The notes beneath the pieces were generated by a model. The model worked only from the letters and a program-made list of their open reading frames with translations, made no database searches and was not told where the DNA came from. Of a DNA stretch of 38,980 bases, positions 1 to 38,980 are shown one piece after another (the first letter of the stretch is position 1; every line of letters starts with the position of its first letter). The position numbers were made by a program, and so were the translations under genes. Location of the stretch: positions 1 through 38,980 of the forward strand of contig JAUNNH010000017.1 in assembly GCA_030531505.1 (NCBI GenBank). The letters are read 5' to 3'. The DNA is from Eubacteriales bacterium. Its GTDB lineage: Bacteria; Bacillota; Clostridia; Oscillospirales; Oscillospiraceae.

Positions 1-248
1 TTGATGCAGTAGCCCTCGTATTCAAACTGCATGACCGAGGAGGTGATGGAGATGCCGCGCTGCTTCTCCAGCTCCATCCAGTCCGACACCGCGTGCCGGG
101 CCGTGGCCTTGCCCTTGACGGAGCCCGCGAGCTGGATCGCGCCGCCGTAGAGCAGGAGCTTTTCGGTCAGGGTCGTCTTGCCGGCGTCGGGGTGCGAGAT
201 GATCGCGAAGGTCCGCCGCCGATCGATCTGTTTTTGTAATTCTGTCAT
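1..248 (-). CDS. prfC: Peptide chain release factor 3 (RF3), N-terminal part
   Basis: Only the first 82 or so codons lie in the window; the gene runs off the left edge. The translation begins [20 protein letters not shown] and continues with [19 protein letters not shown], which is the P-loop (G1, SHPDAGKT) and following segment of translational GTPase RF3. The later stretch [20 protein letters not shown] matches the RF3 switch I/G2 neighbourhood. RF3 recycles RF1/RF2 from the ribosome after termination, in the cytosol. The start is set by an AGGAGG ribosome site 6 nt upstream of ATG at 248. No confident promoter was found in 249-380; a poor TTCAAA/CATGAT pair was discarded. EF-G-like paralogues are less likely because of the SHPDAGKT and GGAIQ-type sequence. 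Confidence 0.9.
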
Positions 249-377
249 ATGTGTCCTCCTGTTTCAGATGATCGTGTGTCGGGACCGTCTGTCAGGGGGG
301 CGTTGTTTTCATGCAAATCATGCTGATTTTCCTCTGTCTTTGAAGTAAAGCATCTTACTTTACCATAGGATATGCGC

Positions 378-413
378 AAAAGTAAAGAGGATGCTGAAAA
401 AATGCATCCTCTT
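378..413 (-). terminator. Intrinsic terminator of the GH25 gene
   Basis: A perfect 10-bp stem (AAGAGGATGC, 385-394, with its complement 404-413) with a 9-nt loop is followed on the minus strand by TTTACTTTTG. It lies just past the stop codon of the lysozyme gene at 429. Confidence 0.7.
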
Positions 414-428
414 ATACTCATCACACCA

Positions 429-1433
429 TTAAAACATCACGTTCATGTCCGTGTAGCCGTTGATGCCCTTCACCTTTCCCCGGTCCGTAAACTGCCAGAT
501 ATCGTAGCGTCCGCCGAAGCCGGGCACCCGCCCGCGCTCGGAAGCGGAATAATTGGCGAGCCAGATCATACGGTCACCGAAGCTTTCGCGGTAGAGATTG
601 GTGTTGTAATAATACTGTCCCGAATAGATCCCGGTCTCGTAGCCCGCGGCCTCGATCACCCGGCAGAAGGCCAGGACGTTCCGTGTCCGCTCCTCCCGGC
701 TCAGACGGTCGGCCCGGCCGTTCGGGTACTCTCCGGATTCTTCGACGTCGATGAAGACCGGCAGGTCCAGCGCCTGCCCGTCCAGCACATCCAGCACGGC
801 CCGTGCCTCCGCGGCCGCCTCACGCTCGCTGCCGGCGGTGGAATAAAAATACACCCCCACCTGCAGCCCCGCCTCCCTGGCGTTGTGCAGATACTGCTTG
901 CAGCGCAGATCCCCGTAGATGAGCCCATAGGTCCAGCCGCGCCCGCCCACGCGCACGATGGCAAAGTCGATCCCCTGCCCGTGCACCGCGCGCCAGTCGA
1001 CGTCCTCGTTGTAATACGACACGTCCACGCCGAGGGCGCGCGCCTTTGTCCCGTCCGGGGCGAAATAGTGCCAGCGGCCGTCGACTCGCTGGAGACCGGT
1101 CAGGCAGCGGCCATCTTGGTTTACATAAATAATCTTATCTCCGTCGCGCTGCCATCCGTAGACCGGGTCCGTCACCGGGAAGGGATCGGTTTTCTCCGCC
1201 GTCTCGATCCGCAGGCGGAACGGCTCCGGCTCTTCCGCCACGACCGTCGCCGTCATCTCTTCCGGCAGGGCGTGGCTCGCCGAATAGTTTACATAATTAT
1301 TAATCGTCGTACTCAGGATCAGCCCGGCCAAAAACAGACTCAGGCAGACGACCAGGATCCGCAGCGGGCGGTCCAGGCGCGGATCGGTCAGCCAGGCGGG
1401 CGCTTTGCGGGGCGGCTTGCTTTTCTCTTTCAT
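429..1433 (-). CDS. Membrane-anchored glycoside hydrolase family 25 lysozyme
   Basis: About 334 aa. A short basic cytoplasmic tail is followed by one hydrophobic helix (ILVVCLSLFLAGLILS), so the enzyme is probably tethered to the outer membrane face. A linker with a single cell-wall-repeat-like segment (residues about 80-115: GWQRDGDKIIYVNQDGR, then WHYFAPDGT) precedes the GH25 domain. The catalytic signature is visible: GVDVSYYNEDVDW at the first strand and FIDVEES (the D-x-E pair) further on, then GIYSGQYYYN and the terminal IWQFTDRGKVKGINGYTDMN. GH25 enzymes cleave the MurNAc-GlcNAc bond of peptidoglycan. The frame is open to an ATG at 1448, but that ATG has no ribosome site; the ATG at 1433 follows GAGAG, so I prefer it. 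Monocistronic, with its own promoter and terminator, divergent from pcrA. Confidence 0.88.
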   Translation of the reverse strand: MKEKSKPPRKAPAWLTDPRLDRPLRILVVCLSLFLAGLILSTTINNYVNYSASHALPEEMTATVVAEEPEPFRLRIETAEKTDPFPVTDPVYGWQRDGDKIIYVNQDGRCLTGLQRVDGRWHYFAPDGTKARALGVDVSYYNEDVDWRAVHGQGIDFAIVRVGGRGWTYGLIYGDLRCKQYLHNAREAGLQVGVYFYSTAGSEREAAAEARAVLDVLDGQALDLPVFIDVEESGEYPNGRADRLSREERTRNVLAFCRVIEAAGYETGIYSGQYYYNTNLYRESFGDRMIWLANYSASERGRVPGFGGRYDIWQFTDRGKVKGINGYTDMNVMF

Positions 1434-1464
1434 GGAAGTCTCTCTCATTTAACGGAATGGCTCT

Positions 1465-1493
1465 ATCATAGCGGGTCCGCGGCAAAAAAGCAA
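1465..1493 (-). promoter_or_regulatory. SigA-type promoter for the GH25 gene
   Basis: Minus strand: TTGCTT (1488-1493), 17-nt spacer, TATGAT (1465-1470). The predicted start, near 1458, leaves a leader of about 25 nt before ATG 1433. Confidence 0.6.
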
Positions 1494-1539
1494 TCCGCCC
1501 GGAAAAAAGATTTTTGTCCCCTTTCGCAGGAAATGGCAC

Positions 1540-1568
1540 TTGTACCGCCGCCGCTCCTGTGATAAAAT
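1540..1568 (+). promoter_or_regulatory. Promoter for the pcrA/uvrD-type helicase
   Basis: TTGTAC (1540-1545), 17-nt spacer, TAAAAT (1563-1568). The predicted transcription start, around 1575, is practically at the ATG codons at 1576/1579, so the mRNA from this promoter would be leaderless. Confidence 0.5.
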
Positions 1569-1575
1569 CGTGCGC

Positions 1576-3945
1576 ATGATGACGGATTTTGAACAGCGCT
1601 TCCTGCAAGCGCGCCGCGCGCTGATCCGCGCGGATTTTAAACAATTAAATGAACGACAGCAGGAGGCCGTGCTGGCCACAGAGGGCGCGCTGCTGATCCT
1701 GGCCGGGGCCGGGAGCGGCAAGACCACGGTGCTGATCCACCGCATCGCGAACCTCCTCCGCTACGGCTGCGCCTCCGACAGCGACGAGCTGCCCCCCGAT
1801 GCAGACGAGGAGATGCTCCGCCTGCTGGAGCAGGGCGGGCCGGAGGCCGCACGATATGCGGCGCTGCGCCCTGTGGAGCCCTGGCGCATCCTCGCCATCA
1901 CCTTCACGAACAAAGCCGCCGGCGAGCTCAAGGACCGCCTCGCCCACATGCTGGGCGACGAGGCCAATGACATCTGGGCCTGCACCTTCCACTCCGCCTG
2001 CGTGCGCATCCTGCGCCGGGACGCGGAAAAGCTCGGCTTCGCGGACAACTTCACGATCTATGACACGGCGGACAGCCAGTCTTTGATCAAGCGCATCCTG
2101 AAGGAGCAGGACCTCGACGAGAAGAGCTTTCCGCCCCGCAGCGTGCTCGGGGAGATCAGTTACGCCAAGGACGCCCAGTTCGGGCCCGCCGAGTACCGGG
2201 CGCACGCCGCCGCGTCCAGCGATTACCGCAAGCTCAAGATCGCGCAGGTATACGAGGAGTATATGCGGCGCCTCTTCGCGGCCAACGCCATGGACTTCGA
2301 CGATCTCATCTACTACACCGTGAAGCTCCTGCAGGAGCATGAGGACGCCCGGGATTACTGGCAGCGCCGCTTCCGCTATGTGCTGATCGACGAGTACCAG
2401 GACACGAACCACCTGCAGTACCTGCTGGCCTCCACGCTGGCGGGCGGCTATGGCAACATCTGCGTCGTGGGTGATGACGACCAGAGCATCTACAAGTTCC
2501 GCGGCGCGACGATCGAGAACATCCTCTCCTTCGAGGACCAGTACCGCAGCTGCCGCACGATCCGTCTCGAGCAGAACTACCGCAGCACCTCCCACATCCT
2601 CGACGCGGCCAACGCCGTCATCCGCAACAACATCGGCCGCAAGGGCAAGGAGCTCTGGACCGATCAGGGCGCGGGCTGGAAGATCCAGCAGTACACGGCC
2701 GACAACGAGAACGAGGAGGCGCAGTATGTCGCCTCTCACCTGCTGGCCTCCTACAGTCAGGGCGCCAACTGGCGCGACAGCGCGGTGCTCTACCGCATGA
2801 ACGCACAGTCGAGCCAGCTCGAGTTCGCCCTCAAGCGCAACGGCATCCCCTACCGCATCGTCGGCGGCACGCGCTTCTTCGACCACGCGGAGATCAAGGA
2901 CATGCTGGCCTACCTGAATGTGATCAACACGCCGGCGGACGATCTGCGCCTCAGCCGCATCATCAACTCCCCGCCGCGCGGCATCGGCGAGCGCAGCGTG
3001 GAGAGCGCGCGGCAGCTCGCTGCGGAGAACGGCTGCAGCCTTTTCGAGATCATCTCCCACGCCGACAGCTACCCCGAGCTCAGCCGTCCGGCCCTGCGCA
3101 TGCGGCAGTTTGCGGGGCTGATCGAGGAGCTGCGCGCCTTCGCAGCGGAAAACACCCCCGATGCGCTCTACGATGAGCTGCTGCAAAAGACCGGCTATCT
3201 CCGGCTGCTGCAGGAGTCCGACGACGACAAGGACCGGACCCGGGCCGAGAACGTGGAGGAGCTCAAGAGCAGTATGCTGAGCTTCATGAAGGAGTCCGGT
3301 GACGAGACGCTCGAGGGCTATCTCGCAAACGTCGCGCTCTACACCGATCTCGACAACTACGACCGGGACGCCGACGCCGTGGTGCTCATGACCATGCACA
3401 GCGCCAAGGGCCTGGAGTTCCCGACGGTCTACATCGTCGGTATGGAGGAGGGGATCTTCCCCGGCATCCGCGCCATCGGCGAGCACGAGGAAATGGAGGA
3501 GGAGCGGCGGCTCTGCTACGTTGCGATCACGCGGGCCAAGCGGCAGCTCTATCTGCTCTGCGCCAGGCAGCGCATGCTCTTCGGCCGCACGACCGCCAAT
3601 CGCGCCTCCCGCTTCATCGACGAGATCCCGGAGGAGCATATCGACCGGCACATCCCCAAGGGCTACGCTCACCGCGACCCGGGGCGCGAGGCGGCCTACG
3701 CACGGCCGCGGCAGGAGGTAAAACAGCACGGCATCGCCGCGCCCTCCGCGAAAGCGAAGCCAGCGGCAAAGCCGGCGCCGGATTTCGCGCTCGGGGACGC
3801 CGTGCAGCACAAGGCCTTCGGCCCCGGCATCATCACGAAGCTCACGCCCATGGGCGGGGACTATCTCGTGGAGATCCAGTTCGAGAAGGCCGGGCCGAAA
3901 AAGCTCATGCTCCGCATCGCGGCGCTCAACATGACCAAGCTGTAA
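1576..3945 (+). CDS. pcrA: UvrD/PcrA-family ATP-dependent DNA helicase
   Basis: About 789 aa, a superfamily 1A 3'-5' DNA helicase used in repair and rolling-circle replication. Visible motifs: Q-motif LNERQQEAV, Walker A AGAGSGKTTVL (residues about 43-53), ITFTNKAAGEL (Ia), DFDDLI, Walker B VLIDEYQDTN, VGDDDQSIYKFRGA (III), LEQNYRST (IV), VVLMTMHSAKGLEFP (V) and LCYVAITRAKR (VI). The C-terminal FALGDAVQHKAFGPGIITK is the Tudor-like tail of PcrA. An acidic insertion sits after motif I (residues about 65-100). The frame opens upstream at a TTG that overlaps the -35 element; ATG 1576 or 1579 (MTDFEQRFLQARR) fits the N-terminal form I recall from clostridial homologues. No ribosome site precedes either ATG. 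Confidence 0.93.
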   Translation: MMTDFEQRFLQARRALIRADFKQLNERQQEAVLATEGALLILAGAGSGKTTVLIHRIANLLRYGCASDSDELPPDADEEMLRLLEQGGPEAARYAALRPVEPWRILAITFTNKAAGELKDRLAHMLGDEANDIWACTFHSACVRILRRDAEKLGFADNFTIYDTADSQSLIKRILKEQDLDEKSFPPRSVLGEISYAKDAQFGPAEYRAHAAASSDYRKLKIAQVYEEYMRRLFAANAMDFDDLIYYTVKLLQEHEDARDYWQRRFRYVLIDEYQDTNHLQYLLASTLAGGYGNICVVGDDDQSIYKFRGATIENILSFEDQYRSCRTIRLEQNYRSTSHILDAANAVIRNNIGRKGKELWTDQGAGWKIQQYTADNENEEAQYVASHLLASYSQGANWRDSAVLYRMNAQSSQLEFALKRNGIPYRIVGGTRFFDHAEIKDMLAYLNVINTPADDLRLSRIINSPPRGIGERSVESARQLAAENGCSLFEIISHADSYPELSRPALRMRQFAGLIEELRAFAAENTPDALYDELLQKTGYLRLLQESDDDKDRTRAENVEELKSSMLSFMKESGDETLEGYLANVALYTDLDNYDRDADAVVLMTMHSAKGLEFPTVYIVGMEEGIFPGIRAIGEHEEMEEERRLCYVAITRAKRQLYLLCARQRMLFGRTTANRASRFIDEIPEEHIDRHIPKGYAHRDPGREAAYARPRQEVKQHGIAAPSAKAKPAAKPAPDFALGDAVQHKAFGPGIITKLTPMGGDYLVEIQFEKAGPKKLMLRIAALNMTKL

Positions 3946-3956
3946 GACATATACAT

Positions 3957-3991
3957 AAAGCGGGACCTGTGAAAAACACAGGTCCCGCTTT
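3957..3991. terminator. Bidirectional terminator between convergent pcrA and the aro operon tail
   Basis: Perfect 15-bp stem (3957-3971 with 3977-3991) with an AAAAA loop. It is A-rich on the left and ends in TTTTTA, so it can stop pcrA from the left and the minus-strand operon from the right. Confidence 0.85.
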
Positions 3992-5035
3992 TTATGCCGT
4001 CGCGCTCTCGAGGAGCGTCAGGGTCTTGTTGTCGGCGTCGAGCCGCGCCCGCACACCGATGGGCAAGACCCCGATCGGCTCGGCGTGGCCGATGTTGACA
4101 TTATACAGAATGGGCAGGTCCGGCCGCCCGGCCTCGCGCCCGACGACGCGGCGGTAGACCTCCTTATACGGCTCATACTTGCTGCGCCGGGCGGGCTTGC
4201 CCACGAGGATGCCGTTTATGACCTCGAAGATCCCCTGCGCCGCAAGGTTTCGGAGGATCCAGGTCAGAAGCTCCGCAGACATATCCACCTCGCTCGTCTC
4301 GAGGAAGAGGAGCTTGCCGCGCCACGCGTCGAGCGATGGCCAGATCGGCGTGCCGGTGAGCTCGATGAACACGTCCAGGCAGCCGCCGAGGAGTTCTCCC
4401 TCCGCGGCGCCGGAGCCCTGCAGGATCTCATAGCCGATCTCCTCCGGGTGGTAGGCCCGGAGCGTGTGGATGTTTTCCTCTTTCCACCAGATCTTTTCGT
4501 CCTCGTCGTCATACCAGTAAGGCGCGGACGGGATCTCCAGCGTCGGCTTCGGCTCGAAGAGCGTGTCGCGGATCATGCGCGCGGTGTAGTCGTTGATGCG
4601 GACATACTCGGCGAAGTTCGTCATGATGCTCGCGCCGTAGTAGGAGCAGAGCCCGGCCTTGTACATCATGAAATGGTTGGAGGTCGTGTCGGAAAAGCCG
4701 GTGAAGATCTTGGGATTATCCCGCAGCACGTCCAGGTCAACGTAGGGCAGCAGGCGGATCGTGTCGTCCCCGCCGATGGCGGAGAAGACGCCCTTGATCG
4801 CCGGGTCGCGGAAGGCCTCCATCAGATCGCTCGCCCGGGCCTCCGGGTGCCGGTCGAGATAGTCGACGCCCCGGAGGGCGTTCGGCATGACCCGGACCTG
4901 CAGGCCGTAGTCCCTCTCCAGACGCTCGCGGGCGATGGCGAGCTTGTGGATGGCCCAGTCCTCGCCGAGGATCCCGCTTGAGAGCGAGACGATCGCGACG
5001 GTGTCGCCCTTTTCCAGATGCTTCGGTTTGATCAT
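3992..5035 (-). CDS. Peptidase S66 family protein (LD-carboxypeptidase / MccF-like)
   Basis: 347 aa. S66 serine peptidases hydrolyse the L,D bond of murein tetrapeptides during peptidoglycan recycling; the MccF branch hydrolyses microcin C-type acyl-nucleotides. Visible landmarks: N-terminal GDTVAIVSLSSG, the strand FSAIGGDDTIRLLPYVD, the nucleophile elbow GFSDTTSNHFMMY (Ser near residue 117), FLETSE carrying the glutamate of the triad, and NVNIGHAEPIGVLPIG carrying the histidine. The W-rich insert (PYWYDDEDEKIWWKEENIH) and overall length look more like MccF-type members than housekeeping LdcA, so microcin/antibiotic self-immunity is an alternative. It starts 12 bp after the DUF554 gene with an AGAGGAG ribosome site and is probably the last cistron of the aro transcript. 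Confidence 0.85.
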   Translation of the reverse strand: MIKPKHLEKGDTVAIVSLSSGILGEDWAIHKLAIARERLERDYGLQVRVMPNALRGVDYLDRHPEARASDLMEAFRDPAIKGVFSAIGGDDTIRLLPYVDLDVLRDNPKIFTGFSDTTSNHFMMYKAGLCSYYGASIMTNFAEYVRINDYTARMIRDTLFEPKPTLEIPSAPYWYDDEDEKIWWKEENIHTLRAYHPEEIGYEILQGSGAAEGELLGGCLDVFIELTGTPIWPSLDAWRGKLLFLETSEVDMSAELLTWILRNLAAQGIFEVINGILVGKPARRSKYEPYKEVYRRVVGREAGRPDLPILYNVNIGHAEPIGVLPIGVRARLDADNKTLTLLESATA

Positions 5036-5047
5036 GGCGCTCCTCTT

Positions 5048-5758
5048 TCAGAACAGCCCGCTCAGCCAGTCGGCAAGAGGGAAATAGGCGATGGGCAGGA
5101 AGATGGCCGGCAGCATGTTGGAGACCTTGATGCGCTCTTTGGCGAGACCCAGAATGTTGATGCCCATGCCGATCAGGATCACGCCGCCCACGGCGGACAT
5201 CTCGGTGACGACGGCGGTGCTCAGCACCGGGGCCAGCAGCCCCGAGAGCAGCGTGAGCCCACCCTGGAACACGAGGATGAACAGCGCCGAGCAGGTCACC
5301 CCGAAGCCCATCGCCGCACCGAAGGCCATGGAGGAGACGAAGTCCATCGTGCTCTTGGCGAAGATGATGCTGTAATTGTGGTTGATGCCCGCCTCGAGCG
5401 AGCCCACGATCGTCATCGAGCCGATGCAGAAAAGGATGCAGGCCGAGACGAAGCCCTCCGTGAAGCGGCTCTCACCGGCCCGGCCCTTGAGGACCCTGTC
5501 CCGGATGAAGTCGCCCGCGTGCTCGATCCCGTCGTCGATGCGCAGCCACTCGCCGATGGCCGTGCCGATCACCATGCAGAGGATGACGCACAGCAGCGCC
5601 TGCGTGGTGATGGCGGTCGAGATGGCGATCAGCAGGGTGCAGAGGCCCAGGGCCTTCATGATCGCCTCCTGCAGACTGGGCTTCAGACGGTTTCGCAGCA
5701 GGATGCCGAGCAGGCTCCCGACGAGCACCGTCGCCATGTTGACGAATACCGCGATCAT
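5048..5758 (-). CDS. DUF554 (YdfK/YqgA-type) integral membrane protein
   Basis: About 236 aa with six to seven hydrophobic segments: MIAVFVNMATVLVGSLLGIL, ALGLCTLLIAISTAITTQAL, LLCVILCMVIGTAIGEWL, GFVSACILFCIGSMTIVGSL, AFGAAMGFGVTCSALFILVF, then the GGVILIGMGINILGL region. The motifs IGTAIGEWLRID and FCIGSMTIVGSLEAG are typical of DUF554, a family of uncharacterised membrane proteins, possibly transporters. The reading frame stays open far upstream inside aroQ, but ATG 5758 overlaps the aroQ stop as ATGA and follows GGGGAGAG, so it is the start. Its substrate is unknown; co-transcription with aromatic biosynthesis makes export of a pathway product one guess, with no direct support. Confidence 0.85.
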   Translation of the reverse strand: MIAVFVNMATVLVGSLLGILLRNRLKPSLQEAIMKALGLCTLLIAISTAITTQALLCVILCMVIGTAIGEWLRIDDGIEHAGDFIRDRVLKGRAGESRFTEGFVSACILFCIGSMTIVGSLEAGINHNYSIIFAKSTMDFVSSMAFGAAMGFGVTCSALFILVFQGGLTLLSGLLAPVLSTAVVTEMSAVGGVILIGMGINILGLAKERIKVSNMLPAIFLPIAYFPLADWLSGLF

Positions 5759-6201
5759 GTCGCACTCTCCCCCCGCAGATAGTCTTTCAGAAACCGGATG
5801 GCCTGCCGGTAGCCCTCGAAGCCGAGGCCCATGAAGGTCTTGACGCAAGCCCTGCCGGCGTAGGAGATCTGCCGGAAATCCTCGCGGCTCTTCACGTCGC
5901 TCAGATGCACCTCCACCGCCGGGAGCGACACGGCCTTGAGCGCGTCGAGGATCGCGACGCTCGTGTGGGTGTAGGCGGCGGGATTGATGACGATACCGTC
6001 GAAGACGCCGTAGGCCTCCTGGATCTTGTCGACGAGCGCGCCCTCGTGGTTCGACTGGAAGAGCTCGCATGCGATCCCTTCCTCCGCGCAGGACTCCCGG
6101 ATAAAGGCCTCCAGCGCCTTGAAATCCCGCTTGCCGTAAATCTCCGGCTCGCGCAGGCCGAGCAGGTTGAGATTCGGCCCGTTCAGGATCAGAAGCTTCA
6201 T
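5755..6201 (-). CDS. aroQ: Type II 3-dehydroquinate dehydratase
   Basis: 148 aa, the normal size of the dodecameric type II enzyme. It dehydrates 3-dehydroquinate to 3-dehydroshikimate, the third shikimate step. Diagnostic sequence: MKLLILNGPNLNLLGLREPE, then IYGKRDF with the catalytic Tyr on the flexible loop, ELFQSNHEGALVDKIQEA, GIVINPAAYTHTSVAILDAL and VEVHLSDVKSRE with the His of the active site. The start is fixed by ATGA overlap with the upstream aroE-aroK stop; the stop overlaps the DUF554 start in the same way. Confidence 0.96.
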   Translation of the reverse strand: MKLLILNGPNLNLLGLREPEIYGKRDFKALEAFIRESCAEEGIACELFQSNHEGALVDKIQEAYGVFDGIVINPAAYTHTSVAILDALKAVSLPAVEVHLSDVKSREDFRQISYAGRACVKTFMGLGFEGYRQAIRFLKDYLRGESAT

Positions 6202-7418
6202 GCCAGCACCTCCCGGATCTTCTCCGCCGTCTCCTTCACACTGCCGTTGTTGTCGATCACAAGATCGGCAAAGCGCTCGTAGCAGGGGCGGCGTTTGGCG
6301 TACAGTTCGTCCAGATCGCTGCGCAGGGAGATCGGTCTGCCCTCCTTCGGGAGCCGGGACGTGTCCCGCTGCAGCCAGAGGATCGTCCCGTTCTGGTGGA
6401 GAAAGGCGTAGTTCTCCTCCCGGGTGACGCAGCCGCCGCCCGTGGAGAGGATGATGCCCGAGCGCTTGCCCTGCTCGCACAGGACGGCGCTCTCACGCCG
6501 GCGGAAGCCCTCCTCGCCCTCGCGCTCGAAGATCGCCGGGATGGAGCAGCCTGCCTCCTCCGCGATAAGCTGATCCGCCTCCACGACGGGGCGGCCGAGC
6601 GCCCGGCCCAGAGCGCGGGCGATGGTGCTCTTGCCGCAGCCGGGCATGCCGATGAGCACGATGTTCAGCATCTCGCGGCGCAGCAGCCCCTCGATGCGGT
6701 CGATCTCCGCATCCGGGATCGTGCTCCCCGTGAAGAGCTCCGCGCTGCGCTTGGCCTGGGCGACGAGCATATAGAGCCCGCCCGCGTGCGGGATACCGCG
6801 GCGCTCCGCCTGCAGCAGGAACTCTGTCCGCGCGGGGTTGTACACCACGTCCAGCACCGCCTCGCAGGCCGGGAACGCATCCAGCGCCACAGGCGAGACG
6901 CCGGTGTGCGGATACATGCCGAGAGGCGTCGTGTTCACGAGCAGTGCCGCGTCGGCGTGACGGCCGAGATTGTCGTAGTTGTCCTCGCCGCGGCGGGAGA
7001 CAACGGTGACGCTCCCGGCGCCGAGGTCCTGCAGCACCGCGCAGGCCATAACCGAGGCGCCGCCGCTGCCGAAGACGAGGCACTTCTTCCCCGTCACCGC
7101 GATGCCGGCGCGCCCGATCAGCTTCTCAAAGCCGTAGGCGTCGGTGTTCTCGCCGAGGATCCCGCCGTCCGGCAGGCGCACGAGCGTGTTCACCGCGCCG
7201 ATGCGCCGCGCCCGGTCCGAGAGCTGCGTGCAGTATGGCAGGACGGTCTTCTTGTACGGGATGGTCACGTTCAGCCCGTCCCAGTCGCCCCCGCGCAGGA
7301 AGGCGTCAAGCTCCTCCGGGCTCTTCTCATAGAGCCGGTAGGCATAGTCCGCGAGCTCCCCGTGGATCCGGGGCGAATAGCTGTGGCCGAGCTTCTCGCC
7401 CAGCAGGCCGCATTTCAT
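6198..7418 (-). CDS. aroE-aroK: Bifunctional shikimate dehydrogenase / shikimate kinase fusion
   Basis: 406 aa in one uninterrupted frame. Residues 1-249 are shikimate dehydrogenase: GEKLGHSYSPRIHGEL (shikimate-binding Ser-x-Ser), NVTIPYKKTVLPY with catalytic Lys56, GAVNTLV, ENTDAYGF with Asp93, and NADP-binding LVFGSGGASVMACAV. Residues 250-406 are shikimate kinase: P-loop GMPGCGKST (257-265), EADQLI with Asp282 for shikimate, ILSTGGGC, and the LID/Arg region EGRPISLR. A Met lies exactly at the domain junction (250), so the fusion looks like the loss of a stop between neighbouring genes. The two domains catalyse consecutive steps (dehydroshikimate to shikimate to shikimate 3-phosphate). An AGGTGA ribosome site precedes ATG 7418, two nt after the pheA stop. 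Confidence 0.95.
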   Translation of the reverse strand: MKCGLLGEKLGHSYSPRIHGELADYAYRLYEKSPEELDAFLRGGDWDGLNVTIPYKKTVLPYCTQLSDRARRIGAVNTLVRLPDGGILGENTDAYGFEKLIGRAGIAVTGKKCLVFGSGGASVMACAVLQDLGAGSVTVVSRRGEDNYDNLGRHADAALLVNTTPLGMYPHTGVSPVALDAFPACEAVLDVVYNPARTEFLLQAERRGIPHAGGLYMLVAQAKRSAELFTGSTIPDAEIDRIEGLLRREMLNIVLIGMPGCGKSTIARALGRALGRPVVEADQLIAEEAGCSIPAIFEREGEEGFRRRESAVLCEQGKRSGIILSTGGGCVTREENYAFLHQNGTILWLQRDTSRLPKEGRPISLRSDLDELYAKRRPCYERFADLVIDNNGSVKETAEKIREVLA

Positions 7419-7419
7419 C

Positions 7420-8562
7420 TCAAATCACCTCGCTGTAACTGCCGAGATAGGAGAAGCTGTCGCAGATCTCCGGCAGCTCCGCCATCAGCTGGATGAACTC
7501 CGGGGAGTACACCGAAGTCTCCAGATCGAAATAGAACATGAACTCGAAATTCCGCTCGGGCATGGGGCGGCTCTCGAGCTTGTTGATGTTGATGCCGAGC
7601 ACATAAAAACGGCTGAGGAGCTTATAGAGGGAGCCGGGCTCGTGCGGCAGCGTCAGCATGAGGCTGGTCCGGTCCGCGCCCGGATAGATCTCCAGCTTCT
7701 TCGCGATGCAGATGAAGCGCGTGAAGTTGTTGCTCTGATCCTGCACCGACTCCGCCAGTGCCTCCAGGCCATAGAGGCCCATACAGCTGCGGGAGGCCAG
7801 GGCGGCGATATCGCGCCGCGGCGACTCCGCCACCATCCGGGCCGCGGCGGCCGTGTTCTCGCAGGGGATGACCCGGACGCCCGGGTGCTGCTGCAGGAAG
7901 GCCGCGCACTGGCTGATCGCCTGCTCGTGGGAATAGATCTCCCGCACATCCTCCAGCTTCACGCCGGGGCGGGCCAGCAGGTTGTGGTCGACCTTGAGGC
8001 GCACCGAGCGGATGATGCGGAAATCATGCCTGCGCATCAGATCGTAGACCGCGTTCACGGAGCCTGCCGTGCTGTTTTCCACCGGGACCACGCCATAGCG
8101 GCAGAGGCCGCTTTCGATGGCGGAAAAGACGGCGTTGAAATTGGAGAAGTAGAGGATGTTCGGACGCTTGAAGAGCCGCTCGCAGGCGAGCTGCTGATAA
8201 GAGCCCTCCACGCCCTGACAGGCCACCGCCGGATTTCCCGGGAAAAGAGGCGGTGTCTCCCGGAGCGCGGCCTCGATCTGAGCGCCAAGCTCGCTCTGCG
8301 TCCCGAGCAGCCGTTTCTGATAACTGCGGCTGAGCTCAAAGAGCAGCGAATAGAGCCGCACAGCGTAATCCTCCAGCTCCTCCGGCGTTTTCTCCGCGAT
8401 CTGCTGCAGCTTCTCGCGCTCACGGCGCGTATCCAGCACCGGCAGGTCGTTTTCCTTTTTGAAGGCCGCGATCCCGGCGGCGGTCTCCATTCGCTCGGCA
8501 AAGAGGCGCACAAGCTCGTCGTCGATCTCGTCGATCCGTTTTCTGTAGGCGTTCAGGTCCAT
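7420..8562 (-). CDS. pheA: Chorismate mutase / prephenate dehydratase with ACT domain (P-protein)
   Basis: 380 aa. Residues 1-90 form an AroQ-type chorismate mutase helix bundle (MDLNAYRKRIDEIDDELVRL, then TRREREKLQQI). Residues about 110-290 are prephenate dehydratase: ACQGVEGSYQQLACERLF, VVPVENSTAGSVNAVYDLM, IYSHEQAISQC and the signature NNFTRFICIAKK. The C-terminal ACT domain (about 300-375) has LPHEPGSLYKLLSRF and the ESRP motif (NKLESRPMP) that binds phenylalanine in feedback inhibition. The enzyme makes phenylpyruvate from chorismate and so commits carbon to Phe. It starts 3 nt after the aroC stop. Confidence 0.96.
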   Translation of the reverse strand: MDLNAYRKRIDEIDDELVRLFAERMETAAGIAAFKKENDLPVLDTRREREKLQQIAEKTPEELEDYAVRLYSLLFELSRSYQKRLLGTQSELGAQIEAALRETPPLFPGNPAVACQGVEGSYQQLACERLFKRPNILYFSNFNAVFSAIESGLCRYGVVPVENSTAGSVNAVYDLMRRHDFRIIRSVRLKVDHNLLARPGVKLEDVREIYSHEQAISQCAAFLQQHPGVRVIPCENTAAAARMVAESPRRDIAALASRSCMGLYGLEALAESVQDQSNNFTRFICIAKKLEIYPGADRTSLMLTLPHEPGSLYKLLSRFYVLGININKLESRPMPERNFEFMFYFDLETSVYSPEFIQLMAELPEICDSFSYLGSYSEVI

Positions 8563-8565
8563 GGT

Positions 8566-9636
8566 TTATCGCGCATCCTTTCTCTGTTCCAGCAGGGCGT
8601 CATAGACGGCGATCGCGGCCGCCGCCTCCACCACGGGCACGGCCCGCGGCACGATGCAGGGGTCATGCCGCCCCTCGATCACAAGGGCTTTCTCTTCGAG
8701 CGTGAGGAGATCCACGCTGCGCTGTTCCTTCGCGATGGACGGTGTGGGCTTGAAGGCCGCGCGGAACACGAGCGGCATGCCGTCCGTGATGCCGCCGAGG
8801 ATCCCGCCGCAGTGGTTCGTCTCGGTCACGACCCGCCCATCCCGAACGGCGAAGGCATCGTTTGCCTCGCTCCCGCGCATCGCGGCCAGCGAAAAGCCCG
8901 CGCCGAATTCCAGGCCCTTCACGGCCGGGATGCCGAAGACGATCCGGGCGATGCGGTTCTCCATCCCGTCAAACATCGGGTCCCCGAGGCCGGCCGGGAG
9001 CCCCAGCACCGCGCACTCGACGATACCGCCCACGGAGTCTCCCTCCGCCTTCGCCGCGGCGATCACGGCGCGCATCGCCTCGCCCTGTTCATCGTCCACC
9101 ACGGGGAAAGGCTTCTCCGCGGTCGAGGCGAGCAGCTCGCCCCGGTCACAGACCGGGCCGATCTGCGCGATGCGGGAGATCACGTGTATCCCTTCGCGCG
9201 CGAGCAGCTGCAGGCAGATACCGCCCGCAAGACACAGCGGCGCCGTGAGCCGGCCGGAGAAATGCCCGCCCCCGGCGTAATCCCGGTGCTCGCCGTACTT
9301 GACAAAGGCCGTGTAATCGGCGTGGCCCGGGCGCGGCAGGCGCGCGAGAAGGCTGTAGTCCTTCGAGCGTGTGTCGCCGTTGCGGATCAGGGCGGTGAGC
9401 GGCGCGCCGCAGGTCACGCTGCCCGTGAGGCCGGAGACAAATTCCGGCTCGTCGGCCTCGCGCCGGGCGGTGGACCAGGCGTTCTGCCCCGGGGCGCGGC
9501 GGGCCAGAAAGCGCTGCAGCGCCTCAAGATCGATCTCCTCCCCCGCGGGGAGCCCCTCGATCGTCACGCCGATCGCCGGGGAATGGGACTGACCGAAAAT
9601 GGTCAGCCGGATATTTTCACCATAGCTGCTGCTCAT
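8566..9636 (-). CDS. aroC: Chorismate synthase
   Basis: 356 aa. It converts 5-enolpyruvylshikimate 3-phosphate to chorismate using reduced FMN, the last common step. Motifs: IRLTIFGQSHSPAIGVTIEG, ARRAPGQNAWSTARRE, RPGHADYTAFVKYGEHRDY, GGGHFSGRLTAPL and KPTPSIAKEQRSVD. The frame is open well upstream, but ATG 9636 is preceded by GGAGGAG and overlaps the aroA stop (ATGA). As a monofunctional anaerobe enzyme without a flavin reductase domain it depends on an external reductant. Confidence 0.96.
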   Translation of the reverse strand: MSSSYGENIRLTIFGQSHSPAIGVTIEGLPAGEEIDLEALQRFLARRAPGQNAWSTARREADEPEFVSGLTGSVTCGAPLTALIRNGDTRSKDYSLLARLPRPGHADYTAFVKYGEHRDYAGGGHFSGRLTAPLCLAGGICLQLLAREGIHVISRIAQIGPVCDRGELLASTAEKPFPVVDDEQGEAMRAVIAAAKAEGDSVGGIVECAVLGLPAGLGDPMFDGMENRIARIVFGIPAVKGLEFGAGFSLAAMRGSEANDAFAVRDGRVVTETNHCGGILGGITDGMPLVFRAAFKPTPSIAKEQRSVDLLTLEEKALVIEGRHDPCIVPRAVPVVEAAAAIAVYDALLEQRKDAR

Positions 9637-10889
9637 GCCTCTCCTCCCGATAGCTGTTCCAGATCCTCCCAGAAACGCGGATAGGATTTTGCCACGCACT
9701 CCGCGCCGCAGATTGTGACCGGTCCCTCGCAGACCGAGGCCGCGGCGGCCGCCGCCATGGCGATGCGGTGATCGCCCGCGCTCTGAGCCGTGCCGCCCGC
9801 AAGGCGGCTCTTTCCCCGGATAACAAGGCCCGCGGGCCTTTCCTCGATCTCGGCGCCGAGGGCGCGGAGCATCGCCGTCGTGCTCGCGAGACGGTCGGAC
9901 TCCTTGAGCCGGAGCCTCCCGGCGTTCTCGATGCGCGTTTCGCCCTCCGCTGCGGCGGCAAGCACGCTCAGCACCGGGATCAGGTCCGGGATGGGCGCGG
10001 CGTCGATCGTGACGCCCCGGAGCGCCGCGCGGCGTACCAGGATGCCGTCCTCCCGCTCCTCGACCAGGGCGCCGAAGGCACGCAGGATATCCAGCACCGT
10101 GCGGTCGCCCTGCGCGCTGCCGAGATCCATCCCGCGCACGCACACGCCGTTCGGCGAGAGCGCGCCCATCACGAGGAAGAAGGCCGCGTTCGACCAATCC
10201 CCCTCCACCGGGAGCACGGGCGGCAGGCTGCCGCGCTGTTGTCCTTCTATTACGTAAACCATATTATGTTTACTTATCGTGATCCCGGCCAGGCGCTGCG
10301 CTTCCTCCGTCATCGTGACATAGGCCGCGGATTCGAGCGGGCCCGTGACCGTGAGGCGGCTCTTGCCCGGAAGCCGCGGCAGAGCCAGCAGCAGACCGGA
10401 GATATACTGCGAGGAGACGTTCCCTGGCAGGGCATAGTCCCCCGCCGTGAGCTGTCCGCCGCAGCGCAGCAGCGCGCCGTCCGCTGTGATCGTCATGCCG
10501 TGGGCCGTGAGCTGCCTATCCAGCGGCGAGAGCGGACGCTCCGGCAGTCTGCCTTCACGCCGGAAGACCGCCTTCGCACCCAGCGCGCCGACCACCGGCA
10601 GCAGGAAGCGAAGCGTCGAGCCGCTCTCCCCGCAGGGCAGGAGGCACTCCCCCTCCGGCACCGCGCGGATGGGCCGCACCCGCAGGCGCTCTCCCTGCGT
10701 GCATATCGCGGCGCCGAGAGCGTTCAGGCAGGCGATCGTCGCCGCGATATCCCGGGAGACACCGTCGCAGAGGAGTTCTGTCTCCCCCGTACCCAGCGCG
10801 GCACAGATCAGCAGGCGGTGGGCCTGGGACTTGGAGGCCGGGATCTTCACGCTGCCGCTGCGCGGCCCCGGCGCGACAAGGCGCGTCAT
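9633..10889 (-). CDS. aroA: 5-enolpyruvylshikimate-3-phosphate synthase
   Basis: 418 aa, a two-domain inside-out alpha/beta barrel that transfers enolpyruvate from PEP to shikimate 3-phosphate. Landmarks: SVKIPASKSQAHRLLICAAL (phosphate-binding Lys and Ser), LLPCGESGSTLRFLLPV (PEP/S3P loop), ALPGNVSSQYISGLLLALP, EGDWSNAAFFLVMGAL, PDLIPVLSVLAA, and LRLKESDRLASTTAML with the catalytic Lys-Glu-Ser-Asp. I did not try to assign glyphosate sensitivity from the loop sequence. ATGA overlaps at both ends place it between aroB and aroC. Confidence 0.96.
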   Translation of the reverse strand: MTRLVAPGPRSGSVKIPASKSQAHRLLICAALGTGETELLCDGVSRDIAATIACLNALGAAICTQGERLRVRPIRAVPEGECLLPCGESGSTLRFLLPVVGALGAKAVFRREGRLPERPLSPLDRQLTAHGMTITADGALLRCGGQLTAGDYALPGNVSSQYISGLLLALPRLPGKSRLTVTGPLESAAYVTMTEEAQRLAGITISKHNMVYVIEGQQRGSLPPVLPVEGDWSNAAFFLVMGALSPNGVCVRGMDLGSAQGDRTVLDILRAFGALVEEREDGILVRRAALRGVTIDAAPIPDLIPVLSVLAAAAEGETRIENAGRLRLKESDRLASTTAMLRALGAEIEERPAGLVIRGKSRLAGGTAQSAGDHRIAMAAAAAASVCEGPVTICGAECVAKSYPRFWEDLEQLSGGEA

Positions 10890-11944
10890 CGCACGCCTCC
10901 CGCCCGCAGCCAGTCCGGGATCTCCTCCAGCGGGACCCGGAGGACCTCGCAGCGCCCGATCGCCCGGGGCACCACGAGATGCATCGAAGCGCCGCTGCGC
11001 TTTTTATCCGTGCAGACCGCCGCCGAAAGCTCCGGCAGCGGAAAACCGGTCTCCGTGGGGAGGCCATAGCGGCGCAGACCGTCGAGGATCGCGTCGCGCG
11101 TTTCGTCCGAGCAGTATCCCTTCTCCGCCGCGGCGCGGGCCATGAGCGCCATGCCGACGGCGACGGCCTGGCCGTGCAGGACCGTGAAGCCGCTGCAGGC
11201 CTCGACGGCGTGGCCGAAGCTGTGGCCGAGGTTCAGAAGCTGCCGCGTGCCGCGGTCGTATTCGTCCTCGCGCACGATATCCCGCTTCATGGTGACGCAG
11301 GTCTCGATCACGTGCTCCTCCTGCCCGCGGATCGGCAGGCGCAGAAGCTCCTCATAGAAGGCCGCGTTCCCGAGCACGCCGTACTTGAGCACCTCCGCGC
11401 TGCCGCAGCGGTACTCCTCCTCCGGCAGGGTCCGGAGCGTGTCCGGGTCGCAGAGCACCGCGGCGGGCTGCCAGAAGGCGCCGACCTGGTTCTTGCCGCT
11501 CGGGAGATCCACGGCGGTCTTGCCGCCGACAGAGGAATCCACCATGGCGAGCAGGGTCGTCGGGATCTGGATAAAATCGACGCCGCGCTGATAGGTCGCG
11601 GCGGCAAAGCCGGTCAGGTCGCCGGTGACGCCGCCGCCGAGCGCGATCAGCACGTCGCTGCGGGTGAGGCGGTTTTCGGACAGGAAGCTCAGCAGCCGGC
11701 CGTAGGTCTCAAGAGTCTTGGAGCCCTCGCCGGGTTCGAGGAGAAAGGTGAGCACGCGCAGGCCCGCCCGCTCGAGCGAACGGACGACCGTCTCGCCGTA
11801 GAGCGGATAGACGTTCCTGCCCGCGACAAGGACGGCGGTCTGCGCGCGGGTGACCGTGCGGACCGCTTCTCCGCAGCGGGCGAGGAGGCCGCGCTCGATA
11901 AGCACCTCGTAGCTCCGGCTCGCCTCCACCGGGATGCGGATCAT
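10886..11944 (-). CDS. aroB: 3-dehydroquinate synthase
   Basis: 352 aa. NAD- and metal-dependent cyclisation of DAHP to 3-dehydroquinate. Motifs: [13 protein letters not shown], the NAD site [50 protein letters not shown] (metal Glu) and [12 protein letters not shown] with [10 protein letters not shown] (metal His residues). Start ATG 11944 overlaps the tyrA stop; the stop overlaps the aroA start, consistent with translational coupling. Confidence 0.96.
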
Positions 11945-12774
11945 CGGCCGTCCACCTCCTCCTTGCGGCGGCGCCCCTCGTCGAGCAGCGCCGTGAGCGT
12001 CTCCCGATCGTCCCTCTCCATGGCCGTCTTATAGGCGGTCAGATTCGTGATCAGCCCGTCGAGCTCCGTGATCAGGTTGTCGCGATTCTCCAGAAAGAGC
12101 TCGGCCCACATGCCGGGATTGAGCCAGGCGACGCGGGTCAGGTCCTTGTAGCTGCCCGCGGAAAAACCGCGGTGGATCGAGGCGGTGGGGCTCTTGATAT
12201 AGGCGTTGGAGACCACATGCGCGAGCTGCGAGGTGAAGGCGATCATCTCGTCGTGCTTCTCGGCCGTGGTCACGGAGATGTGCCCGAAGCCCGCGGGAGC
12301 CAGCAGCTCCTTGGCGCGCTCGAGCAGCTCGATATCGTCGTACACCGGGGGGACCAGCACCATCGGTGCCCCGTGATAAAGGTTGGCGCGGGCGTATTTG
12401 TAGCCGGAGAACTGTGTGCCGGCCATCGGGTGCCCGCCGATATAGGTGAAGCCGCAGCGCTCCGCCAGCGGGAACACCGCCTCGCAGACCACACGCTTGG
12501 TGCCGCAGCAGTCGATGACCAGGGGCTTTGCGCCGATAGAGGGACCCATGCGCTCGAGGTATTCGATGGCGGCGGCCGGGTAGAGCGTGACCAGGATCAG
12601 GTCGCAGCCGCCGATGTTCTCCTCGTTCAGCTCCCCGTCCACGCCGCCGTCGAGCATGGCAAAGTCCAGCACCGAGCGCGTGCGGTTCCAGGCGAGGACG
12701 CGCTCGCCCGCGGCGTGATAGGCCTTGGCGAAGGAGCCGCCGATGAGGCCCAGGCCCACGATCCCGACCGTCAT
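11941..12774 (-). CDS. tyrA: Prephenate dehydrogenase
   Basis: 277 aa. NAD(P)-dependent oxidative decarboxylation of prephenate to 4-hydroxyphenylpyruvate for tyrosine. N-terminal Rossmann motif [17 protein letters not shown], substrate-side [16 protein letters not shown] (catalytic His) and [14 protein letters not shown]; the C-terminal half is helical. It has no ACT domain, so any tyrosine feedback must act elsewhere (aroF N-domain or the attenuator). The frame remains open upstream, but ATG 12774 overlaps the aroF stop as ATGA. Arogenate as substrate cannot be excluded from sequence alone. Confidence 0.93.
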
Positions 12775-13775
12775 GCCGTCACGACCTTTCGCACGGCGCG
12801 GATCTTTTCGGCAAGCGCCGCGTACTCCTCGGGCCGCAGGGACTGCGCCCCGTCGCAAAGGGCGTGCATCGGGTCGTTGTGGACCTCGATGATGAGGCCG
12901 TCGGCCCCGCCGGCCGCGGCGGCGAGCGCCATGGGCGGAACGAGCCGGGCGATGCCGGTGGCGTGGCTCGGGTCGACGATGACGGGCAGATGGCTCAGCT
13001 CATGCAGCATCGGCACGGCCGCAAGGTCGAGGGTGTTGCGCGTGTAGTCGGAGAAGGTGCGGATGCCGCGCTCGCAGAGGATGACGCGCTCGTTGCCGCT
13101 GGCCATGATGTACTCCGCGCTCATCAACAGCTCCTTGAGGGTGTTCGCGAGGCCGCGCTTGAGGAGGATGGGCTTGTCGAGCTTGCCGAGCTCACGCAGC
13201 AGATCGAAGTTCTGCATGTTGCGCGCGCCGACCTGGATGACGTCCACATCCTCGAAGAGCTCGATATCCATGATGTTCATGAGCTCGGTCACGATGGGCA
13301 GGCCCGTCTCCGCGCGGGCGATCTTCAACAGGTCCAAGCCCACGGCCTTGAGGCCGGCGAAGTCATAGGGCGAGGTGCGGGGCTTGAAGGCGCCGCCGCG
13401 GAGCATGTCCGCCCCCGCGGCCTTCACGGCCTTCGCGACCGCGACGATCTGCTCCTCGCTCTCGACCGAGCAGGGACCCGCGATCTGCACGAAATGCCCG
13501 CCGCCGACCTTGACGCTGCCGATCTCCACGACCGTGTCCTCCGGGTGGAACTTGCGGTTGACGCACTTGAAGGGCTCGGACACGCGCTTGACCGAATCCA
13601 CGATCTCAAGGCTCCCGATCAGGTCCATATCGACCCGGCTGGTATCGCCCACGAGGCCCAGAACGGTATAGTTCTCCCCGTGCGAGATATGGATCTGCAG
13701 CCCCAGGTTCTGCAGCCAGTGGATGATCTGCTCCTCTTTTTCCTGTGACACGCCCTGCTTCAATACGACGATCAT
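12771..13775 (-). CDS. aroF: DAHP synthase with N-terminal ferredoxin-like regulatory domain
   Basis: 334 aa, 3-deoxy-7-phosphoheptulonate synthase of the KDO8P-synthase-like subfamily, the entry step of the shikimate pathway. Residues 1-70 form the small ferredoxin-like domain ([20 protein letters not shown]), which in the Thermotoga-type enzyme binds Tyr/Phe for feedback control. The barrel carries [67 protein letters not shown] and [23 protein letters not shown] ribosome site precedes ATG 13775. It is the first structural gene after the Phe/Tyr attenuator. Confidence 0.96.
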
Positions 13776-13798
13776 GGTGTTCTCTCCCTTCCAAACAT

Positions 13799-13833
13799 AA
13801 AAACTGCCCCGTCAGGCATAACCTGCGAGGCAG
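13799..13833 (-). terminator. Attenuator terminator in the aro operon leader
   Basis: Minus strand: CTGCCTCG (13826-13833) pairs with CGGGGCAG (13804-13811) with one G-U pair, then CAGG/CCTG with a bulged A and a TTATG loop, followed by TTTTT (13799-13803). It sits between the leader peptide stop and the aroF ribosome site, as expected for a regulated terminator. Confidence 0.85.
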
Positions 13834-13857
13834 CACTAAGCTTTTTGAAACCGCTTA

Positions 13858-13919
13858 TCTTTGCATCACAAATCAGCCTTACCGAATCGCGTCAGTAAAG
13901 TAATAATAGGATGCAAAGA
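13858..13919 (-). promoter_or_regulatory. Leader stem 1:2 (pause/anti-antiterminator) of the attenuator
   Basis: TCTTTGCATC (13910-13919), inside the leader peptide codons, is perfectly complementary over 10 bp to GATGCAAAGA (13858-13867). The intervening loop contains the three tandem Tyr codons and the stop. A ribosome stalled on the Phe/Tyr codons would cover the first strand and free the second. The second strand could then pair downstream around TAAGC/GCTTA (near 13852-13856 and 13837-13841); that antiterminator pairing is weaker and I could not settle it. Confidence 0.65.
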
Positions 13920-13932
13920 AAGTAGCCTTCAT
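13879..13932 (-). CDS. Phe/Tyr leader peptide of the aro operon
   Basis: A 17-codon ORF, MKATFFASYYYFTDAIR, with three Phe and three Tyr codons, stop TAA at 13879-13881. GGGAG lies 8-12 nt upstream of ATG, about the same ribosome-site sequence as in front of aroF. It starts about 25 nt after the predicted transcription start and is followed by an intrinsic terminator. Its aromatic content (six of 17, no Trp) matches the two end products made by pheA and tyrA in the operon. It is expected to act in cis as a ribosome-stalling sensor of charged tRNA-Phe and tRNA-Tyr, not as a functional protein. Confidence 0.87.
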   Translation of the reverse strand: MKATFFASYYYFTDAIR

Positions 13933-13961
13933 CGATGTCTCTCCCTTTTCAGGATAGACAC

Positions 13962-13990
13962 ACTATAGCCCTTTTAATCGCTAAAGTCAA
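13962..13990 (-). promoter_or_regulatory. Promoter of the aromatic amino acid operon
   Basis: Minus strand TTGACT (13985-13990), 17-nt spacer, TATAGT (13962-13967). The transcript would start near 13955, giving a leader of about 180 nt to aroF. It lies immediately after the sigF stop codon. Confidence 0.8.
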
Positions 13991-14003
13991 GAGAAAATTC
14001 CGC

Positions 14004-14711
14004 TCAGGCGAGCATCTGCCGGAGCGTCTCCACCGCGCGGCGCTCAAGGCGGGAGATCTGCACCTGCGAGACATGGAGGATGCGGGCCGCGTCCTGCTGG
14101 GTCAGGCCGTGGTAATAGCGCAGGGCGAGGACCTGCCTCTCCCGCTCCGGGAGCTTTTCGATCTGCGCGCGCAGAGCCACATGCTCCACCATGCGCTCCT
14201 CCGCGCCGTAATCGCCCAGCACGAGCTCAAGCGTGAAGCCGTCCTCCCCGCTCTCGCGCTGCAGACTCTCGGCCGGACCGGTCGCCGCCTCGGCATAGGC
14301 GATGTCCTCCGGCTCCAGGCCCGTCTCGCGGCTGAGCTCGGAGAGCGTGGGTTCCCGGCCGAGGCGCTGCTCGAGCCGTCCGCGCACCATAAGGATCTGC
14401 GCGGCCCGCTCCTTGATCGTGCGGCTCACCTTGAGCATGCCGTCATCGCGCAGGAAGCGGCGGATCTCCCCGGCGATCTTCGGCACGGCGTAGGTGGAAA
14501 ACTGCGTGCCGTAGGCGGGATCGAAGCCCTCGATGGCCTTCAAAAAGCCCAGACAGCCGAGCTGATAGAGATCCTCCGCCTCGGCGCCGCGGCCGAAATA
14601 CCGCCTCGCCACCGACCAGATGAGCCCGGCGTTCTGCTCGAGCAGCCTTCCCGCCGCCTCCCGGTCCCCGCTCTGCGCGGCGCGCAGCGCCTCCCCGAAA
14701 TCCCCGTTCAT
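14004..14711 (-). CDS. sigF: Sporulation sigma factor F
   Basis: 235 aa, a small sigma-70 family factor that drives early forespore transcription. Region 2: DLYQLGCLGFLKAIEGFDP, then FSTYAVPKIAGEIRRFLRDD. Region 3 follows with VSRTIKERAAQILMVRGRLE and LGREPTLSELSRETGLE. Region 4.2 helix-turn-helix: GLTQQDAARILHVSQVQISR, then LERRAVETLRQ. Its start overlaps the spoIIAB stop, and the spoIIAA-spoIIAB-sigF order is the canonical spoIIA operon, which separates it from sigG and sigB. SigF activity is held off by SpoIIAB until SpoIIAA is dephosphorylated. Confidence 0.95.
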   Translation of the reverse strand: MNGDFGEALRAAQSGDREAAGRLLEQNAGLIWSVARRYFGRGAEAEDLYQLGCLGFLKAIEGFDPAYGTQFSTYAVPKIAGEIRRFLRDDGMLKVSRTIKERAAQILMVRGRLEQRLGREPTLSELSRETGLEPEDIAYAEAATGPAESLQRESGEDGFTLELVLGDYGAEERMVEHVALRAQIEKLPERERQVLALRYYHGLTQQDAARILHVSQVQISRLERRAVETLRQMLA

Positions 14712-15148
14712 GGGCGGCCCGGGCGCGGATGGATCGTGCGGCGCATCACGACCGCTGTCCCCTTCCCGGGGCTCGAGCGGACCTTCAGCTTGTCCATGAA
14801 GGAGGCCATGATCGTAAAGCCCATCCCGCTGCGCTCCTCCCCGCCGGTGGTGTAGAGCGGCTCCATCGCCTTCTCCACGTCCGCGATCCCCCGGCCCCAG
14901 TCGCGGATCAGGATCTCCAGCACGCCGCCGGCGAGGATCCTGAGGCGCATATGGATGCGCCCGAGCGCGTCGGGATAGGCGTGGACGATGCAGTTGGTGA
15001 CCGCCTCGGAGACGGCGGTCTTGATATCGCCCAGCTCCTCGAGGGTCGGGTCGAGCTGGGCGGCGAAGGCCGCTGCCGCCGTGCGGGCGAAGGCCTCGTT
15101 GCTGCTGCGGCTGGGAAAATCGAGCTTTATGTAGTTTTCCGCTTTCAT
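14708..15148 (-). CDS. spoIIAB: Anti-sigma F factor / serine kinase
   Basis: 146 aa GHKL-type ATPase. N-box EAVTNCIVHAYPDALG, G1 box LIRDWGRGIADVEKAMEP, G2 box YTTGGEERSGMGFTIMASFM and C-terminal SSPGKGTAVVM. It binds and inhibits SigF and phosphorylates SpoIIAA on serine. The C-terminus ends in a Pro/Arg-rich tail (TIHPRPGRP) whose stop overlaps the sigF start by 4 nt. Confidence 0.95.
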   Translation of the reverse strand: MKAENYIKLDFPSRSSNEAFARTAAAAFAAQLDPTLEELGDIKTAVSEAVTNCIVHAYPDALGRIHMRLRILAGGVLEILIRDWGRGIADVEKAMEPLYTTGGEERSGMGFTIMASFMDKLKVRSSPGKGTAVVMRRTIHPRPGRP

Positions 15149-15160
15149 GCTTTCACTCCT

Positions 15161-15478
15161 TTACAGTTTCGTCATCGCGACAGGCACGAGCCGGTCCACG
15201 CCGGAGGCGTCGATCACGCGGCGGGGCTGTCGGGCGGGATTCTCCACCCAGACCCGGCCGCCCAGGTCGTGCATCCGCCGCTGCAGGCGCACGATGAGCG
15301 CGACGCCCGAGGAATCCATGAAGCTCAGGCCGCTCAGGTCCAGCGCGCAGTCGCGGGGCAGGTATTCGTCGAGCAGCTCGTCCAGCGCGCGCAGCGCTTT
15401 GCGCGCCTCATGGTGGTCCAGCTCGCCGGAGAGGTAGACCGTGAGCCGCCCGCTCTGGAAGGATGTGCTGATATTCAT
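15161..15478 (-). CDS. spoIIAA: Anti-anti-sigma F factor (STAS domain)
   Basis: 105 aa single STAS domain: GRLTVYLSGELDHHEARKAL and DLSGLSFMDSSGVALIVRLQ, where the DSSG serine is the SpoIIAB phosphorylation site. Unphosphorylated protein releases SigF from SpoIIAB. The frame is open upstream, but ATG 15478 with GGGAG upstream is the start. The valS terminator lies only 15 nt upstream. A partial SigH-like -35 (ACAGGAT, around 15554-15560) with a poor -10 partner was seen; the operon promoter is therefore unproven and would sit in the valS-spoIIAA gap. Confidence 0.94.
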   Translation of the reverse strand: MNISTSFQSGRLTVYLSGELDHHEARKALRALDELLDEYLPRDCALDLSGLSFMDSSGVALIVRLQRRMHDLGGRVWVENPARQPRRVIDASGVDRLVPVAMTKL

Positions 15479-15494
15479 TGCCGTCACTCCCATG

Positions 15495-15533
15495 AAAAAA
15501 TGGCACCGTACCACAGATCGGTACGGTGCCATT
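15495..15533 (-). terminator. Intrinsic terminator of valS
   Basis: Perfect 14-bp stem (15499-15512 with 15520-15533), 7-nt loop, then TTTTTT on the minus strand. Confidence 0.9.
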
Positions 15534-15570
15534 GTATGCTGTTTTGTCTGCGGATCCTGTCGAAAGCGGG

Positions 15571-18195
<2,625 letters not shown>

Positions 18196-18455
18196 TTCGC
18201 TTTCCTCCTATCAAAATAGGAAACGCCCCGAGACGTTTCCGTCTCAGGGCGATAACAATACCGCGGTACCACCTGAATTCCATGCGGGGAGGCATGGCAC
18301 TCGAAGGCCCTTAACGCGGGCTGGGCGGCGAAGCTACTCCGTTCACTCCGCATGCTCCGAACCGACCTTCCGCAGCGCTTCACGAAAGCTCGCACCATCC
18401 GCTTTCTCTCTGGGCATCCGCTCTCTGCGTACTCCTGTTCTTCTTCGCAAATAAC
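18196..18455 (-). promoter_or_regulatory. T-box leader controlling valS
   Basis: The minus-strand leader contains the T-box core AGGTGGTACCGCGG (18261-18274), whose bulge sequence TGGTACC pairs with the tRNA acceptor end. Upstream are Stem I-like paired segments with AGTA and AGAGAG elements. Uncharged tRNA-Val should stabilise the antiterminator. The specifier codon was not pinned down: GTG followed by A (near 18343) and GTC (near 18364) are both valine codons on the 3' side of Stem I. Confidence 0.9.
18212..18251 (-). terminator. Regulated terminator of the valS T-box
   Basis: 12-bp stem CGCCCTGAGACG/CGTCTCGGGGCG (one G-U) closed by GAAA (18224-18251), then TTTCCTATTTTG before the valS ribosome site. 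Confidence 0.85.
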
Positions 18456-18461
18456 AGGAGG

Positions 18462-18491
18462 ATTATACAATGCTCCTCCGGCATTTGTCAA
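18462..18491 (-). promoter_or_regulatory. valS promoter
   Basis: Consensus TTGACA (18486-18491), 18-nt spacer, consensus TATAAT (18462-18467). The TGA inside TTGACA is the stop codon of the upstream DHHW gene. Confidence 0.85.
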
Positions 18492-19678
18492 CGCAAAAAT
18501 GCAAACATATTCCAGTTGTTGTCCTCGAGCGCGCCGGGATTGTAGAGCACCATCACCAGGTCCGGCCGCCAGCTCTCGATCAGGGACGGGAGGCGCTCGT
18601 CCTCAAAGCGCATGTCCACGGTGCGCACTTCCCCGCAGGCGAGGGAGAGCCAGGGGATCACGACCAGGCTCGCGGAGTCCTTGATGAGCAGGATGCGCTT
18701 GCCGCTTCCCTGCACGGGAAGGCCTTCCTCCGCTGCGAGATTGCGGATATCCATCCACTCGTCGCCGCCGCAGTAGAAGTCGTAGAGGCTCGCCTCGTAG
18801 GGATCGGCGTCGAAGAGCTCCGGGTGGAAGAGGCAGGCGTCGAGCGAACCTCTCCGGGTGCTGCCGTCCCGGGAGGAATAGACCTCGAGCGCGGTGTCGA
18901 AGCGCGGGGTGATCACGCTGAAGTCGTCCTTCCCCGCGTACCAGGCGCCGACGCGCCGGCCGCTGCTGCCGAGGAAGCAGTTCTCGTGCACCTCGACGGC
19001 GTAGTTGTCAAAGTCCGAGAGCGCCGGGTCCGCCGCAAAGCCGGGATCGCGCGCGGCGAGGTAGTCCAGGATCTCCGTGAAGGCCCAGAAGCCCATCTCC
19101 GGCGTCCAGTGGTGGTCGGTGTTGAAGAAGTGGCTGTAGTGGTCGATGCCCGCCGCCTTCTCCCGCTCGCGCAGGTCCAGCGTCGTGACGCCCGCCTCCC
19201 GCAGCAGCGCGAGGAAGCGGTCGGCGTTCTCGTTGCCGTAGTCCTCGACGCCCGGCGGGAGCTGCTTGTCGTCCTCGTCGAGATAGAAGAGGGAGTTCAC
19301 GTAGACGAAGGGCAGGCCCTGCTCCTCCACATAGCGGGAGAAGGCGATCGTCTCCCCGGCGATGCCGCTCATGTCGAGCTCCGGGATGATATAGCTGAGC
19401 TTGCCGTTATCGAGGCGGTAGCGCTCGTTCACGACGCGCTTGCCGAGCAGGCGCTCCACGCCGCCGTTGAGCGTGATGAAGGGGTGCAGATGCTCGCCGA
19501 GGCGGTCGTTGAAGTAGGCCTCGAGCGCCTTCGTATCCGGCACCTTCCCGTCCGCGAGCTGCCGCGCCCCGCGCAGGACCGTGCTCCCGAAGGGCCAGGC
19601 GCCCAGCGCGAGGAAGAGCGCGAGCAGCAGCAGGAAGAGGAGCGCGCAGAGGTTTTTGATCGAGAAAAAGGATTTCAT
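18488..19678 (-). CDS. DHHW-family / AlgX-N-like partner of an MBOAT acyltransferase
   Basis: 396 aa. An N-terminal signal-anchor (LCALLFLLLLALFLALGAW) is followed by an extracellular SGNH-like domain. The family signature FNTDHHWTPEMGFWAF is present, with GGDEWMDIRNLAAE and the late block LLIKDSASLVVIPWLSL containing the presumptive serine. Such proteins work next to an MBOAT protein to transfer acyl (usually acetyl) groups to an exported polysaccharide or wall polymer; the polymer cannot be told from this window. GGAGG precedes ATG 19678, 13 nt after the MBOAT stop. There is no terminator after it, so the transcript may run into the valS leader. Confidence 0.85.
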   Translation of the reverse strand: MKSFFSIKNLCALLFLLLLALFLALGAWPFGSTVLRGARQLADGKVPDTKALEAYFNDRLGEHLHPFITLNGGVERLLGKRVVNERYRLDNGKLSYIIPELDMSGIAGETIAFSRYVEEQGLPFVYVNSLFYLDEDDKQLPPGVEDYGNENADRFLALLREAGVTTLDLREREKAAGIDHYSHFFNTDHHWTPEMGFWAFTEILDYLAARDPGFAADPALSDFDNYAVEVHENCFLGSSGRRVGAWYAGKDDFSVITPRFDTALEVYSSRDGSTRRGSLDACLFHPELFDADPYEASLYDFYCGGDEWMDIRNLAAEEGLPVQGSGKRILLIKDSASLVVIPWLSLACGEVRTVDMRFEDERLPSLIESWRPDLVMVLYNPGALEDNNWNMFAFLR

Positions 19679-19691
19679 TCTCCGCGCCTCC

Positions 19692-21089
19692 TCAGAAATT
19701 GAAGTAGATGAAGGGGTTATGCGCCCCCATGGCGAGATAGGACACGCAGACGAGCAGCAGCGCCGCGTAGACCAGGGCGCGGACGAGCCGGCCGGGCGTG
19801 TTCTGCGGCAGCTTCTTCTCCGCCAGGGGCCAGAGCGGCGCGGCGAAGAGGACGGCGGCCAGCAGCACCCAGCGCGTCTCGTTCCAGAAGAGCGCGGCGG
19901 TGGGATCCGCCGCCCCGTCGAAGAGGAGCATCGCGCGCAGCTGCACGAGCGCGGCGGGGATATCCCGCGCGCCGAAAACCACCATGCTCCCGAGCACCAC
20001 CAGCAGCGTCACGAGCGTATAGATCCAGCGGACGGGCCGGGACTGGCAGCGGCGCGGGAAGTCCGTGAGCTTCTCGGCCGAGACCAGCACGCCGAAGAGC
20101 AGGCCCCAGGCGATGTAGTGCCAGGCCGCGCCGTGCCAGATGCCGGTGAGCAGCCACACCACAAGCAGGTTCAGCAGCAGGCGCGGCTTACGGACGCGCG
20201 AGCCGCCCATCGGGAAATAGACATAGTCGCGGAACCAGCGGCCGAGCGAGATGTGCCAGCGGTTCCAGAACTCCGTGAAGGAGCGGGAGATATAGGGGTA
20301 GTTGAAGTTCTCCTCGAAGCGGAAGCCGAACATCGCCCCGAGGCCGATGGCCATATCGGAATAGCCGGAGAAGTCGTAGTAGAGCTGCAGGGTGTAGGCC
20401 ACCGCGCCGAGCCAGGCCATGGCCGTGGAGATCTCCCCGGACGCGGCGAGACGGAAGCCCGTCTCCCCGGCGAGGGCGAGGTTGTTGGCGAGGAGGATCT
20501 TCTTGCCGAGGCCGCGCAGAAAGCGGCAGACGCCCTCCTGAAAGCCCTCTTGGGTGACCTGCCGCTCGCGGATCTGGGCGGCGATGCTGTTGTAGCGGAC
20601 GATGGGGCCCGCGATGAGCTGCGGGAAAAACGCGATGTAGAGCCCGAGATCGAGCACATTGCGCTGCACCTCGGTCTGGCCGCGATAGACGTCGATGCCG
20701 TAGCTCATGGCCTGGAAGGTGAAGAAGGAGATGCCGATGGGCAGCGCGATACGCGGCACGGTCATCTTCGTGCCGAGCAGGGCGTTGAGGTTCTCGACGG
20801 CAAAGCCGAGGTATTTGAAATGGAAGAGGATCCCGAGGTTGAAGACGACCGTCAGCACGAGCCAGAGCTTCCTGCGCCGCGTGCGCGCCTGGACGAGGCC
20901 GAGGGCGTAGTTGACCGCGACGGACAGCAGCATCAGAAAGACGTAGACCGGCTCGCCCCAGGCGTAGAAGAACAGGCTCGCGATCAGGAGAAGGAGGTTG
21001 CGCGCCCGGATCGAGCGCAGCAGCCCATAGTACGCGAGCAGCACGCAAGGCAGAAAGATGAACAGAAAGATGGTACTGGAAAACAGCAT
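19692..21089 (-). CDS. MBOAT O-acyltransferase (AlgI/DltB-like)
   Basis: 465 aa, about ten membrane segments. Recognisable blocks: MLFSSTIFLFIFLPCVLLAY, LLIASLFFYAWGEPVYVFLM, ISFFTFQAMSYGIDVYRGQT, FFPQLIAGPIVRYNSIAAQI, YYDFSGYSDMAIGLGAMFGF, NYPYISRSFTEFWNRWHISL, and the family signature around the catalytic His, LLTGIWHGAAWHYIAWGLLF. It moves an acyl group from the cytoplasm to a partner (here the DHHW protein) for O-acylation outside the cell. Start ATG 21089 follows GGAGAG; an upstream in-frame TTG at 21113 has no ribosome site. Confidence 0.92.
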   Translation of the reverse strand: MLFSSTIFLFIFLPCVLLAYYGLLRSIRARNLLLLIASLFFYAWGEPVYVFLMLLSVAVNYALGLVQARTRRRKLWLVLTVVFNLGILFHFKYLGFAVENLNALLGTKMTVPRIALPIGISFFTFQAMSYGIDVYRGQTEVQRNVLDLGLYIAFFPQLIAGPIVRYNSIAAQIRERQVTQEGFQEGVCRFLRGLGKKILLANNLALAGETGFRLAASGEISTAMAWLGAVAYTLQLYYDFSGYSDMAIGLGAMFGFRFEENFNYPYISRSFTEFWNRWHISLGRWFRDYVYFPMGGSRVRKPRLLLNLLVVWLLTGIWHGAAWHYIAWGLLFGVLVSAEKLTDFPRRCQSRPVRWIYTLVTLLVVLGSMVVFGARDIPAALVQLRAMLLFDGAADPTAALFWNETRWVLLAAVLFAAPLWPLAEKKLPQNTPGRLVRALVYAALLLVCVSYLAMGAHNPFIYFNF

Positions 21090-21130
21090 GGCCGTTTCTC
21101 TCCGAAAAAACAAACTGATAAAACTATCAA

Positions 21131-21160
21131 ATTATAAAACAAATCCCCGCACAGTGTCAA
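21131..21160 (-). promoter_or_regulatory. Promoter of the MBOAT-DHHW operon
   Basis: Minus strand TTGACA (21155-21160), 18-nt spacer, TATAAT (21131-21136). The -35 lies in the loop of the terminator of the gene upstream. Confidence 0.8.
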
Positions 21161-21172
21161 CCATGCGGGGAT
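21132..21172 (-). terminator. Terminator of the thioredoxin-reductase-like gene
   Basis: 9-bp stem ATCCCCGCA/TGCGGGGAT (21143-21172) with a 12-nt loop, then TTGTTTTAT on the minus strand. It overlaps the next promoter. Confidence 0.75.
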
Positions 21173-21189
21173 CGGGGGAAACGCCGTCT

Positions 21190-22008
21190 TTACTTGTCGA
21201 GTTTGGCGAGATAGTCGCAGGCGGAGAGCGCCGCAACGTTCCCCTCGCCCGCCGCCTTGGCGAGCTGGAAGGGCTTGCCGGTGCAGTCGCCCGCGGCGAA
21301 GACGCCCGGGACGTTCGTGCGCATCTGGCGGTCCACGGCGATGCCGCCCTGCTCGTACTCGAGGCCCGGCACCAGCTTCGTCACCGAGACGGTGTCCTTG
21401 ATGATGAAGACGCCGTCCACCTTGTGCTCCTCCCCGGCGAAGACGAGCGTGTCGGCCTTGAGGCCGCCCTTCACCTCGAACCTCCCGTTCCGGAAGAAGC
21501 GCAGCACCGTGCAGCCGATGCCCTCCAGGAAGTCCGCGTCCTCCTTCGCCTCCTCGCCCGTGCCGACCACCGCCACGGTCTTGCCCCGGTAGAGCATGCC
21601 GTCGCAGGTCGCGCAGTAGCTCACGCCGCGGCCGAGGAACTCCGCCTCGCCGGGATAGAGCTTTTCCCGGGTGATGCCGGCGGCGAGCAGGATGCTGCGG
21701 CCCATATAGTAGTCGCTCCCGACGGCGACGCCGAAGGTATCGCCCATCGGCAGCACCGAGAGCGCGCGCCCCGTGACGAGCACCGCGCCGCTCTCCTCGA
21801 GCTGGCGGCGGAAGAGCGCGGTCATCTCCTCCCCCGTCATGGCGGGCAGGCCGGGATAGTTCGTGATCTGCTCGGCCTTCCAGAGGCTGCTGGTGTCGGA
21901 TTTGTTGCTGACGACCAGCGCGCTCTTGCCGCGGTTGTGAAGCGTCAGCGCCGCGGAGGTCGCCGCCGCGCCGCCGCCGATGATGATGACGTCGTAGATC
22001 TGATCCAT
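21190..22008 (-). CDS. Thioredoxin-reductase-like FAD flavoprotein
   Basis: 272 aa, shorter than the usual 305-320 aa TrxB. The FAD site is YDVIIIGGGAAATSAALTLH, the redox-active disulfide is YCATCDG, and the C-terminal FAD motif is VPGVFAAGDCTGKPFQLAKA. The NAD(P) subdomain keeps a GTGEEA loop (AVVGTGEEAKEDADF), but the HRRxxxR motif that grips the NADPH phosphate is absent; FFRNGRFE stands there. NADH use or another donor (as in ferredoxin-dependent flavin thioredoxin reductases of clostridia) is possible. The frame opens upstream, but ATG 22008 follows GGAGAG. Monocistronic. Confidence 0.85.
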   Translation of the reverse strand: MDQIYDVIIIGGGAAATSAALTLHNRGKSALVVSNKSDTSSLWKAEQITNYPGLPAMTGEEMTALFRRQLEESGAVLVTGRALSVLPMGDTFGVAVGSDYYMGRSILLAAGITREKLYPGEAEFLGRGVSYCATCDGMLYRGKTVAVVGTGEEAKEDADFLEGIGCTVLRFFRNGRFEVKGGLKADTLVFAGEEHKVDGVFIIKDTVSVTKLVPGLEYEQGGIAVDRQMRTNVPGVFAAGDCTGKPFQLAKAAGEGNVAALSACDYLAKLDK

Positions 22009-22040
22009 GTCTGTCTCTCCTTTTTCTATCTTCTGGGAAC

Positions 22041-22070
22041 AGTATACCACGTCCCGGGGGAAAGTGTCAA
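22041..22070 (-). promoter_or_regulatory. Promoter of the thioredoxin-reductase-like gene
   Basis: Minus strand TTGACA (22065-22070), 18-nt spacer, TATACT (22041-22046). Confidence 0.8.
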
Positions 22071-22142
22071 TTGTCAAATTTAATTTTGCTAAATCGTTTA
22101 AAAAGGATCCCGGGACGGAGGCGGGGCGCCGTGATTTCCCGC

Positions 22143-22171
22143 TTGTAATCGCGGGGCGTTTCGAGTATAAT
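22143..22171 (+). promoter_or_regulatory. glnS promoter
   Basis: TTGTAA (22143-22148), 17-nt spacer, TATAAT (22166-22171). An in-frame ATG at 22170 is part of the -10 box and therefore not the start. Confidence 0.8.
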
Positions 22172-22205
22172 GGATAAGCTATTCTTTTGTTTGGGAGAGA
22201 CAGAC

Positions 22206-23891
<1,686 letters not shown>

Positions 23892-23917
23892 CTTCCAAAA
23901 CATCGCCCGAGTTTTTG

Positions 23918-23968
23918 GGGAAGATGCACAGAAAAGCTTTGAATTTTTTGTGGATCTTCCCTTTTCTT
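23918..23968 (+). terminator. glnS terminator
   Basis: GGGAAGAT (23918-23925) pairs with ATCTTCCC (23954-23961), with further interrupted pairing inside (CACA with TGTG), followed by TTTTCTT. Confidence 0.6.
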
Positions 23969-23992
23969 ATACAAATCTTCCAATCTGTAGCA

Positions 23993-24022
23993 TTGACGAA
24001 ACGGTTACAAATCAAGTATAAT
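23993..24022 (+). promoter_or_regulatory. Promoter of the small protein / enoate reductase operon
   Basis: TTGACG (23993-23998), 18-nt spacer, TATAAT (24017-24022). The predicted start near 24029 gives a 65-nt leader with a hairpin. Confidence 0.8.
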
Positions 24023-24043
24023 AATGCTGCAGTATGTGCATGG

Positions 24044-24065
24044 ACAGCGGGTTTTTCCCCGCTGT
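24044..24065 (+). other. Leader hairpin before the 48-aa gene
   Basis: 8-bp stem ACAGCGGG/CCCGCTGT with a TTTTTC loop, followed by TGAAAAATG and not a T run, so it is not a normal terminator. It could stabilise the mRNA 5' end. Confidence 0.5.
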
Positions 24066-24093
24066 TGAAAAATGACTAACGGGAGGGAAAAAC

Positions 24094-24240
24094 ATGCTGG
24101 ATAAGGTCCGTCGCTTCTTGGAGAAACATCTGCCGTTCCTGTTTGATGATGACCTGCAGTTCAAGGTGCGGGATATCCTGCGTCTGCTGGGCGACCTGAT
24201 CGTGTGGCCGTTCAACTATGTGAAGAGCTTCTTCAAGTAA
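24094..24240 (+). CDS. 48-aa small protein upstream of the enoate reductase
   Basis: Not a family I recognise. ATG 24094 follows a strong GGGAGGG site (7 nt away) and a good promoter, and the ORF ends 31 nt before the enoate reductase gene. The product starts MLDKVRRFLEKHLPFLFDDD, then LQFKVRDILRLLGDLIVWPF and ends NYVKSFFK. It is basic at both ends and amphipathic, with a hydrophobic C-terminal half (LLGDLIVWPFNYV), so it may lie on or in the membrane. A role as membrane anchor or regulator of the neighbouring reductase is a guess from position only. Codon choice is like that of the reductase. Confidence 0.75.
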   Translation: MLDKVRRFLEKHLPFLFDDDLQFKVRDILRLLGDLIVWPFNYVKSFFK

Positions 24241-24271
24241 GTGTGAAATTAATTAGAAAGAGGGAAAAGCG

Positions 24272-26335
24272 ATGAACGAAAAATACGCTCCTTTATTTAC
24301 TCCGTTCAAAGTGGGCAATGTGGAGATCAAGAACCGCATCGTCCAGTGTTCCATGGGCGGCACCTCTCTGTTCGGCTGGCTGGAGCCCTGCCACTTCGAT
24401 AAAGAAGCGGCCCACTTCCTGCTCCAGCGCGCGCAGGACGGCGTCGGCCTGATCCTGCCCGGCATGCAGTGCGTCCGCGATACGATGGGCTGCCGCTGGC
24501 TGTATCAGAACAAGCCCATGTTCCGTGAGCTCGCCCAGTGGATGCCCGAGTTCCACAAGACCGGCGCCAAGCTCTTCATTCAGCTGGCCGCCGGCTTCGG
24601 CCGCTCCATGGCCGTCACCCCGTGGATGGTCGAGCTGAACAACCACCCCCTGCTCGGCAAGCTCGCCAGCCCCTTTGTGGACGTCTCCTTCTCCTGCGCC
24701 TCCGCTTCCGCCACGCCCAACCGCTGGCAGGAGGACATGCTCTCCCGTCCCATGACCGTGGAAGAGATCCACGAGATGGTCTATGCCTTCGGCCAGACCG
24801 CCAAGCTCCTGCGTGAGGCCGGCGTCGACGGCGTTGAGATCCACGCCGTGCACGAGGGCTATCTGCTCGACCAGTTCACCATCGAGAACTGGAACAACCG
24901 TACCGACCAGTACGGCGGCTCCTTCGAGAACCGCTTCCGCTTCCCCGTGGAGATCGTGCAGGAGATCAAGCGCCAGGCCGGCGCGGACTTCCCCGTCTCC
25001 CTGCGCTACTCCGTCGTCTCCAAGACCAAGGCCTGGGGCCACGGCGCCATGCCCGGCGAGGAGTTCGAGGAGTTCGGCCGCGACATGCCCGAGTCCGAGC
25101 GCGCCGTCAAGTATCTGCAGGACGCCGGCTACGACATGCTCAACGCCGACAACGGCACCTACGACGCCTGGTACTGGGCTCACCCGCCTCAGTACATGCC
25201 GGATAACTGCAACCTCGAGGATGTCGAGCACGTCCGTCAGTTCGTGACCATCCCCGTCGCCTGCGCCGGCCGTATGGATCCGGTCAAGGCCGCCGAGGAG
25301 ATCGCCGCCGGCCGTCTGGACGCCATGGCCATCGCCCGTCAGAACCTCTGCGATCCCGACTGGATCCAGAAGATCCTGCACGACGAGGAGGACAAGATCA
25401 AGCCCTGCATCCGCTGCCACAACGGCTGCTTCAACTTCGCCAAGTACAAAGGCACCGCCAACATCCAGGCGCTGCCCGACTCCCTGCACCTGGGCCGCTG
25501 CGCCCTGCATCCGCCCACGATGCAGCACACCCGCTACAAGATCGTCCCGACCAAGCGTCCGAAGAAGGTCGCCATCATCGGCGCCGGCATCGGCGGTCTG
25601 GAGACCGCTCTGGTCCTGAAGAAGCGCGGCCACAAGCCCGTCGTCTTCGAGAAGACCGACAAGATCGGCGGCCTGTTCCTGACGGCCTCCGCCATGTCCT
25701 TCAAGGAGAACGACAAGCAGCTCGTCAAGTGGTACGAGCGCGAGGTCGCCGAGCAGGGCATCGACATCCGCTTCAACACCGAGGTCAGCGATCTGGGCAC
25801 CCTGCGCGGCTTCGACGAGATCGTCGTCGCGACCGGCTCCGTCCCCCGCACGATGCCCAACGTCAAGGGCTTCGAGAAGTGCCTGACCTTCAAGCAGCTG
25901 CTCAAGGAGAAGGTCCCCGTGGGCGACAAGGTCGTCTTCTTCGGCGGCGGCCAGTCCTCCTGCGAGGCGGCCTATGAGATGATCCTCCAGGGCAAGCACC
26001 CCGTCATCGTCGAGTACGCGAGGGACCTGGTCCCCGCGCAGAACGTCTGCCTCTCCAACGCCTCCTTCCTGCGTGACATGATGACCTACAAGAAGGTCCC
26101 CGTGTACCTGGAGAGCACGATCACCGAGATCGGCGACAAGACCGTCACCATCCGCTCCAAGGACGGCAAGACCGTGACCGAGGTCGAGTACGACAACATC
26201 GTCAACGGCATCGGCTTCGTGCCCACGCCGGTCGGCGGCAAGGGCCCGCACATCCACCGCGTCGGCGACTGCGTTGCCATCGGCAACCTGCGCACCGCCA
26301 TCTGGCGCGCCTGGGACGTCGCGATGAAGATCTGA
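24272..26335 (+). CDS. Old Yellow Enzyme-type enoate / 2,4-dienoyl reductase (FMN, 4Fe-4S, FAD)
   Basis: 687 aa, similar in size to FadH, BaiCD/BaiH and 2-enoate reductases. Residues 1-370 form the FMN TIM barrel: LFTPFKVGNVEIKNRIVQCS, FIQLAAGFGRS, VEIHAVHEGYLLDQFTIENW, NNRTDQYGGSFENRFRFPVE and NADNGTYDAWYWAHPP. An Fe-S site follows: Cys379, Cys382, Cys386 (CIRCHNGCF) and Cys410 (LGRCALHP); the 23-residue gap before the last Cys is longer than I expect (about 11). The FAD/NAD(P)H domain has VAIIGAGIGGLETALVLKKR, VFEKTDKIGGLF and VVFFGGGQSSCEAAYEMI, ending HRVGDCVAIGNLRTAIWRAW. Such enzymes reduce activated C=C bonds of enoates, dienoyl-CoAs or steroid enones; the substrate here is open. GAGGGA precedes ATG 24272. 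Codon bias is strong, suggesting high expression. Confidence 0.88.
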   Translation: MNEKYAPLFTPFKVGNVEIKNRIVQCSMGGTSLFGWLEPCHFDKEAAHFLLQRAQDGVGLILPGMQCVRDTMGCRWLYQNKPMFRELAQWMPEFHKTGAKLFIQLAAGFGRSMAVTPWMVELNNHPLLGKLASPFVDVSFSCASASATPNRWQEDMLSRPMTVEEIHEMVYAFGQTAKLLREAGVDGVEIHAVHEGYLLDQFTIENWNNRTDQYGGSFENRFRFPVEIVQEIKRQAGADFPVSLRYSVVSKTKAWGHGAMPGEEFEEFGRDMPESERAVKYLQDAGYDMLNADNGTYDAWYWAHPPQYMPDNCNLEDVEHVRQFVTIPVACAGRMDPVKAAEEIAAGRLDAMAIARQNLCDPDWIQKILHDEEDKIKPCIRCHNGCFNFAKYKGTANIQALPDSLHLGRCALHPPTMQHTRYKIVPTKRPKKVAIIGAGIGGLETALVLKKRGHKPVVFEKTDKIGGLFLTASAMSFKENDKQLVKWYEREVAEQGIDIRFNTEVSDLGTLRGFDEIVVATGSVPRTMPNVKGFEKCLTFKQLLKEKVPVGDKVVFFGGGQSSCEAAYEMILQGKHPVIVEYARDLVPAQNVCLSNASFLRDMMTYKKVPVYLESTITEIGDKTVTIRSKDGKTVTEVEYDNIVNGIGFVPTPVGGKGPHIHRVGDCVAIGNLRTAIWRAWDVAMKI

Positions 26336-26356
26336 TCTCATCATCCCAAGCGAAAA

Positions 26357-26386
26357 GAATCACCCGGCTGAAAGGCCGGGTGATTC
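26357..26386 (+). repeat. Left copy of a duplicated hairpin flanking structured repeat A
   Basis: 12-bp stem GAATCACCCGGC/GCCGGGTGATTC with a TGAAAG loop. 26357-26385 is identical to 26547-26575. This copy lacks a T run, while the right copy has one. Confidence 0.85.
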
Positions 26387-26548
26387 AGACTGTAGACAAA
26401 CCCCTCTGACCAAGCTTGGATACGCATGGGGAGAGCTCGAGAGGGGATTGGTTATTCCCTCTCGAGTTTGATTCACACAAAAATGGGAACTTTTTCGGAA
26501 GTTTCCATTTTTGTGCCTCAAGCTGTCGACCTTTTGTCGACAGCTTGA
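26387..26548 (+). repeat. Structured intergenic repeat, copy A
   Basis: About 162 bp with three strong hairpins: 26436-26466 (10-bp stem), 26476-26515 (17-bp stem, TTTCGG loop), 26518-26548 (13-bp perfect stem TCAAGCTGTCGAC, CTTTT loop). Copy B at 34445-34606 has the same order, with compensatory changes in the stems. No ORF of note is inside. The ends are weakly inverted (CAGACTGTAGACAA against TCAAGCTGTCGACAA), as in a MITE. Confidence 0.85.
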
Positions 26549-26579
26549 ATCACCCGGCTGAAAGGCCGGGTGATTTTTT
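26547..26579 (+). terminator. Terminator of the enoate reductase operon (right hairpin copy)
   Basis: 11-bp stem AATCACCCGGC/GCCGGGTGATT, loop TGAAAG, then a run of six T (26574-26579). Confidence 0.8.
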
Positions 26580-26607
26580 GTCTGCGGGCTCCGCCGCCGG
26601 ACCGGGC

Positions 26608-26641
26608 AAAACAGCCGCCCCCTCTTGCGAAGGGGCGGCTG
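26608..26641 (-). terminator. Terminator of the truncated minus-strand ORF
   Basis: 10-bp stem CAGCCGCCCC/GGGGCGGCTG (26612-26641), 10-nt loop, then TTTT on the minus strand. It sits about 30 bp past the stop codon at 26672. Confidence 0.65.
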
Positions 26642-26671
26642 CCGGTATCTCTTCCGTGCTTTCGTCCCGGC

Positions 26672-26770
26672 TCACAGCTTGCTCTTCAGGTCCTTCAGGA
26701 AGGCGTCGCTGAGGGAGAAGGCGATCGTCCCGCCGTCCGGCTTAGCCTGATGGTGCCAATCAAACGTCAT
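26672..26770 (-). pseudogene. Possible 3' remnant of a gene cut off by the TIR element
   Basis: A 32-codon frame ending DGGTIAFSLSDAFLKDLKSKL, stop at 26672-26674, followed by a terminator. It reads like the tail of an ordinary protein. Upstream it runs straight into the left inverted repeat of the ATPase element, and the only ATG (26770) lies inside that repeat without a ribosome site. I therefore read it as a gene 3' end truncated by insertion or deletion; a genuine 32-aa protein made by the element is the alternative. The parent family was not recognised. Confidence 0.4.
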
Positions 26771-26833
26771 TTGTCATACAGGCCCCAAAAAGCCCGGGAT
26801 CATGCGCTTTTTCGGCATGACGTTTGTTTTTGG

Positions 26834-28105
26834 CTAAACGTCATCTGTCATGCGCGTGAGGCGGAAGCTGCGCCGCTCGCAGCTGCGAAAGCTCTCCAGC
26901 TTCAGCCCGTGCTCCCGCCGCAGCCGCTCGCGCAGCCGCTGCAGACGCCGCCCCAGCAGAGACGGCGCCTCCGTCGATTCCAGCGCCTGTGCGAGCTCGC
27001 TGGCCGTCCCCTCCCAGCCGCCGCAGGCATCCGTCAGCTCCTCGAGCTCCCGGCAGAGCGCCGCGTCCTCATCGGCCGGGTCGTCCTCGCCGCGGTCGAG
27101 CAGGGCCCAGCGCTTCGTCGCCGCGTCAAAGCGCAGGTGCAGCTGCTGATCCGGCGCGTCGCGCCCCATGACGGTGAGCGTCGCCTCCGCCGCCCCGCGG
27201 CGGCGCTGCAGCACCAGGCTCCCGTCCGCCGCGCCGGCGATGCCGGTGGTGCCCGAGAGCATGTCCATCGGGTCGTCCGCCGCCATCTTGCGCGTGTGGT
27301 GCACGAGCAGGACCGTGATGCCGTGCCGGTCCGCCAGGCGCTTGAGCGCGCTCATCGTCGCGTAGTCCCCCGCGTAGCTGTACTTCTCCGCGCCCGGCTG
27401 CCGGATCATCTGCAGCGTGTCGATGATCACGAGGCCGGTGTTCCCGTGCGCGGAGAGGAAGTTCTCGATCTGCTCCTCGAAGCCGGAGCCGAGCAGCTCC
27501 GCCTCGGTCGCGAGATACACCTCCCCCGGCTCCCCGTCCGTGACGGCCAGCAGGCGCTGCTGCAGCCGCACGAGCGTGTCCTCGAGCGAGATATACAGCA
27601 CGGCGCAGCGGCTGCTGCGCATGTCCCAGACGCGCTCGCCCCGGCTGACGCGCTCGGCCAGATAGAGCACCAGCCAGCTCTTGCCCGCCTTGCTGGGCCC
27701 CGACAGGATGTACAGCCCCGGGCCCAGCAGCTGTTCGACGCGCCAGTGCCGCCTCGGCAGCTTCATCGCCAGCAGCTCCCCGGCGCTCACGGCCTCGAGA
27801 TCCGTGACCTTGATATGCAGCATGCGCTGGACGTGGCGGATCGCCTCGCTCTCCGTCATGTTCGGCCAGCGCGCGAGCGCGTAGTCGACGGTGTCGCCCC
27901 CGGCGCCGCAGCGGCAGCAGCGCCAGTGCCGCCGGGCGTACAAGCCCTCGCCGACGAGCTGATTGTCCAGCACGACCGTCCCGCCGCAGCCCGGGCGCGG
28001 GCAGGCCGTCCGCTGATCCCGGGGCGCCTGCCCCTCCGCCCGGATGTAGGCGTCCAGCTTCTCCCGCAGTTCTTCTCTCCGTTCTTCGATCTTCTCCTGT
28101 GTCAT
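26834..28105 (-). CDS. Zn-ribbon plus RecA/AAA_25-type ATPase (RepA / primase-helicase-like)
   Basis: 423 aa. A basic coiled N-terminus is followed by a CHC2-primase-like zinc ribbon: Cys35 and Cys40 (TACPRPGCGGT), Cys63/64 and Cys66 (RCCRCGAGGD). The ATPase core has Walker A LSGPSKAGKSW (about 135-144), YISLEDTLVRLQQRL, Walker B GLVIIDTLQMI (224-234) and LVHHTRKMAADDPMDMLSGT, typical of RepA-like hexameric helicases of plasmids, phages and integrative elements. The C-terminus (about 345-423) looks like a winged-helix region. ATG 28105 follows AAGGAGAA. The stop is at the inner edge of a further AAACGTCATCTGTCAT copy (26836-26851). A role in replication of its own element is likely from the family; autonomy is unproven. 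Confidence 0.8.
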   Translation of the reverse strand: MTQEKIEERREELREKLDAYIRAEGQAPRDQRTACPRPGCGGTVVLDNQLVGEGLYARRHWRCCRCGAGGDTVDYALARWPNMTESEAIRHVQRMLHIKVTDLEAVSAGELLAMKLPRRHWRVEQLLGPGLYILSGPSKAGKSWLVLYLAERVSRGERVWDMRSSRCAVLYISLEDTLVRLQQRLLAVTDGEPGEVYLATEAELLGSGFEEQIENFLSAHGNTGLVIIDTLQMIRQPGAEKYSYAGDYATMSALKRLADRHGITVLLVHHTRKMAADDPMDMLSGTTGIAGAADGSLVLQRRRGAAEATLTVMGRDAPDQQLHLRFDAATKRWALLDRGEDDPADEDAALCRELEELTDACGGWEGTASELAQALESTEAPSLLGRRLQRLRERLRREHGLKLESFRSCERRSFRLTRMTDDV

Positions 28106-28153
28106 GGTTCTCCTTCCCAATAAATTTTAACTTGACTATGGTCCTGGTGATCG

Positions 28154-28178
28154 ACCCGGATGGGCCACACATCCGGGT
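28154..28178 (-). promoter_or_regulatory. Inverted repeat in the ATPase gene leader
   Basis: 9-bp stem ACCCGGATG/CATCCGGGT with a 7-nt loop between the promoter and the ATG. No T run follows, so it is more likely an operator or leader structure than a terminator. Confidence 0.5.
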
Positions 28179-28185
28179 TAATTTT

Positions 28186-28214
28186 AATATAACTTACAGA
28201 ACAGCCTGTGTCAA
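28186..28214 (-). promoter_or_regulatory. Promoter of the ATPase gene
   Basis: Minus strand TTGACA (28209-28214), 17-nt spacer, TATATT (28186-28191). A GTCAT-type double repeat (28233-28248) lies just upstream of the -35. Confidence 0.8.
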
Positions 28215-28269
28215 GTGTTTTTTTGGTGGTCGATGACATATGACAAATAAGCGAAAAGGACCGTCATGG

Positions 28270-28297
28270 AAAAAAGCCCGGAATTCCGGGCTTTTTT
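28270..28297. terminator. Perfect 28-bp palindrome, bidirectional terminator in the right TIR
   Basis: Six A, then GCCCGGAATTCCGGGC, then six T: symmetric, so it can act on both strands. It is probably also the terminator used by the GH13 gene on the minus strand. Confidence 0.75.
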
Positions 28298-28354
28298 GCG
28301 GTTTATGACAGATGACGTTTATTTTATTTTTATTTATCCGGATTTCGTTTTACC

Positions 28355-29944
28355 TTACCGGAAGCTCCGCACCCAGTTGAGGAGCGAGCCGCGGTGGGTG
28401 TTCACGAGCACCGTGCGGCGCATCTCCTCCGTGACGGGGCCGTTGCGCGCCATCTTCGCGAGGATCGCGCCCTGCAGCTCCTCGACGCTCATCTCCTCGA
28501 AGGGCTTGTCCACCAGCGGCAGCTCCCGCGCCGGCGCCGGCTCCGGCGCCGCCTGCGGCGGCAGCGCGGCGGCCAGGGCGTCGAGATCGACCGGGACGCC
28601 GTCCCCCGCCGCGCCCGCCGGGAGCCAGATCTCCCCGCCGCAGGGCGGGAGCTCAAAGCGCAGCCGCCCGTCCCGGGCGTCCAGGCGCTGCCCGCTCAGC
28701 GCGCCGACGTAAGCGCCCGCGGCCTCGAGCTCGAGCGCGGCCGGGCTCTCGTCGTTGTTCACGGCGACGAGCACGCGCTCGCCGGAAATCTCCCGCGCGA
28801 AGGCGTACTGCCGGTTGCGCAGCAGCAGCTGGCGGTAGCTCCCCCGGCGCAGGGCCGGGCAGTCCCGCCGGATGCGGCCGAGCGCCGCAATCAGGCGCGA
28901 GCAGGCGTTCTCGCCCCTCTCCTCGAGGCGCAGCGCCGGGCGGATCGCGTCGTCGGAGCCGCCGCGGTGCTTCTCCCCCTCGATGCCCCACTCCGAGCCG
29001 TAGTAGATGCTGGGCAGGCCGGGCAGGGTGTAGAGCAGGATGTGCAGCGGGACGAAGTGCCGCTTGTTGCGAAGCCGCGTGTAGATGCGCTCCACGTCGT
29101 GGTTGTCGGCGAAGCTGTAGAGCTTAAAGTGCTCGAAGCTGCCGCCCGCCATGCGCAGGCTCCGGTCGACGGTGTGGGCGATCTCGAAGTAGTTGTGCTC
29201 GTTGTGGCCGGACCAGAGCGCCTTGTGCAGGGCGTAGTCGGTCACGCTGTGCAGGGTCTGGCCGTTGACCCAGCGGCCGTACTCGCCGTGGATCACCTCG
29301 CCCATCAGCCAGAATTCCGGCTTCACGGTGTCCGCGAGGGCGCGCAGCGCGCGCATGAAATCGAAGTCCAGCACGTCCGCCGCGTCGAGCCGCAGCCCGT
29401 CGATATCGAACTCCCGCACCCAGAAGCGCACGGTCTCCAGCAGATAGTCCCGCACGGCTGAGTTTCGCAGGTTGAGCTTCGCGAGCAGGTCGTAGCCGCC
29501 CCAGGTGTCGTAGGAGAAGCCGTCGTGATAGCTGTTGTCGCCCCAAAAGTTCACGCTGCAGTACCAGTCGCGGTAGCTCGATCCCTCGCGCTTTTCGCGG
29601 ATGTCCCGGAAGGCGAAGAAGTCGCGCCCGGTGTGGTTGAAGACCGCGTCGAGCACCACGCGGATCCCGGCTGCGTGGCAGGCGGCCACGAAGTCCCGCA
29701 GGTCCTCGTTCGTGCCGAGGCGGCTGTCGAGCCGGCGGTAGTCGGTCGTCTCGTAGCCGTGGCCCACCGATTCGAAGAGCGGGCCGATGTAGAGCGCGCT
29801 GCAGCCGAGCGCGCGGATGTGCCCGATCCAGGGCCACAGCTCCCGCAGGCGGTGCACCGGCTCGCCGTAGGGGTTCTCCTTCGGGGCGCCGAGCAGCCCG
29901 AGGGGGTAGATATGATAAAAGATCGCGTCGTCGTACCAGGCCAT
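28355..29944 (-). CDS. GH13 alpha-amylase family glycosidase with extra C-terminal tail
   Basis: 529 aa, no signal peptide, so cytoplasmic. The GH13 barrel conserved regions are visible: DAVFNHTG (I), GLRLDAADVL with the nucleophile Asp (II), LMGEVIHGEYG with the acid Glu (III), and FADNHDVERI with the transition-state Asp (IV). It starts AWYDDAIFYHIYPLGLLGAP, as in intracellular maltogenic/cyclodextrinase-type enzymes. After a beta-sandwich-like domain there is a Pro/Ala linker (PPQAAPEPAPARELP) and a tail of about 50 residues (EEMSVEELQGAILAKMARNG, then a segment ending LNWVRSFR) that I do not recognise. Start ATG 29944 follows GGGAGA. The frame is open further upstream only because the hairpin array happens to lack stops. 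Confidence 0.88.
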   Translation of the reverse strand: MAWYDDAIFYHIYPLGLLGAPKENPYGEPVHRLRELWPWIGHIRALGCSALYIGPLFESVGHGYETTDYRRLDSRLGTNEDLRDFVAACHAAGIRVVLDAVFNHTGRDFFAFRDIREKREGSSYRDWYCSVNFWGDNSYHDGFSYDTWGGYDLLAKLNLRNSAVRDYLLETVRFWVREFDIDGLRLDAADVLDFDFMRALRALADTVKPEFWLMGEVIHGEYGRWVNGQTLHSVTDYALHKALWSGHNEHNYFEIAHTVDRSLRMAGGSFEHFKLYSFADNHDVERIYTRLRNKRHFVPLHILLYTLPGLPSIYYGSEWGIEGEKHRGGSDDAIRPALRLEERGENACSRLIAALGRIRRDCPALRRGSYRQLLLRNRQYAFAREISGERVLVAVNNDESPAALELEAAGAYVGALSGQRLDARDGRLRFELPPCGGEIWLPAGAAGDGVPVDLDALAAALPPQAAPEPAPARELPLVDKPFEEMSVEELQGAILAKMARNGPVTEEMRRTVLVNTHRGSLLNWVRSFR

Positions 29945-29971
29945 ATGTGTCTCCCGTGATAATGACCATCG

Positions 29972-30149
29972 GATGGCGAAATCAATCGAGGTTTCGATTG
30001 ATTTCGCTGCCAAACGACAGGTTTGGCAGCGAATGATTCATAGAATCATTCGCCCAATGCTCATTGCAATGAGTATATGGCAAAACAGCCAAGCTGTTTT
30101 GCTGCGCCGTAAAGCGGCGCGGCGAAAAGCTTTTTGGCTTTTCGCCATC
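29972..30149 (-). repeat. Array of seven tandem hairpins in the GH13 leader
   Basis: Back-to-back palindromes, each with a different stem: 29976-30007 (14 bp, loop GGTT), 30008-30028 (8 bp), 30029-30053 (10 bp), 30054-30080 (centre CTCATTGCAATGAG), 30080-30102 (10 bp), 30104-30120 (6 bp), 30121-30146 (10 bp). An outer inverted repeat GATGGCGAAA (29972-29981) with TTTCGCCATC (30140-30149) encloses the set. Almost every base is in a stem. It lies in the transcribed 5' leader predicted from the promoter at 30178-30206. I saw no second copy in this window. Confidence 0.9.
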
Positions 30150-30177
30150 TTATAATCATTATGCATGGAATGGGGGT

Positions 30178-30206
30178 ATTATACGCGCTTTGCGCGCAAA
30201 AGGCAA
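30178..30206 (-). promoter_or_regulatory. Promoter upstream of the hairpin array and GH13 gene
   Basis: Minus strand TTGCCT (30201-30206), 17-nt spacer, TATAAT (30178-30183). The spacer contains the self-complementary GCGCGCAAAGCGCG. The predicted leader is about 225 nt. Confidence 0.7.
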
Positions 30207-30236
30207 GCGCCGGTCAGACTTCGGGACCGGGCCGGA

Positions 30237-30271
30237 TAAAAAGAAAAACCGGGCGGCACCTGCCGCCCGGT
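30237..30271 (-). terminator. Terminator of the STAS-kinase gene
   Basis: 10-bp stem ACCGGGCGGC/GCCGCCCGGT with ACCT loop (30248-30271), followed on the minus strand by TTTTTCTTTTT. Confidence 0.9.
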
Positions 30272-30294
30272 ATACGCGCCTTGTCTGCGCTTCC

Positions 30295-31506
30295 TCAGCC
30301 CTCCGCCGCGATCCCGCTCCCCGCTTCGCCGCGCTCGAAGAGCAGCGTGTCGTTCCTCTCCAGCAGCTCCAGCAGCTCCGAGGTCCAGAGCGCGATCTCC
30401 GCCCGGCCGCTCTCGCTCTCCAGCCCGCGGCGGCGGATACTGCTGCGGATCATGCGGGTGTAGCCGAGTATGCGCGCCTTCTCCTCCACCGCGCGGAGCC
30501 TCGCCGGATCGTCGGTCCCCAGATAGCCCGCCAGCGCCTTGCGCCAGAAGGCCTCTCCCGTCTCATGCTCAAAGCCCTGGAAGCGCCGGATCTTCTCGTG
30601 ATCCCACTCCGAGAAGCCGACGAAGGCGTTGTATATGGACGCCAGCTCAAAGATCGGATGGCCCACCGAGAGGGTCTCCATATCGATCAGCAGCACCTCG
30701 TCGTCCTGCAGCTCGAGGTTTTTGGTATGGTAGTCCCCGTGGAGCATGTGGTCGTCGCAGGGGACCGCCTCCACCAGCGCGCAGAGCTTCTCCCCCGCCG
30801 CCGCCGGCAGATAGTCCCGCATGAAGCGCGCCCATCCGACGGCCCGCTGCTTCATGTCCGGGAGCTTCCCGGCCGGCACGCGGGTCCCGTGGATCTTCCG
30901 GAGCATGGTCACGAACTCCCGCACGCACCAGTCCAGCTTCTCCGGCTCGGCGGCCAGGATCTCGGAAAGGGAGCGGGCGTTGAGCAGCTCGAACACGCTG
31001 CCGTAGCTCTCGCCCACCCGGACCACGTCGTAGGAGATCGCCGTCGGGATGCCGAGGATCAGCGCGAGCTTGGCGACCTCGCGCTCATGCTGGATCTCCG
31101 AGAGCGCGTCGGCGTTGTTGTAGACCTTGACCACGTTGTCCCGGTCGATGCGGTAGATCGTGCCGTTCGAGCCGTGCCCGATCACCTCGCAGCCCTCGAT
31201 CGACACGACGCGGCAGGCCCTTTTGACCGTCATCATCTCGGTGAAGCCGGTCATGTCGAGGATCCCGTAGACCTCGTCGCTCACGCCCTCAAGCGTCAGC
31301 GCACCATGGCGCTTCCTCACGCGCAGCAGGACGCGCAGCCCGGCACTGGAAATATATTCCAGTCCCGAGGCGTCGATCACGACGGGCAGCCCCTCCTTCC
31401 CCGTCAGGCGGGTGAGGATATCGCTCTCGACGGCGGAGGCGTTTGTCGAATCGATCCGCCCGTCGAGGCGGATCCGGGCGCAAGGCGTTTCGTTCTGCTG
31501 TGTCAT
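30295..31506 (-). CDS. STAS domain fused to an aminoglycoside-phosphotransferase-like kinase (TIGR02172-like)
   Basis: 403 aa. Residues 1-105 are a STAS/anti-anti-sigma domain: LDGRIDSTNASAVESDI and IDASGLEYISSAGLRVLLRV (SSAG, with the phosphorylatable-serine position kept). From about 115 the protein is a kinase-like fold: VIGHGSNGTIYRIDRDNVVK (nucleotide loop and Lys), LHGDYHTKNLELQDDEVLLI (catalytic HGD..N) and the metal Asp in LIDMETLSVGHPIFELA. The C-terminal region of the kinase part resembles the TIGR02172 family of putative phosphotransferases. Such a fusion may link a small-molecule or protein kinase to a partner-switching pathway; its substrate is unknown. GGAAGGGA precedes ATG 31506; upstream in-frame extension has no ribosome site. 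Monocistronic. Confidence 0.85.
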   Translation of the reverse strand: MTQQNETPCARIRLDGRIDSTNASAVESDILTRLTGKEGLPVVIDASGLEYISSAGLRVLLRVRKRHGALTLEGVSDEVYGILDMTGFTEMMTVKRACRVVSIEGCEVIGHGSNGTIYRIDRDNVVKVYNNADALSEIQHEREVAKLALILGIPTAISYDVVRVGESYGSVFELLNARSLSEILAAEPEKLDWCVREFVTMLRKIHGTRVPAGKLPDMKQRAVGWARFMRDYLPAAAGEKLCALVEAVPCDDHMLHGDYHTKNLELQDDEVLLIDMETLSVGHPIFELASIYNAFVGFSEWDHEKIRRFQGFEHETGEAFWRKALAGYLGTDDPARLRAVEEKARILGYTRMIRSSIRRRGLESESGRAEIALWTSELLELLERNDTLLFERGEAGSGIAAEG

Positions 31507-31537
31507 CGGTGTTCGTCCCTTCCTGCATATCGGGAGC

Positions 31538-31566
31538 AGTATACCATGATCCGGCCCCTTTTTCAA
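31538..31566 (-). promoter_or_regulatory. Promoter of the STAS-kinase gene
   Basis: Minus strand TTGAAA (31561-31566), 17-nt spacer, TATACT (31538-31543). Confidence 0.8.
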
Positions 31567-31614
31567 GCGCTCTCTGCCTGACAGCCCCAGCTCCGGCATA
31601 GCCTGATGGCTAGG

Positions 31615-31642
31615 AAAAGGGCTGCGGCATACACCGCAGCCC
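31615..31642 (-). terminator. Terminator of the flavoenzyme operon
   Basis: 9-bp stem GGGCTGCGG/CCGCAGCCC (31619-31642), then TTTTCC on the minus strand, just past the reductase stop. Confidence 0.75.
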
Positions 31643-31658
31643 CTTGTGTCGGGAGTGC

Positions 31659-32849
31659 TTACATGATGGGGATCTTGATCTTCAGATCGCTCAGCGGCCA
31701 GGAGGAGCAGGCGTGGAACCAGCCCATCTCCTTGTCCATGCGCCGGCGGCCGTCGCCGATCGGGGAGACGAAGATCTCGCCCTCCAGCAGATGGCTGCGG
31801 CAGAAGCCGCACTCGCCGTTGCGGCAGTGGGTGTCGATGGCGATGCCCGCGCGCTCGAGCGCCACCGCCACCGGCTCGGCGGCCGCGGCCTCGATCACAT
31901 CCTCGCGGATGCCGCGCACGACGGTGATCTTGAAGGTCTTGGTCTCGGTGCCCTTCGGGTAGCCGGGGAGCGTGGAGACGTCGGCCGGGTTATTGACCAC
32001 GTCGTGCCGGAAGCGCCGGTCGGACACGCCCATCTCGTCCAGCGCCTTCTTCACGAAGCGGTACATCGGCAGCGGGCCGCAGAAGAGATAGGTGCAGTCG
32101 GGCGTGGAATACTTCTCGATGATCTCGCGGGTGATGAAGCCCTTCTCGCCATCCCAGTCCGGCTCGTCGGAGAGGACGTGCACGACCTTGACGTCCGGGC
32201 AGGCGGCCTCGATCGCGGCGAGCTCGTCCTTCAGCACGATGTCGTTGGCCTTGACCGAGCCGTAGAGGATCGTGAGCTTGCAGCCCTTCATCTTGCCGTA
32301 AGCGATCTCCTTGGCCATGGAGTGGAAGGGCGTGATGCCCGAGCCGCCCGCCAGGGCCACGAGCTCCTTCGAGTCGCGCAGCGGCTCCCAGTAGAAGAAG
32401 CCGAAGGGCAGCGCGCCCTCGAGCGTATCGCCCACCTTCACGTTCTCGAACAGATAGTCCGGCACGAGGTAGGGGACGTTGCGGCGCACGGTGATCTCAA
32501 AGAAGGGGTGCTCGCCCCGGGCCTCGAAGGGCGCGGAGGAGATGGTGTAGGGGCGGGAGAGCACGCTCTCGCCGATCTTCAGGCGGAAGTTCGCATACTG
32601 CCCGCTCTGGAACACCGGGATATGCCCGTCCGCCGACTCGAAGCGGAACACGCGGGAGCTCGGCGAGGCCTCGCGGATATCCACGACCTTGAAGAGCATG
32701 TGCTCCGGGTGCAGCTTGTCGGCCAGCTCCCGGATCGGGTCGCGGGGATCGGGGATCGGAGAGCCCTTGGCGAAATTCTCTTCTCTCAGCCTGGTGACAC
32801 GGGAGGCTCCGCCGATGTCCTGCAGAAAGCCCTTGACTTTAATACTCAT
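31659..32849 (-). CDS. NAD(P)H:ferredoxin-type reductase with C-terminal 2Fe-2S domain
   Basis: 396 aa. After about 45 unique N-terminal residues comes a ferredoxin-NADP reductase module: flavin-binding barrel with SRPYTISSAPFEARG, nucleotide domain with LVALAGGSGITPFHSMAKEI and YLFCGPLPMYRFVKKAL. The last 90 residues are a plant-type ferredoxin: THCRNGECGFCRSHLLEGE supplies three Cys of the Cx4Cx2C set and WFHACSSWP the fourth. Such proteins pass electrons from NAD(P)H via FAD and 2Fe-2S to a partner oxidoreductase. The gene begins 4 nt after the CrtI-like gene, which makes that flavoenzyme its likely electron acceptor. Phenol/benzoate-type oxygenase reductases share this architecture, but no oxygenase is nearby and the host looks anaerobic. 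Confidence 0.9.
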   Translation of the reverse strand: MSIKVKGFLQDIGGASRVTRLREENFAKGSPIPDPRDPIRELADKLHPEHMLFKVVDIREASPSSRVFRFESADGHIPVFQSGQYANFRLKIGESVLSRPYTISSAPFEARGEHPFFEITVRRNVPYLVPDYLFENVKVGDTLEGALPFGFFYWEPLRDSKELVALAGGSGITPFHSMAKEIAYGKMKGCKLTILYGSVKANDIVLKDELAAIEAACPDVKVVHVLSDEPDWDGEKGFITREIIEKYSTPDCTYLFCGPLPMYRFVKKALDEMGVSDRRFRHDVVNNPADVSTLPGYPKGTETKTFKITVVRGIREDVIEAAAAEPVAVALERAGIAIDTHCRNGECGFCRSHLLEGEIFVSPIGDGRRRMDKEMGWFHACSSWPLSDLKIKIPIM

Positions 32850-32853
32850 TTTC

Positions 32854-34401
32854 TCACAGCCTCCCTTTCTTCTCCATGTCTTCCTTCACGCCCTTGGCGG
32901 CCGCGCGGCCGTTGGTGATCTGCGGGCCCATGCCGTCGCCGGACATGCCGTGCGCCCCGGCAAACTCCAGGCCCTCGATGAAGTGATCCTTCTCCTTCAT
33001 CTGCAGACGCGCCACCGCGTGGTCCTCCATGGAGTGGAGGTAGCCGTAGATGTTGCCCTTCCAGGCGCCGACGTAGTGCGAGACCGTCATGGGCGTGGTG
33101 ACCTCGATCTCGGTGATGCGGGGCCGGAAATCGACCTTGGTGATCTTGATGCACTCCTCGATCATCTCGGAGGCGAGGCGCCGCTTGAGATCGAAGTAGT
33201 CCTCCTCCTTCACGCTCTCAAAGGGCTTGGAGGGCACCAGCGCCGTGATGGAGAGCTGGGTGATCCCCTCGGGCAGGGTGGGGTTGGCGTGATTGAGGCA
33301 GATGGTGGTGATGTAGTTATAGGGCTCGGTGATGTTGGCGTAGTTCTCCCAGATCTCGTTGGTATCCATCGTGGTGCCGGAGAAGGTGGAGTAATCGGTG
33401 ATGCCGTTCTCCTCCGGCGTGCCCTCGATGACCATGATGACGGACACGGGCACGACGGAGAGCTTGCGGTTGTTGATCATCCGGATCGCGCCTTCGGGTA
33501 CCTCGCTCAGCGGCTCGATCATCTGGCTGTAGACCCGGTTGGGATAGGGGCCGGAGATGACGTAGTCGCAGTGGATCTCGTCCCCGCGCGCGGTGCGCAC
33601 ACCGTAGACCTTGCCGTCCTTCACCAGGATCTTCTCGACCTCCTGGTTGAACTCGTACTGCGCGCCGTTTTCCTCGCACTTGGCCTGCAGCTTCATGCTC
33701 ATCTCATGGCTGAAGCCGCGGCAGACGTAGGAGCCGGTGAAGTAGTCGGCCATCAGGAAGGCGTAGATCGTGAAGGGCAGGTCGTCCATGCGGTTGCCGA
33801 CGTAGATCCAGTAGGGCGTCAGCATCTCGACCGCCTTCTTCGGCAGATGGAAGGTGTCGATGACCTCGGTCGCGGTATAGCCCACCGTCTTGACGAAGTC
33901 GGGGTGCTTGAGCAGCATCTGCAGCTTGCTCATCTGGTGGGTGGAGAGGTAGTTCATGCTGTCGTACACGCGGCGGCAGAGCAGCATCAGCTCGTGCACC
34001 TTCTCATAGGTGCCGGGGCAGACCTCGTCGATCTCCTTGGCGACGGTGGTGTAGCTGTCGTCGTAGTCCGGGTGCAGCACCTTGTCGATGCCGGAGTTCG
34101 GCAGGACGACGCGGTAGCACTCGGGCACGGGCAGCCAGTCGATATCGACGCCCATGTCCTCGAAGAACTGGCCGACCTTCAGGCGCTTGCCCGGCTGGCC
34201 GATGGACATCATCTCATGCAGCGTCGCCTCGATCTCGCGGCCGTTGCGCACGAAATCGGTCGCAAGGCCGCCGGGCATGTTGTGCTTCTCGAGGATCAGG
34301 ATGTCCTTGATGCCCCAGGCCTGCAGCTGCAGGCAGGCCGACATGCCGGCGAGCGCGCCGCCGATGATGACCACATCGTAATGGTCTTTATAGAAATTCA
34401 T
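32854..34401 (-). CDS. CrtI / retinol-saturase-like FAD-dependent oxidoreductase
   Basis: 515 aa. N-terminal FAD site YDVVIIGGALAGMSACLQLQ, LEKHNMPGGLATDF; C-terminal flavin/closing motif EFAGAHGMSGDGMGPQITNG, typical of the phytoene desaturase/retinol saturase/amine oxidase group. The middle part (YWIYVGNRMDDLPFTIYAFL, YVCRGFSHEMSMKLQAKCEE) resembles the substrate domain of CrtI-like proteins. Members either introduce or saturate double bonds in lipophilic chains. Carotenoid genes are absent here; the neighbours are a 2Fe-2S reductase and a PUFA-isomerase-like gene, so saturation of a conjugated acyl chain is the more attractive role (inference). GAAAGGA precedes ATG 34401. Repeat B lies between it and the isomerase gene. 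Confidence 0.82.
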   Translation of the reverse strand: MNFYKDHYDVVIIGGALAGMSACLQLQAWGIKDILILEKHNMPGGLATDFVRNGREIEATLHEMMSIGQPGKRLKVGQFFEDMGVDIDWLPVPECYRVVLPNSGIDKVLHPDYDDSYTTVAKEIDEVCPGTYEKVHELMLLCRRVYDSMNYLSTHQMSKLQMLLKHPDFVKTVGYTATEVIDTFHLPKKAVEMLTPYWIYVGNRMDDLPFTIYAFLMADYFTGSYVCRGFSHEMSMKLQAKCEENGAQYEFNQEVEKILVKDGKVYGVRTARGDEIHCDYVISGPYPNRVYSQMIEPLSEVPEGAIRMINNRKLSVVPVSVIMVIEGTPEENGITDYSTFSGTTMDTNEIWENYANITEPYNYITTICLNHANPTLPEGITQLSITALVPSKPFESVKEEDYFDLKRRLASEMIEECIKITKVDFRPRITEIEVTTPMTVSHYVGAWKGNIYGYLHSMEDHAVARLQMKEKDHFIEGLEFAGAHGMSGDGMGPQITNGRAAAKGVKEDMEKKGRL

Positions 34402-34422
34402 GTGATCGTCCTTTCATGAATA

Positions 34423-34626
34423 GAGGGCAAAGGCTTTTGCCCTCATACCGTAGAAAAGCCCATGTGGCCAGGCTTGGACGCGCATGGGGAGAGCGCGGGA
34501 GGGGATTGGGTATTCCCTCTCGCGTTTGATTGACACAAAAAGGGGAACTTTTTCGGAAGTTCCTCTTTTTGTGCTTCAAGCTGTCGACAAGGTGTCGACA
34601 GCTTGAGAGGGCAAAGGCTGCCCTCT
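34423..34626 (+). repeat. Structured repeat, copy B, with its duplicated flanking hairpins
   Basis: Core 34445-34606, same three-hairpin layout as copy A: 34494-34524, 34534-34573, 34576-34606. It is bracketed by a locus-specific hairpin present twice: 34423-34444 (GAGGGCAAA/TTTGCCCTC) and 34606-34626 (AGAGGGC/GCCCTCT); the right copy lacks three T. Orientation is + as in copy A, but here the neighbouring genes are on the minus strand, so the transcript would carry the complement. Effects on the isomerase-saturase co-transcription are not known. Confidence 0.85.
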
Positions 34627-34645
34627 GTTATTTGTCTTGTTCCGC

Positions 34646-36034
34646 TTAGAAGAAGCGGTCCACCAGCTCGCGGGAATACTCGGCCGTCTCGTCCATGTCG
34701 CCGAAGGACATGACCTCGCCGGCGTAGTAGGTGTCGTACTTGCCCTGCATCGCCTCGACCTTGTCGTACCAGCCGGCGGCATAGTCCTCGGAGAAGACAT
34801 GGGGGAAGTAGTACACGGACCACTCGTTGATGACGTTGGAGGCGGGGTTGTGCATGGTCTTGAGGTCGTCGAGCACCATCTTCCTGCAGGTGTCGTACGG
34901 GATCTCCGCCTTCTTCTGGTGCTTGCGCAGGGCGTAGGTGGTGATGACCTGGTTGATCTCGTCCCTCCAGCGGCGATAATAGACCATCAGATGGCCGAGC
35001 TTCTCGGGCACCATGTTGTCGAAGACATAGTAGGAGATCTCGGGGTGATCCTCGGGCTTGGTCTCCACGGCCAGCACGTCGTAGCGCTCGTAGTCGATCT
35101 TGGAGAAGAGCTCCTTCTCGTCCTCGCGGGCGTCGAAGTACTCGACCATGCCCTTCTGGCCGTCCGTGCGCTTGTTGGGGATATAGAGCGGGGCGGTGAC
35201 GATGATCTTGTCGTACTCCTCGACCTCGCCGTTCACGGTCACAAAGACCTTGCCGTCGCGGCGCTCGACCTTCTCGATGGCGCTGTTGAGGCGGGCGGGG
35301 TGCTTGAGGTGATCGTTCAGCTGCTCCCAGATGTACTGGGTGCCATCCTTCCAGGTCCAGAGGTTGACCTTGACGAAGTTCATGCAGGTCTGGAAGTCCA
35401 GATACTTCAGGACGTAGGCCGCGGGGATCTCGTCAAAGTAGCCGTAGCCGAAGGAGGTGAAGGGTCCGATCCAGATCTTCTGGACCAGGGGCACGCCGTT
35501 CATCTCGCAGAAGTCTTTAAAGGGCATGGCCAGATCCTTCAGGTTGGGGTTCACGCCCTCGACCTTCTCACGGCCCGGGGTGACGGCATAGCCGTCGTAA
35601 CGGCCCTCGGCGACGCCGCGGTGGCCGTTCACGTCATAGCCCTGATACTTGGTCTCCAGGAGCTCGCCGAACTTCGTGAGCTGCTTCTTCATCTTCAGCA
35701 GCCAGGGGTTGCGGATGATGTTGCCGAGGGTGCGGGCAAAGGGCTCGATCACGTTGCCGGCGCCGTCCTTGTAGTTGCGGTTCAGCTTCGGGCCGTCGTG
35801 GGTGATGCCGCAGAACTCCTCCACGTCGTGAACGGCGTAGTAGCTCGGCACGCCCATGATGGCGCCCATCTCATAACGGCGTCCGTTGTAGTGCGGCGAC
35901 CAGCACTTGCCGCCGACGCGGTCGAGGCGCTCGAGGATGCTGTAGTTCTCGTAGCCCTTCTTTTCCAGATACATGCCGGCAGACAGACCCGCAGGGCCAC
36001 CGCCGACGATGCAGATCCGGATGTTCTTATCCAT
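34646..36034 (-). CDS. FAD-dependent polyunsaturated fatty acid isomerase (C. acnes PAI-like)
   Basis: 462 aa flavoprotein of the amine-oxidase fold. FAD site ICIVGGGPAGLSAGMYLEKK, then ILERLDRVGGKCWSPHYNGR and RRYEMGAIMGVPSYYAV; later LETKYQGYDVNGHRG, PAAYVLKYLDFQTCMNFVKV, LWTWKDGTQYIWEQL, ending YYAGEVMSFGDMDETAEYSR, then ELVDRFF. From memory these blocks closely match the structurally known Cutibacterium acnes linoleate (PUFA) isomerase, which makes trans-10,cis-12 conjugated linoleic acid by an internal hydride shift through FAD with no net redox. I could not run an alignment. Length is close to that enzyme (about 424 aa) with a modest insertion. ATG 36034 follows GGGAGGA; the ATG at 36049 overlaps that site. 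It heads the minus-strand flavoenzyme set. Confidence 0.78.
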   Translation of the reverse strand: MDKNIRICIVGGGPAGLSAGMYLEKKGYENYSILERLDRVGGKCWSPHYNGRRYEMGAIMGVPSYYAVHDVEEFCGITHDGPKLNRNYKDGAGNVIEPFARTLGNIIRNPWLLKMKKQLTKFGELLETKYQGYDVNGHRGVAEGRYDGYAVTPGREKVEGVNPNLKDLAMPFKDFCEMNGVPLVQKIWIGPFTSFGYGYFDEIPAAYVLKYLDFQTCMNFVKVNLWTWKDGTQYIWEQLNDHLKHPARLNSAIEKVERRDGKVFVTVNGEVEEYDKIIVTAPLYIPNKRTDGQKGMVEYFDAREDEKELFSKIDYERYDVLAVETKPEDHPEISYYVFDNMVPEKLGHLMVYYRRWRDEINQVITTYALRKHQKKAEIPYDTCRKMVLDDLKTMHNPASNVINEWSVYYFPHVFSEDYAAGWYDKVEAMQGKYDTYYAGEVMSFGDMDETAEYSRELVDRFF

Positions 36035-36086
36035 GGTTGTTCCTCCCATTTTTTACAAAGTTCCGACTGCTTTGGTCGTTACTCCT

Positions 36087-36115
36087 ATTATATAGCATAG
36101 CCGGGCAAAATGCAC
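36087..36115 (-). promoter_or_regulatory. Promoter of the isomerase gene (divergent pair, left)
   Basis: Minus strand TATAAT (36087-36092), 17-nt spacer and a poor -35 GTGCAT (36110-36115). The motif CGGCTATGCTATA (36091-36103 on this strand) overlaps the -10 and gives a TGn extended -10. The same motif is in the opposite promoter. Confidence 0.65.
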
Positions 36116-36146
36116 GATATTTTTTAACGTTGTGAATAAATTTTTC

Positions 36147-36176
36147 TTCCCATCCGGGGGGCGGCTATGCTATACT
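36147..36176 (+). promoter_or_regulatory. Promoter of the ligase-ACP-thioesterase operon (divergent pair, right)
   Basis: TTCCCA (36147-36152), 18-nt spacer, TATACT (36171-36176) with a TG extended -10. CGGCTATGCTATA at 36162-36174 is identical to the element at the isomerase promoter. Confidence 0.65.
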
Positions 36177-36204
36177 GTTTTCAAACAGTGAGGAGGCGGT
36201 TTGC

Positions 36205-37539
36205 GTGCGTTTTTCCAGCTTTGAAGAGATGCTCTCCCACATGGCCCGTACGGCGCCGGACGCGCCTGCGCTCCGCTATGAGGAGAGGACCTGGTCCTTC
36301 GCCGCGCTCGAGGAAGCGGTGGCGGCGCGTGCCGATGCGCTGCGCGCCGGCGGAAAGACCTGCCTCGGCCTGCTCGCTGACGGGAGCGCGGACTGCGTGA
36401 TCGAGCTCTTCGCCGCCGTGCGCGCGGGGCTGCAGCTCGTGATGCTCGATCCCTCCCTGCCGGACGAGCTGCTGCGCGGCCTGCTCGCCTATACGGATAT
36501 CGACCTGCTCTGGGGCGACGAGGAGCTCCGGGAGGAGCTTGCCGACGCGCTGACGGCGGGCGTCACGGGCGGAGCCGGCCGGATCCTCTTCTTCACCTCC
36601 GGGACCACCGAGCGCTCCAAGGCCGTCGTCCTCACCGAGCAGAGCCTCTGCGCCAGCGCCTGGAACGGTGCGCAGAAGCTGCCGCTCACACCGGCGGATA
36701 CGCTCCTCTGCCTGCTGCCGCTGGGGCATGTGTTCGGCTTCGTGTGCGGGCTTCTGTGGGGCCTCAGCTGCGGGGCCTGCGTGGCTCTCGGCCGCGGCGC
36801 CCGCCACTACGGGGACGACTTTGCTTTCTACGCCCCCACCGCCGTCTCGCTCGTGCCGCTGCTGCTGGGCTTCCTGCTCCGGCAGCGCTGCCTGAACCCG
36901 GAGCTGCAGCTGATCCTGGTCGGCGCCGGGGACTGCCCGCCCTCCTTCCTGCAGGCCGCGGCGGCCCAGGGCGTGCGCGTGAGCTTCGGCTACGGCCTGA
37001 CCGAGACCAGTTCCGGCGTCGCCATCAGCGTGACGGGCGATCCCTACGCCATGGAGGTCTGCCCGGACGACACGATCACGCTCGACGAGGACGGGGAGAT
37101 CCTGATCAGCGCGCCCACCTGCATCATGCAGGGCTACTACAAGCGCCCGGAGGACACCGCCGCCGTCCTGCGCGGCGGGCTCCTCCACACCGGCGACCTC
37201 GGCCTCTTCGACGAGGAGGGCAAGCTGCACATCACGGGGCGCAAGAAGGATGTGCTCGTCCTGCCCGACGGGACCAAGCTCTACCTGCCCGAGTACGAGG
37301 CCGCCATCGCGCAGGCCCTGGGGCGCGGCGAGCTCGCCGTCGTCCTGCGGGAGGGCCGTCCCCTGCTGCTTGTGCAGGGCGAGGGCGACGAGGAAGAGAT
37401 CCTGCGCGCGCTGCGCCCGGTCCTCGCCGAGAGACCGCGCGGGCAGCAGCTCAGCGGCGTGCGCTTCATCACGGAGGCGCTGCCGCGCACCGCCACCGGC
37501 AAGCTGAAGCGCTGGGAGCTCCGGCGCTACACAGAATAA
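36205..37539 (+). CDS. AMP-forming acyl ligase (acyl-ACP/CoA synthetase-like)
   Basis: 444 aa, shorter than most acyl-CoA synthetases (about 500-560). Adenylation motifs: ILFFTSGTTERSKAVVLTEQ (P-loop, variant after TSGTT), GYGLTETSSG, LLHTGDLGLFDEEGKLHITG, GRKKDVLVLPDG and the C-terminal lysine motif TATGKLKRWELRR. It activates a carboxylic acid as acyl-AMP and passes it to a thiol. Because an acyl carrier protein follows 19 nt downstream and a thioesterase after that, loading of ACP is plausible. Start is GTG 36205, with AGGAGG 9 nt upstream; no better ATG exists near. The trimmed N-terminal domain may reflect a dedicated protein partner. Confidence 0.87.
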   Translation: MRFSSFEEMLSHMARTAPDAPALRYEERTWSFAALEEAVAARADALRAGGKTCLGLLADGSADCVIELFAAVRAGLQLVMLDPSLPDELLRGLLAYTDIDLLWGDEELREELADALTAGVTGGAGRILFFTSGTTERSKAVVLTEQSLCASAWNGAQKLPLTPADTLLCLLPLGHVFGFVCGLLWGLSCGACVALGRGARHYGDDFAFYAPTAVSLVPLLLGFLLRQRCLNPELQLILVGAGDCPPSFLQAAAAQGVRVSFGYGLTETSSGVAISVTGDPYAMEVCPDDTITLDEDGEILISAPTCIMQGYYKRPEDTAAVLRGGLLHTGDLGLFDEEGKLHITGRKKDVLVLPDGTKLYLPEYEAAIAQALGRGELAVVLREGRPLLLVQGEGDEEEILRALRPVLAERPRGQQLSGVRFITEALPRTATGKLKRWELRRYTE

Positions 37540-37558
37540 TGAACGAGAGGTATCGAAC

Positions 37559-37804
37559 ATGAGCAGACAGGAGATCATCGACCAGATCAAGCGCGTTATT
37601 CTCGACTGCTTCCCCGACATGGACGCCGAAGAGCTGCGCGAGGACAGCGTCATCAACACCGAGACCGCCATCGATTCCATGGGCTTCGTGCTCATCATCT
37701 GCAAGCTGGAGGCCCTCTTCAACGTCAAGATCCCGGAGCGCCAGTGGCAGAAACTGCAGACCCTGGGCGACGTGGCCGACGCCATCGAGAAGCGTCTCAA
37801 GTGA
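37559..37804 (+). CDS. Acyl carrier protein
   Basis: 81 aa, acidic four-helix carrier. The phosphopantetheine serine is in ETAIDSMGFVLIICKLEALF (DSM-type site). The N-terminus is SRQEIIDQIKRVILDCFPD. The second half (NVKIPERQWQKLQTLGDVAD) fits a specialised ACP more than the fatty-acid-synthase AcpP, which usually carries DSLD at the site. GAGAGG precedes ATG 37559. Its stop codon overlaps the possible GTG of the thioesterase. It is probably loaded by the upstream ligase. Confidence 0.92.
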   Translation: MSRQEIIDQIKRVILDCFPDMDAEELREDSVINTETAIDSMGFVLIICKLEALFNVKIPERQWQKLQTLGDVADAIEKRLK

Positions 37805-37806
37805 GC

Positions 37807-38520
37807 ATGAGCGGCTACGAGAGAGCCCTGACCCTGCGCAGCAAGGATGTGGATCTCTACCGGCGGCTGCGGCTGTCGCGGCTCTTTGAGCTGCTGCAGG
37901 AGGCCGCCATCACCCACACCGAGGAGCTCGGCATGGGCCGGGAGATGACGCTCGACCGCGGGCTGCTCTGGGTCGTGACCATGCAGAGCGCCGAGATCGC
38001 GCGCATGCCGGAATACGACGAGCGCATCGTGCTGCGCTCCTGGCCGGGCGAGACGATGCACGTCTTCTTCCCCCGGCATTACCTTCTCTCCTCCGCCTCG
38101 GGCGAGACGCTGGTGCGCGCCAACGCGCTCTGGATGCTGGTGGATCAGCAGACCCGCCGCATGGTCTTCCCCGACCGCCACGGGATCGTGATCCCCGGCG
38201 AGAAGCGGGAGGAGGAGCTGCCGCTCCCCTCCGCCCCGGCCCGGCTCCCCCTCAGCGGGGAGCGGCTCTTCCCCGTCCCCTTCAGCTATGTCGATCTCAA
38301 CGGGCACATGAACAACACCCGCTACTTCGACCTGATGGAGGACTGTCTGCCCCCCGCCGCCGCCGGTGCGCGCCTGCGCCGCATCCGCACGGAGTACACG
38401 GGCGAGGCGCGCCTGGGCGATACGCTCGCGCTGCGCTGGGGCGAGCAGGACGGGAACTGGTATATGGAGGGCGTGCTGGAGAAGCCCTGCTTCCGCATGG
38501 CCATGGAATACGAAAGCTGA
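37807..38520 (+). CDS. Acyl-ACP thioesterase (FatA/FatB-like, double hotdog)
   Basis: 237 aa, the size of bacterial acyl-ACP thioesterases with two hotdog repeats. N-terminal domain: SRLFELLQEAAITHTEELGM and GLLWVVTMQSAEIARMPEYD. Second repeat: SYVDLNGHMNNTRYFDLMED, the conserved D-x-N-x-H-x-N-N-T-R-Y segment around the active site. It hydrolyses acyl-ACP to free fatty acid. Start taken as ATG 37807; a GTG at 37801 overlaps the ACP stop and is the alternative. There is only a weak ribosome site, so translation is probably coupled to the ACP gene. Confidence 0.9.
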   Translation: MSGYERALTLRSKDVDLYRRLRLSRLFELLQEAAITHTEELGMGREMTLDRGLLWVVTMQSAEIARMPEYDERIVLRSWPGETMHVFFPRHYLLSSASGETLVRANALWMLVDQQTRRMVFPDRHGIVIPGEKREEELPLPSAPARLPLSGERLFPVPFSYVDLNGHMNNTRYFDLMEDCLPPAAAGARLRRIRTEYTGEARLGDTLALRWGEQDGNWYMEGVLEKPCFRMAMEYES

Positions 38521-38531
38521 TCATGCGGAGC

Positions 38532-38578
38532 GAAAGGCCCCGCGGGACACAGGTCTGCGTCCCGCGGGGCCTTTCTAT
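38532..38578 (+). terminator. Terminator of the ligase-ACP-thioesterase operon
   Basis: 17-bp perfect GC-rich stem (38532-38548 with 38559-38575) ending in CCTTTCTAT. The T run is short, but the stem is very strong. Confidence 0.75.
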
Positions 38579-38599
38579 GCAAAATGCGTGATTTTTCTG

Positions 38600-38628
38600 T
38601 TGTAAAATGGGATCGCTTGTTGTATTAT
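38600..38628 (+). promoter_or_regulatory. Promoter of the lipoprotein gene
   Basis: TTGTAA (38600-38605), 17-nt spacer, TATTAT (38623-38628), about 35 nt before the ATG. Confidence 0.7.
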
Positions 38629-38663
38629 GGTTACATAATATTGTTTACCGGGAGGATTCCGCC

Positions 38664-38980
38664 ATGAAAAAGAAGCTCTGTCTCCTCACCTGTCTGATCC
38701 TGTCGCTGCTTGTTTTATGCGCCTGCGGCCGAAAGACCAGCAAGGTGAAGGTCACCCCCAACCCCTCGCCCGCGGCGGCCGCCACGCTCGTGACGCCTGT
38801 GCCGACCCCGGCCCCCACGCCTGTGCCCTCCAACTACCCCGTGGTCACCAAGGATCCCACCGATGAGACCGTCACCGTGAACGGCAAGTGCCAGTTCGTC
38901 ACCCGCTATGAAAACGCCAAGTGGGCCGAGTGGCATTTCGTGAGCCCCGACGGCACCCGCGATCTCACCTACCTCCAGGC
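38664..38980 (+). CDS. Putative lipoprotein, 5' part
   Basis: Runs off the right edge; 105 codons visible. The signal peptide MKKKLCLLTCLILSLLVLCA ends in a lipobox (LVLC, or LCAC one turn later), so the protein is lipid-anchored outside the membrane. A Thr/Pro/Ala-rich spacer follows (ATLVTPVPTPAPTPVPSNYP), then the start of a beta-rich domain (DETVTVNGKCQFVTRYENAK, WAEWHFVSPDG). The latter echoes small bacterial immunoglobulin-like or carbohydrate-contact domains, but no family could be assigned. GGGAGG precedes ATG 38664. Confidence 0.82.
   Translation, partial: MKKKLCLLTCLILSLLVLCACGRKTSKVKVTPNPSPAAAATLVTPVPTPAPTPVPSNYPVVTKDPTDETVTVNGKCQFVTRYENAKWAEWHFVSPDGTRDLTYLQ

Follow-up and report, generated by a model that had tools for sequence, protein, structure and literature searches.

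Gene content of the locus

The window, that is the whole stretch of 38,980 nucleotides analysed, carries six open reading frames between positions 31,659 and 38,520, at the very coordinates given in an earlier note made from the sequence alone (Table 1). Family profile searches back the individual families assigned there to the isomerase (PAI), the FAD enzyme (CrtI-like), the reductase (Red), the ligase (Lig), the ACP and the thioesterase (TE). The genes for Lig, ACP and TE diverge from those for PAI, the CrtI-like enzyme and Red. As the note had said, Red starts 4 nt past the CrtI stop (32854 versus 32849); Lig and ACP are separated by 19 nt, and the ACP and TE reading frames overlap by 4 nt (37801–37804).

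Table 1. Features of the six-gene locus (positions in the window)
Feature	Positions	Strand	Evidence
Red: 396-aa NAD(P)H/FAD reductase ending in a plant-type 2Fe-2S domain; putative electron donor of the CrtI-like enzyme	31659..32849	-	
515-aa CrtI/CrtISO/RetSat-type FAD oxidoreductase; proposed to reduce conjugated dienes	32854..34401	-	
PAI-CrtI spacer, 244 nt, with hairpins	34402..34645	.	
PAI: FAD-dependent polyunsaturated fatty acid isomerase homolog, 462 aa	34646..36034	-	2B9W homology
PAI-Lig divergent promoter region	36035..36204	.	alignment of window + 13 loci
Lig: AMP-forming acyl ligase, 444 aa	36205..37539	+	PF00501 (AMP-binding), E 1.6e-38
ACP: acyl carrier protein, 81 aa, DSM phosphopantetheine serine	37559..37804	+	PF00550 (PP-binding), E 3.1e-5
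TE: FatA/FatB-type acyl-ACP thioesterase, 239 aa	37801..38520	+	PF01643 (Acyl-ACP_TE), E 9.8e-23; PF20791, E 1.6e-8

The ligase motifs TSG[TS]T and YG[LMST][TS]E are present in 79/80 and 80/80 aligned rows, and TGK[LIVM] in only 68/80; the ACP motif DS[MLI] is found in 82/82 rows, and the thioesterase, which has a solved relative in 2own (E 3e-18), keeps D.N.H.N in 76/80. The row sets used for alignments, distances and motifs include the window, L145 and ten extra genome stretches, with at least six duplicating counted loci; the Lig of L081 and the CrtI of L149, which have in-frame stops, and matches covering less than 85% of the query were left out.

In the PAI-Lig intergenic region of the window and 13 loci, TGnTAnnnT is invariant facing Lig (in the window TATACT at 36171–36176, preceded by TG), and AnTATA is invariant at 36087–36092, where the window reads TATAAT towards PAI. 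The genes had been described as lying between terminators. That description is not supported: the eight terminator-like sites in 30000–38980 are not above chance (4.8 ± 2.2 in shuffled sequences), so that transcript boundaries cannot be drawn from them, and one minus-strand site (34563–34544) falls within the locus itself, separating PAI from CrtI, in the same spacer as a plus-strand site (34606–34626). CrtI-Red may be transcribed from a separate promoter or may depend on partial read-through from PAI.

Two further genes of the window were considered as members of the locus and rejected. The STAS/APH protein (30295–31515) has no listed match in the relatives' loci compared, and the OYE/BaiCD-like protein (24272–26335) has just partial matches of 25–31% identity in eight of them, all of which fall within an Fe-S flavoprotein of these relatives.

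Conservation and distribution

Synteny was counted in the best 80 of 313 PAI relatives, the closest ones, of which 69 and 67 had enough flank on the respective sides. Among these, CrtI and Red come next after PAI in 69/69 loci (L076 being scored as CrtI-bearing although its CrtI match is in two pieces), and Lig-ACP-TE diverge from PAI in 65/67; this gene group was absent from the stretches examined of G109 and L070. The co-occurrence that the earlier note had proposed to check is thus conserved, and the association of the six genes is not accidental. A genome of another family (G449) has all six in an identical layout at 40–57% identity. Among 200 same-family genomes, the window's own included, a CrtI ortholog (≥56% identity) is present in 13 and a PAI ortholog (≥80%) in 11, and all 11 PAI carriers have CrtI (Fisher p 2e-16, uncorrected for kinship). 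No CrtI, Red or Lig match was detected in the stretches examined around the PAI homologs of G014, G409, G494 and G467.

Protein distances correlate closely between CrtI and Red (rho 0.83) and between Lig and TE (0.80). Those of PAI correlate weakly with CrtI (0.38) and Lig (0.22), which indicates that the blocks have been reshuffled; the locus is made of three evolving blocks, namely PAI, CrtI-Red and ligase-ACP-TE. Carriage by plasmids or viruses was considered and rejected: among plasmids there was no CrtI match at 1e-30 and a single remote PAI match (26%, Photobacterium), and a pattern search for close relatives in viral contigs gave no match.

The carriers are uncultured bacteria of the gut, in many cases that of a ruminant. 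A ruminant is named in the record titles of 30 of the best 80 of 313 relatives (goats and sheep, for example), and 44 more of these 80 carry labels that we take to belong to ruminant-gut series.

Genes for an Fe-S flavoprotein, HypA and HypB, recognised by family searches, are linked to PAI in relatives; counts of such recurrent neighbours are lower bounds because contig ends truncate many of the loci. The genome of the window, which is 74% complete, has a NiFe-hydrogenase match (PF00374, 51.5 bits against a cut-off of 25.8, over positions 1–69 of 508), so the client of HypA and HypB may be an ordinary hydrogenase and need not be a novel nickel enzyme.

The isomerase

PAI belongs to the Amino_oxidase fold family in Pfam searches and is homologous over its full length to the PAI of Cutibacterium acnes (2B9W, 53.6% identity). 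The earlier note had suggested alignment with that structure: 2B9W is the best of the solved chains (E 7.1e-135) and the next one reaches 1.8e-10, a lead of about 124 orders of magnitude that eliminates an ordinary amine oxidase. Arg88, Phe168 and Phe193 (C. acnes numbering) are retained in 91/91 rows of close relatives, window included, and are likewise identical in L145 and L026; remote homologs have Tyr at 168 (L147 and L154) or Met at 193 (L153). We take Arg88 to bind the carboxylate and the two phenylalanines to act as gate or guide residues. Judged by sequence, PAI is a strong candidate for a polyunsaturated fatty acid isomerase.

The CrtI-like enzyme and its reductase

The CrtI-like enzyme, also an Amino_oxidase family member in Pfam searches, has a fold in common with solved members of the CrtI/CrtISO phytoene desaturase family, the closest being the desaturase 4rep. 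It matches the crtI_fam model TIGR02734 with 86.7 bits (E 1.4e-24; curated cut-off 238.1 bits) and the carotenoid isomerase model TIGR02730 with 70.4 bits (E 1.3e-19; curated cut-off 586.9 bits). As none of the CrtI-type models listed is matched above its curated cut-off, neither the CrtI nor the CrtISO label is established. Studied CrtI relatives mostly desaturate or isomerise rather than saturate, and their substrates are mostly isoprenoids.

Red consists of FAD_binding_6, NAD_binding_1 and Fer2 domains and has the FAD, NAD(P) and C-x4-C-x2-C...C motifs of FNR-type and plant-type 2Fe-2S proteins: R.Y[ST] in 91/92 rows, GG.G[IV]TP in 92/92 and CX4CX2C in 92/92, with C342, C347, C350 and C381 invariant in 21 aligned sequences. 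CrtI-Red pairs without PAI occur in G041 and G153 (71–80% identity), which would suit a two-component redox enzyme that is complete in itself. Further remote paralog pairs exist, and inspection of their neighbours by eye revealed no clear fatty acid genes.

Proposed pathway and alternatives

We consider it fairly probable that the locus is an island for the biohydrogenation of polyunsaturated fatty acids, in which PAI conjugates, CrtI-Red reduces and Lig, ACP and TE handle the acyl chain. PAI would bind linoleate or a similar acid by its free carboxylate; the FAD would then abstract a hydride and return it, so that one cis double bond shifts and a conjugated diene results. Homology argues strongly for the isomerisation; the product from linoleate is most likely trans-10,cis-12 CLA, a regiochemistry that we infer. 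Red would take electrons from NAD(P)H and relay them through its FAD and 2Fe-2S cluster to the FAD of its CrtI-like partner; as fold, gene pairing and coevolution suggest, this partner would add a hydride and a proton to the diene to yield a trans monoene, for instance trans-10 18:1. Ligase, ACP and thioesterase may load, handle and release the same fatty acid: Lig would charge it onto the dedicated ACP and TE would free it, with the ACP-bound chain used for part of the pathway or for delivery to lipid synthesis. This is the weakest step of the scheme, and Lig and TE acting on one ACP would cycle futilely if nothing used the ACP-bound chain. The benefit could be detoxification of dietary PUFA, disposal of reducing equivalents, or both.

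The presence of the ligase is better accounted for by membrane lipid supply than by a purely catabolic pathway. Exogenous PUFA would be isomerised, and perhaps reduced, to trans acids that the ligase loads onto ACP for phospholipid synthesis, with TE adjusting the pool; electron disposal and detoxification would then be side effects, and the isomerisation and reduction steps would be common to both readings. The dedicated ACP and ligase in 65/67 loci and the correlated distances of Lig and TE are in favour of it, but a thioesterase opposes incorporation, and no acyltransferase was recognised by eye among the recurrent neighbours, of which the flavoprotein, HypA and HypB were the ones annotated by family searches. 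We regard this as an unlikely explanation.

Somewhat less probable, in our opinion, is that CrtI-Red acts as another isomerase, redox-neutral and CrtISO-like, converting t10,c12 to t10,t12 with Red keeping the FAD reduced, so that no hydrogenation would take place in the locus. TIGR02730 scores nearly as well as crtI_fam, and CrtISO needs reduced FAD, which would explain a dedicated reductase. However, all the family matches fall short of their curated cut-offs, the closest fold is a desaturase, and an NAD(P)H reductase dedicated to this enzyme in 69/69 loci is a better fit to stoichiometric electron use than to catalytic priming. Action of the CrtI-like enzyme on another unsaturated lipid (isoprenoid, bile-acid-like or polyene), linked to PAI through a common lipid-handling island only, agrees with the usual isoprenoid substrates of its relatives, with the two genomes having CrtI-Red and no PAI (in G153 near CaiB-like and SDR-like frames, by eye) and with at least three CrtI clades accompanying PAI proteins ≥84% identical to that of the window, but is very improbable given the immediate PAI-CrtI-Red adjacency and constant order in all 69 loci and its retention in another family (G449).

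Biohydrogenation thus remains our preferred reading. A bolder version of it, which we offer tentatively and hold to be rather doubtful, pictures a mobile island for trans-10 biohydrogenation in uncultured clostridia of ruminants, combining PAI, a new two-component CLA reductase (CrtI-type enzyme and 2Fe-2S reductase) and a dedicated ACP. Coupling to the multi-Fe-S flavoprotein, HypA and HypB in many carriers would make dietary PUFA a respiratory-type electron sink, and the island would be a main genetic origin of those trans-10 fatty acids of the rumen that underlie milk fat depression.

The six-gene locus may help to explain the source of fatty acids that lower cow milk fat. In up to 80 uncultured genomes, mostly ruminant (the best 80 of 313), it puts a name to both an isomerase and a reductase pair that can be tested. 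This opens a trans-10 pathway to gene-by-gene testing, and its genes can be tracked in metagenomes and metatranscriptomes of cows affected by milk fat depression. PMC6037716 describes the chief biohydrogenating species as still unknown. According to PMC4478896, the reductase step could not be sought in genomes, as databases were without it. In the open-access literature we recognised no paper describing this six-gene locus, or a PAI together with CrtI, reductase and ACP.

Comparison with known systems

The CLA reductase of Butyrivibrio fibrisolvens, a flavin and iron enzyme reportedly described by Hughes in 1982 and Fukuda in 2007, the latter work, by its title, including the gene sequence, converts a conjugated diene to a trans monoene. 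The same step is proposed here for CrtI-Red, the likeness being one of reaction. No linoleate isomerase gene had been found in Butyrivibrio, as far as the available text of PMC6249431 goes, and a laboratory strain from the rumen is said in PMC11770317 to have been unavailable, in the context of the acnes AP1 isolate.

Within the CrtI/CrtISO/retinol saturase superfamily, the CrtI-like enzyme of the window shares the fold and the FAD-binding family matches and forms a branch of its own, with an adjoining 2Fe-2S NAD(P)H reductase. The CLA-HY/DH/DC/ER pathway of Lactobacillus plantarum is said to isomerise and saturate linoleate by means of a hydratase and an enone reductase (Kishino 2013), the overall outcome also proposed for the window locus. 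That route uses a hydratase, whereas the 74% complete genome of the window has no match to oleate hydratase (PF06100); with such matches in only 2/14 genomes tested, CLA formation by way of a hydratase is not a general feature here.

The PAI of C. acnes, compared as a protein only, shares its full length and R88/F168/F193 with the window protein, which adjoins CrtI, Red, Lig, ACP and TE. C. acnes produces t10,c12-CLA, which accumulates nearly quantitatively: 94.6% and 99.6% of linoleate was converted by 72 h in cultures of two strains, according to the accessible part of PMC11770317. A t10-18:1 peak is listed there in a C. acnes GC trace, among samples and standards, so that a trans-10 monoene need not require CrtI-Red. 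PAI homologs were reported in 2023 in 7/228 rumen MAGs, and milk t10,c12-CLA correlates with one PAI-bearing Lachnospiraceae MAG (PMC10019597); the available text of that study deals with isomerase genes only and mentions no gene cluster, reductase, ligase or ACP, whereas in the window PAI stands within a locus of six genes.

Gene content and conserved synteny

In the window, which is one of the 42 contigs (C38) of a 2.24 Mb genome that is 74% complete, the span 31659-38520 is occupied by six genes on two divergent strands.

Coordinates of the locus genes and of related features elsewhere
Feature	Location	Strand	Remarks
PAI (polyunsaturated fatty acid isomerase homolog)	34646-36034	-	Pfam: amine-oxidase-type FAD fold
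CrtI-like FAD enzyme	32854-34401	-	Pfam: amine-oxidase-type FAD fold
Red (NAD(P)H/FAD/2Fe-2S reductase)	31659-32849	-	4 nt after CrtI; Pfam: FNR core + Fer2
Lig (AMP-forming acyl ligase)	36205-37539	+	Pfam: AMP-binding
ACP (acyl carrier protein)	37559-37804	+	Pfam: PP-binding
TE (acyl-ACP thioesterase)	37801-38520	+	Pfam: acyl-ACP thioesterase
Flavoprotein, example	L144:3166-5922	-	G240, beside CrtI-Red
CrtI-Red paralog pair	L146:6648-9408 (own genome, C37)		CrtI, Red 32%, 40% identity

A genome_contigs scan with PAI gave 313 relatives, the best 80 of which (84-92% identity) were analysed. Among these 80, 69 loci extend 3.1 kb or more beyond PAI, and all of them have CrtI and Red after it in the same order; the divergent Lig, ACP and TE genes are present in 65 of the 67 with at least 3 kb before it. 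The exceptions are L042, where the set is found some 7.4 kb farther upstream, and L070, where it was not found within the 10 kb examined. Of 200 own-family genomes, own genome counted, 11 have PAI (at least 80%) and 13 CrtI (at least 56%); all 11 PAI carriers also have CrtI (Fisher 2e-16, kinship ignored), and both CrtI and Red adjoin PAI in each of the 10 relatives. Lig-ACP-TE was not found within the stretch examined of G109, and the G187 contig ends inside PAI. At least 39 of 89 loci, many of them truncated by an early contig end, contain the commonest other recognised neighbour family, whose position varies.

Two further proteins of the window can be mentioned. A STAS domain fused to an APH-type kinase domain (30295-31515) adjoins Red and has no match beside the relatives' loci. 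A BaiCD/bilirubin-reductase-like OYE flavoenzyme (24272-26335; 302.7 of 825 bits for NF041087, under the cut-off) lies outside the locus.

In an alignment of the window and 13 loci, two back-to-back -10-like boxes are kept in the PAI-Lig gap: TGnTAnnnT facing Lig, also picked up on the plus strand in a separate window scan, and AnTATA facing PAI, where the other strand of the window reads TATAAT. Their conservation suggests coordinated divergent expression of the two sides. The earlier note had placed the genes between terminators; terminator-like sites in the locus region show no excess over chance.

The isomerase

The assignment of PAI to a lipid isomerase family, proposed at the outset, is borne out by the PDB search, in which 2B9W, the polyunsaturated fatty acid isomerase of C. 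acnes, ranks first (7.1e-135), followed by an amine oxidase chain at 1.8e-10. Identity to the C. acnes protein is 53.6% for the window and 64.4% for the protein of G449, a genome of another family. The C. acnes sequence, whose numbering is used here, was aligned with 96 PAI proteins. Arg88, Phe168 and Phe193 are kept in 91/91 close-relative rows (window included, some contigs doubled) and likewise in L145 and L026; three remote proteins differ, with Tyr at 168 (L147, L154) or Met at 193 (L153). These residues reportedly serve in carboxylate binding and as a gate to the tunnel (Liavonchanka 2006). Homology strongly predicts that PAI conjugates a polyunsaturated fatty acid, and the product would probably have the trans-10,cis-12 (t10,c12) regiochemistry.

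Correlated divergence and stand-alone CrtI-Red

Protein distances were compared in a set of 69 rows, each containing PAI, CrtI, Red, Lig and TE, and ACP where present; the window, the relative L145 and some contigs in duplicate belong to this set. The correlations of pairwise distances are 0.83 for CrtI-Red and 0.80 for Lig-TE, against 0.22-0.51 for PAI with the other genes. A quick CrtI tree has at least two large clades, and the PAI proteins beside them are at least 84% identical to that of the window (best 80 of 313). These data fit a reassortment of three blocks around PAI, and a physical CrtI-Red pair.

The four cluster cysteines and the NAD(P) motif of Red are kept in 21/21 aligned rows. 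About 45 extra residues (KGFxxDxGGASRV...) at the N-terminus are common to PAI-linked Red proteins and might form a docking or membrane helix; paralogs such as L150-L152 begin with a different extension. In L150 (G446), a single Red gene lies between two CrtI paralogs.

Class-wide, PAI is matched at 1e-20 in 6 of 391 genomes and CrtI at 1e-40 in 16, the own genome counted. G449 has all six genes in the layout of the window (identities: Red 57%, CrtI 56%, PAI 53%, Lig 46%, ACP 40%, TE 43%). Its relative G240, a one-contig genome, keeps CrtI and Red and has only 3' parts of PAI and TE; these remnants abut at L144:9458-9961, a decayed locus copy. The other 11 of the 13 genomes of this family have no PAI match. 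In G041 (L142) and G153 (L143), CrtI and Red are 71-80% identical to those of the window, and PAI, Lig, ACP and TE were not found in the stretches examined. Reading frames near the G153 pair resemble, by eye, CaiB-type CoA transferases, SDRs and a ligase. In the stretches examined of G014 (PAI homolog at 51%) and of G409, G494 and G467 (24-29%), nothing matching CrtI, Red or Lig accompanies the PAI homolog. Taken together, these loci indicate that CrtI-Red accompanies a PAI subclade and can stand alone.

A linked flavoprotein module

Near PAI, HypA and HypB recur together with a GltD/NfnB-like flavoprotein, a protein of some 900 residues that carries 4Fe-4S domains. Among 38 loci of at least 21 kb, the flavoprotein is present in 21, HypA in 15 and HypB in 11; about 0.03 flavoprotein genes per locus would be expected from copy numbers in 14 genomes (chosen, not random). 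The enrichment is strong and extends to remote PAI genes. The sole flavoprotein copy (at E 1e-80) adjoins PAI in G014 and G409 and CrtI-Red in G240; in this last genome, matches to CrtI, Red, the flavoprotein, HypA and HypB span all or nearly all of their length. PAI is immediately followed by the flavoprotein reading frame in L026. Searching all contigs of the own genome placed four copies on C37, C16, C10 and C41 and none in the window; the C37 copy (L146), with HypA, directly precedes the CrtI-Red paralog pair. This distribution points to a putative role of the module in electron supply.

Hosts

A ruminant is named outright in 30 of the 80 titles (27 RGIG, 2 red deer, 1 sheep; best 80 of 313). 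The rest comprise 37 RUG, 1 Tb.RUG, 3 RUI, 3 SIG and 6 other labels; the RUG, Tb.RUG, RUI and SIG series are presumably ruminant gut collections. Named hosts are goat, sheep, roe deer, water buffalo and red deer, and several of the records stem from parts of the gut other than the rumen. Two of the 80 are non-Bacillota by title, L040 (Coriobacteriales, 4.3 kb contig) and L100 (Sphaerochaetaceae), possibly through misbinning.

Proposed pathway and comparison with known systems

The gene content, kept motifs, synteny and correlated divergence documented here can be set beside a putative mechanism in which electrons would pass from NAD(P)H through Red and CrtI to the conjugated diene, the acyl chain being carried by ligase, ACP and TE. 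By 72 h, two C. acnes strains had turned linoleate into t10,c12 conjugated linoleate (CLA) with 94.6% and 99.6% conversion (PMC11770317), and a biohydrogenation pathway would thus need a reductase pair as an extra component. A GC figure of the same paper names a trans-10 monoene (t10-18:1) peak; some trans monoene may thus arise or be present without the pair.

PAI homologs are given for 7 of 228 rumen MAGs in PMC10019597, and a passage of PMC6249431 states that no linoleate isomerase was found in Butyrivibrio. PMC4478896 states that genomes could not be searched for the fatty acid oxidoreductase. The title of Fukuda 2007, cited there, announces the sequencing of a Butyrivibrio CLA reductase gene. 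We recognised no description of this gene cluster in the open-access literature searched. On this record, the make-up of the pathway is apparently undescribed, and the isomerase at its centre is of a type already known.
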